From: an uncultured Desulfatitalea sp.
Lineage (GTDB): Bacteria; Desulfobacterota; Desulfobacteria; Desulfobacterales; Desulfosarcinaceae
Assembly (NCBI GenBank): GCA_937868765.1
Contig: CALMNL010000010.1
Span: 124,001 to 188,000 of the forward strand
Direction: 5' to 3'
DNA: 64,000 nt
Position numbers and translations under genes: made by a program
In this document: positions 1 to 64,000 of the stretch, one piece after another
Numbering within the stretch: the stretch's first letter is position 1
How the letters are laid out: each line of letters opens with the position of its first letter
Notes under the pieces: model-generated
Seen by the model: only the letters and a program-made list of their open reading frames with translations
What the model was told of the DNA's origin: nothing
Database searches by the model: none

Positions 1-1
1 G

Positions 2-496
2 TATTTGGCCGACGAGCAGGTGGGGATCATCATCTTCTGGCTCATGGGCAGTTTCGCTTCCAAAGGATGGGGGGACGCCGGCCTGGTGGCGGTGGCGGTG
101 GGCCTGGGGGGTGCGCTTTTCTGCTTCTTCAGCCGGGAACTCAATCTGCTGGCTCTGGGCAGCCGCACCGCAGGATCCCTGGGGGTCTCGCCGCGCAAGG
201 CCGCGCTGGTGCTGCTGGTGGGGGCCTCCCTGGTGGCCGCGGTATGCGTGGCCGTCTCCGGTATCATCGGTTTCATGGGGCTGCTGGTGCCCCACATGGT
301 ACGTTTTGTGACCGGCCCCGACAACCGTCGCCTGATCCCGGCATCGCTGTTGGCGGGTGCTTGTCTGCTGCTGTGCGCCGACACGGTGACCCGGGCCGTG
401 CTGCCCCGGGAGATCCCCATCGGGGTGATCACGGCCCTCATCGGCGGTCCCTTTTTTTGCGTGATTTATCGAAGACGAATGCAGCCATGGAAATAA
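2..496 (+). CDS. FecCD-family ABC transporter permease, 5' truncated
   Basis: Inner-membrane permease of a BtuCD/FecCD importer for corrinoids or iron chelates. The frame is open to the window edge, so the N-terminus is missing; about 164 C-terminal residues are present against roughly 330 in the family. The hydrophobic segments and the conserved stretch GFMGLLVPHMVR, followed by the RxLIPASLLAGA region, are typical of FecCD proteins. The ATPase and binding-protein genes follow directly, and the cobalamin operon after them makes a corrinoid substrate more likely than iron siderophore, but the sequence alone does not settle this. Confidence 0.9.
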   Translation, partial: YLADEQVGIIIFWLMGSFASKGWGDAGLVAVAVGLGGALFCFFSRELNLLALGSRTAGSLGVSPRKAALVLLVGASLVAAVCVAVSGIIGFMGLLVPHMVRFVTGPDNRRLIPASLLAGACLLLCADTVTRAVLPREIPIGVITALIGGPFFCVIYRRRMQPWK

Positions 497-545
497 AAGA
501 GTGGCCTCCGGCGTATATGGCATCGATCTTCTGTCTGGGTGACGA

Positions 546-1331
546 ATGTTGACCACTGAAGACATCAATTTTTCCTACGGGGATAAAGGCCTCTTCAACG
601 GGTTGTCGGTGAGCTTCGCACCAGGGTGCTTTTATGGCATCATCGGCCCTAACGGCAGCGGCAAGAGCACGCTCGTCGATCTGCTCTGCGGCCATCTGCG
701 GCCGGGACGCGGCATGGTGACGCTATCGGGTCGCCGGTTGGACGGGCATTCGCGCAAAGCATTGGCCCGGCGGATCGCTCTGGTGCCCCAGGAACTGCGC
801 ATGGATTTCCCCTTCACTTGCTATGAGATGGTGATGATGGGACGGTATCCGCACATCCCACGCTTTGCCGGACCCGGAGAGGAAGACCACCGCATCGTGG
901 CGGCCGTTCTGGATGCCACCGGCCTTGCCGAAATGGCCGATCGGTGCATTCAGCGGTTGAGCGGCGGCGAGCGCCAGCGGGTGGTCTTTGCCCGGGCCCT
1001 GGCCCAGCAGACCGATGTGTTGCTCCTGGACGAGGCCACGGCCCACCAGGATATGCAGTATGCGTTGGGGCTGCTCAACTTGGTGGCCGGACGGGCGGCT
1101 CAGGGCGGATTGGTGATTGCCGTGATGCAGGATCTCAACCTGGCGGCGCTTTACTGCGATAAGCTGGTGTGTCTGCACCAAGGGCGGTTGTATGCCGCGG
1201 GCCCGACGGCCGAGGTATTGACCTCGGCCATGCTGCGGGCGGTGTTTCGGGTCGAAGCTCGAATAACCCGAGACCCCGATACGGCCACCCGCCGGGTGGC
1301 GTTTGCCAGGGGGGCTGCCAAATGCGCTTGA
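546..1331 (+). CDS. Corrinoid/iron-chelate ABC transporter ATP-binding protein
   Basis: A 261-residue cytoplasmic ATPase that powers the importer encoded on either side. Walker A is GPNGSGKST near residue 35, the signature is RLSGGERQRV near residue 138, and Walker B is VLLLDEATA. Size and motif order match BtuD/FecE/FhuC. The ATG sits 49 bases after the permease stop with only a weak ribosome site, and the stop overlaps the binding-protein start by 10 bases, so translation is probably coupled. Assignment to cobalamin rather than heme or siderophore rests on the neighbouring operon. Confidence 0.92.
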   Translation: MLTTEDINFSYGDKGLFNGLSVSFAPGCFYGIIGPNGSGKSTLVDLLCGHLRPGRGMVTLSGRRLDGHSRKALARRIALVPQELRMDFPFTCYEMVMMGRYPHIPRFAGPGEEDHRIVAAVLDATGLAEMADRCIQRLSGGERQRVVFARALAQQTDVLLLDEATAHQDMQYALGLLNLVAGRAAQGGLVIAVMQDLNLAALYCDKLVCLHQGRLYAAGPTAEVLTSAMLRAVFRVEARITRDPDTATRRVAFARGAAKCA

Positions 1332-2284
1332 AAGTACTTAGCTTCGAGGTGTTTATGCTGCTGTGCCTGCTGCCGGCCGGAGCGCACGCTGCCGCGGGCG
1401 AGGTGCTCGTGGACGACGCGGGTCGCCGGGTGGTGGTGCCGCAGCCGTTTCAGCGGATCATTTCCCTTTACGGCGCGCATACCGAGAATCTCTTCGCCCT
1501 GGGGGCCCGGGATCAGTTGATCGGCGTGAGCGCCCATGAATCTTATCCGCCCGAGGCAAGCGCCAAGCCGGTTTTCTCGTACCACGGCGACCTGGAGATC
1601 TTCCTGGCGGCTCGTCCCGACCTGGTGCTGGTCCGGCCCATGATCGAGCGGGGCTATGCCCCCTTGGTCGACCGCCTGCAAAAGGCGGGCATCACCGTGG
1701 TGTCGCTGCAGCCGGCGACAGTGACCGAGATGTTCGCCTACTGGCGGGCCCTGGGCCTGCTCACCGGGCACAAGGCCGCCGCTGAGCAGATGGTGGCCGG
1801 CTTCCACGAGCGTACGACACGCATCGGTCTCCGTACGGCCTTGATTTCGAAGAAACAGCGGGTCTATTTCGAGGCCATTCACGACCGCATGCGCACCTTC
1901 TCTCCAGGCAGCATGGCCATCTTCGCCCTGGAGTGCGCCGGCGGCGTCAATGTGGCTGCCGATGCGGCCCCGCGGCAAGGTACCAATATCGCCGATTACG
2001 GCAAGGAGCGCATCCTGGCCAAGGCCGATGGTATCGACATCTACCTGGCGCAATCCGGCCCCATGAACCATCCCTCCCGCAAAACGATCCGGAATGAGCC
2101 TGGGTTCGGCTTGATCCGGGCGGTACGCGACGATCGCATTTACTTCATCGAAGAGGAACTGGTTTCCCGGCCGACGCCGCGTTTGCTGGAAGGCGTCTGC
2201 AGCATCGGAAGAACGCTCTATCCGGAGATCTTCGGACAAGAGGCGCAACCATTCGGGTGTATGGAGAAAGAAGATGGGAGATAA
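1322..2284 (+). CDS. Periplasmic corrinoid/iron-chelate binding protein
   Basis: A 320-residue substrate-binding protein of the BtuF/FepB type. The ATG at 1322 is chosen because it begins a clear signal peptide (MRLKVLSF then a hydrophobic run ending AGAHAAA). The mature part opens with VLVDDAGRRVVVPQPFQRIISL, characteristic of periplasmic binding protein family 2, and continues with the ENLFALGARDQLIGVS region. It overlaps the ATPase gene by 10 bases and cbiL by 11. It should deliver the ligand to the permease encoded just upstream. Confidence 0.88.
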   Translation: MRLKVLSFEVFMLLCLLPAGAHAAAGEVLVDDAGRRVVVPQPFQRIISLYGAHTENLFALGARDQLIGVSAHESYPPEASAKPVFSYHGDLEIFLAARPDLVLVRPMIERGYAPLVDRLQKAGITVVSLQPATVTEMFAYWRALGLLTGHKAAAEQMVAGFHERTTRIGLRTALISKKQRVYFEAIHDRMRTFSPGSMAIFALECAGGVNVAADAAPRQGTNIADYGKERILAKADGIDIYLAQSGPMNHPSRKTIRNEPGFGLIRAVRDDRIYFIEEELVSRPTPRLLEGVCSIGRTLYPEIFGQEAQPFGCMEKEDGR

Positions 2285-3020
2285 ATATCGATCCCCGGGC
2301 CCGGGGGTTCTATACGGCATCGGGGTAGGACCCGGCGATCCGGAACTGCTGCCGATCAAGGCGGTCCGGGTATTGGGACTGGTGGCTCATATCTTCGCGG
2401 CCGCTTCCACCGAAAATGATTACTCCCTGGCCGTGGAGATCGTCCGGCCCCATATTCCGCCGGCAACCCCCGTGGAGCGCCTCGATTTTCCCATGAGCAA
2501 GGAGCGTTCGGTGCTCGAGTGCGCCTGGCGCCGCAATGCCCAACGCATCGCCGCTGTTTTGGAACAGGGCCGCTCGGCCGCCTTCCTGACCTTGGGCGAC
2601 CCTTTGACCTATTCCACCTACGGCTACATCCTGCGCCATCTGCACAGCGGTTGGCCCCAACTGGCGGTGTGCACCGTGCCGGGGATCTCCGCCTACCAGG
2701 CCGCGGCCGCCGCCACCAACCGGCCGCTGGTCGAAGGGGAGGAGGTGTTGCTCATCGTTTCCGGCGTCCACGGCGGCCAGCGCTTGCTGGAACCGAACCG
2801 GCTTCCTGAAAACGTGGTTTTCATGAAGGCCTATCGGAACATCGGGAACATTACGGCCGCCCTGGAAAGCACGGGTATGGCGGCCGGCAGTATAGCCGTG
2901 ACCAACTGCTCCCGGGAAGACGAGCAGATCCACACCGATCTTCATGCCCTGGGCCGGCAGGCGCCCAACTACTGGACTTTGATCATCGCCAAGCGGAGCT
3001 CTCATGGGCCACACACCTAA
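2274..3020 (+). CDS. cbiL: Precorrin-2 / cobalt-precorrin-2 C20-methyltransferase
   Basis: A 248-residue SAM-dependent tetrapyrrole methylase that methylates C20 early in corrin ring construction. The N-terminal GIGVGPGDPELLPIKAV loop is the tetrapyrrole methylase SAM motif; FLTLGDPLTYSTYGY and TVPGISAYQAAAAATNRPL are the CbiL/CobI family signatures. The start overlaps the binding-protein gene and has a purine-rich ribosome site (ggagaaagaag). Whether the natural substrate carries cobalt is inferred from the anaerobic-type gene set (cbiD, cbiG) downstream. Confidence 0.93.
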   Translation: MGDKYRSPGPGVLYGIGVGPGDPELLPIKAVRVLGLVAHIFAAASTENDYSLAVEIVRPHIPPATPVERLDFPMSKERSVLECAWRRNAQRIAAVLEQGRSAAFLTLGDPLTYSTYGYILRHLHSGWPQLAVCTVPGISAYQAAAAATNRPLVEGEEVLLIVSGVHGGQRLLEPNRLPENVVFMKAYRNIGNITAALESTGMAAGSIAVTNCSREDEQIHTDLHALGRQAPNYWTLIIAKRSSHGPHT

Positions 3021-4053
3021 ACCATTAAACTTCCGGCCGGCCCTGGTGGCTTTGCTCGTTTCCGCCCTGATGCTCACTTTAGGTGCCTGGACCCTGGAGG
3101 GTCTCACGGCAGCCCATATGGCTCGTCGCATCGCCTGGCCGTTGCTCCGTCTGGTGGTGTTCATCGGGATCGGATTGGCCGCGGGGCAGCTCATCGAAGC
3201 GACAGGCTGGACCCGCCGACTGGGGCTTCTGGGCGCGCCGTTGTTCCGCTTCGGCCGCCTTGGGCCGCACTGCAGCGCGGCCTTCACCACCGCCTTCGTT
3301 TCGGGGGAGGCTTCCAATGGCATGCTTTACGGGTTCTGGAAAGAAGGCCGCATCGATAGGGGGCAGCTGGTACTGACCTACCTGGCCAACCAGTTGCCGG
3401 CCTTTTTCCTCCATCTGCCCAGCACCTTTTTCATGGTCCTGCCCCTCACCGGCTGGGCCGGCGGACTTTACTTCATCCTCACCTTCCTGGCCGCAGTGCT
3501 GCGGCTGATGGTGGCACTGCTTGTGTCGCGCCGACTTTCGAACCCGGAATCGGCCCAAGCGTCCTGGGCGGAGGCGGCCCGGCCGACCGAACGGCGTGCC
3601 GATTCGCCGTGGGCGACCGTGAAGGCAAAACTACCGGCTCGGCTCCTGGCCGTGGCCACCTTCGTGGTGCCCATCTACATCGCCGTTTTCCTGCTCAACA
3701 CCGCCGGTCTCTTCGAATGGAGCCAGGCGTGGCTGGCACGCGGATTCTCTTCAAAATTCATCCCTGTGGAGGCGCTTTCGCTGGTGGTGGTCAGCTTTGC
3801 AGCCGAGTTCGCTTCGGGCTTCACCACCGCCGGCGCCCTCATGCACGAAGGAGTGATCTCCACCCAGCAGGCGGTGATGGCCCTTTTGATCGGGAACATC
3901 CTGGCCTTTCCCATCCGCGCTTTGCGCCACCAGCTGCCGCACCTGCTGGGCATCTTCGCGCCCAGGATGGGGTCGATGCTGCTGCTTTTGAGTCAGGGGA
4001 CGCGTGTGGTCAGCCTGGTTTTCGTGGGCGCGATGTACTGGATTTTGTTTTGA
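3004..4053 (+). CDS. Gate-domain (nucleoside-recognition) membrane protein
   Basis: A 349-residue integral membrane protein with about eight hydrophobic segments. Motifs TTAFVSGEASNG near residue 96 and AEFASGFTTAGALMHEG near residue 265 repeat the Ser/Gly pattern of Gate domains found in nucleoside transporters and spore maturation proteins. It overlaps cbiL by 17 bases and is co-directional with the cobalamin genes, so it probably belongs to the operon. Its substrate is unknown; transport of a corrin intermediate, a lower-ligand base or cobalt are all possible but unsupported by any motif seen here. Confidence 0.75.
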   Translation: MGHTPKPLNFRPALVALLVSALMLTLGAWTLEGLTAAHMARRIAWPLLRLVVFIGIGLAAGQLIEATGWTRRLGLLGAPLFRFGRLGPHCSAAFTTAFVSGEASNGMLYGFWKEGRIDRGQLVLTYLANQLPAFFLHLPSTFFMVLPLTGWAGGLYFILTFLAAVLRLMVALLVSRRLSNPESAQASWAEAARPTERRADSPWATVKAKLPARLLAVATFVVPIYIAVFLLNTAGLFEWSQAWLARGFSSKFIPVEALSLVVVSFAAEFASGFTTAGALMHEGVISTQQAVMALLIGNILAFPIRALRHQLPHLLGIFAPRMGSMLLLLSQGTRVVSLVFVGAMYWILF

Positions 4054-4106
4054 GAGTGTTTCGAAACCGGTGCGGGAAACTTACTGAACGAGGGAAGGCA
4101 GAAGAT

Positions 4107-5519
4107 ATGGGGGCAATCAAAGGCCTCATGATCGCGGGAACCCACAGCGGTGTCGGCAAGACCACCGTCGCCCTCGGATTGATGGCGGCTCTGCGGCGGC
4201 GGGGGTTGCGCGTGGCGCCGTTCAAGGTCGGTCCCGATTTCATCGATCCGGGCCATCATGCTCTGGCTGCGGGGCGTGCCGGCCGCAACCTGGACGGCTG
4301 GATGTTGAGCCGGGAGTACAATCTGGCCTCCTTCAGGCGACACGGCGCCGGCGCTGAGGTGGCCGTGGTGGAAGGCGTCATGGGGCTGTTCGACGGCGCC
4401 GGGGGCGACAGCGAAGAGGGTTCCACGGCCCAGATGGCCACCTGGCTGAGGCTGCCGGTGCTGCTGGTGGTGGATGTCTCCGGCCTGGCGCGCAGTGCCG
4501 CCGCCCTGGTGCAGGGCTTTGAACGCTTCGATCCGGCGCTGCGATTCGCCGGCGTGTTCTTTAACAACCTGGGCAGTGCCGGCCACCTGGCCTATCTGAA
4601 AGAGGCCCTGTCGCGACACACGGATATTCCGGTCTTGGGCGGTTGGGAGTGCAGCGAAGCCCTGCACATGCCGGAAAGGCACTTGGGATTGGTCACAGTG
4701 GACGATTGCCCCTTGCCCGCCGATTATCTGCAACACCTGGCCGAGCGTATGGCAGCGGCCCTGGATCTGGATCGGCTGCTGGCCGCGTTGCCGGAAGTGG
4801 ATACCTCTGGGGAGGTCCAGGCGGCGGCCACCGTGGGTTCGAAGCGGCCCGTGCGCATCGGGGTGGCCCGGGATCAGGCTTTTTGCTTTTACTACCCGGA
4901 CAATCTCGAATTGCTGGCTGCCGCGGGAGCCGAGATCGTGCCGTTTTCGCCCCTGAACGACCGGAGTTTGCCGGAAGCGCTGGACGGAATGTATCTGGGG
5001 GGCGGCTATCCCGAGTTGCACGCCGCGGCGCTGGCGGCCAATGTGGCCATGCGCCGGGCCGTTCAAGGGTGCAGCCGGGCGGGCATGCCCATTTATGCCG
5101 AATGCGGCGGTTTCATGTACTTGTGCCGCGAACTGGTGGACCTGGAGGGACGGTCCCACCCCATGTGCGATTGCTTCCCATTTCAGACACGCATGCGGCC
5201 CAGCCTGCGCGCGTTGGGCTATCGCCGGGTGCGCCTTCAAACCGCTACGCTCCTGGGGGCCAAGGGCAACCTCTTGCGCGGCCATGAGTTTCACTATTCG
5301 GAAATCCGCGGCAGCCATGAAGATTCTCAGATGGCACGGCACTATGCCGTGGGCGACCCCAAACGGGACCCCGCCCGCTTCGAAGGATACGCCGTCGGAC
5401 GGACCTTGGGCAGTTATATCCATCTGCACTGGGGGTCCCGGCCCCAAAGCGCCGCGGCGCTGACGGCATCGTGCGAGGCGTATCGTAGAGCGCGTGCAAT
5501 TCATGTAAAGGAGATGTAA
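4107..5519 (+). CDS. cbiA: Cobyrinate a,c-diamide synthase
   Basis: A 470-residue glutamine-dependent enzyme that amidates the a and c side chains of (hydrogeno)cobyrinate using ATP. The N-terminal P-loop domain starts GTHSGVGKTTVALGL; KVGPDFIDPGHH follows. The C-terminal class I glutaminase domain has the nucleophile Cys in AECGGFMYLC and the catalytic His in GSYIHLHWGS. The ATG at 4107 is preferred over upstream in-frame starts because it lies directly before the P-loop with agggaaggcaga as ribosome site. Length matches the family. Confidence 0.95.
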   Translation: MGAIKGLMIAGTHSGVGKTTVALGLMAALRRRGLRVAPFKVGPDFIDPGHHALAAGRAGRNLDGWMLSREYNLASFRRHGAGAEVAVVEGVMGLFDGAGGDSEEGSTAQMATWLRLPVLLVVDVSGLARSAAALVQGFERFDPALRFAGVFFNNLGSAGHLAYLKEALSRHTDIPVLGGWECSEALHMPERHLGLVTVDDCPLPADYLQHLAERMAAALDLDRLLAALPEVDTSGEVQAAATVGSKRPVRIGVARDQAFCFYYPDNLELLAAAGAEIVPFSPLNDRSLPEALDGMYLGGGYPELHAAALAANVAMRRAVQGCSRAGMPIYAECGGFMYLCRELVDLEGRSHPMCDCFPFQTRMRPSLRALGYRRVRLQTATLLGAKGNLLRGHEFHYSEIRGSHEDSQMARHYAVGDPKRDPARFEGYAVGRTLGSYIHLHWGSRPQSAAALTASCEAYRRARAIHVKEM

Positions 5520-5521
5520 AG

Positions 5522-5695
5522 ATGTATCTTTATTGGCGAATTCAACAGGACCTGAACTGCCTGGGCGAGTTTCTGATCTTCCGCGATCCGAGCTTCAACC
5601 GCTCCTTTTTGCAGTGGATGCGAAAGAACGCCGCAGGCATCGCCTGGGCCGAAGAGTGGGGCTGGTCGACCGCCCCTGGAAGCAACCTGAACTGA
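5522..5695 (+). CDS. Small 57-residue ORF between cbiA and cbiC
   Basis: An ORF two bases after the cbiA stop with a strong ribosome site (aaaggag, about 9 bases before the ATG), filling most of the cbiA-cbiC gap. The peptide begins MYLYWRIQQDLNCLGEFLIF, is rich in Trp and aromatic residues (WAEEWGW), has one Cys at position 13, and has no clear membrane segment or signal. I do not recognise a family. Position and ribosome site favour translation; it could instead be a leader peptide that couples cbiC expression. Function unknown. Confidence 0.5.
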   Translation: MYLYWRIQQDLNCLGEFLIFRDPSFNRSFLQWMRKNAAGIAWAEEWGWSTAPGSNLN

Positions 5696-5716
5696 ACGTG
5701 GCAGAAGAGGCCCTCT

Positions 5717-6343
5717 ATGCAGCCCCAGCAGATCGAAAGCGAGAGTCTCGCCATCATCGACGCCGAGGCCGGTCCCCACATATATTCGCCAAGGCAGTGG
5801 TCCGTCGTCCGACGCATGATCCATACGACCGCCGACTTCGACTACCTGCACGACGCGCGCTTCTCTCCCAGTGCCGTAGCGGCGGGCGTGGCGGCCATCC
5901 GCACAGGGGCCATGCTGTTCACCGATACCGAGATGGCGCGTGCGGGCATCCGTACCCGGGCCTTGAAACGGTTCGGCGGTCGGGTGATATGCCATATCGC
6001 CGCGCCCCGGATCGCCCAGGCCGCCAGGGACGGCGGCATCACCCGTGCCAGGGCCGCAGTGGAGGCCGTGGCCGACCAGCTGACCGGCGCCATCTACGTG
6101 GTGGGCAACGCTCCCACGGCGTTGCTGCGGTTGATCGAATTGGTCCGGGACGGCCCCATCCGACCAGCCCTGGTGGTCGGGCTGCCGGTGGGTTTTGTCA
6201 ATGCGGCCGAATCCAAGGCGGCCTTGCTGGCGACCGCCGTGCCGTATATCACCAATGTGGGGCGCAAAGGCGGCTCCAATGTGGCGGCCAGCGTCGTCAA
6301 TGCGCTGGTTCAGCTTGCCGAAGAAGAGGAAGGCGGGCGGTGA
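5717..6343 (+). CDS. cbiC: Precorrin-8X / cobalt-precorrin-8 methylmutase
   Basis: A 208-residue enzyme that moves the C11 methyl group to C12 to give (hydrogeno)cobyrinic acid. Family hallmarks visible are VVRRMIHTTADFDY (with the conserved His near residue 38), AGVAAIRTGAMLFTDTEMARAGI, and AESKAALLAT with GRKGGSNVAASVVNALV near the C-terminus. Size is typical. The ATG follows aagagg; the stop overlaps the GTG of cbiD by four bases, suggesting coupled translation. Confidence 0.94.
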   Translation: MQPQQIESESLAIIDAEAGPHIYSPRQWSVVRRMIHTTADFDYLHDARFSPSAVAAGVAAIRTGAMLFTDTEMARAGIRTRALKRFGGRVICHIAAPRIAQAARDGGITRARAAVEAVADQLTGAIYVVGNAPTALLRLIELVRDGPIRPALVVGLPVGFVNAAESKAALLATAVPYITNVGRKGGSNVAASVVNALVQLAEEEEGGR

Positions 6344-7416
6344 AGAAATTGCGCTATGGGTTCACCACCGGCGCGGCCGCGGCAGCAGCCACCCGTGCCG
6401 CATTGGCGTGCCTGCTGGAAGGGCGGGTCCCGGCACGGGTGGCGGTCGCCCTGCCCGGCGGTGGCAGTCTGGAGATCCCCGTACACCTCTGCCGTCGGCT
6501 CACAGGGAAAACGGCCGAGGCGTCGGTGATCAAGGATGCCGGCGACGACCCGGATATCACTAACGGTGCCGAGATCGGCGCCCGGGTGACATGGCAGCCC
6601 GGCCCAGGAGAGCGGCAGGTGACGATCCACGGCGGGCCGGGGGTAGGTACGGTGACCAAGCCGGGACTGGAAACGCCGCCGGGACAGCCCGCCATCACCG
6701 CCGGTCCGAGGGCCATGATTACAGAGGCGGCGTTAGCGTGCCTGGCTGCTCACGGCACATTCGGTTTGGTCCGCACCGAGATTTTCGTGCCCCGCGGTAC
6801 CGCGCTGGCCCGCCACACCCTCAACGCGCGGCTGGGCATCCTTGGCGGCATTTCGATCCTGGGCACCACAGGCATCGTGCGGCCGCTCTCCCACGAGGCG
6901 TACCTGGCCACCATCGCCGCAGCCCTCTCGGTGGCCCGGGCCTCAGGCCATAAGGAGGTGGTGCTCACCACCGGCCGGCGCAGCGAGCGTCTGGCCCAGG
7001 CTTGCCGACCCCTGCTGCCGGCCGATGCCTTCTTACAGATCGGCGATTACTTCGCTGAAAGCATGGCCCTGGTTGCGGAAAAGGGTTTTGACCGGGCCAC
7101 CCTGGCCGTCTTCTTCGGCAAAGCGCTGAAGATGGGCCAGGGGATCGGCCACACCCACGCCCGTTCGGCGGCCCTGAGCCTCGAAAAGTTGTCCCGCTGG
7201 ACTTTGGCGGCCGGCGGCGATGGTGACTTGGCTCGGGCGGTGGCGGCTTCCAACACGGCCCGGCAGGCGTTCGAGCTGGTCCTGGGTCGCTGCCCGGCGG
7301 TGCTCCGCACGGTGGGCAGCGAGATGATCCGGGCGGCAGTGCTCTTCGGACGCCGGAAGGTGGCGGTTCGGGGGATGATCTTCGGATTCGATGGTGAGGT
7401 GCGTTTCGATGGGTAA
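6340..7416 (+). CDS. cbiD: Cobalt-precorrin-5B C1-methyltransferase
   Basis: A 358-residue SAM-dependent methyltransferase specific to the anaerobic cobalamin route. The protein opens VKKLRYGFTTGAAAAAATRAAL, the standard CbiD N-terminus, which fixes the GTG at 6340 as start within the gtga overlap with cbiC. VIKDAGDDPDITNGAEI and LGILGGISILGTTGIVRPLSHEA are family signatures. Presence of CbiD rather than CobF supports the oxygen-independent pathway. It overlaps the next gene by eight bases. Confidence 0.95.
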   Translation: MKKLRYGFTTGAAAAAATRAALACLLEGRVPARVAVALPGGGSLEIPVHLCRRLTGKTAEASVIKDAGDDPDITNGAEIGARVTWQPGPGERQVTIHGGPGVGTVTKPGLETPPGQPAITAGPRAMITEAALACLAAHGTFGLVRTEIFVPRGTALARHTLNARLGILGGISILGTTGIVRPLSHEAYLATIAAALSVARASGHKEVVLTTGRRSERLAQACRPLLPADAFLQIGDYFAESMALVAEKGFDRATLAVFFGKALKMGQGIGHTHARSAALSLEKLSRWTLAAGGDGDLARAVAASNTARQAFELVLGRCPAVLRTVGSEMIRAAVLFGRRKVAVRGMIFGFDGEVRFDG

Positions 7417-8647
7417 GGAGAAAATCGTTGTCCTGGGTCTGGGGCTCTCCCCCGACGACCTGACGCCGGCCCACCTTGAAACCATCCGTTCGGCCGATCT
7501 GCTGCTGGGCGGCCGGCGCCATCTGGGTTTCTTCGAAGCTCTTCCCATGGAGAAGAGAACCATCAGTGGCGACCTCGAAGAAATCTTGACACTGCTGCGC
7601 GGCCAGCCCCCCGAACGCCGGGTGGTGGTGCTGGCTTCGGGGGACCCGCTGCTCTTCGGCATCGGCGGCCCCATCGTCCGGGAATTGGGTCTGGATCGTG
7701 TGCGCATCGTTCCCAACATCTCTTCCATTGCGGCGGCTTTTGCCCGCATCGGCCGCCCCTGGCAGGCGGCAACCCTGGTGAGTCTCCACGGCCGTGACGA
7801 TACGGCGCCTTTGGCGGCGGCCATGACTTCCCGCATCCCGGTGGCTGTGCTCACCGATTACCGGCACTCGCCAGCCTGGTTGGCCGCATGGCTCCTCGAA
7901 AAGGGGGGCGGTCATCTGCGGATGGCCGTGTTCGAGCGGCTGGGCTTGTCCTCCGAGACGTACGGCTGGTACTCGCCGGACCAGGCAGCAGTTTCTGCCT
8001 TCGGCGACCCCAATCTGGTAGTAATCGACGGCCAATGCGGGCAAGCGGCCAGCCGGCTCGAGTTGCGCATCGGCCTGGCGAACGAGGCCTATGCCCACGC
8101 AAACGGGCTGATCACCAAGCCCGAGGTGCGCGCCGTGGTGCTGGCCAAGCTGGCCCTGGCCCCCGGCCTGACCCTGTGGGACCTGGGCGCCGGCAGCGGC
8201 GCGGTGGGCATCGAAGCCTCTCTGCTGCTGGTCGGGGGCCGGGTCGTGGCCGTGGAGCAGCATCGTGAGCGGGTGGCCCTGATCCGGGGAAACGCCCGTC
8301 GCCTCGGCGTATACAACCATGAAACGTTACAGGCCAGACTCCCGGAAGGCTTGGAAGCGCTTCCCCATCCGGACCGCATCTTCATCGGCGGCGGGGGGCG
8401 CGACCTGCCGCAGATCGTTCTTGATGCCGCCAGGCGCCTGGAGCCAGGAGGTATGATAGTGATCAACACCATCCTGATCGACAACCTTGGCCCGGTCCTT
8501 GGGACCCTGGAAGATTGCGGCTTTGCAGTGGAAGTCATTCAGATGCAGATCAACCGGAGCAGGTCCATGCCCTGGAGCCGGCGGATGGCAGCCGAAAACC
8601 CGGTCTGGGTGATCAGTGGCAGTAAAGAGCAGAAGGTAGCAAGTTGA
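7409..8647 (+). CDS. CbiE-CbiT fusion: precorrin-6B C5,15-methyltransferase (decarboxylating)
   Basis: A 412-residue two-domain enzyme. Residues 1 to about 200 are a tetrapyrrole methylase (VVLGLGLSPDDLTPAH, LASGDPLLFGIG) corresponding to CbiE, which methylates C5 and C15; residues from about 225 are a class I SAM methyltransferase (LWDLGAGSGAVGIEAS) corresponding to CbiT, which decarboxylates the C12 acetate and methylates. The fused arrangement is that of CobL. The ATG at 7409 overlaps cbiD and matches the conserved N-terminus; an upstream in-frame GTG/ATG would add six unconserved residues. Confidence 0.93.
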   Translation: MGKEKIVVLGLGLSPDDLTPAHLETIRSADLLLGGRRHLGFFEALPMEKRTISGDLEEILTLLRGQPPERRVVVLASGDPLLFGIGGPIVRELGLDRVRIVPNISSIAAAFARIGRPWQAATLVSLHGRDDTAPLAAAMTSRIPVAVLTDYRHSPAWLAAWLLEKGGGHLRMAVFERLGLSSETYGWYSPDQAAVSAFGDPNLVVIDGQCGQAASRLELRIGLANEAYAHANGLITKPEVRAVVLAKLALAPGLTLWDLGAGSGAVGIEASLLLVGGRVVAVEQHRERVALIRGNARRLGVYNHETLQARLPEGLEALPHPDRIFIGGGGRDLPQIVLDAARRLEPGGMIVINTILIDNLGPVLGTLEDCGFAVEVIQMQINRSRSMPWSRRMAAENPVWVISGSKEQKVAS

Positions 8648-9420
8648 TGGAAGAAAAGCATCCCATTGTTTTTTGCGGGGCCGGGCCGGGTGACCCCGAG
8701 CTGATCACGGTCAAAGGCCAGAAGGCGCTGGCCCTGGCGGATCTGGTGCTGTGGGCCGGTTCGCTGGTGCCTGAGGCCGTACTGGCATGGGCGCCGGCCG
8801 CTGCCCGGCGGGTGAGCAGCGCCGATATGGACCTGGAAGGGATCGTGGCCCTCATGGCCCAGGGCTATCATGCCGGCCAGCGGGTGGTGCGGCTGCACAC
8901 GGGCGATCCCAGCCTGTATGGGGCCATCCACGAGCAGATGGCCGCGTTGCGCGGCCAGGCGATTCCCTTTTGGATCGTTCCCGGTGTCACGGCTGCTTTT
9001 GCGGCGGCCGCGGCCCTGGGCATCGAATACACACTGCCCGGAAAGACCCAGACCTTGATCTTCACCCGCATGGGCGGCCGCACACCGGTGCCGGTCAAGG
9101 AATCGCTGGCCGCGCTGGCCCGCCACAACGCTTCCCTGGTGATCTATCTGAGCATCTCCATGGCGGCCGAAGCAGCGTCGATTCTATCCGAGGCCTACGG
9201 TCCCGCCGCTCCGTGTGCCATCGCCCATCGGGTTAGTCACCCCGGGGAGTGCATCGTGCGGACCCGGGTGGCCGATCTGGTCCAGACAGTCCGGCAGCAT
9301 GGTATCCAGCGACTGGCCGTGATTCTCGTGGGGCCGGCCCTGGAAGACGGAACCGCCTTGGCGGCCCTGCGCTCGAAATTATACGACAGGCGTTTTCCCC
9401 ATGGCTGGCGAACTCCGTAA
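8647..9420 (+). CDS. cbiF: Precorrin-4 / cobalt-precorrin-4 C11-methyltransferase
   Basis: A 257-residue tetrapyrrole methylase acting on C11. VFCGAGPGDPELITVKG near the N-terminus and RLHTGDPSLYGAIHEQM, then VPGVTAAFAAAAALGIEYTLP, are standard CbiF/CobM signatures. The ATG at 8647 shares one base with the stop of the preceding gene; a TTG one codon earlier is possible but less likely. It overlaps cbiG by 20 bases. Confidence 0.95.
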   Translation: MEEKHPIVFCGAGPGDPELITVKGQKALALADLVLWAGSLVPEAVLAWAPAAARRVSSADMDLEGIVALMAQGYHAGQRVVRLHTGDPSLYGAIHEQMAALRGQAIPFWIVPGVTAAFAAAAALGIEYTLPGKTQTLIFTRMGGRTPVPVKESLAALARHNASLVIYLSISMAAEAASILSEAYGPAAPCAIAHRVSHPGECIVRTRVADLVQTVRQHGIQRLAVILVGPALEDGTALAALRSKLYDRRFPHGWRTP

Positions 9421-10519
9421 GATCGCCATCTGGGCCTTGACCCCCAACGGCCTGGCCCTGGCGGCGCGCCTGCGTCTGCAGTGGCCTGAGGCCGTGGTGC
9501 ACTGTTCCCGGCGCTTGGCCCCCGAAGGCCTGGCCCTGGCGGCGCGCCCTTTCGACGGCCTGGCGCCGGCCATGGCCGAGCACTTCCAAGGTTTCGACGG
9601 CCACATCTGCATCACGGCTGCCGGCATCGCGGTGCGCACCGTGGCGCCGCTGTTGGTTCACAAAATGAGCGACCCGGCGGTGGTGGTGGTCGACGATCTC
9701 GGCCGGTTCGCCATCAGTCTGGTGTCCGGCCACGTGGGTGGGGCCAACCGGCTGGCCTGTCGCGCCGCCGGTCTGCTGGGCGCCATCCCGGTGATCACCA
9801 CGGCCAGCGATGCGAATGCCCGCCCGGCCATGGACATGCTGGCGGTCGTGTTGGGGCTGCGCATCGAAAACCCGTCGGCCGTCAAAGGCGTGAACATGGC
9901 CCTATTGGCCGGCCGCAAGGTGGCGTTGTGGGATCCCTTGGGAGTGGTGGCGCCGGTGGCGGGGGACGCTTGCCGCGATGTGGATCTCACGACCCTGAAA
10001 GCGTTGACGCCTGATCACGCGGGCGTCTGCGTGGATGATGGCTGCATCGCGCTGCCGGACCACGTGCTGTGTCTGCGGCCGCCCAGCTTGACCGCCGGAA
10101 TCGGCTGCAACCGCGACACCTCCGAAGCCGAGATCGCGGCGCTGTTAGCGCAGAGCCTGGCCCAGGGGCGCCTCTCAGGGCACAGCCTGGGGTGCATCGC
10201 CTCCATCGATTTGAAACGGGACGAACCCGGCCTGCTCACCTTGGCCTGGAAGCTGGGTGTGCCCGCTAAATTTTTCCCATCCGACGCCTTGAACCAGGTG
10301 CGCCATGTGCCCCATCTTTCGGCCATGGCCGCCAAATATACAGGAGCAAACAGCGTATGCGAAGCAGCCGCCATCCTGGCAGCGGACCAGGGGATGTTGA
10401 TCGTCCCCAAGCGCAAGAGCGCCAATGCCACCGTGGCCATTGCCCGGCGGGCCTCTTTATCGTCGGCCTCGGTCCGGGAGACAGCCGGCACCTTTCCGGC
10501 CGGGCCCGGCAGGCGTTGA
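9401..10519 (+). CDS. cbiG: Cobalt-precorrin-5A hydrolase
   Basis: A 372-residue protein that opens the delta-lactone of cobalt-precorrin-5A and releases acetaldehyde. DGHICITAAGIAVRTVAPLL, VVDDLGRFAISLVSGHVGGAN and the C-terminal domain opening LTAGIGCNRDTSEAEI are CbiG signatures. The expected C-terminal element IVPKRKSANATVAIARR lies near residues 340-355; the last 20 or so residues read through sequence that in another frame encodes the start of CbiH and are probably not conserved. The overlap with cbiH is at least 67 bases and may mark a frameshifted fusion. Confidence 0.92.
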   Translation: MAGELRKIAIWALTPNGLALAARLRLQWPEAVVHCSRRLAPEGLALAARPFDGLAPAMAEHFQGFDGHICITAAGIAVRTVAPLLVHKMSDPAVVVVDDLGRFAISLVSGHVGGANRLACRAAGLLGAIPVITTASDANARPAMDMLAVVLGLRIENPSAVKGVNMALLAGRKVALWDPLGVVAPVAGDACRDVDLTTLKALTPDHAGVCVDDGCIALPDHVLCLRPPSLTAGIGCNRDTSEAEIAALLAQSLAQGRLSGHSLGCIASIDLKRDEPGLLTLAWKLGVPAKFFPSDALNQVRHVPHLSAMAAKYTGANSVCEAAAILAADQGMLIVPKRKSANATVAIARRASLSSASVRETAGTFPAGPGRR

Positions 10520-11232
10520 GCGAGGCCGAAGTGATCGTCGGCTACCACACCTATATCGATTTGATTCAGCCGCTCATCGGCGACCGGAAAATCGTGGCCA
10601 CCGGTATGACCCAGGAGGTTCGCCGGGTGGCGGCCGCCCTGGACGAAGCCCTCGCCGGTCGGCGGGTGGCGCTGGTATCCAGCGGCGACCCGGGGATATA
10701 CGCCATGGCCGGCCTGGCCCTGGAGATGTGTGCGGCCCGGGGGGTGGCGGCGGTGCCGGGTTGGAATGACGCCGGCGGATTTGTTATAGAAGTGGTGCCG
10801 GGCATTCCGGCTCTGTGCGCCGGTGCCAGTTTGCTGGGCGGGCCTTTGACCCATGATTTCGCCGTCATCAGCCTGAGTGATCTGCTGATGCCCTGGGAGG
10901 CCATCGAAAAACGGCTCGAGGCGGCGGCGCTGGCCGATTTCGTGATGGTGATCTACAATCCCAAGAGCAAAAGACGGGGTTGGCAGTTGGCCCGGGCCCA
11001 GCAGATCGTTCTGGGGCACCGGGCCGGGGCCACGCCGGTGGGCATCGTCACCAGCGCCATGCGATCCGATCAACGCATTGTCTTGATGACCCTGGACCAG
11101 TTGCACACGGCGGCGGTGGATATGCAGACCACGGTGTTCATCGGCAACAGTAACACCCGGCGCTGGGGGGATTTCATCTTTACCCCCAGAGGCTACGGGC
11201 AGAAGTACGCCATGGATGGGAGGGCTCTATGA
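10357..11232 (+). CDS. cbiH: Precorrin-3B / cobalt-factor III C17-methyltransferase
   Basis: Ring-contraction methyltransferase acting on C17. The conserved N-terminus LFIVGLGPGD starts at 10453, and ALVSSGDPGIYAMAGLA, EVVPGIPALCAGASLLGGPL and VIYNPKSKRRGWQLA follow as in CbiH/CobJ. There is no ATG, GTG or TTG between 10357 and 10453 in this frame, so either translation starts at ATG 10357 with an unusual extension of about 32 residues inside cbiG, or the protein is made by frameshifting from cbiG, or the sequence carries an indel. The C-terminus is normal and overlaps the adenosyltransferase gene by four bases. Confidence 0.88.
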   Translation: MRSSRHPGSGPGDVDRPQAQERQCHRGHCPAGLFIVGLGPGDSRHLSGRARQALSEAEVIVGYHTYIDLIQPLIGDRKIVATGMTQEVRRVAAALDEALAGRRVALVSSGDPGIYAMAGLALEMCAARGVAAVPGWNDAGGFVIEVVPGIPALCAGASLLGGPLTHDFAVISLSDLLMPWEAIEKRLEAAALADFVMVIYNPKSKRRGWQLARAQQIVLGHRAGATPVGIVTSAMRSDQRIVLMTLDQLHTAAVDMQTTVFIGNSNTRRWGDFIFTPRGYGQKYAMDGRAL

Positions 11233-11747
11233 GGCAAGGTTTCACCCACGTTTATACCGGAAACGGCAAAGGCAAGACCACGGCGGCCCTGGGCCTGGCG
11301 CTGCGCGCCGCCGGAGCCGGCCTGAAGGTCTACATCGGTCAGTTCATCAAGAGCGCCGAATACAGCGAGATCAAGGCCCTGGGTCGTTTCAAGGATCAGA
11401 TCACCCTGGTCCAGTTCGGCCGGGGCTGTTTCATCCGCGGCACGCCCTGCGATGCCGATATCGAGGCGGCCCGCAACGGCTTGCGCGCCCTTTTCGACGC
11501 TCTGACATCGGGCGCCTACGACCTGGTGATCGCCGACGAGGCCAACGTGGCCTTCGGGTGCGGGCTGATCACCGAGGAAGACCTCCTGGGGTTCATGGAT
11601 GCCCGGCCGGCTGCGGTGGAGCTGGTGCTCACCGGCCGCGGCGCGCCGTCGGCGGTGATCGCCAGAGCCGATCTGGTGACCGAAATGGTGGAAGTCAAAC
11701 ATTACTACCAGCGGGGTATTCTGGCCCGGGACGGCATCGAGAAGTGA
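11229..11747 (+). CDS. cobO: Cob(I)alamin adenosyltransferase, CobA/CobO/BtuR type
   Basis: A 172-residue ATP:corrinoid adenosyltransferase that adds the upper ligand to the corrin. The P-loop TGNGKGKTTAALGLALRA lies at residues 10-27, and DLVIADEANVAFGCGLI and LVLTGRGAPSAVIARADLVTEM are family features. It starts in an ATGA overlap with cbiH and is followed after one base by cbiP. Confidence 0.94.
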   Translation: MRQGFTHVYTGNGKGKTTAALGLALRAAGAGLKVYIGQFIKSAEYSEIKALGRFKDQITLVQFGRGCFIRGTPCDADIEAARNGLRALFDALTSGAYDLVIADEANVAFGCGLITEEDLLGFMDARPAAVELVLTGRGAPSAVIARADLVTEMVEVKHYYQRGILARDGIEK

Positions 11748-11748
11748 A

Positions 11749-13233
11749 ATGAACCCGAAAGCGGCTTGCATTGCGGTTTTAGGCACCGGCTCGGACGTGG
11801 GCAAAAGTGTCGTGGCCACGGCCCTGTGCCGCATCTTCGCCCGGCGCGGAATTCGCGTGGCGCCCTTCAAGGCCCAGAACATGTCCAACAACTCGGGAGT
11901 CACCCCCGAGGGCCTGGAAATGGGCCGCGCTCAGATCATCCAGGCCGAGGCGGCCCGGGTCGCCCCCCACGCGGACATGAACCCCATCCTGCTCAAACCC
12001 ACCAGCGACCAGGGCGCCCAGGTGGTCGTTCTCGGTCGGGTGCTGACCGAAACCGCTCCCAAAGCCTACTACCACCGCAGGGAAATGCTCTGGGAGCTGG
12101 CCTGCGCGGCCCTGGGCCGTCTTCGGGAAAACTTCGAATTGATCGTCATGGAGGGGGCCGGTTCGTGCGCCGAAGTCAATCTCATGGCTAGGGATATCGT
12201 CAATCTGCCCATGGCGGCCCACGCCCGGGCGCCGGCCATCCTGGTGGCCGATATCCACCGCGGCGGCGTCTTCGCCCAGGTGGTGGGCACCCTGGCCTGC
12301 CTGGACGAAGCGCAGCGTAAGCAATTCCGCGGCGTGATCATCAACCGGTTCCGGGGGGATATGGACCTTTTCAGGGAAGGCGTGACCTGGATCGAGGCTC
12401 GCACCGGCCTGCCGGTATTCGGCGTGCTGCCCTGGTTCGACGATTTTGCCATCGAAGCCGAAGATGCCGTGACCATCGAGCAGCCGTCCACCAGGGTTGC
12501 CGATGGTCAGGGACCGTGCATCGCGGTCATGCGGTTGCCGCACATCGCCAACTTCACCGATTTCGATCCCCTGATGCGTTTGAATGGCCTGGGGGTGGTC
12601 TACCTGGAGAAAGCCCGGGATCTGGGACGCTTCCAGGCGGTGATTCTCCCCGGTTCGAAAAACACCCGGGGCGATTTGCAGTGGCTGGCGGAAACCGGAT
12701 GGCGCCAAGCGTTGCTGGATTACGCACGTACCGGCGGCCACCTGCTGGGTATCTGCGGCGGTTACCAGATGCTGGGCCGGGTCGTGCATGACCCGGACGG
12801 CATCGAAGGGCGGCCGGGCAGCAGCACCGGCCTGGAACTGCTGCCGGTGGAGACCGAACTCATAGCGCCCAAGACCACCACCCGCACGAGCTTCACCTGG
12901 GGCGAGGAGGCAGGCGAGGGCTATGAAATCCACATGGGGCGCACCCAACGCCCGGGAGGGCAGCCGTTGTTGCGGATCCATACCCGTAACCAGGTCCCCT
13001 GTGAAGACAGCGACGGCTGTCTCTCGGAGGATGGGCGTATTCTGGGAACCTATCAGCACGGCCTTTTCGACAGCCCCGGCGTCACGCGGCGCTGGCTGGC
13101 GGGCATCGGACTCGCGCGGATCCAGGTGTCGGCTACCCATGGCCCGGTTGCCAGGGATCGGGCGTACGATGCCCTGGCGGACCATGTCCTCGCGCATCTG
13201 GATATCGAGGCGCTGGGCAAGCTGATCGAATGA
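11749..13233 (+). CDS. cbiP: Cobyric acid synthase
   Basis: A 494-residue glutamine-dependent amidase that amidates the b, d, e and g side chains of adenosylcobyrinate diamide. The N-terminal domain has GTGSDVGKSVVATALCRIF and APFKAQNMSNNSGVT; the glutaminase domain has the nucleophile in LLGICGGYQMLG and the His in GTYQHGLFD. Start and length agree with CobQ/CbiP. The stop overlaps the next ATG by four bases. Confidence 0.96.
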   Translation: MNPKAACIAVLGTGSDVGKSVVATALCRIFARRGIRVAPFKAQNMSNNSGVTPEGLEMGRAQIIQAEAARVAPHADMNPILLKPTSDQGAQVVVLGRVLTETAPKAYYHRREMLWELACAALGRLRENFELIVMEGAGSCAEVNLMARDIVNLPMAAHARAPAILVADIHRGGVFAQVVGTLACLDEAQRKQFRGVIINRFRGDMDLFREGVTWIEARTGLPVFGVLPWFDDFAIEAEDAVTIEQPSTRVADGQGPCIAVMRLPHIANFTDFDPLMRLNGLGVVYLEKARDLGRFQAVILPGSKNTRGDLQWLAETGWRQALLDYARTGGHLLGICGGYQMLGRVVHDPDGIEGRPGSSTGLELLPVETELIAPKTTTRTSFTWGEEAGEGYEIHMGRTQRPGGQPLLRIHTRNQVPCEDSDGCLSEDGRILGTYQHGLFDSPGVTRRWLAGIGLARIQVSATHGPVARDRAYDALADHVLAHLDIEALGKLIE

Positions 13234-14369
13234 TAGAAAAACGGCAGCAAGCATGCTTGCGTGCAAGGGAATGCAATAGAATGCTCAACGGCCATGGCGG
13301 CAACATTCTGGCACTGGCGCATCGACTGGGTTGCCGTCCCGAAGAGATTATCGATGTGAGCAGCAATATCAACCCCCTGGGCCCTCCGCCAGGATTGATG
13401 AGGTATCTGCGCGGGCAAATGGCGGTGCTGTGCCGTCTGCCGGAAGTGGACGGCCGCGAGGTCAGCACCCGGATGGCGACGCTCCTGGGCGTGAACCCCG
13501 ACCGCATCCTGGCCGGCGCCGGCACCACCCCGTTCATCCATGACATGTTCGCGGTACTGCGGTCGCGTCGGGTGGTCATCGTGGGACCGACCTACGCCGA
13601 CTATGCAGATGCCTGCCGGAGACACGGCATTGCGCCGGAATTCTTTCTGGCCGAAGCCCGCCTACGATTCTGGGTCGATGGATCACGCCTGGACGAAACC
13701 GCGGGCCGTGCTGATACGGTGGTGATCTGCAATCCCAACAACCCCACGGGTGCGATGATATCCAGAGAAGAACTCCTGGTCCTCTGCCGCCGCCACCCCG
13801 CCACCCGTTTTGTCATCGACGAATCGTACCTGCCCTTCGTGGCCGATGCCGAGCACCGGAGCCTGATCCATAGCGGCCTCGAAAATGTAATCGTGCTGCA
13901 CTCCCTGTCCAAGGTCTACCGCCTGCCCGGATTGCGCATAGGATTCGTCATTGCCGCTGCATCGATCATCGAACTGTTTCGTCAGCGGCTGCTGCCGTGG
14001 AGTCTCAACAGCCTGGCGCAAGCCGCGATCATGTATCTAACGGAGAATATGGAGAGCGTCGCGACGTTCGTTCGGAAGAGCAGGGGGTTCATCGGACAAG
14101 AACGGGCGCGCTTTTATTCGCGCCTGCGAGACGCTCCGGCGTTCAAGGCCTTTCCCAGCAACGCCAATTTCTTCCTGATCGAATTGCCTTTCACCATGTC
14201 TGCCGCGCGCGTCTGGGATCGATTGGCCCAAAAACGCGTACTGGTGCGCGACTGCTCGAATTTTTACGGGTTGAACGAACGGTTCATCCGCATCGCCATT
14301 CATCAATCCGAAGTCAACGCGCAGGTGGCGGATATGCTTCTGGCCTGCGCGGGGAGATGCGATGGGTGA
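13230..14369 (+). CDS. Threonine-phosphate decarboxylase-like PLP enzyme
   Basis: A 379-residue class I/II aminotransferase-fold protein. The HGGNILALAHRLG opening followed by VSSNINPLGPP, ICNPNNPTGAMI, FVIDESYLPF and the PLP lysine motif LHSLSKVYRLPGLRIGF match CobD (Salmonella nomenclature), which makes (R)-1-amino-2-propanol phosphate for the nucleotide loop. Histidinol-phosphate aminotransferase is the main alternative; operon position favours the cobalamin role. ATG 13230 overlaps cbiP by four bases, but ATG 13281 begins closer to the conserved HGGN motif and would remove 17 residues. Confidence 0.85.
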   Translation: MIEKRQQACLRARECNRMLNGHGGNILALAHRLGCRPEEIIDVSSNINPLGPPPGLMRYLRGQMAVLCRLPEVDGREVSTRMATLLGVNPDRILAGAGTTPFIHDMFAVLRSRRVVIVGPTYADYADACRRHGIAPEFFLAEARLRFWVDGSRLDETAGRADTVVICNPNNPTGAMISREELLVLCRRHPATRFVIDESYLPFVADAEHRSLIHSGLENVIVLHSLSKVYRLPGLRIGFVIAAASIIELFRQRLLPWSLNSLAQAAIMYLTENMESVATFVRKSRGFIGQERARFYSRLRDAPAFKAFPSNANFFLIELPFTMSAARVWDRLAQKRVLVRDCSNFYGLNERFIRIAIHQSEVNAQVADMLLACAGRCDG

Positions 14370-15318
14370 GCATGCATGGATGGTCATGCTCGCGGCCGTG
14401 GCGCTGGATCTGCTGCTGGGCGATCCCCAGGGCTGGCCCCATCCCGTGCGCTGGATGGGAAAGGCCATCGTCTGGTTCGAACCGCTGTGCCGCCGGCTCT
14501 GGCGGAATGAGGGCCGGGCGGGCCTGGCTTTTGCCGCAGCCTTGATCGGCGCGGCGTGGTGGTTTTCTTATGCACTGCTCAAGTTCATGACCTGGCTGCA
14601 CCCCGTGATCGGTCTGGCCGGGTCTGCGGTGATGCTTTTCTATTGTTTGGCCATCCGATCACTCTTGGACGCCGGCCTGGAGATCTATAACCTGCTGGCC
14701 TCCGGTCGGATCGAAAGCGCGCGGCGGAAGCTGGCTTTCATCGTGAGCCGCGATGTGGGGCACTATCAGGAAGACGATATCGCCCGGGCAACGGTGGAGA
14801 CAGTGGCCGAAAACCTGGTGGACGGCGTGTTGTCGCCCCTGTTCTTCGCGGCCTTGGGCGGTGTGCCCCTGGCCATGGCCTACAAGATGGTCAACACCCT
14901 GGACGCCATGGTGGGTTACAAGAACGCGCGCTATATTCGTTTCGGCAAGGCGGCGGCGCGCATCGACGATATTGCCAATATCATTCCGGCCCGTCTTTCG
15001 GTGGCGCTGATCGCCGCGGCCGCGCGTTTGCTGGGCGGGTCGACCAGCGGGCGCCGGGCCTGGCTGACGGCATGGGCCGAAGGGCATCACCACACCAGCC
15101 CCAATGCCGGTTATCCCGAAGCAGCCTTTGCCGGAGCCTTGTCCGTAAGGCTGAACGGGCCCAATTACTACCATGGACAATTGGTGGAGAAGCCCTTTTT
15201 GGGGGCCGCGTTCGGTAACGTCACGGCAAGCCGATTGCTGACTGCCTGCCACCTGATGTTGGCAGCGTCATTGCTGGGAGTGTCGGTGTTTGGCGCGATA
15301 TCGAAATGGACGGGTTGA
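14362..15318 (+). CDS. cbiB: Adenosylcobinamide-phosphate synthase
   Basis: A 318-residue membrane protein that joins aminopropanol phosphate to adenosylcobyric acid. ALDLLLGDPQGWPHPVRWMG at the N-terminus, ETVAENLVDGVLSPLFF in the middle and SPNAGYPEAAFAGAL near the C-terminus are CbiB/CobD signatures, interspersed with four to five hydrophobic segments. It overlaps the decarboxylase-like gene by eight bases, ends the cobalamin run, and stops 13 bases before the convergent kinase gene, leaving no room for a normal terminator. Confidence 0.95.
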   Translation: MGEHAWMVMLAAVALDLLLGDPQGWPHPVRWMGKAIVWFEPLCRRLWRNEGRAGLAFAAALIGAAWWFSYALLKFMTWLHPVIGLAGSAVMLFYCLAIRSLLDAGLEIYNLLASGRIESARRKLAFIVSRDVGHYQEDDIARATVETVAENLVDGVLSPLFFAALGGVPLAMAYKMVNTLDAMVGYKNARYIRFGKAAARIDDIANIIPARLSVALIAAAARLLGGSTSGRRAWLTAWAEGHHHTSPNAGYPEAAFAGALSVRLNGPNYYHGQLVEKPFLGAAFGNVTASRLLTACHLMLAASLLGVSVFGAISKWTG

Positions 15319-15331
15319 AAATCTCCGATTA

Positions 15332-17245
15332 TCAGTTCTTGCGATCGATCACCTCCCGCATGCGCCCAAGCATTTTCCGAAAGTTATACGGCTTTTGAAT
15401 GAATCCCTTGGCCTTGATCAAGATGGGATCCTTTCCGGGCTCATCCAGACTGAAGCCGCTGGCGATCAGTACCTTGACGCCGGGATTGAGTTTAAGCATT
15501 TCGGCCAGGCAGTTCTTGCCGCCCATGCCGGGCATGATCAGGTCCAAGAGAATGATGGCGATCTTGGTTCCTTCCTTGCGGTAGATTTCCAGGGCCTCCT
15601 CGCCGCTGGCGGCAATGAGAATATTGTAGCCGTTAGCGGAGAGCATATCCTTCGCAAGGTCCCTGAGGAAAACTTCGTCATCCACCACCAGGACGGTTTC
15701 TCCCTCGCCTTTCTGGATGGGATCTTCCTGGACTTCGGCGTCCTGGGGGGCGGCGGCGGCAATGGCCGGCAGGTGGATCTGAAAGGTCGTTCCTGTACCC
15801 GGCGCGCTCTGGCAAGAGATGTGGCCGCCATGATTCTTGATGATACCGTAGGCCATGGCAAGCCCCAGGCCGGTGCCGTGGCCCACCTGTTTGGTGGTGA
15901 AAAAAGGTTCGAAAAGATGCTCCATCACCTCTGCGGTCATGCCGTGACCGGTGTCCGTGATGGTCAGCATTACGCAGTCGATGGTGCCCTTCTGCAGGTT
16001 GACTTTACGAAATACTTCGTCGGGTGTGACGTTGGTGGTGGCGATGGTCAGGCAACCGCCTTCGGGCATGGCGTCCCGGGCATTGACGCCGATATTGAGC
16101 AGTACCTGTTCCAGTTGGACGGGATCGGCGTTGACCGTCAGGATGGGTTCGGTCAGACGCAATTCGATATTGATCATTTTGGGGATGGTGCGCTTGAGCA
16201 GTTTTTCCACCTGTTTGATCACCTGGTTGACATCCACCGGGCGCGGTTGGATCTCTACTTTGCGGCCGAAGGCCAGCAGTTGCTTGGTCAGGTCGGTGGC
16301 CCGCTGGGCGGCCTTTTCGATCTCCCTGAGTTTGACGGCATCCGGATCGGAATTGTTGCGCCCCATCAGCAGGATCTGGGAATAGCCCAGAATGGCTTGC
16401 AGCAGATTGTTGAAGTCGTGGGAGATGCCGCCGGCCAGAGTGCCGATGGCCTCCATCTTCTGGGCCTGGAGCAATTGGGCTTCAAGCTGCCGGGTCGAGG
16501 TCAGGTCACGGGTGAAGCCGCACAATCCGGTGATTCGGCCGACGCTGTCGGTCAGCGGCACCTTGATGCTGTGAAAGGTTTTTGGGTTCTTGGCCACATA
16601 TCGGATCTCTTCCTGCTCGACTATTTCGCCTCCCAGCACGCGAGATTCGCTTTCCAGCGTGCGCTCGGCGACTTTTGTACCGAAAAGTTCTTCGTCGCTC
16701 CGGCCGATGAATTCTTCGGCCCGCAAGCCGTAGATGCGCTCCATGATGGGGTTCACGAGCGTATAGCGCAGCTGATTGTCTTTCAAAAAGATGGCGTCCT
16801 GGGCGCTTTCCACGATGGTGCGAAAGCGCTCCTCGCTCTCTTTGAGGCGCTCTTCGGCAAACCGTTTTTCTTCACGGATCTGGATGGTTTCGAAAATGCG
16901 CTGAAGCAGATTGATCAGTTCCACCGGCCGCACCGGCTTCTGCAGGTAATGGAAAGCACCCATTTCCAGAGCTTTGACCGCCGAATCCACATCGGCAAAG
17001 GCGGTCATCAGGGCACAGATGCAATCGGGGCTGATGCGCTTGAGTTGGGTGAGCAGGTTCATCCCCGAATCATCGGGCAGCTTCAGGTCCAGTAAGGCCA
17101 CCTGGGGTGCGTAACGCACGGCAAAATCGACGGCCTGGGCGCAGGAGGCGGCCGACACGAGCTTGTATCCCTCCTCGTCCAGGATATCTTGCAGGTTGTC
17201 TCTCAACGCCTCATCATCGTCGACAATCATGATGGTTTTTTGCAT
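15332..17245 (-). CDS. Hybrid sensor kinase: REC-PAS-HisKA-HATPase-REC
   Basis: A 637-residue cytoplasmic protein with no membrane segment. An N-terminal receiver has its phospho-acceptor Asp near residue 53 (ALLDLKLPD); a PAS domain covers about 145-260; the kinase core has its His in GISHDFNNLLQ, followed by N, G1 and G2 boxes (NARDAMPEGG, DTGHGM, GHGTGLGLAM); a C-terminal receiver has LLDLIMPGMGG. The second ATG is chosen because gaggt lies seven bases before it. It lies 20 bases after the double-receiver gene and likely forms an operon with it. The input signal is not evident. Confidence 0.9.
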   Translation of the reverse strand: MQKTIMIVDDDEALRDNLQDILDEEGYKLVSAASCAQAVDFAVRYAPQVALLDLKLPDDSGMNLLTQLKRISPDCICALMTAFADVDSAVKALEMGAFHYLQKPVRPVELINLLQRIFETIQIREEKRFAEERLKESEERFRTIVESAQDAIFLKDNQLRYTLVNPIMERIYGLRAEEFIGRSDEELFGTKVAERTLESESRVLGGEIVEQEEIRYVAKNPKTFHSIKVPLTDSVGRITGLCGFTRDLTSTRQLEAQLLQAQKMEAIGTLAGGISHDFNNLLQAILGYSQILLMGRNNSDPDAVKLREIEKAAQRATDLTKQLLAFGRKVEIQPRPVDVNQVIKQVEKLLKRTIPKMINIELRLTEPILTVNADPVQLEQVLLNIGVNARDAMPEGGCLTIATTNVTPDEVFRKVNLQKGTIDCVMLTITDTGHGMTAEVMEHLFEPFFTTKQVGHGTGLGLAMAYGIIKNHGGHISCQSAPGTGTTFQIHLPAIAAAAPQDAEVQEDPIQKGEGETVLVVDDEVFLRDLAKDMLSANGYNILIAASGEEALEIYRKEGTKIAIILLDLIMPGMGGKNCLAEMLKLNPGVKVLIASGFSLDEPGKDPILIKAKGFIQKPYNFRKMLGRMREVIDRKN

Positions 17246-17265
17246 TACCATACCTCGGCGGCCGG

Positions 17266-18018
17266 TCAGCAGGTTGCATTCATCTTTCGCATACGAGCAA
17301 TTTCATCCACCAGTTCCAGGAGCCGTTCCATCTTCAGTGGCTTGGTCATGAAGGTGTAAGCGCTTTCGTTCAGGGCCTGCCCGATGGCCTCCCGCATTTC
17401 ATCGGCATATCCGGTGATCAGGATGGTGGTCAGATCGGGTTGAACCGTCTTGATGCGGCGATAGACCTCCAGGCCGGCAACTTCGGGAAGCTTCAGATCA
17501 AGCAGCAGCAGATCGTAAGATCGCTTTTGGGCCATATCGATGGCTGCCTGCCCGTCGCGGGCCACAGCCACGCAATAACCGGCAGCGGTCAGCACCTCCT
17601 TCAAGTTGTCACACAGGGCGTCGTCGTCGTCGGCCACGAGGATGTAACCATTGCGGCCTTCGCTGCGGGCAGCGGTGATGGTTCCCATCAGGGTCTGCAT
17701 ATCCAAGGGTTTTTTAAGAACGGCCCACACGCCTTTATCGCAAGCGGTTTGGATCAGGTCGGTGAGGGCGTATGCCGTCATCAGAATCACGCGCAAGCGC
17801 GGGTTGCCGGCCTTCATTTTTAGGAAACACTCCACCCCGTTCATGCCGGGCATCTTGATATCCATCAGAACCAGGGCGAAGTCGTTATTGGCCACCAGCG
17901 CCATTGCCTCTTCGCCGCTGTGGGCGGTCTGAACCTGGTAGCCTTCCTCTTCCAGCACATCCTTGATGTTGTCGATAAACGCCACATTGTCGTCGACCAA
18001 CAGGATTTTTTCTTCCAT
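17266..18018 (-). CDS. Double-receiver response regulator without output domain
   Basis: A 250-residue protein made of two receiver domains: residues 1-118 with Asp53 (LMDIKMPGMNG) and residues 124-250 with Asp174 (LLDLKLPEVAG). Each keeps the acidic pair near its start (LLVDDN, VADDDD), the Thr (MTAYAL, ITGYAD) and the Lys (KKP, KPL). No DNA-binding or enzymatic domain is present, so it probably relays phosphate between the flanking kinases. ATG 18018 follows aaagggg; upstream in-frame starts lack support. Confidence 0.9.
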   Translation of the reverse strand: MEEKILLVDDNVAFIDNIKDVLEEEGYQVQTAHSGEEAMALVANNDFALVLMDIKMPGMNGVECFLKMKAGNPRLRVILMTAYALTDLIQTACDKGVWAVLKKPLDMQTLMGTITAARSEGRNGYILVADDDDALCDNLKEVLTAAGYCVAVARDGQAAIDMAQKRSYDLLLLDLKLPEVAGLEVYRRIKTVQPDLTTILITGYADEMREAIGQALNESAYTFMTKPLKMERLLELVDEIARMRKMNATC

Positions 18019-18099
18019 GTAGCACCCCTTTGATTGCTCCGATGCAGATCCTTTCAACCCAGTGGACGGTCCCAAGCGGTGCCGGTTTGGAATGCTTGA

Positions 18100-21000
18100 T
18101 CACCCATTGCCGTTCCCCGCCCGGTGGGCAGCTGGCAGGACAATGGTGACGCGTGTGCCTTCACCGGATATACTCTCCAAGAATACGTCGCCACCATGTT
18201 CGTTGACAACCTTTTTTACAATGGCCAGGCCGATGCCGGTGCCCCTGGCCCGGGTGGTAAACAGCGGCTCGAACGCCCGCTGGAGGGTATCCGGTGTCAT
18301 GCCGGTGCCATTGTCTGCGATTTCGATGATGGCTTTTCCTTCGCTGAAATAGCTTTTTACCAAAATATTCGGATGATAATCAGAAGGCCCCCCACTGTCG
18401 ACGGACATTTTGGCCTTCACGGCCTGAATGGCATTGTCCAGTACATTGATGGCTACCCGGCGCATTTTTTCGGGATCGTGGGGCACGAGGGGAAGGGGGC
18501 GCTGCAGTTCCTGGGCGATGGCCAGGCCGTGGGACTCCTGGAGTTGCTCGATCACCTGGATCAGCCAGGGGGTGAGATCCGCCTTGACCATGGAGGCCGT
18601 TCGGCCGCGGGTGTACTCCAGCAGATCGGCCACGATGGCATCGCAAAGCGCCACCTGCTCCTCGATGCGTTTGAAATGTTTGGCCACTTTTTCATCCGGG
18701 TTCGCAATTTTGCGCTGCAGGAAGAAGTTGGATGAACGAATGACGCCTAGGGGGTTGCGCAGTTCGTGGCTCACCGTGGCGGTCAACTGGCCCAGCACCG
18801 CCAGCTTTTCGCGCTTGACCAATTCGCTCTGGGCCGCCTCCAGCGCCTGGGTGCGCGCCTGGACCATCTCCTCCAGGTGGTGCCGGTACTGCTCGAGCTC
18901 CCGCTCGATCCGCTTGCGTTCGGTGATGTCGACGGTCATGGCCAGCAGGCAATCGTCGCCATGGAAGTTGATCGGAGTGACGGAAAAGAGACTCTCCAAA
19001 ATGCGGCCGTCTTTGGTTCGGAATTGGAGCTCCAAACTCTCCACATTTCCATCGCGGCGGTAAATTTCCAGCATGCGCTCCCGGGCGGCGGGGTCGACGA
19101 ATATATTCAGATCGTAAGGGGTATGGCCGAGGGTCTCTTTCCGGCTGTAACCGGTGCGCCGGCAGAACGACTCGTTGACTTGCATATAGCGGCCGTCGGA
19201 AAGACGCGTAATTATGATGGAATAGGGGGCCGATTCGAGGATGCGGCGATAGTTCGCCTCGCTTTCGCTGAGGGCGCGCTGATAATCTTTGAGAACGGTG
19301 ACATCCACGGTGGAGGAGAGAAAACACTCCTCGCCCCGGTACTGCAAAGGGGTCACCGAGAGCAGGCACTCCCGTATGGCGCCGTCCTTGGCCCGGAAAA
19401 GAAGCTCTATCCCCTGCAACTGACCATCCGGTCCTCTGGTCGAAAGGACCTTTTGGCGATCGAAAGGGTCGGCATACAGGTTCAGTTCCATGGTGGTGAG
19501 GCCGATGGCTTCATTCCGGCGGTAGCCGGAATTGCGGCAGAAGGCATCGTTGACTTCGACGATGCGGTCGTCCGAGCGGCGCGTCACCATCATGGAATTG
19601 GGGGCGACTTCAATCACCTTGCGGTAGCTCTCTTCGCTCTCTTTGAGCGCCCGCTGGGCCTGCTTCAGTTCGTTGATGTCCACGGTGATGGAGAGGAGGC
19701 ACGTTTCGCCTCGGTAGCGCATTGGTCTGACCGACAACAGGCTCTCCAGGATGCGGCCGTCCTTGGCCCGGAAGCAGATCTCCATGCCATCCACCTGGCC
19801 CAGGGTTTTGAGGGTTTCAAACATGCGTTCGCGGTCGGCCGGGTTTTCATACAAGTTCAATTCCATGGCGGTGCGGCCGATGGTCTCCGCTTCACTGTAC
19901 CCGGTGCGGCGGCAAAACGCCGGGTTGACGCGCACGTACGCGGCGTCTGATAAGCGCGTGACCACGATGGTATAAGGGGCCGTGTCGAGGATCGAGCGGT
20001 AGGCTTCTTCGCTCTCGGCCAGGGCTTTTTGAATGGCTTTCAAAGTGTCGATGTTGGTGGTGACCGTCAGCATGCACGGCTCGCCCTTGAAATGGATGGA
20101 TCGGGAAGAGATCAGGCTGGTGGTGATGGCTCCGTCCTTTCGGCGGAAACGGATCTCCATACCGTCCACCGATCCCCGGCGGCGATAGGAATCCAAAAAT
20201 CGCTTCCTGTCGGCGGGGTCTTCATACAAGTAGAGCTCTCCGGCGGTGCGGCCGATGGCCTCCTCCCGACCGTAGCCGGTGAGACGGCAGAAGGCCTCGT
20301 TGACCAGCACATACTTGGTATCCGATATCCGCTGGATCGTGATGGAGTAAGGGGCGTTGTCCAGGATGGAGCGGTAGTCTTTCTCGCTTTCAACCATGGC
20401 ATCTTGGGCTGCCTTCAGATCCTCAATGCCGGTTGATACCGTAAGCAGGCAAGGCTCTCCCTCGAAGGAGATGGCGCGTGCAGAAACCAGGGATTGCGTG
20501 ATACGCCCGCCTTTGCCTTGAAAAGAGATTTCCATACCATCCACCCGGCCGGTCCTGCGAAAGGTCTCCAGAAACTGATGGCGATCGTTCGGATCTTTGA
20601 ATATGTTCAGTTCCACTGTGGTGTGGCCGATCACCTCCTCTCTGGCGTAGCCGGTGCGCTGGCAATAGCCTTCGTTGACATGCATGTAACGGGAGTCCGA
20701 AATACGGGTGATGGTGATGGAATAGGGGGCTGTATCGAGGATGGTGCGGTAGCTTTCCTCTTTCTCGGCGAGCGCTCTTTGAATTGCTTTGAGCTCATCG
20801 ATCTCCTTGGCGACGACCAGCAGGCAGGGTTCGCCGTTGTGCTCGATCACCCGGCAAGACCATAGGTTATGGGAAATGGAACCGTCCTTATAACGAACCG
20901 GGACCTCCAAGGGGTCCACCAGACCATCCTTTTTTATCGCCTCGAGCAGTTTAATGCGATCCGCCGGATCGGCATAAATTCCCAATTCCGATGAAGTATG

Positions 21001-22374
21001 ACCGATGGTTTCCTGTGGCGTAAACCCAGTACGCTGGTAAAATTCGCTGTTGGCTTCGATATATTTTCCGTCGCTGAGTCGGGTAAGACAGATGGCGTCG
21101 GGGGCCGCCTCCAGGATCGTCCGGTAACGCTGCTCGCTCGCCTTCAAAGCCTTTTGGGTCTCTTTGAGGGCATTGATCACTGTAGCGATGACCAGCACGC
21201 ACTCCTCGCCTTTAAACTGGATGATGCGGGCCGATACCAGGTCCGTGAGCCGCCTACCATCTTTGGCTTGAAACTTGATTTCTATGCTGTCCACCCGGCC
21301 GTTCCGGCGCAATGCCCCCACCAGGCGCTCGCGATCCAAGGGATCGGAATAAATGTTGAGCTCCAGGACGGTGCGGCCGATCACCTCGTCCCGATGGAAG
21401 CCTGTCTGCTGGCAAAAGGCTTCGTTGACGTCGAAGTATTTGCCGTCGGCCAGCCGTGAAATGGTTATGGCGTCCGGGGCCAGCGCCATCACCCGGCGAT
21501 AGCTTTCCTCGCTTTCGCGCAATGCATTTTGGACCTCTTTGAGGGGAGTGATGTTGGTGGCGACGAAAAGAAAACAATCCTTGCCCTTGAACTGAATGCG
21601 GCGGCCGGAAACCAAATCCTCCAGGATTTTGCCATCCTTGGTCCGAAAGCGAAGATCCAGGCCGTCGATGCTGCCCTGTCGAAGGGCAAGTCCAAGACGC
21701 CGCTGGTCTTGCGCGGTGGCGAACAGGTTCAACTCGGCCGGAGTCCGGCCGATCACTTCCGCTAGAGCGAAGCCGGTTTGGCGCGTGAAGGCCTTGTTGA
21801 CGTCTATATAGCGGTCGGTTGCTGCCTCATTGATGGTAATGGCGTCGGGGCACAGGTCCATGACGCCGCGATAGCTCGCCTCGCTTTCCCGCAGTGCGCT
21901 TTCAAGGCGCAATGCCTCGGTGCGGTCCCGGGATATGCCGAAAAATCCCGACGGTTCGCCCGACGCGTGCCGCAAGAGCGACGCCGACATTTCATGTCTG
22001 AGGCGGGTACCATTTTTATGGACTGATTCGTACTCGATGATTTTGGCGGCGGTGCCTGTACTGCGTATTTTCTCCAGTTCCGCATCTATTTTTGCGGCGC
22101 TTTCGGGGGACAGGCAATTTCGAAAATTCATCCATAGCAGTTCGCCTGCGTCATATCCCATGCTCAGACACATGGCCGGATTGACAAACGTGAAGTTGCC
22201 TTCCAAGTCGAGTTCGTAATACCCCTCTTCCATGTTGGCGATGATATAGCGATGTTTCTCTTCATCGGGGGAGCGCTCTGGGGACTTGTGCCGGGATTTG
22301 CCTTCGTCTTTCTGGCTGGGCGGTACCGTGCGTCTGGCAACGCCTTTCCTGCGGGTGGGCTTCTGTGAGGTCAT
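18100..22374 (-). CDS. Histidine kinase with nine PAS domains
   Basis: A 1424-residue predicted cytoplasmic kinase. A first, divergent PAS covers about residues 38-155. Residues 161-1160 are eight PAS units in tandem, each 125 residues, beginning (L)xESExxYRxI and containing VNxAFCRRTGY-like and ADPxDRER-like segments. A coiled coil leads to HisKA, with the phospho-His at 1203 (TVSHELRNPLG), then HATPase motifs NVLDNAIQAV, ADNGTGM and GTGIGLAIV. ATG 22374 follows aaaggaacctg. No cofactor-binding residue is evident in the PAS units. It is first in a three-gene operon with output-less partners. Confidence 0.93.
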   Translation of the reverse strand: MTSQKPTRRKGVARRTVPPSQKDEGKSRHKSPERSPDEEKHRYIIANMEEGYYELDLEGNFTFVNPAMCLSMGYDAGELLWMNFRNCLSPESAAKIDAELEKIRSTGTAAKIIEYESVHKNGTRLRHEMSASLLRHASGEPSGFFGISRDRTEALRLESALRESEASYRGVMDLCPDAITINEAATDRYIDVNKAFTRQTGFALAEVIGRTPAELNLFATAQDQRRLGLALRQGSIDGLDLRFRTKDGKILEDLVSGRRIQFKGKDCFLFVATNITPLKEVQNALRESEESYRRVMALAPDAITISRLADGKYFDVNEAFCQQTGFHRDEVIGRTVLELNIYSDPLDRERLVGALRRNGRVDSIEIKFQAKDGRRLTDLVSARIIQFKGEECVLVIATVINALKETQKALKASEQRYRTILEAAPDAICLTRLSDGKYIEANSEFYQRTGFTPQETIGHTSSELGIYADPADRIKLLEAIKKDGLVDPLEVPVRYKDGSISHNLWSCRVIEHNGEPCLLVVAKEIDELKAIQRALAEKEESYRTILDTAPYSITITRISDSRYMHVNEGYCQRTGYAREEVIGHTTVELNIFKDPNDRHQFLETFRRTGRVDGMEISFQGKGGRITQSLVSARAISFEGEPCLLTVSTGIEDLKAAQDAMVESEKDYRSILDNAPYSITIQRISDTKYVLVNEAFCRLTGYGREEAIGRTAGELYLYEDPADRKRFLDSYRRRGSVDGMEIRFRRKDGAITTSLISSRSIHFKGEPCMLTVTTNIDTLKAIQKALAESEEAYRSILDTAPYTIVVTRLSDAAYVRVNPAFCRRTGYSEAETIGRTAMELNLYENPADRERMFETLKTLGQVDGMEICFRAKDGRILESLLSVRPMRYRGETCLLSITVDINELKQAQRALKESEESYRKVIEVAPNSMMVTRRSDDRIVEVNDAFCRNSGYRRNEAIGLTTMELNLYADPFDRQKVLSTRGPDGQLQGIELLFRAKDGAIRECLLSVTPLQYRGEECFLSSTVDVTVLKDYQRALSESEANYRRILESAPYSIIITRLSDGRYMQVNESFCRRTGYSRKETLGHTPYDLNIFVDPAARERMLEIYRRDGNVESLELQFRTKDGRILESLFSVTPINFHGDDCLLAMTVDITERKRIERELEQYRHHLEEMVQARTQALEAAQSELVKREKLAVLGQLTATVSHELRNPLGVIRSSNFFLQRKIANPDEKVAKHFKRIEEQVALCDAIVADLLEYTRGRTASMVKADLTPWLIQVIEQLQESHGLAIAQELQRPLPLVPHDPEKMRRVAINVLDNAIQAVKAKMSVDSGGPSDYHPNILVKSYFSEGKAIIEIADNGTGMTPDTLQRAFEPLFTTRARGTGIGLAIVKKVVNEHGGDVFLESISGEGTRVTIVLPAAHRAGNGNG
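18895..21894 (-). repeat. Eight tandem 375-bp coding repeats (PAS units)
   Basis: Within the large kinase gene, a unit of 375 bp repeats eight times in frame with essentially constant length, judged from the recurring protein motif spacing of 125 residues. Copies differ in sequence but keep the same core, indicating repeated duplication followed by divergence. Copies five to seven look most alike (AESEExYRSILDxAPYxI). Confidence 0.88.
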
Positions 22375-22849
22375 CAGGTTCCTTTGCGTTTGCGCCATCA
22401 ATCCCGAACGCAAGCTTCGTGGTATGGATTTACCCGGGGGCAATGAGCTTGCGACCCATAACGGCTCTTCCAGTGTAGCTTGCTGGAAATTTTACAAAAG
22501 ATTATGGCAAAAGCGGGGGGGCTGTCAACGCGTGAATTCGGCTGAATAGTCATCTGATTTTAGGGGATTGCAGGCATGCTAGGCCTGGTCGCCCCGCTGG
22601 GGACCGGATGCGTCGGAGGGCATGCAGGCTTATGGGAGGCGCGATAAAGATCTGCGCCAAAGAGGTCATGGGCACTTTGCAACCGGCATCGGAGTGCCCA
22701 TGGCCTTCGAAGATTATAAGTCATCGCCCGATCGATAAATCCTTTAAGCCTCGTATCAGGTGGAAACAGGGGTCGTCCGCGCTGTTGGAATAGGATCTTG
22801 AACCCGATAGAAGGAGAGTATGTGGAAAACCGGAGGGTTGAGATGCGGA
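22375..22849 (+). other. Gene-free stretch between sensor operon and first CFI-tailed gene
   Basis: About 475 bases with no supported ORF. It holds the promoter-like TTGACA-N16-CATAAT on the minus strand and a short imperfect GC hairpin near 22588-22608. Nothing else is recognised. Confidence 0.6.
22501..22528 (-). promoter_or_regulatory. Sigma-70-type promoter for the sensor operon
   Basis: On the minus strand TTGACA, a 16-base spacer and CATAAT (five of six matches) lie about 127 bases upstream of the kinase ATG, in the only sizeable gap before the gene. The spacer contains a run of seven C. This is a sequence match only. Confidence 0.5.
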
Positions 22850-23260
22850 TCAGTTGCTGAACAGGGTGTCGATAAAACAGCCGCCACCACCGCCACCGGA
22901 GCCGCCGCCACTCGTGCCGCCATTGTCCAAACCGTTGTCGCTGCTGTAATCGGAGGGAAGATATACTTCGTTTGAATCTCCGCTTTCGTTGCCCTCACTG
23001 TCAAATGCTCTTACGACGAAATAGTAGGACTCATATTCATCGAATCCCTGCAGGGTGACCTGCGTATCGGTGCCTTCCCACTCCGGGTAGCCGTAGTTGT
23101 ATGCCTCGCCGGATTCGCGCGCATAAATGCGGTACCCGGCCAAAGTTGAGTCCGTGTTGGGATCCCAGGCCAGGGTTACGTCCATGGCCATGACAAATGC
23201 GGGAAAAATCTGAAGTAGCAGTAAAAGCAGGATAAGGTACGGCGTGAATTTACTTTTCAA
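22850..23260 (-). CDS. Secreted fibronectin-III protein with Gly-rich CFI tail (copy A)
   Basis: About 136 residues. A signal peptide (LKSKFTPYLILLLLLL to FVMA) precedes one fibronectin type III domain (DVTLAWDPNTDSTLAGYRIYARE to YYFVVRAFDSEGNESGDSNEVY), then a Gly/Ser linker and the end GGGCFIDTLFSN. The start is inferred as TTG 23260 because aaaggagg lies ten bases upstream; ATT one codon earlier is also possible, and longer in-frame starts lack a ribosome site. It is a paralogue of the gene 370 bases upstream. The tail resembles the Cys-Phe-Ile C-terminal boxes known in deltaproteobacterial surface proteins; its processing is not established here. Confidence 0.8.
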   Translation of the reverse strand: MKSKFTPYLILLLLLLQIFPAFVMAMDVTLAWDPNTDSTLAGYRIYARESGEAYNYGYPEWEGTDTQVTLQGFDEYESYYFVVRAFDSEGNESGDSNEVYLPSDYSSDNGLDNGGTSGGGSGGGGGGCFIDTLFSN

Positions 23261-23629
23261 AATATGTGAGCCTCCTTTCAGGAATACTACTGGTTGAGCT
23301 CGTTGTGATGGGGTTGCGCCACCGGGTGGTGCTTGCGGTGCTTCATGCAAGGGGGGTGCCAGAAGGGGAGGGGGGATGGGCGAGTACCGATCTCGTTGTA
23401 ATTTTTTGTTTTTACAACGTATCCAGATTAAGGGTGCGGCTTATCATTGCGCGGCATGTAACCGTCAGATTACCGTCGCGTGCTTCGAGAAGGGGCATGG
23501 TTACGTTTTTTGTACCTGGAGGCGGGATCGCCGCCAGGCCTCTGTCATGGCTGTGCGGCGGAATATAAAGGTTAAGAAATATTCACTGCATCCACGACCG
23601 GGGGGATGCGAATCATACACAATGCTGTC
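23261..23629 (+). other. Gene-free spacer between the two CFI-tailed genes
   Basis: About 369 bases. Overlapping ORFs in several frames lack ribosome sites and family resemblance. The aaaggagg of copy A lies at its left edge. No terminator or promoter could be named with confidence. Confidence 0.5.
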
Positions 23630-24043
23630 TCAGTCGCCAAATATGCTTTCGATAAAACAACCGCCGCCACCTGCGGAGCCGCCGCCACCGCCGTTGAGGC
23701 TGTCGTGGGTTCCCCCGCCAGGCTCTTCTGCCCCGCTCGGGCTCCAATAAACCTCGTTGGAGTCGCCGCTCTCATTGCCGTTCGAGTCCACCGCCCGAAC
23801 CACGAAATAGTAAGACTCGTATTCGTCGAAACCGGTCACGGTGCACTGGGTCATATCGCCTTCCCATTCGGGATGCGCGTAATCATATCTCTCATCATGC
23901 TCTCTGGCATACAATCGGTAACCGGCAGTTTTACTGTCGGAGCTAGGATCCCAGGCCAGGGTCACATCTGCGGCCCATACGGCCAAGGGGTGAGAAATCA
24001 CAATCCAGAGGACAAGGAACATCAATCTGATATGGGTGCGCAT
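23630..24043 (-). CDS. Secreted fibronectin-III protein with Gly-rich CFI tail (copy B)
   Basis: A 137-residue paralogue of copy A. MRTHIRLMFLVLWIVISHPLAVWA is a signal peptide; the single fibronectin III domain starts ADVTLAWDPSSDSKTAGYRLY and contains the shared core GFDEYESYYFVVRA; a Gly-rich linker leads to GGGGCFIESIFGD. ATG 24043 is chosen because aggaag lies just upstream and the signal peptide starts there. The two copies keep the same domain and tail but differ in the linker, as expected for an old duplication. Confidence 0.85.
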   Translation of the reverse strand: MRTHIRLMFLVLWIVISHPLAVWAADVTLAWDPSSDSKTAGYRLYAREHDERYDYAHPEWEGDMTQCTVTGFDEYESYYFVVRAVDSNGNESGDSNEVYWSPSGAEEPGGGTHDSLNGGGGGSAGGGGCFIESIFGD

Positions 24044-24449
24044 AATCTTCCTGAGCTTCAATGTTGAGTCCAACTTGTAATTTTCAGGGAAGTTTCGGAA
24101 TTGAAAGCAAAATATGTGCCAAAAATTGTCTTCTGGTATTGTTTTGGGCGGGTATTTCCTGCAGGTGGCTTTAAATATTGTGGAAAATTTAATCTATCGG
24201 ATCCCGAGGGCTTGGCTGCGACAGGCTGCCTGAAATCGATTTTGTGCAAATTTTGCCCCTTTCAAGCGGACACGTTCGTAACCGGTTACGTTCTGTGAAC
24301 ACGAAGGCAATGGTTTCCATATCCAGTACTAAAGCTTCGAGGGGATCCGGCCGAAACAGTGTTAAGGCAAGGCATTCTGTATGGTTGACGGAGCCAGCGC
24401 CCCGGTCAAGAACTAGGCGAAAACACACTCGATTCGGCTCTGGAATGAG
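24044..24449 (+). other. Gene-free stretch upstream of the MFS gene
   Basis: About 406 bases, more AT-rich than its surroundings in its first half. It contains a 14-base perfect palindrome (listed separately). No ORF with a ribosome site was found. Confidence 0.5.
24277..24290. promoter_or_regulatory. 14-base perfect palindrome, possible operator
   Basis: cgtaaccggttacg reads identically on both strands, 160 bases before the MFS start. A regulator site is possible; no cognate regulator gene is adjacent. Confidence 0.3.
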
Positions 24450-25817
24450 ATGAAACTACACGAAGTGAGCGATTATCGCAACTCTTTCTTTGACGGCATG
24501 TGCGCCAATATTTTTAGCACGCTCACCGGAGGTGTTTTCCTGACAGGTTTCGCTCTCCATCTGGGTATGCGTGAATGGATGATCGGCATCATGGTGGCCA
24601 TTCCGTACATGGTCACCCTGTTTCAACTGCCGGGGTCTCATCTCGTATCCAGGCGTGGTGACCGAAAAAGTATTGCAGCCCGCTTTGCGATTATCGGGCG
24701 ACTGCTGTGGCTTCCCATCCTGTCCATCGCTCTTTTTTTGCCCAATGGGAATGACTGGCAGATCATCCTGGTGCTGGGCCTCTATTCGGCTTCCCAGGCC
24801 TTTGGCGCCATGAGCCATGTGGCCTGGTTGGCATGGACATCCGATCTGGTGCCTGACCAGATCCTGGGTAAATTCTTCGGGACGCGCAATATGCTTTGCG
24901 GCGCCGCTGGAATATCTGCGGTTTTGATCTTCGGGAATCTGGTGGATGCACTTAAAAGCCATCCCGGGACATCGGCCCTTGCCTTCGCCATTCCCTTTTA
25001 TTGCGCAGTTCTTTTTGGCTTGGCCAGCGTGCACTTTATGAACCGTATTTCTGAAACGGCTGCACCGTCCCCTTTCGCGGGGAATATGTTGCATGAATTG
25101 GTCAAACCCTTCCGTGAAGACAATTTTCGCAGATTTCTGTTGTTTGTGCTTTCCTGGAACTTTTCCGTCTTTCTGGCGGCCCCATTTTTTGCGCTCTACT
25201 TCCTGCGTGAACTGAACTACAATTATAGCTTTATCGCCTTGCTGACCACCCTTGGCTCCGTGGTCGAGCTGGTTGGAATGAAATTCTGGGGGGCGGTCTC
25301 GGATCGAGTCAAAAACAGGGCGGTGATCCAAGTGGCCGGTTGGGGGGTGGTGGTGTCGCCGTCGCTGTGGATCTTGGTTAGGCCCAACGATGTGATATTG
25401 CCGCTGATCCTGCAGACCATCGGCGGTGGGCTTTGGGCGGGGGTAAGTCTTTGCACTCACAATATGAACTTGCGCATATCGCCCCAGGAGAACCGGGTCT
25501 GGTTCATTTCGGCCTACAACATAGCCGCCGGCCTGGGTGCTGCGGTTGCGCCCGTCGTCGCCGGCGGTTTTTTAAGCCTGCTGCCTGACCCCGTATCTGG
25601 ATCGACGGCGCTTCTGCCGCTGCACTATCTGTTCGTCACTTCCAGTATCATGCGGGTGGTCAGTCTGTTCCTTCTCAGTCGTGTCCATGAGCCCCAGGAA
25701 ACTCGCGCGCGCGAACTGCTCTCCTTTTTGGTTCGAAGCCTTCGGCCTGCCCTCGCCGAATCGGCAGCCCTTCATCCCGCATCGACGGCCCCATCCGCAA
25801 CGGCCCCTAGCGAATAA
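24450..25817 (+). CDS. Major facilitator superfamily transporter
   Basis: A 455-residue membrane protein with about twelve hydrophobic segments. The N-terminal half has LGMREWMIGIMVAIPYMVTLFQLPGSHLVSRRGDRKS, placing the basic MFS loop motif after the second segment. A hydrophilic Ala/Pro/Ser-rich tail ends the protein. The ribosome site is weak (gagatg). The substrate cannot be read from the sequence; no neighbour shares an obvious pathway. Confidence 0.8.
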   Translation: MKLHEVSDYRNSFFDGMCANIFSTLTGGVFLTGFALHLGMREWMIGIMVAIPYMVTLFQLPGSHLVSRRGDRKSIAARFAIIGRLLWLPILSIALFLPNGNDWQIILVLGLYSASQAFGAMSHVAWLAWTSDLVPDQILGKFFGTRNMLCGAAGISAVLIFGNLVDALKSHPGTSALAFAIPFYCAVLFGLASVHFMNRISETAAPSPFAGNMLHELVKPFREDNFRRFLLFVLSWNFSVFLAAPFFALYFLRELNYNYSFIALLTTLGSVVELVGMKFWGAVSDRVKNRAVIQVAGWGVVVSPSLWILVRPNDVILPLILQTIGGGLWAGVSLCTHNMNLRISPQENRVWFISAYNIAAGLGAAVAPVVAGGFLSLLPDPVSGSTALLPLHYLFVTSSIMRVVSLFLLSRVHEPQETRARELLSFLVRSLRPALAESAALHPASTAPSATAPSE

Positions 25818-25933
25818 AAAAAATGACCGAGTACGGGACATGTTGTTGACATGTCTAGTATGGCTCGGCATACTCGCTCTTATCAAAATCGCGCCAAAAG
25901 CGTTCGATGTCTAAATTTGAGGGAGGGATACGC

Positions 25934-27436
25934 ATGCGGACCAAGCAAGATTACATCAACGGCCTTAAAAAAATGAAGCGCAATGTCTACTTCAACGGCG
26001 AGCGGATCGACCGCACGGACGAGCTGCAGATGGATTGTATCAACAACATCGGCACCACCTATGACGAAGCGGCGAAGCCGGAAAACCAGGATCTGCTGAC
26101 GGCCATCTCGCACCTGACCGGCCAGCGCATCAACCGCTTTACCCACATTCACCAGAACAAAGAGGATTTGCACAAGAAACAGGACATGACCCGCATGCTC
26201 TGCCAGAAGGTGGGGGGATGCATTCAGCGCTGTATGGGGGTAGACGCCGTCAATGCCATCTACAACGTTTCCCACGAGGCCGACAAAGGGAACAAGGGCG
26301 AAACCCAGTATCACGAGAACTTCAAGAAATGGCTGATTCGCTTTCAGACCGAAGATCTCATCGGCTGCTGCGCGCAGACCGACGTCAAGGGCGATCGCCT
26401 GCTGCGGCCGGCAGACCAGCCCAACCCGGGCGCCTATGTGCATATCAAGGAACGGCTCAAGGACGGCATTGTGGTGGAGGGATGCAAATTGCACATCTCC
26501 GAGGCCTCGGTGGCCGACGAGGTGCTGGTGGTGCCCACCCGTGCCCTGCGGCCCGAAGACAAGAATTATGCCGTGGCCTTTGCCGTTCCGGGGGACTGGG
26601 ATGGACTCAAGCAGGTGACCACCATCCACCGGTTCCGTCAGCGTGAGCATTTCAAACGCGGCTGGATGCCGGCCTCCACCGACTCCTACATGATCTTCGA
26701 AAACTGCTTCGTTCCCTGGGAGCGGGTCTTCCTGGCCGGCGAGTATCAGCATGGCGGGATCAATGCGCTGCTCTTCGCGCTGTTCCATCGCCACTCCTAC
26801 TCGGGCTGCAAACCGGCCATCGGCGATGTCATAATGGGTGCGGCCGCCCTGGCCGCCGAAGTCAACAACGTGCACAAGGCGTCCCATGTCCGCGAAAAAC
26901 TGTCCGAATTGATCATGGTCACCGAGTTGGGGTATGCCGCTGGTTATACCGCTTCGGATCTGGGCGGGCCAAGGGTCTATATGCCCGGCAAGGGGTTGGT
27001 GCCTTATGGGCCCGGTTCCTTCATCCCCCACTCGATTTACTGCAATGTGGGCCGCTGCCTGTCGGGCGAGGCGGTTTACCGCGAGGCGGAGATCCTCTGC
27101 GATATCGCCGGCGGCGTCGTGGCAACCTTCCCCCATGAGCGGGACTTCTTGAATCCAGAGACGCGCGATCTGCTCTTGAAATATACCAAGCGCAACCCGG
27201 ATATGCCCGTTGAAGATCAGGCCCAGTTCTGGCGTTATCTCGGCGACGTGTTATGCTCGGCCAAGGGCGGGATCCACAGCGTGGGCGGCTATCACGGGGG
27301 TGGGTCGCCCATCATGGAGCAGATTGCCATTACTTCCCAATACGACATCGAATCCCGCAAAAAGCTGGTACGCTACATCGCCGGGATGAGCGGTGGAGAT
27401 CGTGAAGCCCTGGCGCCCAAAGCCAAGAAGGAGTAA
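25934..27436 (+). CDS. 4-hydroxybutyryl-CoA dehydratase / vinylacetyl-CoA isomerase family enzyme
   Basis: A 500-residue flavin and [4Fe-4S] enzyme of the HpaB/AbfD fold. The cluster ligands of clostridial 4-hydroxybutyryl-CoA dehydratase (Cys99, Cys103, His292, Cys299) have counterparts with the same spacing: Cys96 and Cys100 in GGCIQRC, His285 and Cys292 in HRHSYSGC. This supports the dehydratase rather than a plain hydroxylase. ATG 25934 follows gagggaggg; an upstream ATG at 25907 has no ribosome site. No CoA transferase or ligase lies nearby, so the pathway (4-hydroxybutyrate or aminobutyrate use, or a related acyl-CoA) is open. A terminator follows. Confidence 0.88.
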   Translation: MRTKQDYINGLKKMKRNVYFNGERIDRTDELQMDCINNIGTTYDEAAKPENQDLLTAISHLTGQRINRFTHIHQNKEDLHKKQDMTRMLCQKVGGCIQRCMGVDAVNAIYNVSHEADKGNKGETQYHENFKKWLIRFQTEDLIGCCAQTDVKGDRLLRPADQPNPGAYVHIKERLKDGIVVEGCKLHISEASVADEVLVVPTRALRPEDKNYAVAFAVPGDWDGLKQVTTIHRFRQREHFKRGWMPASTDSYMIFENCFVPWERVFLAGEYQHGGINALLFALFHRHSYSGCKPAIGDVIMGAAALAAEVNNVHKASHVREKLSELIMVTELGYAAGYTASDLGGPRVYMPGKGLVPYGPGSFIPHSIYCNVGRCLSGEAVYREAEILCDIAGGVVATFPHERDFLNPETRDLLLKYTKRNPDMPVEDQAQFWRYLGDVLCSAKGGIHSVGGYHGGGSPIMEQIAITSQYDIESRKKLVRYIAGMSGGDREALAPKAKKE

Positions 27437-27461
27437 AAGTCGTCCCTGTCACAACAGCCAA

Positions 27462-27493
27462 AGCTCTCCGCGGCTTGCTGCGGGGAGCTTTTT
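27462..27493 (+). terminator. Rho-independent terminator after the dehydratase gene
   Basis: A ten-pair stem (agctctccgc with gcggggagct, one G-T pair) around an eight-base loop, followed by a run of T. It lies 25 bases past the stop and before the convergent LysE gene. Confidence 0.85.
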
Positions 27494-27503
27494 CTTTGTG
27501 AAA

Positions 27504-28139
27504 TCATTGCGCCAGTGCCCGCAGTCCGGCCAATGCAAAAACGCCGGCAAAGACCGCCAGGAAAGTCGCACAGGCGCCGATCATCCAGCGATAGACGCGA
27601 TCGCCGATGAAGCGGCCACCTTTCCAGATCATGGTCGAGACCGCCGAATACCAGCCCAGGTCGGCCAGGATGTGGCCGGTGAAGAAAAAGACAAGGCCCC
27701 AGGCGCCCTGGGCGAGACTATGGGTAATATAGCCCAGGCCGATGGTGACCCACCAGATGGACCAGTAGGGATTGGCGAGACTCAGCAGCGCGCCGGCAAC
27801 CACCAGATTCCTTCCCGCAGCCTGGTCTGTCGGAACATGCAGGGTCAGCTGCGGCAAGGCCCGGAACATGCCCCAGGACATCCAGACCAGCACGCCCGCT
27901 CCAATGAGCGACGTGGTGATGAAGACCGCCCGCGACTGCAAAACCGGCGCGAGGCCCACCACGATGGCACCGACCAGCGCCGCCTCCAGCAGCGCGTGTC
28001 CCAGAATCAGGAGCGGGCCGGCCATAAAGCCGCGGCGGGGGCTTTCACCGATGGTGACGGTCAGCAGCGGCCCGGGCATCAGAGCCCCCGAGAAAGCCAC
28101 CAGAAATGAGGTGGTAAAAATGGTCAGCAAGATTGGCAT
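27504..28139 (-). CDS. LysE/RhtB-family exporter
   Basis: A 211-residue membrane protein with about six hydrophobic segments. The N-terminal FSGALMPGPLLTVTIGESPRRGFMAGPLLILGHALLE is the LysE family signature (PGPxxxxxxxxxxxxGxxxGxxxxxGH). Such proteins export amino acids or similar small molecules. ATG 28139 is preferred over a TTG nine codons upstream. It stands alone, convergent with the dehydratase gene; substrate unknown. Confidence 0.85.
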   Translation of the reverse strand: MPILLTIFTTSFLVAFSGALMPGPLLTVTIGESPRRGFMAGPLLILGHALLEAALVGAIVVGLAPVLQSRAVFITTSLIGAGVLVWMSWGMFRALPQLTLHVPTDQAAGRNLVVAGALLSLANPYWSIWWVTIGLGYITHSLAQGAWGLVFFFTGHILADLGWYSAVSTMIWKGGRFIGDRVYRWMIGACATFLAVFAGVFALAGLRALAQ

Positions 28140-28291
28140 GGATCTATCGGCTTGATTAAGTGGCAATAATCATTTATGTTTCGGGCTATCTATAACAGCC
28201 GTACATTCAGGCCGTCAAGTTGGATCGATCTTGCGGCGCCAACTGCGGCATGAGCGAGCATCGGACGCGGCAATCCGGCGGAGGAAAGCAG

Positions 28292-29122
28292 ATGGATCTG
28301 AAGACCCTGGAAGATACCCCCCCTTGGGAGTGGCCCAAAGATACGGACAAGATGTTGCTTGATATCCTGCGCAAAGGCCGTATCGACGCGGCCGACCGCA
28401 TGCTTGCCGTTCAGCTTGCCGGTGAATCTACCGTCGTCAACGACGATCTGGCCCGGGCACTGCTCGTCGTGGCCCAGAACGATAAAGAGGACGATGAGGT
28501 GCGTGCCGCCGCGCTTATCGCCCTGGGGCCGGCTCTGGAGCAAGCCGATATGTTGGGGTTTGACGAAGAGGATGATATCGTCATCTCCGAAGAGCTCTTC
28601 CGGATGCTGCAGACGTCGCTGCAAAAGCTGTACATGAATCCGGATCTGCCCAAGGATATCCGGCGCGCCGTTCTGGAAGCCGCCGTTCGTGCGCCTCTGC
28701 AATGGCAGTATGAGGCGGTACGGGCCGCTTACGCCGGCAGTGACAATGACTGGCGCCTGACGGCTGTTTTCTGCATGGGCTACTTGGATGGTTTCAGTGC
28801 GCAGATCATGGAAGCCCTGGGCAGCGATGATCCTGACATCCACTACCACGCAGTCTGCGCGGCCGGCAACTGGGATGTCGATGCCGCCTGGCCGCACATA
28901 GCGTCCCTGGTCCGTTCGCAGGAGACCGAGAAAGAGCTGCGGATCGCCGCCATCGGCGCATTGGGCAGCATTCGCCCCGAAGCTTCGTCCGCGATTCTCA
29001 ATGAACTCATCGATTCTGAGGACGAGGATATCGTAGAGGCGGTTTTCGAAGCCCTGGCCATGTCCGGCGGTCTGGCTGAGTTCGAAGACGACGAATTCGA
29101 AGACGACGAAGAGAACTTCTAA
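28292..29122 (+). CDS. HEAT-repeat protein with acidic tail
   Basis: A 276-residue soluble protein. Repeated helical units such as DEVRAAALIALGPAL, DIRRAVLEAAVRAP, DWRLTAVFCMGYL, ELRIAAIGALGSIRPEA and DIVEAVFEALAMSG are HEAT-like repeats, followed by a strongly acidic end (EDDEFEDDEENF). ATG 28292 is fixed by ggaggaaag six bases upstream. The stop overlaps the convergent rho-like gene by four bases. A scaffold or protein-binding role is usual for such repeats; the partner is unknown. Confidence 0.8.
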   Translation: MDLKTLEDTPPWEWPKDTDKMLLDILRKGRIDAADRMLAVQLAGESTVVNDDLARALLVVAQNDKEDDEVRAAALIALGPALEQADMLGFDEEDDIVISEELFRMLQTSLQKLYMNPDLPKDIRRAVLEAAVRAPLQWQYEAVRAAYAGSDNDWRLTAVFCMGYLDGFSAQIMEALGSDDPDIHYHAVCAAGNWDVDAAWPHIASLVRSQETEKELRIAAIGALGSIRPEASSAILNELIDSEDEDIVEAVFEALAMSGGLAEFEDDEFEDDEENF

Positions 29123-30204
29123 TTCTCTTTCAGATATTCGAGAAAAGCGCCCATGGCGCTGATCACGTCCAGGTGGGCCAGGCCCCGGCGCACCTGGACG
29201 ATCTTTTTGTAAGCGTCGGCTTCCAGAAGCAACTCTTCCTTGCGCGTCCCCGACTGCTTTATGTCGATGGCCGGCCATATGCGCTGCTCGGCGCACGCCT
29301 GGCTCAGCACCAGGTCCATGTTGCCGGTGCCTTTGAACTCCTGGTAGATGATGTCGTCCATGCGGCTGCCGGTATCCACCAGGATGGTGGCGATGATGGT
29401 CAACGATCCGCCGTTTTCCAGGTTGCGCGCGGCACCGAAGAGTTGACGGGGAATTTCCAGAGCATTGGTCGCCAGACCGCCCGTCATGGTGCGGCCATGG
29501 CTGGGTGTGTCGGTATTGAAGGCTCGGGCCATGCGGGTGAGCGAGTCGATGAAGACCACGGCATCCTGGCCTGCCTCGGTGCAGCGGATGGCCGTATTCA
29601 TGGCCAAACGTGTGATGCGCATGTGCTGGGCGATGCTCTGGTCGGCCGAGGAGTAGAGCACGCGGGCCTTCTTTACTCCCCGGCGGAAGTCGGTGACCTC
29701 CTCGGGACGTTCGTCCACCAAGAGGATGAACACCGTAGCGTCTGGGTGATTGGCGGTAATCGCATTGGCCATATGCTGGAGAATGGTGGTCTTGCCCGAT
29801 TTGGGCGGTGCGATGATCAGACCACGCTGCCCCCGCCCGATGGGTACGATATGGTCCAGGGCTTTGCCCATGAGGTCTTGGGGGCTGCGGGACAAGACGA
29901 ACCGCTGGGTGGGGTTGATGCTTACTTGGGCTTGCAGGGGCACGACGCGTGCAAATTCGGCCGCCGGCCGGTTGCCGATGGCGTCGATGACGCTGAGCTT
30001 CAAATTGGCGGCTTTGGCGCTTCCCGGAACGCCCTTTCCGGTGATGAACGCTCCCTCCCGCAATCCATGCGCTTGGATCAGGGGCGCCGGCACGTAGGTG
30101 TCGGCCGGATTCGACTGGTAGTTGCTCTCGATGCTTCGCAGGAAGCCGAAGCCTTTATCCAGGATTTCAAGATGTCCGCTGACAGGTTTCAAAATGGGCC
30201 TCAA
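29119..30204 (-). CDS. Short Rho-like transcription termination factor
   Basis: About 361 residues against about 420 for Rho. The N-terminus corresponds to the cold-shock RNA-binding domain (SGHLEILDKGFGFLRS); the preceding helical domain of Rho is absent. The ATPase core has P-loop APPKSGKTT, VDERPEEVTD, Walker B VVFIDSLTRMARAFN, Q-loop MTGGLATNAL (usually SGGVDxNAL) and RSGTRKEELL-like QSGTRKEELL. The start is not canonical: TTG 30204 or CTG 30213; no ATG is available. It lies 25 bases after the small partner gene, in the parA-like operon. It may be the only Rho or a divergent second copy; the window cannot tell. Confidence 0.85.
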   Translation of the reverse strand: MRPILKPVSGHLEILDKGFGFLRSIESNYQSNPADTYVPAPLIQAHGLREGAFITGKGVPGSAKAANLKLSVIDAIGNRPAAEFARVVPLQAQVSINPTQRFVLSRSPQDLMGKALDHIVPIGRGQRGLIIAPPKSGKTTILQHMANAITANHPDATVFILLVDERPEEVTDFRRGVKKARVLYSSADQSIAQHMRITRLAMNTAIRCTEAGQDAVVFIDSLTRMARAFNTDTPSHGRTMTGGLATNALEIPRQLFGAARNLENGGSLTIIATILVDTGSRMDDIIYQEFKGTGNMDLVLSQACAEQRIWPAIDIKQSGTRKEELLLEADAYKKIVQVRRGLAHLDVISAMGAFLEYLKEN

Positions 30205-30229
30205 TGTTTTCAGGTCTATTCCGGTGTAA

Positions 30230-30532
30230 TCAATGACGTTGCTTTTTCAAGGCTTTCAGGATGAGGCTGGCCTCACCGGCCTCCAGATCCTCCAGAGCGA
30301 AGAGCAGTGCGGCCTCGAGCAGGGCTGACTTGTTTTCGATGGCGATGCCCGCCAACTTCATCTGGTGAAAGTGACGGTTGAAACGTTCAAGCAGCGTTTC
30401 GGACAAGTAAAAACCGGCCTTCTTTTTCGGAACGGATTTGCCCGGCACCGGTGCACGCATGGCCGTGGAAACGGCGTCTAAATCGAGATCTTCAAAAAAA
30501 TCTGGGGGCTTGTTGTGCTCGGATGCCGTCAT
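30230..30532 (-). CDS. Small putative DNA-binding partner of ParA-like protein
   Basis: A 100-residue protein whose start overlaps the end of the ParA-like gene by 41 bases. After a disordered, acidic N-terminus, KKKAGFYLSETLLERFNRHFHQMKLAGIAIENKSALLEAALLFALEDL reads as a short strand followed by two helices, the layout of ribbon-helix-helix proteins that pair with ParA in plasmids. ATG 30532 is the only start that keeps this region without running back through the ParA frame. Fold assignment is inference. Confidence 0.7.
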   Translation of the reverse strand: MTASEHNKPPDFFEDLDLDAVSTAMRAPVPGKSVPKKKAGFYLSETLLERFNRHFHQMKLAGIAIENKSALLEAALLFALEDLEAGEASLILKALKKQRH

Positions 30533-31286
30533 CGATAAGCCTCCTGCTGAGTTTGCGGTAATCTTCGGCGCCGGTGGCGCGTGAATCGAATTCGAAAATG
30601 GTTTTCCCGTCGGCCGGCGCTTCGGACAAGCGCACATTATAGCGGATGGGATCGCAGATCTGCCGGGTGAAGAGGCGTTTGAGCTTGTGGTACAAATCGA
30701 TGCTCTGTCGCGTGCGGCGGTCGAAGAGGGTCGGCAGTACATACTTTAAGGCCAGCTGGTTGTTCTGCTTCTGGGCCGATACCAGGTACTGGAAAAATGT
30801 CTTCAGGCCTTCCAGCGCCGGTGCCTGCAGCGAGACCGGGCAGAGCACCTCCTGGGCTGCCATCAGGATATTCACGCTGAGCAGGTCCCAGCCCGGCGCA
30901 CAATCGAAAATCAGAAAGTCCAGCGAATCACCTTTGGGCACGATGGACTGGCTGAGCAGGGCATGGCGCCGCTCCCGGGACTGCTCGCCCAGCCAATTTT
31001 TGAGTTCCACGAGTTTGATGCCGCCGGCCAGGATCCACAGATTCTCCCGTGCCGGGCAAACCGCCTCTTTTTTAAGCACCGTTTCACCCTTGGCGTTGCG
31101 GCCGGTGATAAATTCATACAGACCGTATGCGGGTTTGACCCCCAGGAATTTGGCCACCTGGTCCTGGGTATCGCAATCCACCAGTAGCACCCGTTGCCCC
31201 TGCAGGGCCAGATCATGGGCCAGATTGACGGCGGTAGTTGTTTTGCCTACCCCGCCCTTGGCCATGGCCACCGCTATTTTGCGCAT
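30492..31286 (-). CDS. ParA/MinD-family ATPase
   Basis: A 264-residue ATPase. The deviant Walker A is KGGVGKTTTAVNLAHDLA at residues 10-27, with the signature Lys at 10; LLVDCDTQDQVAKFLG and FLIFDCAPGWDLLS follow. It is distinct from the second ParA in this window, which has the normal Soj sequence DCDPQANAT. Here it is followed by a small putative DNA-binding protein and a Rho-like gene rather than by ParB. It may position a protein or DNA cargo. Repeated half-sites lie just upstream. Confidence 0.88.
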   Translation of the reverse strand: MRKIAVAMAKGGVGKTTTAVNLAHDLALQGQRVLLVDCDTQDQVAKFLGVKPAYGLYEFITGRNAKGETVLKKEAVCPARENLWILAGGIKLVELKNWLGEQSRERRHALLSQSIVPKGDSLDFLIFDCAPGWDLLSVNILMAAQEVLCPVSLQAPALEGLKTFFQYLVSAQKQNNQLALKYVLPTLFDRRTRQSIDLYHKLKRLFTRQICDPIRYNVRLSEAPADGKTIFEFDSRATGAEDYRKLSRRLIDDGIRAQQAPRFF

Positions 31287-31331
31287 GAATGGGTCCTTTT
31301 TATAGGAAGCTGTGCTTGGAGAATGATCTTA

Positions 31332-31363
31332 TCGGATATATAAGTATAGATCCGAATATCCGA
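31332..31363. promoter_or_regulatory. Three ATCCGA half-sites upstream of parA-like operon
   Basis: tcggat at 31332-31337, atccga at 31350-31355 and atccga at 31358-31363 give one inverted and two direct copies; the outer pair extends to eight bases (tcggatat / atatccga). They lie 46-77 bases before the ParA-like ATG. Autoregulation or a centromere-like function by the small partner protein is inferred. Confidence 0.45.
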
Positions 31364-31484
31364 AAGGCAGAACAGGTGAATTCTTCTATTCGACCAATAC
31401 TCCATTAAACGGACCAAAACAAGCTCTTTTTGCAAGCCCGTATTTCCTGTTATAAGAGGGAAACCCCTCCCCAAAAAGGAAGTC

Positions 31485-31880
31485 ATGTCAATGGCCGGGA
31501 AAAAAACGAGGCTTACCACAAAGGAGTTCGATGCCATCGTACAACAGGCCATCGAGCGGATCCCCGAAGAGATGCGCCGGCATCTGGAGAATATCATGAT
31601 CTCGGTGCAAAGGCGTCCCAGTGCAGAGATGCTGGCTGAGTTGGATATGGGGCCCGATGAGACGCTGTTCGGTATTTACTGGGGTGTGCCGCTGCCCGAA
31701 CGTTTGGTGACCGAACCGCCGCTTTACCCGGACACGATTTTTCTTTTTCAGGAACCTTTGGAGCAGTTTTGCAGGAGCCGGGAAGAGTTGGTGGAAGAGA
31801 TCGAAATCACCGTTGCCCATGAGATCGCCCACGCACTTGGCTTGAGTGACGAAGAATTGGACGATCTGGGGTACGGGTAG
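31485..31880 (+). CDS. Small zincin-like metallopeptidase family protein
   Basis: A 131-residue soluble protein. VAHEIAHALGLSDEELDDLGYG at the C-terminus carries HExxHxxG-(S)D, the zinc site of the small bacterial metallopeptidase family (related to Acel_2062-type minizincins). GIYWGVPLPER is also shared with that family. ATG 31485 follows aaaaggaa. It converges with prfC, 17 bases apart. Substrate unknown. Confidence 0.85.
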   Translation: MSMAGKKTRLTTKEFDAIVQQAIERIPEEMRRHLENIMISVQRRPSAEMLAELDMGPDETLFGIYWGVPLPERLVTEPPLYPDTIFLFQEPLEQFCRSREELVEEIEITVAHEIAHALGLSDEELDDLGYG

Positions 31881-31897
31881 CAAAAGAGGAACCGTCC

Positions 31898-33493
31898 TCA
31901 TTGATGCTCGCGAGTCTTGAGCAAAGTCACCTGGGGCCACTGCTCGGCAATGTGGGCCACCCACCACATGCTGGGCGCGAGATATGCCAGATTGCCGTCT
32001 GCGTCCAACGCCAGGCTGGCCTGGTTGGCCTTCTGAAACTCCGCCAGTCTCTTCTTGTCATCGCAGGCGATCCAGCGGGCCGTGGCATATGCCACCGGCT
32101 CATAGACCGCCTCGACGCCATACTCGGCCTGCAGGCGAGCGATGGTGACATCGAATTGCAGTACACCTACGGCCCCCAAGATATAGTCATTGCCCAACAA
32201 GGGTCTGAAGAGTTGTACGGCGCCCTCTTCGGCCAACTGGGTCAACCCCTTTTGGAGTTGTTTGGCCTTCAATGCGGTTTTCAGGCGTACCCGCCGGAAG
32301 TGTTCGGGGGCGAAATTGGGAATGCCGGTGTATTTCAGCGGCTCTTTCTCCGAAAAGGTGTCGCCGATCTTGATGGTGCCATGGTTGTGAATGCCGATGA
32401 TGTCTCCCGGCCACGCCTCATCCACGGCCGTGCGGTCCTGGGCCATGAAGATGATGGGGTTGGCGATGACCAGGTCTTTGCCCAGGCGATGGTGGCGCAC
32501 GCGCATACCCCGGGTGAAACGGCCGGAGCAGATGCGCAGGAAGGCCAGGCGATCGCGGTGGGCCGGGTCCATGTTGGCCTGAATTTTAAAGACAAAGCCG
32601 GAAAAGGCAGTTTCTTCGGGTACCACCAGGCGGGTGGTGGTGGCCCGGGGCAGGGGGCCCGGGGCGATCTCCACGAAGGTATCGAGCATTTCGCGCACGC
32701 CGAAATTGTTGATGGCGCTCCCGAAAAAGACGGGAGTTTGACTCCCCTTGCGATAAGCCTGCAAATCAAAGGGGTCGGCGGCACCCTCCAGCAGGGCCAC
32801 CTCTTCGCGCAGTTCATCGGCCTGGCTTTCCAGAAACCGGTCCAACAACGGATCGGATAGATCGCGAATGGTGATCACATCGTCGCTGAGTCGATCCTGG
32901 CCCGGTGTGAAAAGGCAAAGTTCCTTGCGGTAGAGGTTGTAGGTGCCGCGAAAGCGCTTGCCCATGCCGATGGGCCAGGTCAGGGGGGCGCATTCGATCT
33001 GAAGGCGATCTTCGATATCGGCAAGGACATCCAGCGGTGCTATGCCCTCGCGGTCCAGTTTGTTGATGAAGGTCAGAATGGGGGTGTTGCGCATGCGGCA
33101 CACCTCCATCAGCTTGAGGGTCTGGGGCTCGACCCCTTTGCCGCTGTCGATGACCATCACCGCGCTGTCCACGGCCGTGAGCACGCGGTAGGTGTCTTCC
33201 GAAAAATCCTGATGGCCGGGGGTATCCAGCAGATTGATCTCGTAATCGCGGTAATTGAACTTCATTACCGAACTGGTGACCGAGATGCCGCGCTCCTGTT
33301 CGATGGCCATCCAATCGCTGGTGGCGTGCCGGCCGGCCTTGCGTGCCTTGACGGCGCCGGCCATCTGGATGGCGCCGCCGAAAAGGAGCAGCTTTTCCGT
33401 GAGGGTCGTTTTGCCGGCATCCGGGTGGCTGATGATGCCGAAGGTGCGACGGCGAGCGATCTGCGAATTGATATTGGTGTTTTCCGATGACAT
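31898..33493 (-). CDS. prfC: Peptide chain release factor 3
   Basis: A 531-residue translational GTPase that recycles release factors 1 and 2. G1 is [10 protein letters not shown]3 is [15 protein letters not shown]4 is NKLD; the RF3-specific segment [23 protein letters not shown] is clear and the length is that of RF3. ATG 33493 is preferred over a TTG eleven codons upstream; neither has a strong ribosome site. It is divergent from the arsR gene. Confidence 0.95.
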
Positions 33494-33558
33494 AGACCGC
33501 GCAGAATCAACGATTTTCCACAACAAGTCAATTAAAAATTAGCCGGGATACAATTCTC

Positions 33559-33602
33559 TTGACCTGTTCGTATAAATTCTATATATCGCCAAATAACGAT
33601 AT
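33559..33602 (+). promoter_or_regulatory. arsR promoter with overlapping operator-like inverted repeat
   Basis: TTGACC at 33559, a 17-base spacer and TATATC at 33582 form a sigma-70-like promoter. The inverted repeat atatcg (33583-33588) / cgatat (33597-33602) overlaps the -10 box and the area just before the ribosome site (ggagg). This is the layout of an autorepressed ArsR promoter. Confidence 0.6.
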
Positions 33603-33611
33603 GGAGGCAGC

Positions 33612-33968
33612 ATGCGGGAATTTATAAAAGTGATGAAAGCCCTGTCCGATCCCAATCGGGTCAAGATCATTAAGATGCTCCAGAGACGAGTGCTGTGCGT
33701 CTGCGAAATCCGGGTGGCGCTCGGCCTGGCCCAATCCACCGCCAGCAAGCATCTAAAAATCCTGGAGGATGCCGGATTGATTGAATACGCCAAGGAAGGT
33801 CTGTGGGTCAACTACCGACTGGCCGATGGCGCCAAGAGTCCCTATGTGGCCAGTCTGTTAGGCAACCTGCGTCATTGGCTGGAGGAGGACGCCGAGGTGC
33901 AGCGCCTTGCGCAGCGGCTTCCGGAAATAAAGCGGGAGGTTATCTGCGGTGCCTCACAAAATCGATGA
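33612..33968 (+). CDS. arsR: ArsR-family transcriptional regulator
   Basis: A 118-residue winged-helix repressor. VMKALSDPNRVKIIKMLQRR then VLCVCEIRVALGLAQSTASKHLKILEDAGLIEYAKEGLWVNYRL is the ArsR helix-turn-helix. The metal-site pattern CVC (residues 32-34, in VLCVCE) matches the ELCVCDL site that binds As(III) in ArsR, and another Cys lies near the C-terminus (EVICGAS). It heads a cluster with ArsP-type permease and ACR3, supporting arsenic response. Confidence 0.92.
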   Translation: MREFIKVMKALSDPNRVKIIKMLQRRVLCVCEIRVALGLAQSTASKHLKILEDAGLIEYAKEGLWVNYRLADGAKSPYVASLLGNLRHWLEEDAEVQRLAQRLPEIKREVICGASQNR

Positions 33969-34062
33969 ATGGCGATGTAGGAACTTGACGAGCCGGCGAA
34001 ATTCGAGCGGGATACCTGGTCTCGCCTGTTAATATTTAATTTTGCAGGATTGGAGGCAGTCT

Positions 34063-34563
34063 GTGGAAGACATTGTCCAAATTCGCGTGGGGAGGCACCT
34101 GACCGGCATTATTGGCTGGAGCGCGGCTTTGTCGGAAGTGGCAGACCATTGCAAGGGATTTTCGGACGACCGGATCGGGAGACGATTGTTCGCAATTCTT
34201 TCGAAGCACAACTATTTCGATGCGGGTGCTGTCACGCTTTACGAAGAAGCCTTCCTGCGTGAATACAAAAGAAGCATGGGGGCAACGGTCGCGGGAAGTC
34301 CTCCCACAGAGCTTCAGATCAAAGTGCTCGGCCTGGGCTGCCCACAGTGTGACCGGCTGGTGCAGGATGTGATGACCGTCATCGCCGAGGCCGGCATTGT
34401 CGCCGATGTAGAGCACGTTCGCAACCCTGCCGACATTGCCCGCTATGGCGTACTGGGGTCACCGGCTCTGGTGATCGATGGGCGGGTCAAGGCGGTGGGG
34501 TCGGTACCGCCAAAGCCGCAAATCAAGGCGTGGATCGAACAGGCCGCCCAACTGAAGCAGTGA
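34063..34563 (+). CDS. Two-domain protein: novel N-domain plus CxxC thioredoxin-like domain
   Basis: A 166-residue cytoplasmic protein. GTG 34063 is chosen because ggagg lies six bases upstream; an earlier TTG is unsupported. Residues 1-80 (VGRHLTGIIGWSAALSEVADH to EEAFLREYKRSMG) form a domain I cannot name. Residues 85-166 (ELQIKVLGLGCPQCDRLVQDV to GSPALVIDGRVKAVGSVP) are a redox-active disulfide domain of the TM0996-like glutaredoxin family with CPQC active site, homologous to the separate 77-residue protein downstream. It likely supplies dithiol reduction or metalloid handling for the permease that follows. Confidence 0.8.
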   Translation: MEDIVQIRVGRHLTGIIGWSAALSEVADHCKGFSDDRIGRRLFAILSKHNYFDAGAVTLYEEAFLREYKRSMGATVAGSPPTELQIKVLGLGCPQCDRLVQDVMTVIAEAGIVADVEHVRNPADIARYGVLGSPALVIDGRVKAVGSVPPKPQIKAWIEQAAQLKQ

Positions 34564-34587
34564 TAGGAATGCTCTGGAGGTTTTACC

Positions 34588-35700
34588 ATGAACTCATTTG
34601 AAGGCCGCCCTTGCTGCTGCGAGTCCGCAGATCAATCGACTGCGATAGAGAGTGCCGATCAGCCGGCGCGGCCCGCAACCGCCAAATATGTCCTGGTGGT
34701 GGCCGCGCTGGTGGCGGTCTGGTGGCTCATCTACAGTCATCTCCACGCCTTTGCCGAATGGTTCACCCATCTGTTGTCCCATCTCACGGGTTTTTCCTAC
34801 GAGAGCCATCTGGGCAGAGCCATCGCGTTTTTTATTTTCGATACACCCAAGGTATTGATGCTGCTGACCCTGGTAGTGTTCGCCGTCGGGATCGTACGTT
34901 CATTTTTTACCCCCGAACGCACCCGTTCCATCCTGGCCGGAAAGCGGGAATCCGCGGGTAATGTGCTGGCGGCGCTGCTGGGCACCGTCACACCTTTCTG
35001 CTCCTGCTCCGCCGTGCCTCTCTTCTTGGGGTTCGTGACCACGGGGGTGCCGCTGGGGGTCACCTTCTCATTCCTCATATCGGCCCCTATGGTCAATGAG
35101 ATCGCGCTGGTTTTGCTCTATGGCCTGTTCGGATGGCGGGTAGCTGCGATCTACATGGCAACCGGGCTTTTTATCGCCATTGTGGCCGGTTGGGTCATCG
35201 GTCGTTTGAAGATGGAACGCCATCTTGAAGAGTGGGTCTACCAGATCCAGGCTGGAAAGGTCGATTTGGATGACGGGCCGAAAAATTGGGTCGAACGTAT
35301 TCAATATGGCTTCCAGGCGGTGCGCGAGATTGTCGGAAGGGTATGGCTTTTTGTCATGGCCGGTATCGCTGTGGGCGCAGCCATCCACGGCTATGTTCCC
35401 GAAGGCCTCATGGCATCTTTCATGGGCAAATCGGCATGGTGGTCCGTGCCGCTGTCCGTGTTGATCGGAATCCCCATGTATTCCAATGCGGCCGGCATCA
35501 TACCCATTGTCCAGGCCTTGCTGGAAAAGGGAGCGGCGCTGGGGACCGTTCTGGCCTTCATGATGTCGGTCATCGCCCTGTCGCTGCCGGAGATGATTAT
35601 CCTGCGCAAGGTGCTCAAGCCGCGCCTGATCGTCACCTTCATCGGCGTCGTGGGGCTGGGTATCCTGTTGGTGGGGTACGTTTTTAATTATTTGATGTAG
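34588..35700 (+). CDS. ArsP-type / DUF318 permease
   Basis: A 370-residue membrane protein with about eight to ten segments. TVTPFCSCSAVPLFLGF near residue 132 is the hallmark of the permease family (PF03773) that includes ArsP, the trivalent organoarsenical efflux permease. A second motif, GIPMYSNAAGIIPI, occurs in the C-terminal half. An N-terminal cytoplasmic stretch holds CCCES at residues 9-13, a potential thiol site. Flanking CxxC redox proteins are usual partners of this permease family. Substrate could be inorganic or methylated arsenic. Confidence 0.85.
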   Translation: MNSFEGRPCCCESADQSTAIESADQPARPATAKYVLVVAALVAVWWLIYSHLHAFAEWFTHLLSHLTGFSYESHLGRAIAFFIFDTPKVLMLLTLVVFAVGIVRSFFTPERTRSILAGKRESAGNVLAALLGTVTPFCSCSAVPLFLGFVTTGVPLGVTFSFLISAPMVNEIALVLLYGLFGWRVAAIYMATGLFIAIVAGWVIGRLKMERHLEEWVYQIQAGKVDLDDGPKNWVERIQYGFQAVREIVGRVWLFVMAGIAVGAAIHGYVPEGLMASFMGKSAWWSVPLSVLIGIPMYSNAAGIIPIVQALLEKGAALGTVLAFMMSVIALSLPEMIILRKVLKPRLIVTFIGVVGLGILLVGYVFNYLM

Positions 35701-35720
35701 TCGATTAAGGAGGTATTGGC

Positions 35721-35954
35721 ATGGAAATCAAAGTGCTGGGGCCGGGGTGCCCGAAATGCCAGCAAACGGAAAAGATAGTAAAGGAAGCCGTGGCGCAGGC
35801 CGGCGTGACCGCAACCGTTCAAAAAGTCACCGATATGATGAAGATCGCCGGCTACGGTGTTTTCGGTACGCCCGCGGTGGTGGTAGACGGCGAGGTTAAA
35901 TCGGTGGGCAAGGTTCCCGCTAAGTCCGACGTGGTCAAATGGATCAAGAAATAG
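35721..35954 (+). CDS. Small redox-active disulfide protein
   Basis: A 77-residue thioredoxin-like protein: MEIKVLGPGCPKCQQTEKIVKEA with CPKC active site at residues 10-13, then FGTPAVVVDGEVKSVGKVP with the cis-Pro. The family is known to accompany ArsP-type permeases. A clear aaggaggt ribosome site precedes the ATG. It is a close relative of the C-terminal domain of the protein at 34063. Confidence 0.92.
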   Translation: MEIKVLGPGCPKCQQTEKIVKEAVAQAGVTATVQKVTDMMKIAGYGVFGTPAVVVDGEVKSVGKVPAKSDVVKWIKK

Positions 35955-36029
35955 AGAAGAGCCGGGTGAATGACCGACGTTGCTTCCGGGACCAGAGACG
36001 GTGTGCTGTTGAAAGATTGAAAGGGAGCA

Positions 36030-36557
36030 ATGATGCTGCTTGAAAGCTATCGCCTGGAGATTTTCAACTCGGCCTGCAACCCCGGGGCCATGGCTGTGCA
36101 CTGCCATGCCCATCTGGATCAGGATGTGGGGCCGGCATTGCCATATCTGAACACCGTCTTGGGCGGCTTCGAATATATCCAGGAACCGCCGTCGGTGACT
36201 TTCAAAGCCCACGGCAAACTGATCACGGTGCACGGCCGCAAGATCGCCGTGAACGCCCTAAAAGACGAAGCCGAAGCGCAAAAAATCGTGGCATGGCTCA
36301 AACGGGAGATCAATGATGCCTGGCAGAATCGGGATCGCATTGTGCCAAGTTTCAAGGGTACCCCCCGGCCACAATTGATAGAGATCCTCAAACTGCTGCC
36401 GAAAACCAACTGCCGGCAATGCGGTGAGCCCACCTGCATGGTATTCGCCGCGCGGTTGGCCGAAGGCGCCAAAGGCATCGACGGCTGTCCGCCGCTGGAA
36501 AAGGTCCCACGCCAGGAGCTGGCGGCCTATATGGGCCGCTTCCATCTTACAGATTGA
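36030..36557 (+). CDS. Fe-S binding protein with unknown N-terminal domain
   Basis: A 175-residue protein. The C-terminal part has Cys128, Cys131, Cys136 and Cys153 in [10 protein letters not shown]...GCPP, the four-Cys [4Fe-4S] domain seen in the CdhE/AcsC corrinoid protein family (PF04060). The N-terminal 110 residues contain [16 protein letters not shown] and a [22 protein letters not shown] strand region that I do not recognise. The ATG follows gggag. Its place between the disulfide protein and ACR3 suggests an electron-transfer or sensing role in the arsenic cluster; that is inference. Confidence 0.82.
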
Positions 36558-36579
36558 TAAGGATAAGGAGCGAACGCGG

Positions 36580-37770
36580 ATGGGCACAGAAGTAATTCAG
36601 GCCAACGATCGCAAGATGACCAGTGTCTTCGAGCGCTTTCTTTCACTCTGGGTATTGCTGTGCATCATCGCCGGCATCATGCTGGGCAAGGTGGCGCCTG
36701 GCGTTGCGCGATACCTCGACAGTCTATCCATAACGGTCAACGATGCACCGGTGGTCTCCATCCCCATCGCCATATGCCTTTTCTTCATGATGTACCCCAT
36801 CATGGTCAAGATCGACTTTGCCGAGGTGATCAAGGCCGGCAAGAGCGGCAAACCGGTCTTCCTAACCCTTTTCATCAATTGGGCCGTCAAGCCTTTTACC
36901 ATGTATGCCATCGCCCTTTTCTTCCTGGGTACACTCTTTCGTGGGCTCATCGGGCCCGATGCCGTGGATCATGTGAAGCTGCCCTTTGGTCTGGATCTAC
37001 CTGTGGGGGCGGCCCATGGCGCCGGTACCGTGGTGCTGGTCGAAGGCATTAAAATGCTGGAGGTGCCGCTGTGGCGCAGCTACCTGGCCGGCTGCATTCT
37101 TCTGGGGATCGCCCCCTGCACGGCCATGGTGCTGGTGTGGGGATATCTCTCCCGGGGCAACGACGGATTGACCCTGGTGATGGTGGCCATCAACTCGTTG
37201 ACCATGTTGCTGCTCTACGGAATTCTGGGCGGCTTCCTGCTGGGCGTAGGCCGTTTGCCGGTGCCCTGGCAGGCGCTGCTGCTTTCCATCGGCATCTATG
37301 TAGCCCTGCCCCTGGTGGCCGGTTATCTTTCCCGGCGCTGGATCATCGCCGCCAAGGGCAATGCCTGGTTCAAGGATAAGTTTCTGCATGTCCTGACACC
37401 CATTACGATCATCGCTCTGCTCATTACCCTGGTGTTGCTCTTCTCTTTCAAAGGAGAGGTGATCGTGGCCAATCCGCTGACCATCCTCTGGATCGCCATA
37501 CCGCTTTTCATCCAGACCATGCTGATCTTCTGGCTGGGATATGGCCTGGCACGCATACTGAAACTCTCCTACCCGGATGCGGCCCCGGCTGCCATGATCG
37601 GCGCCTCCAACCACTTCGAAGTGGCCATCGCCACGGCAACCATGCTCTTCGGGCTTTCGTCGGGCGCGGCCCTGGCCACGGTGGTAGGGGTGCTCATTGA
37701 AGTGCCGGTAATGCTTATGCTGGTCAAGATCTGCCTGCGCACCCAAGGCTGGTTTGTTTCGGAAAAGTAA
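36580..37770 (+). CDS. arsB: ACR3-family arsenite efflux permease
   Basis: A 396-residue membrane protein with ten segments that exports As(III), sometimes Sb(III), using the proton gradient. The conserved Cys of segment four is in [18 protein letters not shown] and the conserved Glu in [31 protein letters not shown] is also diagnostic. ATG 36580 follows ataaggag. Acr3/ArsB naming follows bacterial practice; it is not the E. coli ArsB family. No arsC is present in the window. Confidence 0.93.
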
Positions 37771-37951
37771 AAATTAAATGCGGGCATCTCGAACCACTTG
37801 GCAGCATGCCATTGGGCACATATCTCAAAAAAAGCGGACATACATGTGAATTCATCGACATTGCTTTTGAAAAAAAGCGCATACCTTCACAGCCCGTAGC
37901 CCTGTCGAGCCTGGCAAGCATGCAGGGCAGTAGTGCTTTCAGATCTGATCG

Positions 37952-40744
37952 CTAACGTTCTGCGAGCTCAATCTGAATTTCCAGCGATTTTTGGTTTATT
38001 TTAGGGCGCGCTGAAGCTGTTCCGGTGCGTAGCGCTGCCTGGGCCGCGGCCAGGCGAGCGATGGGAATTCGATAAGATGAGCAGGAAACATATGTCAAGC
38101 CAATCTCATGGCAAAAAGCTATGGAATCGGGATCCCCGGCGTGCTCCCCACAGATGCCGCATTCAAAATCAGGTTTGAGCGCCCGGGCTTTACGGACGGC
38201 CAAAGCCATTAGCTGCCCGACTCCGCGACGGTCAATGGTGGCAAATGGATTTTCAGGCAGTATACCGTTGCGCATGTATTCTATCAGAAAGCCAGCCTCG
38301 GCGTCGTCGCGTGACATGCCAAAGGTCGTTTGGGTCAAATCATTGGTGCCGAAGGAGAAGAATTCGGCATGCTCTGCCAACTCTTCGGCTGTCAGGGCGG
38401 CGCGGGGAACTTCAATCATGGTGCCAAACTTGTAATCGACAGTGATTCCCTGCTCCTGCATCACCTTTCGGGCTTCCTTTTCAAGGATATCCCGCTGGGA
38501 ATGGAGCTCATTCACGTGGCTGGTCAATGGAATCATGATTTCAGGATGGACTTCGCCCCCCTCCTTGGCAACACTGCAGGCCGCTTCAAAAATTGCGCGT
38601 ACCTGCATTGTCGTCAGCTCGGGAATATGAATGCCCAGACGCACCCCACGCAAACCGAGCATGGGATTGCTCTCCTGCAAGCGTTCCACTCTCTTTAAGA
38701 TTTTGGTCTTCTCGTTTATCTGCTGCACGAGGGAATCTATCCTCTCAAGCGTTTCGGCATGTTTGAGGCGGATTTTCAGATCCGCGAGATCGCGGCTGAG
38801 CGCCGCATGGTTCGGAAGGAATTCATGCAGTGGAGGATCGATCAGGCGCGCAATGACCGGCAATCCGTGCATGGCATGAAACAGACCGATAAAATCCTCT
38901 CTCTGGAATGGCAGAAGGGCGTCCAGGGCTTCGCGCCGTTCGATCGGAAGGTCGGTCATGATCATTTTATGAAGGTAAGGCAAGCGCCGCGATTCGAAAA
39001 ACATGTGTTCGGTGCGGCACAGACCGATCCCTTCGGCTCCGTAGCTGCGGGCCCGTTCGGCATCCTCGGGGTTGTCGGCATTGCACCGGACTTGAAGGCG
39101 TCGGAAGCCATCGGCCCACCCCAGCAGTTTTTTAAGCCATGGATCCATGGTGTCGGGAACAATGGTGGGAAAGGCTCCTTTAAAAATCATCCCAGAGGTG
39201 CCATCGATGGAGATCCAATCACCTTCCTTGATCACCTCATTGTGGATGCTCATGCAGCGATTGTTGAGGTCGATCTGTAGCTCAGCGACGCCCACTACCG
39301 CCGGTTTTCCGAATTGGCGGGCCACGAGCGCGGCGTGACTGGTGCGACCGCCCCGGCTGGTGAGAATTCCTTCGGCGGCAAGCATTCCGTGGATATCGTC
39401 CGGCTTGGTTTCGGGCCGAACCATGATGACTGGCTTCTTATCTACAGTGGCCCAGCTCTCTGCCAGATCGGCGTCGAATGCCACGATGCCCACAGCAGCG
39501 CCTGGCGAAACATTCAGGCCCGTGGCCAGCAGCGCTCCCCGGGCCTGGGCTGTTGCCACAGCCTGGCGCTCGAATTGGGGATGGAGAAAAAAGTCCACCT
39601 GTTCCGGTGTTATTCGTAAAACGGCTTGTTGGGAACTGATCAGGCCCTCCTCGACCATTTCCACGGCGATGCGCACTGCAGCTTGGGCCGTGCGCTTGGC
39701 GTCACGCGTTTGCAGAATCCAGAGTTTCCCATTTTCAACTGTGAATTCAATATCCTGCACATCTTTATAGTGAGATTCGAGCTTTTTGGCGATCTGCGCA
39801 AACTCGGAAAAGGTGGCTGGCATCTCCTCCTTCAACTGGGAGAGCGGCTGGGTCTGCCGGATTCCGGCCACCACATCTTCCCCCTGGGCGTGGAACAGAT
39901 AATCCCCTTCTATCCGGTTCTCACCGGTGCTGCCGTCACGGGTCAGAGCCACACCTGTGAGGCTTTGCGGTCCGAAATTGCCGAAAACCATGGCAACGAT
40001 ATTGACCGCAGTGCCGAGGTCATGCGCGATTCCAGCCGCATTGCGGTAATCCACCGCTCTTTTCCCATTCCAACTCTTAAAGACTGCCTCGATGGCACTT
40101 TTCAGCTGCACCACAGGATCGTTGGGAAAGGTCAGGCCCGTATGGTTCCGATAGATTTGCTTGAATTCCAGAGTCAGCTGCTTGAGGTCGTTGGCCGAAA
40201 GGTCGGTATCGCTCGTTGCCCTGGATGCAAGACGGTACCTGCTCAGCTTCTCTTCATAAACGTCATCAGGGATGCCCATTACCACAGCCCCGAACATTTG
40301 AACCAGCCGACGGTAACAGTCGTAAACGAATCGATCGTCTCCGGTCATTTCGATGAGTCCTGCAGCGGTTTCATCGTTGAGCCCGAGATTCAAGACCGTG
40401 TCCATCATGCCCGGCATCGAAAATTTGGCCCCCGAGCGGCACGAAACCAGCAGCGGGTTCTTCTGCCGACCGAATCCTTTCCCGGTTTGTTTTTCAAGGT
40501 CTGCCAGCGCCTGCACTACTTGCGGCCACATATCTGATGGAAATTCTCCACCCGCTGCCAGATAGGCATTGCATGCTTCGGTGCTGACGATAAAGCCGGG
40601 CGGGACCGATATGCCGAGGCGCGTCATTACAGCCAGGTTGGCTCCTTTGCCACCCAGCAGACCTTTGACATCCGACCACTGTCCACCGCTGTATTTTTCG
40701 GCCCGATCCAATTCATCGAAACGGTACACCCATTGTTTTGGCAT
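37952..40744 (-). CDS. ppdK: Pyruvate, phosphate dikinase
   Basis: A 930-residue enzyme interconverting pyruvate, ATP and Pi with PEP, AMP and PPi. The nucleotide-binding part opens LLGGKGANLAVMTRLGISVPPGF; the phospho-His domain has TSRGGRTSHAALVAR, where Met is more usual than Arg before TSH; the PEP-binding barrel ends in CGEHAGDPDSIAFCHEIGLTYVSCS with the catalytic Cys. Length is slightly above the typical 880-900. aaaggag lies eight bases before the ATG. It stands alone after the arsenic cluster and probably serves gluconeogenic PEP formation. Confidence 0.93.
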   Translation of the reverse strand: MPKQWVYRFDELDRAEKYSGGQWSDVKGLLGGKGANLAVMTRLGISVPPGFIVSTEACNAYLAAGGEFPSDMWPQVVQALADLEKQTGKGFGRQKNPLLVSCRSGAKFSMPGMMDTVLNLGLNDETAAGLIEMTGDDRFVYDCYRRLVQMFGAVVMGIPDDVYEEKLSRYRLASRATSDTDLSANDLKQLTLEFKQIYRNHTGLTFPNDPVVQLKSAIEAVFKSWNGKRAVDYRNAAGIAHDLGTAVNIVAMVFGNFGPQSLTGVALTRDGSTGENRIEGDYLFHAQGEDVVAGIRQTQPLSQLKEEMPATFSEFAQIAKKLESHYKDVQDIEFTVENGKLWILQTRDAKRTAQAAVRIAVEMVEEGLISSQQAVLRITPEQVDFFLHPQFERQAVATAQARGALLATGLNVSPGAAVGIVAFDADLAESWATVDKKPVIMVRPETKPDDIHGMLAAEGILTSRGGRTSHAALVARQFGKPAVVGVAELQIDLNNRCMSIHNEVIKEGDWISIDGTSGMIFKGAFPTIVPDTMDPWLKKLLGWADGFRRLQVRCNADNPEDAERARSYGAEGIGLCRTEHMFFESRRLPYLHKMIMTDLPIERREALDALLPFQREDFIGLFHAMHGLPVIARLIDPPLHEFLPNHAALSRDLADLKIRLKHAETLERIDSLVQQINEKTKILKRVERLQESNPMLGLRGVRLGIHIPELTTMQVRAIFEAACSVAKEGGEVHPEIMIPLTSHVNELHSQRDILEKEARKVMQEQGITVDYKFGTMIEVPRAALTAEELAEHAEFFSFGTNDLTQTTFGMSRDDAEAGFLIEYMRNGILPENPFATIDRRGVGQLMALAVRKARALKPDFECGICGEHAGDPDSIAFCHEIGLTYVSCSSYRIPIARLAAAQAALRTGTASARPKINQKSLEIQIELAER

Positions 40745-40858
40745 GCGGTGCTCCTTTGATTTGAGTGGACAAGCACTCCCTTCCGAAAACGATGAGCTTG
40801 TTCTCGGGTCGTCAACACCAAGTACGCCTCATTCAACGAAAGCCTATAGCCTGGTTTG

Positions 40859-41311
40859 CTACAGAGGCTCTTTTTGAGAGCGAATCAGCAGAATCGGAAT
40901 TTCCGCTGCCTGCAGCACCCCAGCCGCTACGCTGCCATAGGATGCCCGCGCCAGCCCGCTCCATCCATGGGTCGCCATTGCGATCAAGTCAGCGCCTTTT
41001 TCTGCGGCAGTCTTCAAAATGGACTTCACCACCGAACCGTAGAGCAAGAGCATCTCGGTGCGAATGTCTTTTTCGCTGAAATCATTTTGCAGGCCCCTCA
41101 AGTAATTGAGGGAGAGTTCTTTTTGTTTCTCGAAAAGGGCATGGTAGCGGGCGGTATCGATTACCTCATCTCGTTCCAGCATAATGGGTTCATCTTCGAC
41201 TTTAAGAAAGACGACTTTGGCACCGTTCTGTTTGGCAATCAACTCCGCGTGACCCAGTATGGCCTCGGCGCGCCGGGAACCATCCAAAGGAACCAATATG
41301 GTCCGATACAT
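40859..41311 (-). CDS. Universal stress protein
   Basis: A 150-residue UspA-type protein. MYRTILVPLDGSRRAEAIL at the start and ATHGWSGLARASYGSVAAGVLQ near the end give the ATP-binding pattern G-x2-G-x9-G-(S/T). ATG 41311 is preferred over GTG two codons earlier because aaaggagg overlaps the GTG. It lies 114 bases upstream of ppdK on the same strand and may share a transcript with it. Confidence 0.92.
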   Translation of the reverse strand: MYRTILVPLDGSRRAEAILGHAELIAKQNGAKVVFLKVEDEPIMLERDEVIDTARYHALFEKQKELSLNYLRGLQNDFSEKDIRTEMLLLYGSVVKSILKTAAEKGADLIAMATHGWSGLARASYGSVAAGVLQAAEIPILLIRSQKEPL

Positions 41312-41420
41312 AGGCACCTCCTTTTGTGGCTGTTTTTAAGAAAGGAGAACCAGTCGCGCTGGCAATCAGAGATTGGACGTTAACTTCAGATTCCGGTTTC
41401 CATGCGGGAGGATAAGAATA

Positions 41421-41534
41421 ATGTATCTGGCTGTCGATCCCATTGCCACAGCAACACCGGCAGCAATCGCAGATGAGCCATATATCTTAACAAAGCACCA
41501 AAATGACAACCGGGTCAACAACAAAGTCATTTAA
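41421..41534 (+). CDS. Possible 37-residue peptide divergent from the stress gene
   Basis: A short ORF preceded by gggaggataagaata, a good ribosome site about ten bases away. The peptide MYLAVDPIATATPAAIADEP... has no recognised motif. It may be chance; support is the ribosome site only. Confidence 0.2.
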   Translation: MYLAVDPIATATPAAIADEPYILTKHQNDNRVNNKVI

Positions 41535-41590
41535 TTCCATTGAGCAATGGCGGGGAAGGATATATTAATATTTGAATCAAAGGGAATTGT

Positions 41591-41818
41591 ATGCAAATGC
41601 CGGGTTGGCTGGGAGACATACTGGAAAATATCCTGGTGATGGTGCTGACCATCGTGGTCTTTGTCGGGGGAATGTTTCTGCTCTTATTGATTTTGCATGC
41701 CTGGTTGCGCATCAAGTCGGGGAGCCGTGAAGCCGAAGGTTTGGCCAGCTTATGGCAAGAGAACCAGATTCAAGAGCGCTCCCAAGACAAAGCGGACAAT
41801 TCCAACCCATCACCTTGA
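41591..41818 (+). CDS. Small single-pass membrane protein
   Basis: A 75-residue protein with one long hydrophobic segment (ILVMVLTIVVFVGGMFLLLLILHAWL, residues 13-38) followed by a charged tail ending NSNPSP. The ribosome site is modest (aaaggga, eight bases before ATG). I do not recognise a family. Composition is consistent with a real membrane protein rather than a shadow frame. Confidence 0.5.
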   Translation: MQMPGWLGDILENILVMVLTIVVFVGGMFLLLLILHAWLRIKSGSREAEGLASLWQENQIQERSQDKADNSNPSP

Positions 41819-42054
41819 CGTCCTCACACGATGGTCATCTCTGAAGTTATTCAACGTTTTGAAAATATGAGATATCCATTTATCGCCAGGCCGATAGGCC
41901 TCGTCCTCTTCCCTTGACATCCGGTGGGAAGTGACTTAGATAGTGCGCTGGTTTTGACAGCGCGATTTGCAATCAATACCAACCCTTGACGCAACCGCCC
42001 GAAGGTTTCCGAGATCATCGGGGTGCCGTCAACTCACTGCTTTGGGGGAAGGCC

Positions 42055-42636
42055 ATGGATGGCACGTTGCGCCCGTTGCCCAAGCTGGTCCTGGTTCTCT
42101 TCGCTGTGGTTGCGGCCGTTTTGGCAGGATGGTGGATCGCAAAGCAATTGGCCCAGGCACCGCTCCCGAGGCCGGCGGCGGTTTCAAAACCGGAGGCAGT
42201 TGGCCGGGTGGCAGGTAAAAGAACAGTGCATCTTTATTTCGGCGATGCACAGGGGCGGCACCTGATGGCTGAGCAACGGGTGGTGACGCCACCGGCCGAC
42301 GATATCGCCCTGGCCAGGTTGCTTGTTACGATGCTGATTCAGGGGCCTGAAACCGAAGCCAGGCGGACGTTGCCCGCAGATGCCCGCTTGCGGGCCTTGC
42401 ATTTGACGGAATCTGGAACGGCCTTTGTCGATTTTGAGGAAGATGCGCTGGCGGGTCATCCCGGTGGTGCCGGCGGCGAAATGCTGACCATCTACTCTGT
42501 GGTGAACACCTTGGCGTTGAATGTGGATACGATCCGGACGGTAAAATTCTTAATCGGTGGCCAGGAGGCCGCCACTTTGGTCGATCATGTGGATTTGCGG
42601 GAGCCCTTCGAGGTCGACATGTTGTGGGTGCGATGA
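42055..42636 (+). CDS. GerMN-domain protein, membrane anchored
   Basis: A 193-residue protein with one N-terminal hydrophobic anchor ([19 protein letters not shown]) and a GerMN domain: [44 protein letters not shown]-like [25 protein letters not shown] and [24 protein letters not shown]. In Gram-negatives this domain is found in envelope proteins of unclear role. ATG 42055 follows gggggaagg. The stop overlaps the EF-G gene by four bases. Confidence 0.88.
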
Positions 42637-44666
42637 CAAAAAGCATTAAGATACAAGACATTCGCAATATCGGAATCATTGCGCATATCGATGCCGGCAA
42701 GACGACCGTCAGCGAGCGTATTCTCTATTATACCGGCCGTTCCCACAAATTGGGGGAGGTGCACGACGGCGAAGCCATCATGGACTGGATGCCCGACGAA
42801 CAGGAACGCGGTATCACCATCACCTCGGCGGTGACCACTTGCCCTTGGAAGGGGCGCGATATTCACATCATAGACACGCCGGGCCACGTGGATTTCACCA
42901 TCGAGGTGGAACGCTCCCTGCGTGTCCTTGACGGCGCGGTGGGTGTCTTTTGCGGTGTGGGGGGCGTGGAGCCCCAGTCAGAAACGGTTTGGCGTCAAGC
43001 CGATAAATACAGAGTCCCCAAACTGGCTTTCGTCAACAAATTGGATCGCATCGGCGCCGACTTCTTTAATGTAGTGGATATGATCCGCACCCGTTTGAAA
43101 GCCAATCCCCTGGTACTGCAATTGCCTTATGGGGCCGAAGAATCTTTTAAGGGGATCATCGATTTGATTCCCATGAAGGCCATCGTGTGGGATGACGATT
43201 CGCTAGGGGCCACCTTCCACGATGAAGTAATTCCCCAGGAGCATATGGACCAGGCCGAAGAATACCGAAGCCGCCTCATCGAGACAGTGGCAGAGGTCGA
43301 CGACGGTATTATGGAAGCCTATCTGGCCGAAGAGTCCATCGACAACAATATGCTGACGGCCGCCATCCGCAAGGCGACCATCGATTTGAAGCTGGTGCCG
43401 GTATTGTGCGGCAGCGCATTGAAAAATAAAGGCATCCAACCACTCCTGGACGCGGTCGTGGCCTATTTGCCCAGTCCGGCAGATCTGCCGCCCATTCAAG
43501 GCGTCCATCCGGAAACCGGCGAAGTGATTTCTTGTCCTCCCGCCGACAACAAACCGCTTGCGGCCTTGATTTTCAAAGTGGCCATGATGGAGGGGCGCAA
43601 GCTTTGCTTTGTCAGGGTGTACAGCGGAAAACTCGAGACGGGCAAAGATGTCTTCAACCCCTTCCGTAAGAAGAAGGAGAAGTTGTCGCGCATTCTCCAG
43701 ATGCACGCCAACAAGCGCGAACGGGTGGAGGTAGCCGGCGCCGGAACGATCGTGGGGGTCATCGGGCTCAAGGAATCTTCCACCGGTGAGACCCTGTGTA
43801 TGGCCGACAAGCCTGTATTGCTGGAAAAGATCGATACCTATGAACCTGTCATTTCTGTGGCCGTAGAGCCGAAAACCCATGCTGATCAAGATAAGGTCGA
43901 AGAAGTGCTGGCCAAATTCGCAGATGAAGACCCAACCCTGCGGATGCAGCAGGATCAGGAGACAGGGCAGATGATCCTGTCAGGCATGGGTGAACTTCAT
44001 CTGGAGGTAATCGTCAGCCGCATGCGCCGGGAGTTTAATGTCCAGGTCAATGTGGGAAAGCCCCAGGTGGTCTATCGGGAAAGCATTGAACATAGCAGCG
44101 AGGGATCGGCAGTCTTCGACAAAGAAGTGGCCGGCCAGCGGCACTATGGTGAGGTGCGTGTATTGCTCAATCCATTGCCTCGGGGCACCGGTAACCGTTT
44201 CGTGAGCAAGTTGGACGACACCATCATCCCGGCTGTTTTCGTCAAAGCGGTCGAAAAAGGGATCATGGAAAGCTTGGAGAGTGGTACCGTCATGGGATAC
44301 CCTGTGGTAGACATCGAGGCGGTACTGGTAGGCGGCGGATACAAGGAGTCCCAAGGTTCGGAACTGGCTTACAAAGTCAGCGCCGCTATGGCATGCAAGG
44401 AAGCTTTGGCAGCCGGGGACGGGTTCTTACTGGATCCCATCATGCAGGTAGAAGTATTTGTACCCGAGGAATTCATGGGCGAAGTAATTGGCGACCTTAA
44501 CGCCCGTTCCGGCAAGATCGAAGCCATCGAGCCCAAGGTGGGGGTTCAGGAAATTCGCGCGGTCGTGCCTCTGGCCCGGATGTTCGGCTATTCGACCGCT
44601 TTGCGTTCGGCCACCCAGGGACGGGGAACCTTCAGCATGCACTTTTCCCACTTCGACAAAGCTTGA
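42633..44666 (+). CDS. Elongation factor G-type GTPase (second type)
   Basis: A 677-residue translational GTPase. G1 [20 protein letters not shown]3 [40 protein letters not shown] and G4 NKLDR are EF-G like. The unlinked position, away from rpsL-rpsG-tuf, suggests an EF-G2 or ribosome-recycling paralogue rather than the main fusA. ATG 42633 overlaps the GerMN stop (atga); a GTG three codons earlier is also possible. Coupling with an envelope gene is unusual. Confidence 0.88.
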
Positions 44667-44718
44667 TACGAACCGATACTTGGGCTCTCGCACGATTGGG
44701 GCGGTTTTCCTCCTTGTA

Positions 44719-46143
44719 TCAACGGCTCTGCTCTTCTTCTTCTGATTTGGGAAGTTTCCCTAGGATTTCCAAGGTTCGTTTAATGACCTCCAGTTTGGCC
44801 GGATCTTGAAGCCCCTTCTCAGCCCGTTTTAGATGATGGAACGCGATGCGGGCTTCCCCCTTTCGGAAATGGTAGATGCCCAGGAAATAATGGGCCTCGG
44901 GCATGCGTCCCAGCTTGCCATAGGTTTCCCCCAGAAAACGATAGGCAGGCGTATACTCATCCTGGTGCTGCAACAATCGCTCAAAAATATCGGCTGCCGC
45001 CGGGTAGTCGCTTTGTTCCATGTATGCGCGGCCTAAATAGAAGAGCGCTTCGGGATTGGTGCCTGGTAACGAATCCACCCCTTGGAGAACGCGCAGGGCA
45101 TCTTTGATTTGTCCGTTCTCGAAATAGATCTTCCCCACATCTCCCAGGATCAGCGGGTCCATGGCATTCTTTGCCAACACCTGCTGCAGGTAGGGCAGGG
45201 CTTCACTTCGTCGCCCTATGCGCGCCAAGAGCAGACCGTACCCATAGGCCCATTCCGTGTTTGAGGGGGCATGGGCCATGCCGTTTTTAAAATATTGGGT
45301 CATAGCGTCGGGTTCCCCATACAAAGCCTTCAAACGAAGCTGCATGCGCCGGAACTGACTGGTTGGGGGGTGTTCTTGGAATTGATCTTTATGGGTGGCC
45401 ATCCAGGTATCGATATAGACGATGCGTTCTTCCACCGCAGGGTGGGTCATCATATAGGTAGGGACCTGATTGCTGCCGAACCACTGCTTTCCTCTGATTT
45501 TTTTTAAAATTTCAAGCAGTCCATCGGCCGAGTAGCCTGCCTTCTCCAAATAGCCCAAGCCTAAATGGTCTGCCTGGGATTCATCTTCACGGCTGTATGC
45601 GAGTGCCGCCGTTTGTCCGGCTGCTGCCGATCCCATCAACACGGCCTGTCCCACTTCGGCACTGCCGCCGGCAATCCCCAGAAAGATGCCGGCGACCATA
45701 CCGGCGGCCGTGGCGAGATCGATCTTCTTAGATCGATCGATGCGCTGCGAAAGGTGCCGGCTGACCACGTGGGCGATTTCATGCGATAATATGCCAGCCA
45801 ACTCATCTTCACCATCCATGGCCAGCAACAGACCGCTGTTGACGAAAATGCAGCCGGCCGGGATGGCGAAAGCGTTGTAAACTTCCTCTTTAATGACATA
45901 AAAATGGTAATTAAAAGGCTGGGGCGGGAGCGTGGAGAGGATTTTGCGGCCTATTTGTCCGATATAATCGTTGACTTGAGGGTCTTCGATGATCTCGAAA
46001 TACCGGCTGATCATGAGCATGAACTGCTGGGAAAGTTCCTGCTCCTCCTTGATCGAGATGGCGCCGGCTGGCACCGCACCAACAAGCAGCAAAATCGTTG
46101 CCAGGATCAGGGAAATAATTCTGTAAAAATGGCGTCGGGCCAT
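44719..46143 (-). CDS. Periplasmic M48 metalloprotease with TPR repeats, BepA-like
   Basis: A 474-residue protein: signal peptide (ISLILATILLLVGAVPAGA), then the peptidase domain with zinc-binding H121-E-I-A-H125 and the third ligand Glu in REDESQADHLGLGYL, then tetratricopeptide repeats from about residue 300 (AYGYGLLLARIGRRSEALPYL, PEALFYLGRAYMEQSDYPAAADIFERLL). The layout is that of BepA/YfgC, which guards outer membrane protein assembly. It converges with the EF-G gene. Confidence 0.92.
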   Translation of the reverse strand: MARRHFYRIISLILATILLLVGAVPAGAISIKEEQELSQQFMLMISRYFEIIEDPQVNDYIGQIGRKILSTLPPQPFNYHFYVIKEEVYNAFAIPAGCIFVNSGLLLAMDGEDELAGILSHEIAHVVSRHLSQRIDRSKKIDLATAAGMVAGIFLGIAGGSAEVGQAVLMGSAAAGQTAALAYSREDESQADHLGLGYLEKAGYSADGLLEILKKIRGKQWFGSNQVPTYMMTHPAVEERIVYIDTWMATHKDQFQEHPPTSQFRRMQLRLKALYGEPDAMTQYFKNGMAHAPSNTEWAYGYGLLLARIGRRSEALPYLQQVLAKNAMDPLILGDVGKIYFENGQIKDALRVLQGVDSLPGTNPEALFYLGRAYMEQSDYPAAADIFERLLQHQDEYTPAYRFLGETYGKLGRMPEAHYFLGIYHFRKGEARIAFHHLKRAEKGLQDPAKLEVIKRTLEILGKLPKSEEEEQSR

Positions 46144-46317
46144 GAAACCTCTTTCGATGCTGCGTCGGCCCCTATATAATAAGGTAGAGCCGAAGGTTGA
46201 TCGGCACCGGTGAAAGGCGCACGCTCGCTATCGGCCCGTTTTTCCGGCCGATTGATGCAATCATGGCACATTCCTAACTGCTTTTCAAACCCCATGTTTT
46301 GTGGTAGGTTCCGCCGA

Positions 46318-47088
46318 ATGGCACAAATCATCTGTATAGCCAACCAGAAGGGGGGCGTTGGTAAGACCACCACGGCGGTCAATCTTGCCGCAGCCCTGGC
46401 TATTTACGAGAAAAAAACGCTGTTGGTGGATTGTGACCCTCAGGCCAATGCCACTACCGGAATCGGTGTGGATAAGACCCGTTTGTCGCAGACCCTATAT
46501 CACGGGCTCATCGGTGAAGTGGGAATCGCGGATCTGATGGTGGATTCTGAGATCGCTTCGCTCAAAGTGTTGCCATCCCGGGTGGAACTGATCGGTTTTG
46601 ATATCGAAATGATGGCCCAACCCGATCGGGAAACCGCCCTGAAGAGGTTGTTGAAACCCGTTGCTGACCACTTTGAGTATATCGTCATCGATTGTCCGCC
46701 GTCCCTCAGCTTGCTGACTGTTAACGCCATGACGGCGGCCGACGGGCTGCTGATTCCGCTGCAGTGCGAGTTTTACGCCTTGGAGGGATTGAGCCAACTG
46801 GTTCAGACTTACCAGCGCATTCGACGCAGCTTGAATCCGCATCTGCAAATTGCAGGCATCCTGCTGACCATGTTCGACAAACGGACCAACCTGTCTCATC
46901 AGGTAGCGGAGGATGCCGAGGCTCATTTTAAAGAACTTGTTTTTAAGACCATTATTCCGCGGAACATCCGGCTGAGCGAATCGCCCAGCTTCGGCAAGCC
47001 TATTCTGCTCTATGATGCGGCCTCCATTGGCTCTCAGAGTTATTTCGCCTTGGCGCAGGAAGTTATTGCCCGACCCATGGCCAATTAG
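46318..47088 (+). CDS. parA: Chromosome partitioning ATPase ParA/Soj
   Basis: A 256-residue ATPase. MAQIICIANQKGGVGKTTTAVNLAAALA has the deviant Walker A with signature Lys, LLVDCDPQANATTGIG and YIVIDCPPSLSLLTVNAM follow, all typical of Soj. ATG 46318 is chosen at the conserved N-terminus; the ribosome site is weak (aggttccgcc). parB follows after 111 bases. No canonical parS 16-mer was noticed by eye. Confidence 0.93.
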   Translation: MAQIICIANQKGGVGKTTTAVNLAAALAIYEKKTLLVDCDPQANATTGIGVDKTRLSQTLYHGLIGEVGIADLMVDSEIASLKVLPSRVELIGFDIEMMAQPDRETALKRLLKPVADHFEYIVIDCPPSLSLLTVNAMTAADGLLIPLQCEFYALEGLSQLVQTYQRIRRSLNPHLQIAGILLTMFDKRTNLSHQVAEDAEAHFKELVFKTIIPRNIRLSESPSFGKPILLYDAASIGSQSYFALAQEVIARPMAN

Positions 47089-47199
47089 CCCTGTTCCTTA
47101 ATTCGGGGAAGAGGCAGGTCGGCTCAGGGTGGCCGAAAGCCGACGTTGAACGGTCTGCGGGCGATGAATCGTATCAAATTTGGATATTGAGGTGCGAAA

Positions 47200-48111
47200 A
47201 TGGCACTACCGCAGAGCGCCGGAGACCCGGCGGCTAAAAAGCGCAAAAAAATGGCCTTGGGCCGGGGATTGGACGCCTTGATTCCCGACGTGAGTCCCAC
47301 AACTGCAGTTTCAACCCAAAAGACGGATGAAAATTTTCTGGAGTGCGATATTGAGCTGATTCAGCCCAATCGCTATCAGCCCCGGTCGCATTTTTCCCCC
47401 GATGAACTGGCCCAGCTCAGCGACTCTATTCGTGCTCAGGGTGTTTTACAGCCGTTACTGGTGAGGCGTGCGGCGGTGGGGTACGAACTGGTGGCAGGCG
47501 AACGACGGTTGCGTGCGGCCAAAATGGCCGGACTGGAGCGCGTTCCGGTGGTCATCAAGCGGGTTTCCGACACCGAGATGTTGGAGATGTCCATTGTCGA
47601 GAACATCCAGCGAGAGAATCTCAATCCCATGGAGGAGGCTGAGGCCTACCACCGATTAATCGAAGAGTTCGGTTTGACCCAGGAACAAGCCGCAGGCCGT
47701 GTCGGCAAAAGCCGGTCGGCGGTGGCAAACTTCCTGCGCTTGCGTCAGTTACCCGAACCTATTAAATTAAGCATTAACGAAGGACAGTTGAGCATGGGGC
47801 ATGCCCGCGCATTGTTGGGCGCCGAAAACACCGCTCAACAAAACGTCGCCTGGCGCGCCATCGTGCGCAAAGGGCTGTCGGTGCGTCAGACCGAAGATCT
47901 GGTCAAACGTTTGCGCAGTGCGGCCGAAGCCGTCGAGCGCAAGAAGAACGGCTCGGAAGATCGCCACCTGGCAAGTGTCGCCGAGTCCCTTTCCCGTCGT
48001 TTCGGGACCAAAGTAGAAATCAAACGGCGGGGAAAGCGGGGGAAACTGGAGATCGAATTTTACAACAACGATGATTTGAACCGCCTCCTCGAGCTTTTGA
48101 ACGCCATTTGA
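47200..48111 (+). CDS. parB: Chromosome partitioning protein ParB/Spo0J
   Basis: A 303-residue CTP-dependent DNA clamp. LGRGLDALIPD near the N-terminus, NRYQPRSHFSPDELAQL and the CTP-binding box GERRLRAAKMAG are family features; the helix-turn-helix LTQEQAAGRVGKSRSAVANFLRL follows, then a C-terminal dimerisation region ending NDDLNRLLELL. It is seven bases before the next gene. Confidence 0.95.
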   Translation: MALPQSAGDPAAKKRKKMALGRGLDALIPDVSPTTAVSTQKTDENFLECDIELIQPNRYQPRSHFSPDELAQLSDSIRAQGVLQPLLVRRAAVGYELVAGERRLRAAKMAGLERVPVVIKRVSDTEMLEMSIVENIQRENLNPMEEAEAYHRLIEEFGLTQEQAAGRVGKSRSAVANFLRLRQLPEPIKLSINEGQLSMGHARALLGAENTAQQNVAWRAIVRKGLSVRQTEDLVKRLRSAAEAVERKKNGSEDRHLASVAESLSRRFGTKVEIKRRGKRGKLEIEFYNNDDLNRLLELLNAI

Positions 48112-48118
48112 TTGAACC

Positions 48119-48637
48119 ATGCATATCGTCGTGGACGGCTACAATCTGATCCGTCAATCCCGTCAATTCAGAGCGTTGGATCGCCAGGATCTGGAAACCG
48201 GTCGACGGGCCCTGGTGGCGGCGTTGGCGGCTTATAAGAAGATTAAACCCAATACCATTACTGTTGTCTTTGACGGGAAGGATGCTCCGCTGGGGATGCC
48301 GCGGCGGGACCATAGCCAAGGCATCGAACTGCGCTTCTCCGGACCCGGCGAACTGGCCGATGCCGTGATCAAACGGATGGCCAACAGAGAGCGCCAAGGG
48401 TTGATGGTCGTCAGTTCGGATCAAGAGGTGGTCAATTATGCCAGGGCCAAAGGGGCTGGTATTATTGGCGTGACCGAGTTTGAAGAGCGCCTGCATCTGG
48501 CTCAGATGATGGCGGGAAAAGGGATGGCGGAGGGCGAGCCGGCCGAAGGATGGGCAGCCACGACCAAAAAACGTGGTCCGGCCAAGCGACTGCCCAAACG
48601 GCAGCGGCTGATGCAACGCAAAACCGACAAGCTGTAG
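48119..48637 (+). CDS. NYN-domain protein, YacP/Rae1-like
   Basis: A 172-residue PIN-like nuclease-family protein. MHIVVDGYNLIRQS, TVVFDGKDAP, and VVSSDQEVVNYARAKGAGII place the conserved acidic residues of the NYN fold. In Bacillus the relative Rae1 cleaves mRNA on the ribosome; here a basic C-terminal tail (KKRGPAKRLPKRQRLMQRK) suggests RNA binding. It follows parB closely and may be cotranscribed. Confidence 0.85.
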   Translation: MHIVVDGYNLIRQSRQFRALDRQDLETGRRALVAALAAYKKIKPNTITVVFDGKDAPLGMPRRDHSQGIELRFSGPGELADAVIKRMANRERQGLMVVSSDQEVVNYARAKGAGIIGVTEFEERLHLAQMMAGKGMAEGEPAEGWAATTKKRGPAKRLPKRQRLMQRKTDKL

Positions 48638-48696
48638 TTGACGGTCTTTGCTTCGGTCATGTTTCAACGGCCTCAACTGATATGGATTGAATCAAC

Positions 48697-49116
48697 ATGC
48701 CCAAAAAGATTTGCGTCGTCGATGGTCAGGGGGGCGGCATCGGCAGTGTCATTATAAAGAAGTTAAAAGAAGTTTACGGCGAGTCGGTGGAGATTATCGC
48801 TTTGGGGACCAATGCCATTGCGACTGCCCAAATGCTTAAGGCCAAAGCCAATCGAGGGGCGTCCGGAGAGAATGCGATCATGCGTACAATCGCTACCGCT
48901 GATCTGATTGCCGGTTCATTAAGCATCGTGCTGGCTCACGGCATGATGGGTGAAGTCACTCCGGCCATGGCCGCCGCAGTGGCTGCCAGCGTTGCGCCCA
49001 AAGTACTGCTGCCGCTGAACCAGGAGCAAGTTACGGTAGCCGGGGCCTCGGCCATGCCGCTGCCCCACTTGGTGGACGAAATGGTGGAACTCCATATACG
49101 CCGCCACGTAGGGTAA
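48697..49116 (+). CDS. DUF3842-family protein
   Basis: A 139-residue protein opening KKICVVDGQGGGIGSVIIKKLKE, a Rossmann-like glycine loop, with GTNAIATAQMLKA and ADLIAGSLSIVLAHGMMGEVTP downstream. This matches the family annotated DUF3842, which has no known function. The next gene encodes a CooT-like nickel protein 29 bases later. Confidence 0.8.
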   Translation: MPKKICVVDGQGGGIGSVIIKKLKEVYGESVEIIALGTNAIATAQMLKAKANRGASGENAIMRTIATADLIAGSLSIVLAHGMMGEVTPAMAAAVAASVAPKVLLPLNQEQVTVAGASAMPLPHLVDEMVELHIRRHVG

Positions 49117-49145
49117 ATACATTTCGAATACAGGAGTAATCAAAG

Positions 49146-49334
49146 ATGTGCGAAGCCAATGCCTATCTGGTGGAAGAAGGTAAGCCCGAACGGTTGATTA
49201 TGGAGTCGGTGGATCGCGTGGAGCCTGATGAGGAGGGTTTGCGGCTGGTGAATATTTTCGGAGAACAAAAGTTCGTCAAGGCCCGTATCCATGCCCTTTC
49301 GCTGGTGGATCATAAAATTCTGCTCCAATCCTGA
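49146..49334 (+). CDS. CooT-family nickel-binding protein
   Basis: A 62-residue protein beginning MCEANAYLVEEGKPERLI, with the conserved Cys2 and NIFGEQKFVKARIHALSLVDHKILL at the C-terminus. CooT dimers bind Ni(II) through Cys2 and assist CO dehydrogenase maturation in some species. No CODH gene is in the window. The ribosome site is aggagtaatcaaag, before the ATG. Confidence 0.88.
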   Translation: MCEANAYLVEEGKPERLIMESVDRVEPDEEGLRLVNIFGEQKFVKARIHALSLVDHKILLQS

Positions 49335-49375
49335 CAGGGGCCCTGCAGCAGAGCAACGCTTGGAATACCGTCCCC

Positions 49376-51112
49376 ATGAAAATCATCGTCGCCAAAACCG
49401 CCGGCTTCTGTATGGGGGTGCGCCGGGCCGTTGAACTGGCCCTGGATGCGCCTGCCCAGCAAAAAAAGCCGATTTTTACCTATGGACCCTTGATTCACAA
49501 TCCCCAGGTGCTGAAAATGTTTGCCGAACGGGGCGTCACCATTTTGGAAGAGATTCCCTGCCGGGCGAATGGAACCGTGCTGGTACGGGCCCACGGCGTG
49601 CCGCCGGAGACCAAACAGAGCCTCAAAGAGGCCGGATTCACGGTGATCGATGCCACCTGCCCCAAGGTCGTCAAGGTGCAGTCCATCATCAAACGCCATG
49701 CCCGTCAAAACTTTTCCGTAATCATTGTCGGCGATCAGGACCATCCCGAAGTGATCAGCCTGCTGGGCTTTGCCGGGGAAAAGGGGACGGTGGTGGGGTC
49801 GCTGGAAGCACTGCGGGCCCTGCCGGCCTTTGAGCAGGCCATTGTCGTGGCCCAAACCACCCAAAATCAGGTGCTCTATCAACAGGTCAGGGCATGGGTG
49901 GCTGAGCATCACGATCATTATAAAGTCTTCGACACCATCTGCGATTCCACCGAGCGGCGTCAGACCGAGGTGCGGCGTCTGGCCCGGGAGGTGGATGCCG
50001 TGGTGGTGGTGGGTGGCAAAAACAGTGGCAATACCCGTCGTCTGGCCGACATTGTCAGGGAAGCGGGCAAACCTGCTTTTCATATCGAGACCGAAGCCGA
50101 ACTGGATTGGGAGGCGCTACGCTCGGTGCAGACTCTTGGTATTACGGCCGGCGCTTCCACGCCCACCTGGATCATAAAGCAAGTGATGCGTGCCCTCGAA
50201 CAGATGCCGATTCATCGGCGGGGCGGGCTTCGGTCCGCGCTGGCCCGCCTGATGCGCCTGGCGCTGCTGACGAACCTTTATGTGGCGCTGGGCGCCGGAT
50301 GTTTGTGTTATGCAGCCATGCACCTGCAACGGCTGCCCGCATCGTGGCCGGCAGTGGGGGTGGCGATGCTCTATGTGCTGTCGATGCATATCCTCAATCA
50401 CCTCACCAGTCGGGCCGAAGATCGATACAACGATCCCGATCGTGAGCGGTTTTACAGCCAACATAGGACAGTATTGACAGGCATGGCGCTGGCCGCCGGT
50501 GCGCTCGGGCTGGTGGCGGCTTTCCAATCCGGACCGCTGCCCTTCTGGACGTTGTTGGTGATGAGCCTGTTGGGGTTGTCTTACAACCTCAGGCTGGTGC
50601 CGGCCAAAGTTTGGCCCCATTGCCGCTTTCGGCGGATCCGGGATATACCCGGTTCCAAGACCATCCTGATCGCACTGGCCTGGGGTGTGGTAACTGCCGG
50701 TCTGCCGGCTCTTTCGGTGCAAGGTGGCGGGTGGGCCGTGGGTACCCTGGCTATTTTTTGGGCCAGCGCCACTGCTTTCTGTCGCACCGCCTTTTTCGAT
50801 CTGCTCGATATCCAAGGGGATCGCATCGTCGGCAAAGAGACCATTCCGATTCTGCTGGGAGCCGAACGGGGACTGATCCTGCTTAAGATTGTCCTGGGCG
50901 CAATCCTCATTGTGCTGGTGGCGGCAGGATGGAGCGGTATATTTTCTCCATTGGCCTTTTTATTGACCATTTGTCCGACCTGCCTGTGGGTGATTATCAG
51001 TCTTCACGAACGTCGCGGCATGCTGGCGGGCATGCAGTTGGAATTCATGGTGGAAAGCCTGTTCGGACTTACCGGATTGCTGACCTTCGCCTGGCTGCTG
51101 GCTGCTTTCTGA
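49376..51112 (+). CDS. IspH-UbiA fusion protein
   Basis: A 578-residue protein. Residues 1-285 are HMBPP reductase (IspH): cluster ligands Cys12 (GFCMGV), Cys95 (DATCPKV) and Cys189 (TICDST), His41, His73, His123 and Glu125 (DHPE) are present. Residues about 290-578 form a polytopic UbiA-type prenyltransferase-like domain with second Asp motif DIQGDRIVGKETIP; the first motif (NHLTSRAEDRYNDPDRER) is atypical. IspH makes IPP and DMAPP; the second half would use polyprenyl diphosphate. The frame is continuous with no internal ribosome site noticed. Confidence 0.9.
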   Translation: MKIIVAKTAGFCMGVRRAVELALDAPAQQKKPIFTYGPLIHNPQVLKMFAERGVTILEEIPCRANGTVLVRAHGVPPETKQSLKEAGFTVIDATCPKVVKVQSIIKRHARQNFSVIIVGDQDHPEVISLLGFAGEKGTVVGSLEALRALPAFEQAIVVAQTTQNQVLYQQVRAWVAEHHDHYKVFDTICDSTERRQTEVRRLAREVDAVVVVGGKNSGNTRRLADIVREAGKPAFHIETEAELDWEALRSVQTLGITAGASTPTWIIKQVMRALEQMPIHRRGGLRSALARLMRLALLTNLYVALGAGCLCYAAMHLQRLPASWPAVGVAMLYVLSMHILNHLTSRAEDRYNDPDRERFYSQHRTVLTGMALAAGALGLVAAFQSGPLPFWTLLVMSLLGLSYNLRLVPAKVWPHCRFRRIRDIPGSKTILIALAWGVVTAGLPALSVQGGGWAVGTLAIFWASATAFCRTAFFDLLDIQGDRIVGKETIPILLGAERGLILLKIVLGAILIVLVAAGWSGIFSPLAFLLTICPTCLWVIISLHERRGMLAGMQLEFMVESLFGLTGLLTFAWLLAAF

Positions 51113-51113
51113 T

Positions 51114-51383
51114 ATGGCTATGAAACCTGTCGAAATCCCTATTAACGGGGTTCTGGACCTTCACACCTTCAATCCCAAAGACTTACCCGATCTGTTGGCG
51201 GACTACCTGGCTGCATGCCGGGAAATGGGCATCATGACGGTGCGGATCATACACGGGAAAGGTACAGGCATCCAGAAGGCCAGGGTCCGATCCCTGCTTT
51301 CCAAGAATTCTATGATTGCGGATTTCAGGGACGCACCCGAACAATGGGGCGGTTGGGGGGCAACGGTGGTGACTTTGCGGTGA
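51114..51383 (+). CDS. Smr-domain protein
   Basis: An 89-residue stand-alone small MutS-related domain: VLDLHTFNPKDLPDLLADYLAACREMG, then VRIIHGKGTGIQKARVRSLL and WGGWGATVVTL. The LDLH and HGKGTG motifs mark a nuclease-like RNA or DNA binding fold. It starts one base after the IspH-UbiA stop, so the genes are probably cotranscribed. Confidence 0.9.
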   Translation: MAMKPVEIPINGVLDLHTFNPKDLPDLLADYLAACREMGIMTVRIIHGKGTGIQKARVRSLLSKNSMIADFRDAPEQWGGWGATVVTLR

Positions 51384-51420
51384 TGCACTGGTTTAATTAA
51401 TTAAGGATGCCCCAAATACA

Positions 51421-51452
51421 AAACGGAACCTCTCTCAGGAAAGGCTCCGTTT
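51421..51452 (-). terminator. Terminator downstream of tRNA-Ala, possibly bidirectional
   Basis: A ten-pair stem with one mismatch (aaacggaacc / ggctccgttt) around a 12-base loop. Read on the minus strand it is followed by TTTTGTATTT. On the plus strand it could also end the smr transcript, with a shorter T run. Confidence 0.75.
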
Positions 51453-51464
51453 AGCGTGTGGCGT

Positions 51465-51540
51465 TGGTGGAGCTGAGGGGGATCGAACCCCTGGCCTCAT
51501 GACTGCCAGTCATGCGCTCTCCCAGCTGAGCTACAGCCCC
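51465..51540 (-). tRNA. tRNA-Ala (anticodon GGC)
   Basis: A 76-base cloverleaf including an encoded CCA. The acceptor GGGGCTG pairs with CAGCTCC; the anticodon stem CATGA/TCATG encloses CTGGCAG, so the anticodon is GGC and reads GCC. The T-arm has GGTTCGATCC. A terminator hairpin follows 12 bases past the end. Confidence 0.96.
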
Positions 51541-51554
51541 GAACGTGAGTCGGC

Positions 51555-51583
51555 TACCTAACAAAACGGATACTGCCTGTCAA
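51555..51583 (-). promoter_or_regulatory. Promoter-like sequence for tRNA-Ala
   Basis: Minus strand TTGACA (51583-51578), 17-base spacer, TAGGTA (51560-51555), with TG one base before the -10. It lies 14 bases before the tRNA. The -35 is perfect and the -10 weak. Confidence 0.45.
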
Positions 51584-51797
51584 TGCTATTTTTTCGCATT
51601 TCGTGCTTCGGCGAGGTGTTTTCAAAGTATGCAATCGGCTCAAGGCCCCTATGGATGCCGAGGGCGCATGTTGAAATCACCTTCTACGTGTAGCATCTGG
51701 AAATTATTGACAAGCAAACGCATACAACCTAATATCGGCCCGCCGCATCGGCGCCGGGCCTATGCAAAGCGAATCTGTATGGAAGAGAGGAAACGGC

Positions 51798-53693
51798 ATG
51801 CTTAGTATAATGCGCAAACAAGCCGGCAGCTGGATTATCAAAATAATCCTTTTCGCCATCGTGGTAGTCTTCATCTTTTGGGGGGTGGGCAGCTTCCAGT
51901 CCAGGGAAGCAAACACGGTGGCGAAGGTTAATGGCGAGATCATCCCTTACGAGGCCTATCGCGACGCATACAATCGATTGCGAGACCAGTTTCGTCGCGC
52001 TTATGGTGGCGCCCTGGATGAAGCTGCGCTCAAAGGCCTCCGCCTCAATGAGCAGGCGCTGGACCAGATCGTCAATCGTGTCTTGATGCTGCAGGAGGCA
52101 AGGCGCTTAAACCTGCAGATTTCGGAAAAAGCACTTGATGAGGCCATCTTTCAAATACCTGCATTCCAGAACAACGGTGTTTTCGACCAGGAACGCGCCA
52201 GAATGGTTTTGGGCCAGAGCAATATTTCCACCGCCGAATTTCGGAAAAACTACCGGGACGACTTGGTGCTGAATAAGCTCCGAGCCCTGGTGCTGGACGG
52301 TATCGATACCACGGAAGCGGAAGCGCGCGAATGGTATGATTGGTATGGTGCGGAAGTGAACTTGGAATACCTTTTCTTCCCGACCAAACGCTACCAGGAT
52401 ATTACCCTCAAGGAAGAGGAAATCGCGGAATATTTCAAAACCCACGAATCAGATTATCTCACCGAACCCAAAGTCAAAGCGAACTATCTCTTTTTCGACC
52501 CCAATGCGTTCAAATCACAGGTGGCTATCTCCAAGGAACAGATCGAGGCTTATTACAACAGCCATAAGGCCGAATTTGTAACCGAAAAAACGGTCGAAGC
52601 GCGCCACATTCTGTTGAAACTGGATGCTAACGCCGACCAGAAGCAGGTGGATGAAAAGAAGCAAGAGGTCGACAAGATATACAAGATGGCCAAGGAGGGC
52701 AAAGATTTCGCCGAACTTGCCAAACAATACTCTGAAGATTCCTCGAGGGAGCAAGGGGGCTATTTAGGCGCTTTTAAAAAAGATGCCATGGTGGCGCCTT
52801 TTGCCGAAAAGGCCTTTTCCCTGAAACCCGGCGAAATCAGCGAGCCGTTCCGTACCGAATTTGGCTGGCATATTATCAAGGTGGAAAAGATCAACGAGGC
52901 GCAAACCACGAGCTTGGAAGCAGCCAGCGAAAACATCAGGAAAAAACTCGTTGAAGAAAAGGCGCGTGAATTGGCCCGGCAGAAGGCCGAAGCCATTTAT
53001 GACACCCTTTTTGATGGAGAAGATCTCGCCAAAGCGGCCAAAGCCCATGATCTTACCGTGCGAACCACCGACTTTTTCAGTGCCAAGGGGCTGACGGACC
53101 AGAGCCTCGGCAATCCCCAAAAATTTGCAGAAGTGGCTTTCTCGCTGGAGAAAATGGCCATCAGCGAAGTCCTGGATCTTGGGAACGGGTATTACCTGCT
53201 TCAGGTCGTCGACCGTCAGGAGGCCGCCGTGCCGGCGCTGGAAGCGGTGAAAGAACGGGTCCGGGAGGATCTGGCCCAGAAACGCCGCGCCGAGCGAGCC
53301 AAGGCCGATGCCGAAGCATGCCTGGCCCAGATCAAACAGGGTAAGACGCTAAGCGAAGCCGGAGCTCAATATGATCTCCAGCCTTTGCAGACCGGTTTTT
53401 TCAAGCGCGGCGAGGCCATCCCCAAGATCGGCTACGATCCTCAAATCAGTGCAGCGGCCTTCGAGCTCAAGTCCGATAAGGCATTGGCCGATAAAGCCTA
53501 CGAGGGCACAGATGGATGGTACCTGATCCAACTCAAGGAACGCAAACCGCCCGCGGCCGATGATTTTTCCAAAGAAAAAGAGAACATAATCAAACGCTTG
53601 ACAGAGCAGAAAAAACAATCAGCTTTCGGACAATGGTTGGCCGATCTGAGGGCCAGAGGAAAACTCGACATCAATTATAAACTGATTCAATAA
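51798..53693 (+). CDS. PpiD/SurA-type peptidyl-prolyl isomerase
   Basis: A 631-residue envelope chaperone. A short cytoplasmic start ([12 protein letters not shown]) is followed by one membrane segment ([21 protein letters not shown]), a SurA-like N-domain ([21 protein letters not shown]) and a parvulin domain ([17 protein letters not shown] to [15 protein letters not shown]). The topology is that of PpiD, which helps proteins leaving the Sec channel. ATG 51798 follows gagagga; an ATG twelve codons earlier is less likely. Confidence 0.92.
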
Positions 53694-53700
53694 ATAACGG

Positions 53701-53770
53701 CCTCTTTCACGGCGATATCCGCCGCGCGCCTTATAAATTACGGCGCGCGGCGGGTAAGGTAAGAAAGAGG
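53701..53770. repeat. Nested perfect inverted repeats after ppiD
   Basis: An outer stem cctctttc / gaaagagg encloses an inner perfect 12-pair stem ccgccgcgcgcc / ggcgcgcggcgg with an 11-base AT-rich loop. There is no T run, so a classical terminator is doubtful; an mRNA-stabilising or attenuating hairpin is possible. Confidence 0.7.
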
Positions 53771-53815
53771 TGGTTGTATGCACACAAAAAATGATTCGTC
53801 TGGTCCGGAGGGCGC

Positions 53816-54049
53816 ATGTCTGTAGATTCCGCAACCCAGAAAGAAAAGCGGCACGTCAGTAAAAAATGCCCCGAATGTTATGAATACGTGCCTTTGGATG
53901 CCAAACGGTGCCCTTCCTGTAAGGTTCGTCTCGGAGGGGTCAACGAGCATGGCATGGCCGAGCGCTTGACCAACTGGAAAGCCTACATCATTTGTATCGC
54001 CTTGTGGCTTTTCCTGGCTTTTTATGTGAAGTGGGCCTTTTTCCAATAA
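53816..54049 (+). CDS. Zinc-ribbon protein with C-terminal membrane anchor
   Basis: A 77-residue protein: KKCPECYEYVPLDAKRCPSCKVRL holds two CxxC pairs forming a zinc ribbon, and the C-terminus is a single membrane segment (AYIICIALWLFLAFYVKWAFF). ggaggg lies four bases before the ATG. It is tail-anchored in layout. The function is unknown. It converges with the DUF47 gene, three bases apart. Confidence 0.8.
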   Translation: MSVDSATQKEKRHVSKKCPECYEYVPLDAKRCPSCKVRLGGVNEHGMAERLTNWKAYIICIALWLFLAFYVKWAFFQ

Positions 54050-54052
54050 AGC

Positions 54053-54721
54053 CTACTTGGCCAGCATGGCCCGCATCATGTCTCCCGCATTTTCCGCATG
54101 ATCTGCAATGGAGCCGATTATTTCCGCAAGCCGCACCATATGAAAAACTGTTACCGCATCGATCGGCAAGTGAAAAGCCGCTCTCTTAATCCTGTCTTCG
54201 ATGATGTCGGCTTCATGCTCCTGGCGGCGTAGTGTGCGGATTATATCCTTGACGTAGATGCGCTGCTTTTCATTATAAGTTCGGAAATACTTGCGTGCTT
54301 CGGCCACCATCTTGCTCAACTCTTCGATGGGATCGATGACGGCATCCACCAGAAGCAGGATATCCTTTTCCAGATCCGCTGGTATGCCGGTATCTGGCCG
54401 ATAGGAGATCCAATCGAGTACGTCTTCTACGGCATCCAATACTCCGTCTTGTTCCCGTAAATAGCGAAATAGCTGAAATTTGCTCACCGGCATGAGGGTG
54501 CCGATGGGCAGGTGTCCGCGGATACGTCGTTTGATCGCGTCGGCCTCGTGCTCAAGGCGTTCGACTTCGGCGTGCAGTTCTGAAAAAGTCTGGCATTTCT
54601 GTGAGATATGGCACTCAATGGCTTGCTGAAATGCCCAGGCGCATTCCTTGACCTTCTCGGCGTGTTCCTGAAGACCTTCAAAAGGCGAAGTCAAAAACAT
54701 GGACAATATCGGCAAACGCAT
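54053..54721 (-). CDS. DUF47/PhoU-like phosphate transport regulator
   Basis: A 222-residue helical protein of the DUF47 (TIGR00153-like) family. FLTSPFEGLQEHAEKVKEC, ELHAEVERLEHEADAIKRRIRGHLP and RRQEHEADIIEDRIKRAAF show the paired acidic E(H)EAD metal-binding motifs of PhoU-like proteins. The family is nearly always beside a Pit transporter, as here, nine bases downstream of it, and is thought to modulate its activity. Confidence 0.9.
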   Translation of the reverse strand: MRLPILSMFLTSPFEGLQEHAEKVKECAWAFQQAIECHISQKCQTFSELHAEVERLEHEADAIKRRIRGHLPIGTLMPVSKFQLFRYLREQDGVLDAVEDVLDWISYRPDTGIPADLEKDILLLVDAVIDPIEELSKMVAEARKYFRTYNEKQRIYVKDIIRTLRRQEHEADIIEDRIKRAAFHLPIDAVTVFHMVRLAEIIGSIADHAENAGDMMRAMLAK

Positions 54722-54730
54722 GGCGCCCTC

Positions 54731-55960
54731 CTAATTGATGATCCATGAGAGGATTTTATAAACCAGCATGCTGGTAACGGCCGCCGCGGGAACCGTTAAG
54801 ATCCAGTAAAGCATAATTTGTAACACTATACGAAGATTGACCGCTTCCACTCCTCGCGCGATGCCTACTCCCATAACCCCGCCCACCGCCGCATGGGTCG
54901 TTGAAACTGGTAAACCCAGCTTGGACGCCAGCAGTACGGTGGTGGCAGCGGCAAACTCCACGGCGAACCCGCGGGTGTTGGTCAACGTCGTGATCTTGTG
55001 TCCCATGGTGAACATTACCCGGTGGCCGGCCATCCAGATACCGCAAGCGATGCCGGCACCGCCGAAGAGCAGCAAGAAAAAAGGGACGGGTATCTGGGTG
55101 CCGACAGTGCCGGTTTTGACCACGAAATAGATGACTGCCAGGGGGCCGATGGCATTGGCCACATCGTTGGCTCCTTGCGCCAGTGCCATATAGCAGGCAG
55201 TGCCAACCTGAATGTTGCGAAAAACGCCTTCGGCTCCATCTATTTTCTTGCGTATGGCGGCCTTGTGCAGCAGTTTCCTTCCGAGAAATCCTATTATCAC
55301 AGAAACTAGGATGGCCATGCCCAATGCGACATTGGGATCCAGCGCGAGACGTTTGCCCAGCGGGGTTTTGAAAACAAAGGACAACATGACGATGAAACAG
55401 GTCATCCCGATAAAAACAGGCGATAACCGAATGGCGATGCTCAGATCGTTGCCACGAGATAATATGAAGCGCACGATGACTCGAAAAACTACGAAGGAGA
55501 TGATCAGGCTGAAAGCAGGGGAGATGATCCAACTTATAACCACAGCTCCCAATTTGCTCCAATGGATGACATCCCAGCCCCCGGCCATGATACCGAAACC
55601 GATCATGGCGCCTACAATGGCATGGGTTGTGGAAACGGGCAGTGATTTCCATGTGGCGAAAGAAATCCAGAGCGCTGACGAAAGCAGGGCAGCCAGCCCG
55701 CCGATCAACGCCATATTGGGGTCGGAGAGGATCTGAGTGGATACGATGCCTTTTCGGATGGTGTCCGTAACATGCGAGCCGATGAAGGTCGCTCCGAGCA
55801 CGTTGAGAATTGCGGCCAGGTAAACGGCCTGGCGGACAGTAATCGCTTTGGCGCCCACTGAAGAAGCCATCGCATTGGCCACGTCGTTGGCACCGATATT
55901 CCAAGACATGTAAAAGCCGAAAATATAGCCGGCGATTAGAATGAAATATTCACTGGGCAT
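54731..55960 (-). CDS. pitA: PiT-family inorganic phosphate transporter
   Basis: A 409-residue membrane protein that imports metal-phosphate with protons or sodium. The two family repeats are visible: NIGANDVANAMASSVGAKAIT and GANDVANAIGPLAVIYF, each with the GANDxANA core, and LPVSTTHAIVGAMIGFG with its copy LPVSTTHAAVGGVMGVG. It forms an operon with the DUF47 gene. Confidence 0.94.
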   Translation of the reverse strand: MPSEYFILIAGYIFGFYMSWNIGANDVANAMASSVGAKAITVRQAVYLAAILNVLGATFIGSHVTDTIRKGIVSTQILSDPNMALIGGLAALLSSALWISFATWKSLPVSTTHAIVGAMIGFGIMAGGWDVIHWSKLGAVVISWIISPAFSLIISFVVFRVIVRFILSRGNDLSIAIRLSPVFIGMTCFIVMLSFVFKTPLGKRLALDPNVALGMAILVSVIIGFLGRKLLHKAAIRKKIDGAEGVFRNIQVGTACYMALAQGANDVANAIGPLAVIYFVVKTGTVGTQIPVPFFLLLFGGAGIACGIWMAGHRVMFTMGHKITTLTNTRGFAVEFAAATTVLLASKLGLPVSTTHAAVGGVMGVGIARGVEAVNLRIVLQIMLYWILTVPAAAVTSMLVYKILSWIIN

Positions 55961-56105
55961 CTGAATAGTGTGCCGCTCCTGATGAATTCATTCCGCCTTT
56001 CAAGCGGTGCCGTTGCCCCGGCATAAAAATCGAGTTGGTGATAGCATGGCCCATGCCCGATGACAACCCAAAGTGCCATGCGTTGTGATCCGCTCATCGC
56101 AAGCA

Positions 56106-58115
56106 TCAGGACATGTTGCGAGGATCAAAAAAGCGGTGCTCCATCAGATCCGCAGGAACCGCTTCCAGAAAACGCGAAGGCTCGTAAAGGACCGATTGGG
56201 TGGCGCGGTCAAAAACCTCTTGGGGGTAGGTGATAAATAGCTGATGTTGTGCCCGTGTGGCGGCGACATACATCAGGCGGCGTTCCTCTTCCATAGACTC
56301 GGGTTTTTCGATGGATTGATACGTCGGGAATCGTCCGTCCAGGGCCCAGATGATAAAGACAGTGTCCCATTCCAGCCCTTTGGCGGAATGAATCGTGGAT
56401 AGAGTGAGGCGATCCTCAATCACGGGGTCGGCGGCCATTTCACCAGAAATGGCTGTATTGGGGGGTTCCAACGCCATATCCGCCAGGAAGTCATCCAGCC
56501 GCTCGTCATAGCGCTCCATAATGGAGATCAGTTGCTCGATGTCGCGAATTCTGCGCGGGTGGTCATCATAATGTTCCTGAAGGATGGGCAGATAATATTT
56601 CAAGACAAGCAAGCCTTGCTGGGCGACCGCATGGCCCGGTTGTGCATCCATGGCAGTGATCAACTCCTTGAGCCGATCCAGCGCTGGATTGCTTTTTGGT
56701 TTCAACTTGGCTGTCAACAGGCCCGTTGCGCCTTTGCCTTCAGCCAGCACGGCCTCGAATATCCGCTGGGCGCTCTGGGGGCCGATCTTTTTGACGAGCA
56801 GCAGTACACGGTACCAACTGAGGCGGTCCCGCGGCGAGGCAAGGATCTTCATATGGGCGATAACATCTTTGATGTGGGCCGATTCACTGAATTTGAACCC
56901 TCCCACCTTGACAAATGGAATTCCGCCGCGGCTCAATTCCAATTCAAGGTCAAAGGAGTGAAAGCTCGCCCGGAATAATACGGCGATGCGCTGGAGCGAA
57001 AGCCCCTGATTTTTGAGTCGTGCAATTTCCCGTACGATGAACCGGGACTGGGCGTTCTCTCCGGCCGCAGCAACCAGTGTCGGTGGCTTTCCGCCACTCC
57101 TTCGGGTGAACAGATGTTTGGAGTATTTTTCAGCTGCCGGTGCGATCAAGGCATTGGTTACATCCAGGATCGGCTGCAGGCTGCGATAGTTTTCCTCCAG
57201 CTTGATGATCCGGGTTCCCGGAAAGCGGTTGGGAAAGTCGATGATGTTTTTGAAGTTGGCGCCACGAAAGGCATAAATGCTCTGGGCATCGTCTCCCACC
57301 ACCATGACATTATTCCGTGGGGCGGCAAGTAGTGTAACGATGTCGGCCTGGATCCGGTTGGTATCCTGGTACTCGTCGACCATCAGGTATTCGTAATGGA
57401 GGGCGAGTCGCTCGCGGACATCTTCATGTTCCCGGAGCAAGCGATGCAGGTACACCAGCAGGTCATCATAATCGAGAAAATGGTGCTCGTGTTTGCGAGT
57501 CCCATAAAGCTGCCAAATTTGCTGAATGTGTTCCCTCTGGGCGCTGAAATGCGGATACTCTTCATAAATGATATCTTCAAGGTTGATCCCTGTGTTAACG
57601 GTGCGGCTGAAAATGGAAGCCAGAGTGGCCTTCCGTGGCAATGTATGGCCTTCGTCGGCAGAACCAACTTCTTTACGGATCAGACTTATCAGGTCTTCGG
57701 AGTCGGCGCGGTCGATGATGGAGAAACCCTGGGGGAAGCCAATCCTGTTTGCAAAGCGCCGCAAAATGCCGTTGGCGAATGAGTGAAATGTGCCGCCGGA
57801 CACTTCCTGGCAGCGCTTATCCAGAAGGAGCGAAGCACGGCGGAGCATCTCCTGGGAGGCTTTGCGCGTAAAAGAGAGCAATAAAATGGTGCTGGGCGTG
57901 ATGCCTTCTTCCACCAGTCGTGCGACACGGTATGTCAGAGTGCGCGTTTTGCCGCTTCCAGCGCCTGCGATCACCAGCAATGGTCCTGCGCCGAATGTCA
58001 CGGCTTCATATTGGGCCGAATTCAGCACCTTCCTGTAATCGATGCGCCCGTCAGGCAACCGCGCATCCGAGGCGCGCTCGGGCACGAATGAAATTGTTTC
58101 AGAAGACAGCGGCAT
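56106..58115 (-). CDS. UvrD/Rep-family superfamily 1 DNA helicase
   Basis: A 669-residue 3'-5' helicase. Q motif LNSAQYEAV, motif I IAGAGSGKTRTLTYR, motif II MVDEYQDTN, GDDAQSIYAFRGA (motif III), LEENYRS (IV), TIHSAKGLEWDTVFI (V) and RRLMYVAATRAQHQLFI (VI) are in order. It is closest in layout to Rep/PcrA/UvrD, slightly shorter than the usual 720. ggagcaatcaccgc precedes the ATG. It acts in repair or replication restart. Confidence 0.93.
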   Translation of the reverse strand: MPLSSETISFVPERASDARLPDGRIDYRKVLNSAQYEAVTFGAGPLLVIAGAGSGKTRTLTYRVARLVEEGITPSTILLLSFTRKASQEMLRRASLLLDKRCQEVSGGTFHSFANGILRRFANRIGFPQGFSIIDRADSEDLISLIRKEVGSADEGHTLPRKATLASIFSRTVNTGINLEDIIYEEYPHFSAQREHIQQIWQLYGTRKHEHHFLDYDDLLVYLHRLLREHEDVRERLALHYEYLMVDEYQDTNRIQADIVTLLAAPRNNVMVVGDDAQSIYAFRGANFKNIIDFPNRFPGTRIIKLEENYRSLQPILDVTNALIAPAAEKYSKHLFTRRSGGKPPTLVAAAGENAQSRFIVREIARLKNQGLSLQRIAVLFRASFHSFDLELELSRGGIPFVKVGGFKFSESAHIKDVIAHMKILASPRDRLSWYRVLLLVKKIGPQSAQRIFEAVLAEGKGATGLLTAKLKPKSNPALDRLKELITAMDAQPGHAVAQQGLLVLKYYLPILQEHYDDHPRRIRDIEQLISIMERYDERLDDFLADMALEPPNTAISGEMAADPVIEDRLTLSTIHSAKGLEWDTVFIIWALDGRFPTYQSIEKPESMEEERRLMYVAATRAQHQLFITYPQEVFDRATQSVLYEPSRFLEAVPADLMEHRFFDPRNMS

Positions 58116-58705
58116 GCGGTGATTGCTCCATGATTGATGTTATCCCACAAATATCGCATTTCCAGAGTGTATGGCAGACCTAAGGTGTTTGCGGTGGTTT
58201 GTCAAGCCGTGTCATGCCTGCTCGCGAACAGCCTGCTGTGAAAGAGAATGGGTCAGATAAGAAAAAACTTTAGAAGAAAGTTAAAAGGTAAATGTCAAAA
58301 ATATTTTAAGAAACAAATGGTTATGTGGAGTTCGATTTTTTTTTGAATCGGAAGATGGCTTAAAAGATAACCGTGTTGCTGAAATTATTGGCAGCTGACG
58401 CTTCAGAGATGGGAAAAGCATAGTCGGAAGTCTCCTCAAGCGGTCCCTTAGCTCCCGAAATTCATAAAAATTCCAGATCGGCACCAAAAACGTGCCGAAG
58501 AGGGGAAAAAGTGCTTTTTGCTTTTATCTTTCCAAATGTAGATCTGTCGCGGGATGGCGAAGAATTTTGAAAATGTCTGAAATCGTGAAGCAAAAAAATG
58601 CTACTTTTTTTACAAGAAGTTGTTGACAATCTATCGAGCATATATTAGGGCTGGCTTAAAGGGACTTTTTTTGTAACGAAATTAAAAGATTAAGGAGGTA
58701 GTAAT
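58116..58705 (+). other. AT-rich gene-free region upstream of H1-like gene
   Basis: About 590 bases, markedly more AT-rich than the window. No ORF has a ribosome site. TTGACA at 58623 followed by TATATT is promoter-like but the spacing (12 bases) is too short for a normal pair. A perfect aaggagg lies just before the H1-like ATG. The AT-richness and the long leader suggest strong or curved-DNA-dependent regulation; this is inference. Confidence 0.5.
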
Positions 58706-59077
58706 ATGCAGAAGGTTCAGACCCAGATCAAATCCCTAGAAAAGAATATTGCCGCATTGCAGAAAAAACTGGCCAAGCTAAAGGGCCAAGCCGCTGCCAA
58801 AGCCGGTGCGACCAAGAAAGCGGCCGCCAAGGCACCCAAGAAGGCGGCAGCTCCCAAGAAAAAAGCAGTCGTCAAAAAGGCAGCTGCTACAGAAGCCAAG
58901 GGTACGGTTCTGGAGAGCGTGCTCGAGGTGATCGGAAAGAGCCGTAACGGCGCTAATATCGCTGACCTCAAAGCCAAGACCAATCTCGAGTCCCGTCAAC
59001 TGAGCAACGCGCTCTACAAGCTGAGCAAAAAGGGCCAGATCAAGACCATCAGCCGCGGCGTTTATGTGAAAGCATAG
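58706..59077 (+). CDS. Histone H1-like nucleoid protein with winged-helix end
   Basis: A 123-residue basic protein in three parts: residues 1-30 a short coiled coil (QIKSLEKNIAALQKKLAKLKG), residues 31-63 a Lys/Ala/Pro tract with repeated KKAAA and APKK units like the tail of histone H1, and residues 65-123 a predicted winged helix (TVLESVLEVIGKSRNGANIADLKAKT to LYKLSKKGQIKTISRGVYV). A strong ribosome site (aaggagg) and a strong terminator downstream suggest abundant expression. A DNA compaction or regulatory role is likely. Confidence 0.82.
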   Translation: MQKVQTQIKSLEKNIAALQKKLAKLKGQAAAKAGATKKAAAKAPKKAAAPKKKAVVKKAAATEAKGTVLESVLEVIGKSRNGANIADLKAKTNLESRQLSNALYKLSKKGQIKTISRGVYVKA

Positions 59078-59405
59078 AAATCGGGGCTGTATATGGCTGG
59101 ATGATGCATCCATGCAATGGACAGCATCCACCCTTGGCAAACTATTGAAGTGATAGGTTGCGCAAAAAGCTCTCAGTGCGCCCGTAATGGGATGCACTGA
59201 GAGCTTTTTTATTCTCATTATTGTCCTGCGGCATGTGCAGCCAAGAGGCGCACACTCTTGTAAAGGTGGTTTCAATTGTTATTTTGCGCAACCGGTCAGC
59301 GCAAGACCATCGCCAAGCCGCGTTGCAGGCATGCGACGGTGGGGTGAGAACCCGCAAGACAAAGGCAACCTGCTATTACGAGAAGGTAAGACAAAGGAAA
59401 ATGAC
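59078..59405 (+). other. Intergenic region between H1-like and M16 genes
   Basis: About 328 bases. It contains the terminator at 59164-59210 and then a leader of roughly 195 bases before the M16 ATG with no recognised riboswitch. An in-frame extension of the M16 ORF upstream of 59406 runs through the terminator and is rejected. Confidence 0.55.
59164..59210 (+). terminator. Strong rho-independent terminator after H1-like gene
   Basis: An 11-pair perfect stem (gctctcagtgc / gcactgagagc) with a 14-base loop, preceded by five A and followed by six T. It could work in both directions but only the plus-strand gene upstream needs it. Confidence 0.93.
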
Positions 59406-62276
59406 ATGGCTGGTCGTACCAAAGGCTATCTTTGCCAGTTTCTGCTCCTTGGAATTTTTTTGTTTATAAACGCGTGCGCTTTTTGGAGGGTACCTGTTGA
59501 AAAGAGCGTCGAAGCTCTGGCGCCAAGAGAACGGTGGGCGCACGAAACCAGCGATCTATCGCCGGACCCGCAAGCCGAGTTTGGGTCTTTGCCCAACGGC
59601 ATGCGGTACATTTTGAAAAAGAACCACACCCCCACAGATCGCGTCAGTATGCACCTCTTCATTCAATCAGGATCATTGGCCGAGGCAGACGGCGAAGAAG
59701 GGCTCGCTCATTTTCTGGAGCATATGCTGTTCGACGGTTCAACCCATTTCCCGCCTGGCGAAATGGTCAAGTACTTTCAGCGCATCGGGATGCAGTTCGG
59801 ACCGGATGCCAATGCACATACCGGTTTCGCTCAGACGGTTTTCGACATCCTGCTGCCCAGTGGGGATTCCCAAAGCATCGCTGAAGGTTTGGTGGTCCTG
59901 AGCGACTATGCCCAAGGTGCGCTGCTGCTTCCCGAAGAGGTTGAAAAGGAGAAAAAAGTCGTTCTCGCCGAGATGCGTTCACGGGATTCGGCACAATACC
60001 GGACCCTCGAGGCCAGCCTGAGTTTCCAAGTACCTGGGACACTGGTGGCGCGACGATTGCCTATCGGCAAGGCAGACAGCATATCCGCTTTCAGTACTGA
60101 AATGGCGCGAGAGTTCTATGATGCGTGGTACCGGCCGGAGCGTATGATACTGGTATTGGTCGGCGATTTCGATTTGGACACGGCGCGCAATCGGGTGATA
60201 GAGCGATTTGCCTCGCTGCAGGCGCGAACATCTCCAAGGGCCTTGCCGAATTTCGACCCTTTCACGCATAAAGGCGTAAAGCCATTTTACCACCATGAGC
60301 CGGAGAACGGCGCTACGTCGGTAAGCATCGAAACCACTGAAATCCAAAGGGAGCCTGGAGACACGGCCGAGAATCAGCGAAAGGAACTGCTCTTGGATTT
60401 GGCTGATCGTATCGTTCAAAAACGGTTGGATTTTTTGTCCCAGCAACAGAACAGCGTGGTCACCACAGCGAGCATCGATTCAGGATACTACCTGCGACAG
60501 ATCCGTTATGCGCAAATTTCAGCAGACTGCAAGCCGGAAAAATGGAATGAAGCGTTGGCATTGATAGAACGAACACTCCGTCAGGCGCTTCTTTTTGGCT
60601 TCACGCTTTCAGAACTGGCTCGAGCCAAGAGCAGCTTCCTGGCCGAGTTGCAACAGGCGGTGAATGCAGAGAATACCAGAGAGAGCAAGCAATTGGCGCA
60701 AGAGATACTTGCCTCATTGGGTGAATGGCGGGTTTTTCAAACGCCACGACAGCGCATGGCCTTGTTGGCGCCAATGATCGATGCGCTTTCCGCAGAAGAG
60801 GTGCATCAGGCGTTCGCAAAAAACTGGTCAGCACCCCATCGCCTGGTGATGGTGACCGGTAACGCGGACCTCGCGACGGATAAATCAGAGCCGAAACAAA
60901 AAATTCTAAATGCCTATCAGCAAAGCGATCGGCAGTTGGTGACACCTCCCGAAGAAAAAACCGCGGTCCAATTCCCCTATTTGCCGGAGCCCACCGAAAA
61001 GGGAAGGGTTGCCAGCCGCATAAGAATGGAAGATTTGGGGATCGATAAGGTTGTATTCTCCAACGGCGTTCAGTTGGTAATGAAGAGAACCACATTTAAA
61101 GAAAAGCAAGTGCTGGCTCGGCTGAGTTTTGGTGGGGGGCAGTCTGTGGAACCTGCCGATCGGCCTGGACTTGCTTTACTCACTGAGGCCCTGGGCAAAG
61201 AAGCAGGGTTTGGCGCCATGGACCGGATGACGTTGGAAAATGCACTGGCCGGACGATTGGCCAAAGTCTCACTGGATGTCAAGGAGGATTGCTTCCTTCT
61301 GGATGCAGAGTCTTCGAGCCAGGAGCTTGAACTGCTCTTCCAATTATTACAGGCTGCCCTCGAAGACCCCGGCTACCAGTCCGAAGCTTTGGCCACGGCC
61401 TTAAAGCGTTTGGAACAGCAATATCAAGCCCTCAACCATACAGTGGAGGGACGGATGCAGTTGGAAGGATATCGATTCTTGGCCAACGGAGACAGCCGCT
61501 TCGGGTGGCCTGAGTGGCCGCTCCTGAGTCGGTTGGAACTCTCTCAGATCAAGTCCTGGCTCGGTTCGCAGCTGAATACGATGCCGTTGGAGCTTGCCGT
61601 AGTCGGCGACTTTGATCCCGAGCGGGTCGTGGATCTGACCGCGCGCTATTTGGGCTCACTGCCCCCCAGGGAGTCTTACAGCGAAAATCGAAAGCGACCG
61701 GCGCCTATCTTCCCCGAGGGAAAGATGTTGCGTTTATCGCCAGAATCAAAAATTGATAAGGCCCTTGTTGTGGTCGGCTATCCCACCGGCGATTTTTGGG
61801 ATATTCAGCGCACGCGCCGGCTGAATGTTCTGGCCGAAGTTTTTTCCGAAAGACTCCGGGTGAGAATTCGGGAGAAGCTGGGTGCCTCTTATTCACCTTA
61901 TGCCTATCACCGTGCTTACCGTGCCTATCCCGGTTATGGCTTGCTGCAGGCGTTTTTGTTGGTGGATCCGAAAAAGACTGAAGCCATCGTTGCCGAGACC
62001 CAAGCGATCGCCAATGACCTCTCCACACAGGGCATAGGCCCGGATGAATTTCGGCGTGCCCTGGATCCCACGCTGGCTCAGATCAAGGACATGCGTCAAT
62101 CCAACGCCTACTGGATCAACAGTGTCTTGACCGGATCGACGCGTCATCCCGAGCAATTGGAATGGGCGCGAACCATCGAACGGGATTATGCCGCCATCAC
62201 GATAAAGGAGCTCAATGGCTTGGCCAGGCGATACCTGGACAATCGTCGGGCGGCGGTAATTGTGATCGCTCCCTAG
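59406..62276 (+). CDS. M16-family zinc protease, lipoprotein
   Basis: A 956-residue protein carrying both halves of an M16 peptidase. The start at ATG 59406 gives a lipoprotein signal (FLLLGIFLFINAC, Cys at residue 24) and follows aaggaaaatgac. The active half has the inverted zinc motif GLAHFLEHMLF (HxxEH) with the distant Glu in KKVVLAEMRSR; the second half (from about residue 560) is the inactive partner domain. This is the PqqL-like layout. It would act on the periplasmic side of a membrane; substrate unknown. Confidence 0.9.
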   Translation: MAGRTKGYLCQFLLLGIFLFINACAFWRVPVEKSVEALAPRERWAHETSDLSPDPQAEFGSLPNGMRYILKKNHTPTDRVSMHLFIQSGSLAEADGEEGLAHFLEHMLFDGSTHFPPGEMVKYFQRIGMQFGPDANAHTGFAQTVFDILLPSGDSQSIAEGLVVLSDYAQGALLLPEEVEKEKKVVLAEMRSRDSAQYRTLEASLSFQVPGTLVARRLPIGKADSISAFSTEMAREFYDAWYRPERMILVLVGDFDLDTARNRVIERFASLQARTSPRALPNFDPFTHKGVKPFYHHEPENGATSVSIETTEIQREPGDTAENQRKELLLDLADRIVQKRLDFLSQQQNSVVTTASIDSGYYLRQIRYAQISADCKPEKWNEALALIERTLRQALLFGFTLSELARAKSSFLAELQQAVNAENTRESKQLAQEILASLGEWRVFQTPRQRMALLAPMIDALSAEEVHQAFAKNWSAPHRLVMVTGNADLATDKSEPKQKILNAYQQSDRQLVTPPEEKTAVQFPYLPEPTEKGRVASRIRMEDLGIDKVVFSNGVQLVMKRTTFKEKQVLARLSFGGGQSVEPADRPGLALLTEALGKEAGFGAMDRMTLENALAGRLAKVSLDVKEDCFLLDAESSSQELELLFQLLQAALEDPGYQSEALATALKRLEQQYQALNHTVEGRMQLEGYRFLANGDSRFGWPEWPLLSRLELSQIKSWLGSQLNTMPLELAVVGDFDPERVVDLTARYLGSLPPRESYSENRKRPAPIFPEGKMLRLSPESKIDKALVVVGYPTGDFWDIQRTRRLNVLAEVFSERLRVRIREKLGASYSPYAYHRAYRAYPGYGLLQAFLLVDPKKTEAIVAETQAIANDLSTQGIGPDEFRRALDPTLAQIKDMRQSNAYWINSVLTGSTRHPEQLEWARTIERDYAAITIKELNGLARRYLDNRRAAVIVIAP

Positions 62277-62578
62277 GGCCTATCCAGGAACTGACTCATC
62301 CCGTAGGATAGGCGCCTCCAAAATCGAGGAGAACCTCAAGGGGGATTTTTGGTCTCCCAGCGATTGCCACCCCCGGCTCGATCTGATATGGACACAAAGC
62401 TTTACCTCGTGGCTGGCGAATCAGAACGGTACCCAACCCGCAATAGGGGAATCGGATCAGAACCGGAGTGTGGGAAAATATCGCCGCAGGTATGTTGTTC
62501 GTTTTACACGGAGAAGATCTCCCCCAACGCCGAATTCAGGCCAATCGATTGCTTATGGATGGGCACCAGGTATAGATT
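62277..62578 (+). other. Intergenic region before resB, with hairpin
   Basis: About 302 bases. A perfect eight-pair stem gcctatcc (62278-62285) / ggataggc (62306-62313) with a 20-base loop follows the M16 stop but has no T run, so termination is uncertain. Nothing else recognised. Confidence 0.5.
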
Positions 62579-64000
62579 ATGGAAAAAACCACGAAGATCA
62601 CACCCGGATATGCCCAAAGCCTGTGGCGCTTTTTATCATCGCTCAAACTCACAGTAGTTCTGCTGTTTTGCCTGGCAGGGCTTTCTGTCATCGGCACGCT
62701 CATTCCCCAAAACATATCCCCCCAGGACTATGTACGCCTGTACGGCCTCAGCGGCTACCGTCTGCTCCTGTTGCTGGATATCGTGGATATGTATCGATCA
62801 TGGTGGTTTGTGGGCTTGCTCTTGCTGTTAGTGGTCAACATCATCATCTGCTCCATAGACCGTCTGCGGGTCGGGTGGCAGGTCATCTTCGTGCGCGATC
62901 CGAAATTCGACCTGGAACAATATCGTCGGCGCAAGAATGCAATAAGTCTGGAGAGCGGAACGCCGGCGGACCATTTAAGAGACGTGTTCATGCGCATCGT
63001 TACCAGAGGGTATGGTTTCAAACGGCTCATACCAATCAAGGGCGGATTTGCGATAACCGCCGAGCGTGGACGCTGGACTCGTTTGGGGGTTTACTTTGTC
63101 CATCTGAGTATCGTGGTTTTGATCATTGGTGGATACATAGGCTCCAAATTCGGATTCGAGGGCTTCATGGCGCTTCCCGAGGGGGAACAGTCCGCCACCA
63201 TCGAGCTGAACCGGACCCATCAAACTTACACACTGCCATTTGAAATCCGCTGCGATGACTTCAAGGTGACCTTTTACGAAGGAGGGCAGCGACCCAAAGA
63301 GTTTCGTTCCAATTTGGCCATCATTGAGGGCGGACAGGAGGTGCTGCGTCAGCAGATCGTGGTAAACGCACCTTTATATTATAAGGGCATAGGAATATAC
63401 CAGTCCAGCTATGGCCGCCTGGACAATGAGACGCCGTCCTTCGGTTGGGGGCAACAGGCGCCCCAGGAAATAAAGCTTTCGATACAGAGCGTTGCATCAG
63501 GAATTATTTATGATCGCACGATCAAACCAGGCGAACCGCTTCAATTACCCGAAGGCCTTGGCCAATTGGTTATCGAACGCTATGAGGCCGCAGCAACTTT
63601 TCAGAATATGGCGCTTGGCCCTGCTCTGATCGCCACCCTGACAAGACCAGCGGAAGCCGCCCAAACGATCACCCTACCGCTGAAATTCCCGAAATTTGAC
63701 GCCATGCGCAGAGGGGCTGTGATCATTTCGGTGGTTCCCCCCAAAGCGGCCCCGGCCGAAGAGCGTTTTTACACTGGATTGCAGGTAGTTTACGACCCGG
63801 GGGTATGGGTGGTGTATACAGGTTTCATCCTCATGCTGGTTGGGTGTATCGTTGTTTTCTTTATGTCCCACCAGCAGGTCGTGATAGAGGCGGTGAACCG
63901 CGGAAACGGTTGCCATGTGCTTGTTTCCGGGAAGGCCAATAAGAACCAAATGGGATTTCAGATGAAGTTGCAGCGCATGGCTGAGCGTCTCATGGCGGCC
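62579..64000 (+). CDS. ResB-like cytochrome c biogenesis protein, 3' truncated
   Basis: The frame is open to the window edge; 474 residues are present. It begins MEKTTKITPGYAQSLWRFLSS, then a membrane segment (LTVVLLFCLAGLSVIGTLIPQ), a second (WWFVGLLLLLVVNIIICSIDRLR), a third after GRWTRLGVYFVHLSIVVLIIGGYIG, and a large periplasmic domain with APLYYKGIGIYQSSYG; a fourth segment lies near residue 420. This is the ResB/Ccs1 topology, which delivers apocytochrome c for heme attachment with ResC/CcsA. The ribosome site is weak. ResC should lie just past the edge. Confidence 0.9.
   Translation, partial: MEKTTKITPGYAQSLWRFLSSLKLTVVLLFCLAGLSVIGTLIPQNISPQDYVRLYGLSGYRLLLLLDIVDMYRSWWFVGLLLLLVVNIIICSIDRLRVGWQVIFVRDPKFDLEQYRRRKNAISLESGTPADHLRDVFMRIVTRGYGFKRLIPIKGGFAITAERGRWTRLGVYFVHLSIVVLIIGGYIGSKFGFEGFMALPEGEQSATIELNRTHQTYTLPFEIRCDDFKVTFYEGGQRPKEFRSNLAIIEGGQEVLRQQIVVNAPLYYKGIGIYQSSYGRLDNETPSFGWGQQAPQEIKLSIQSVASGIIYDRTIKPGEPLQLPEGLGQLVIERYEAAATFQNMALGPALIATLTRPAEAAQTITLPLKFPKFDAMRRGAVIISVVPPKAAPAEERFYTGLQVVYDPGVWVVYTGFILMLVGCIVVFFMSHQQVVIEAVNRGNGCHVLVSGKANKNQMGFQMKLQRMAERLMAA

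Follow-up and report, generated by a model that had tools for sequence, protein, structure and literature searches.

The window analysed here is a stretch of 64,000 nt from an uncultured Desulfatitalea sp., and at positions 22850-24043 it contains two adjacent paralogous genes for small secreted proteins, each with a single fibronectin III (fn3) domain and a short C-terminal tail starting with Cys-Phe-Ile (CFI). Their features are as follows, with a PF00041 cut-off of 25 bits:

24043 to 23630 (23630..24043), minus strand: gene 2, paralogue of gene 1; ATG start, 137 aa, stop included
23972..24043, minus strand: gene 2 predicted signal peptide, hydrophobic N-terminal segment
23753..23977, minus strand: gene 2 fn3 domain, Pfam PF00041, 34.9 bits
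23633..23659, minus strand: gene 2 short tail CFIESIFGD, with four Gly (23660-23671) directly before it
23260 to 22850 (22850..23260), minus strand: gene 1, secreted fn3 mini-protein; TTG start, 136 aa, stop included
23186..23260, minus strand: gene 1 predicted signal peptide, hydrophobic N-terminal segment
22967..23185, minus strand: gene 1 fn3 domain, Pfam PF00041, 35.1 bits
22853..22879, minus strand: gene 1 short tail CFIDTLFSN, with six Gly (22880-22897) directly before it

The upstream gene (gene 2) ends in GGGGCFIESIFGD and the downstream gene (gene 1) in GGGGGGCFIDTLFSN. A preliminary description of the locus had recognized adjacent paralogues with a signal peptide, a single fn3 domain, a Gly-rich linker and a CFI end, and the open reading frames, the PF00041 matches and hydropathy confirmed this arrangement. 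Its length of about 137 residues holds for gene 2, but gene 1 has 136 residues, because an AGGAGG ribosome-binding site puts its start at TTG 23260. The tail is also short, as described, and lacks the continuation of the long CFI-box form: both proteins have the Cys in ninth place from the end and no Arg among the eight residues beyond it, and the model of the long form, NF041770, matched neither the mini-proteins (maximum E 10) nor the tails alone. The best named relatives of gene 1 come from one Deltaproteobacteria MAG and two Desulfatitalea MAGs (69-71% identity over the best segment). Four CFI-tail mini-proteins of like build (138-142 codons from stop to stop) occur in relatives of the same genus (G010, G007 and G005), and in G010 two of them lie in tandem (L081). 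An obvious guess is that these fn3 proteins serve at the surface as small modules for adhesion or scaffolding.

Searching all six frames of the genome gave 17 occurrences of the GCFI codons, as compared with 13 for the reversed control pattern. Five of the 17 sites directly follow a Gly-rich stretch in an ORF longer than 180 aa, no more than 10 residues ahead of its stop, and gene 1 and gene 2 account for two of these five; GCFI ends in this genome exceed chance. The genome-wide search found nine secreted proteins with the short CFI tail at the C-terminus, gene 1 and gene 2 among them, indicating that the tail is not private to the pair. Their bodies are mostly unrelated to each other, comprising, besides the mini-proteins, a peptidase C10 with PKD, an LVIVD propeller, a GDSL lipase, a subtilase with choice-of-anchor J (44.0 bits, cut-off 30), an fn3 protein with choice-of-anchor U (54.2 bits, cut-off 32), an SdrD_B protein that also gave a sub-threshold CAP match, and a propeller with a weak fn3 match. 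'Choice-of-anchor' is the NCBIfam name for domains found with varied C-terminal anchors. All nine have a signal-peptide-like N-terminus, the SdrD_B protein only if an internal start is taken. A profile built from the nine tails recovered all of them and, weakly, one further protein of the genome (E 1.4).

Comparison of the tails gives good support to a C-terminal sorting signal of secreted proteins with roughly the form G(n)-C-F-I-x-[ST]-[LIM]-[LFAG]-x(0-3)-COOH. We harvested 60 tails from the loci with a pattern that fixes C and F, four of which look like chance frames (L060, 151 aa; L114; L141, 135 aa; L142, 151 aa). Among these 60, 51 end 4-7 residues after CFI and 56 have L, M, I or V at the third residue after it; eight residues follow the Cys in gene 1 and gene 2, and 6-9 in most tails. 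When one tail protein was searched without its tail in 40 related genomes, all 14 matches (12 genomes) ended in W-C-F-[I/C] plus 5-11 residues, with CFI proper in 13. In the alignment of these homologues the tail Cys is the sole invariant Cys column, and the linker before it varies. Because this family has no Gly run before the motif, the run is not essential; the conserved features are C-F-I and the short end.

The tag is already catalogued in NCBIfam under the label 'putative sorting motif' (NF041763, sort_motif_CFI, CFI-box putative sorting motif), a 14-residue annotation model of a Gly-rich CFI motif like that of the short tail. Against its cut-off of 15.9 bits, gene 1 scored 17.9 in the genome scan, 19.7 with the tail alone and 14.5 as the whole protein; gene 2 scored 12.6 with the tail alone, and its whole protein had no match among those listed. 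Other clear CFI tails likewise score below the cut-off. A literature search for the CFI-box or NF041763 motif found no paper and no processing enzyme tied to the motif, and broader searching returned papers on MYXO-, GlyGly- and PEP-CTERM and on archaeosortases, among unrelated ones.

The long form, NF041770 (CFI_box_CTERM), is like the short tail in having a Gly-rich stretch followed by C-F-I-x-[TS] and in occurring on related fn3/choice-of-anchor-U proteins. However, it is a 69-residue domain that, in the copies read, continues mostly with membrane-type helices and basic residues, whereas the short tail stops 4-7 residues after CFI in most cases. Related bodies carry different tails: protein L111 combines a signal peptide and an fn3 domain that shares 43% identity with gene 1 across 120 columns with a long CFI-box-CTERM (84.4 bits, cut-off 40), and L108 joins a related fn3 plus choice-of-anchor U to a long CFI-box-CTERM (92.4 bits). 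The source genome itself has two fn3 and choice-of-anchor-U proteins, one with the short tail and one with CFV, a membrane helix and Arg residues; the latter, a tenth protein beside the nine (73.6 bits for choice-of-anchor U), has GCFV followed by a hydrophobic stretch and a terminal GRRRD. Since three C-terminal types occur on related bodies, the short tail probably does a job like that of the others, which argues that it holds the protein to the cell envelope as the long and membrane-helix forms would.

Two irregular ends were seen among these proteins. An fn3/choice-of-anchor-U protein at L114:3-1610 (plus strand) keeps GGGCFV and hydrophobic helices, without the LRxFRD segment that the long CFI box has. 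In L063 (G031), a minus-strand ORF has two CFI motifs 52 residues apart with a run of N between them, and the last motif is tripartite (GGGCFINTAA...TM...RFRKN), which looks like a duplication of the signal.

Scanning the 40 relatives with NF041770 yielded eight matches over the cut-off, in seven genomes, and nine under it. All nine sub-threshold matches fall in a single gene family of about 510 aa, hereafter the partner; the control genomes of B. subtilis and L. lactis also gave NF041770 matches under the cut-off. For the four partners scanned against NCBIfam, NF041770 was the best match every time (19.3, 18.8, 15.8 and 16.5 bits, cut-off 40). The partner gene encodes a HEAT-repeat membrane protein and forms a conserved pair with a CPBP/Rce1-like protease gene, found independently with PF02517, which it directly precedes in most genomes. 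The source-genome pair is on another contig (C4:54.2-56.4 kb), where a possible TTG start of the protease overlaps the partner stop by four bases; no CPBP gene was seen beside a tail gene among the matches listed, whose positions we compared.

CPBP adjoins the partner at 25 of 29 loci of the relatives and at 18 of 29 loci of a phylum-wide set. Loci without an adjacent CPBP were, in the relatives, G035, G026 and two short contig pieces (G024, G016) and, in the phylum set, G116, nine loci of family f55 and one match to the HEAT part only (G090). In f55, the partner homologue had no CPBP in the flank examined at any of nine loci (L217-L225), and another enzyme may take its place; these genomes carry tails such as CFIQTAGF despite the missing adjacent CPBP. 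In G026 the partner is present and a PF02517 match is absent. The source-genome protease belongs to the CPBP/Rce1-like family (PF02517, 65.7 bits, cut-off 22.4), and an alignment of 20 copies shows the motifs EE..FRG, H and PI.IH.LGN conserved at 80% or above. It scores under the curated cut-offs for MrtJ (37.1, cut-off 75), MrtS (30.4, cut-off 130) and the Mrt core (12.5, cut-off 100), as does the best of three CPBP copies scanned (46.0, 44.6 and 21.2, respectively). Its nearest curated families, all below cut-off, are the CPBP/ABC permease model NF041647 (42.0 bits, cut-off 435), MrtJ and MrtS.

To our 40 relatives first: the partner was present in 28 of the 31 genomes with any tail match, as compared with two of the nine without (Fisher p 2e-4). 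Those with a tail and no partner were G005 (three tail matches in a fragmented assembly), G032 (long form only) and G038 (one long, one short); those with the partner and no tail match were G035, which has the long form, and G036. Among the seven relatives with the long form over cut-off, the partner occurs in three (G006, G026, G035) and not in four (G029, G030, G032, G038). Four of the seven (G026, G029, G030, G032) have no PF02517 match, so the long form is apparently independent of the CPBP protease.

The phylum set consisted of 297 genomes drawn evenly, three of which (G000, G034, G027) had been seen before. Tail matches were obtained in 36 genomes, sorted by eye, not blind and with the partner result already known, into 21 with short or tripartite tails, nine with the long form only and six excluded as chance matches or unconfirmed (G244, G058, G199, G052, G150, G198). 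The partner was counted in 31 genomes, after leaving out 10 of the 41 matching genomes because only the HEAT part matched (G061, G070, G074, G080, G090, G118, G205, G234, G238, G273). It was present in 18 of the 21 short/tripartite genomes, none of the nine long-only genomes and 13 of the 267 others. Short/tripartite genomes thus differ from the rest of the set (18/21 vs 13/276) with a Fisher p of 8e-18 that does not model the tree, and with p 6e-16 after removal of the three genomes seen earlier (16/19 vs 13/275). Counting by genus, which only lessens the effect of kinship, gave 13/15 vs 9/184 (p 6e-13), and counting by family gave 8/9 vs 4/100 (p 1e-8), on the assumption of 109 families, the highest family number seen. 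With the HEAT-only genomes included, the partner was in 18/21 vs 23/276, and in one of the nine long-only genomes. The three short/tripartite genomes in which no partner was detected were G190 (eight tail matches), G214 and G117; in G162, a genus mate of G190, it was found only in pieces at contig ends. Conversely, 13 genomes have the partner and no detected tail, and the tail profiles are insensitive, a 45-row profile finding five of the nine source-genome tails at E 0.02.

Two other markers were tried in the relatives and rejected. The CPBP domain alone is widespread and weakly associated with the tail (29/31 tail genomes vs 5/9 others, p 0.016), and rhombosortase was over its cut-off in 8/31 tail genomes vs 1/9 others (p 0.65), showing no association. 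Of the co-occurring sorting enzyme that had been anticipated for the locus, what emerged as a candidate is the partner, usually beside a CPBP gene, which tracks the tail; a rhombosortase does not. The suggestion that the tail is a sorting tag is well supported by comparison, considering the unrelated secreted bodies, the conservation in 14 of 14 homologues, the exchange of tails and the co-occurrence with partner and CPBP.

An AlphaFold2 model of the partner (mean pLDDT 87.0, pTM 0.85) shows seven long membrane-type helices, counted by eye, as against six peaks in the hydropathy profile. It also has a small alpha/beta region (about 230-308) and, at the C-terminus, a HEAT domain; a fold search with this model effectively tested the HEAT part (residues 374-510) and listed no match for the membrane part. 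The densest cluster of invariant residues, R193 D194 L197 G203 Y210 Y211 (six of 18), follows the fifth helix and, in the model, forms helices 186-197 and 201-221, a pair that our reading of the topology would place on the periplasmic side. In hhalign, the partner aligned with the part behind CFI of seven long CFI-box tails (probability 77%, pairwise E 2e-5), scoring 41.5, whereas 200 column shuffles reached no more than 23.0 and the reversed profile 18.4; this partner segment is therefore a homologue of the stretch that follows CFI in the long CFI-box-CTERM. For a long tail, the model (pLDDT 86.9, pTM 0.63) has a short helix 2-8 on FIATAAY, helices 14-27 and 31-53, and then two membrane-type helices. 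Helices 14-27 and 31-53 seem to be the same pair as in the partner, the models having been compared without superposition; the long-form pair reads LRxFRDxYLL...G...YYRYSPP and its partner counterpart RDxLLLxNxxG...YYxYTL. From the two models, the short tail would resemble the first helix alone and the partner the helix pair.

Known sorting systems offer partial parallels. Synerg-CTERM/MrtS, JDVT-CTERM/MrtJ and the MYXO-CTERM/MrtX of Myxococcus all carry an invariant Cys in the C-terminal signal of their secreted proteins and involve a CPBP glutamic intramembrane protease, in parallel with the short tail and its candidate protease. Unlike the Mrt enzymes, the present CPBP falls below all Mrt cut-offs and its gene adjoins that of a HEAT membrane protein. 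According to PMC11980579, MYXO-CTERM bears a membrane helix and an Arg cluster, its cleavage needs the conserved Cys, and MrtX is responsible for the C-terminal cleavage and surface anchoring of TraA, lipidation being a proposal there too. Neither mini-protein has a membrane helix and Arg-rich end after the Cys. The CaaX box, with a Cys and then hydrophobic residues near the very C-terminus and an Rce1-like protease (see PMC11980579), is like the short tail in lacking a membrane helix; in contrast to it, the short tail is extracytoplasmic, and in both mini-proteins eight rather than three residues follow the Cys, which is ninth and not fourth from the end. GlyGly-CTERM, the rhombosortase signal, shares the Gly-rich stretch, but it needs a membrane helix and a basic end after this motif, which both mini-proteins lack, and rhombosortase does not track the short tail.

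With moderate confidence, we propose that the short tail is a sorting signal read by the partner and CPBP, the Cys being modified, the end removed and the protein kept at the surface. From the comparisons above we infer recognition, cleavage, Cys modification and surface anchoring in the following way. Tail proteins would leave the cytoplasm by Sec export, and the amphipathic FIxSLL segment after the Cys would be recognized at the outer face of the inner membrane, where its helix may dock on the helix pair of the partner, a seven-helix membrane protein with a HEAT domain that could act as receptor or as transferase. The Cys would then be modified, most likely lipidated by analogy with CaaX boxes and MYXO-CTERM, and the CPBP/Rce1-like glutamic intramembrane protease would remove the residues behind it. 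Retention on the cell surface would follow from these two changes. A more tentative extension, to which we give somewhat less than an even chance, is that there is one CFI system with two wirings: the long form would have the helix pair in cis, and the short form would use it in trans, completing a three-helix unit before the Cys is modified and the end clipped. By the same slightly doubtful reading, the short tail would be a periplasmic, membrane-helix-free, CaaX-like box in bacteria.

The tail might instead be uncleaved and self-sufficient, its amphipathic peptide and Cys binding the membrane or, through a disulphide, another protein with no dedicated enzyme, and partner and protease merely sharing ancestry or lifestyle with tail-bearing genomes. 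It is indeed too short for a membrane helix, the end at 4-7 residues after CFI (51 of 60 tails) could be a finished C-terminus, and 38 of 48 tail proteins counted, a few of which look like chance frames, contain one or more additional Cys after the signal region. However, beyond its signal peptide gene 1 contains only one Cys, the partner co-occurs strongly by genus outside the discovery genomes (13/15 vs 9/184) and separates short/tripartite (18/21) from long tails (0/9), and the homology between partner and long CFI-box-CTERM is left without a reason; we consider this explanation unlikely.

Quite unlikely, in our judgement, is the processing of the tail by a general enzyme, either an Lgt-type transferase or rhombosortase, with partner and CPBP doing something else. 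For MYXO-CTERM, PMC11980579 gives Lgt as the leading lipidation candidate. The source genome has one rhombosortase above the curated cut-off (94.9 bits, cut-off 84), but its lack of association in the relatives leaves 23 tail genomes without one, and short tails offer a rhomboid no membrane helix. Lgt, to our knowledge universal, fails to explain tails confined to few genomes. That partner and CPBP degrade or release CFI-tail proteins (quality control, shedding) rather than sort them is very improbable: CPBP family functions are mixed and anchoring is only inferred here, but the exchange with tails that have their own membrane helices, on related bodies, points to anchoring.

What is new, as far as the literature searched shows, is the gene pair, the partner's co-occurrence with short tails and the in-cis/in-trans relation between the two forms of tail. 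Under the proposal that partner and CPBP read the short tail, the pair is a concrete candidate for enzyme and partner of a tag so far labelled 'putative', in anaerobes with little-studied surface proteins, and it provides a system with few candidate genes for what modifies the Cys in CPBP-processed signals. A tag without a membrane helix would broaden the range of bacterial C-terminal sorting signals, and the in-cis/in-trans homology, if true, would account for short and long CFI tails side by side.

Several neighbours of the mini-protein genes in the window have features of their own. The next gene downstream, on the same strand, encodes a histidine kinase of 1447 aa (18100-22443, minus strand) with about eight tandem, very similar PAS repeats followed by HisKA and HATPase, and after it lies a protein with two domains that by eye are receiver-like (17266-18075). 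On the other side, 25907-27436 (plus strand) encodes an HpaB family protein (PF11794, PF03241), perhaps a relative of 4-hydroxyphenylacetate hydroxylase or of 4-hydroxybutyryl-CoA dehydratase.
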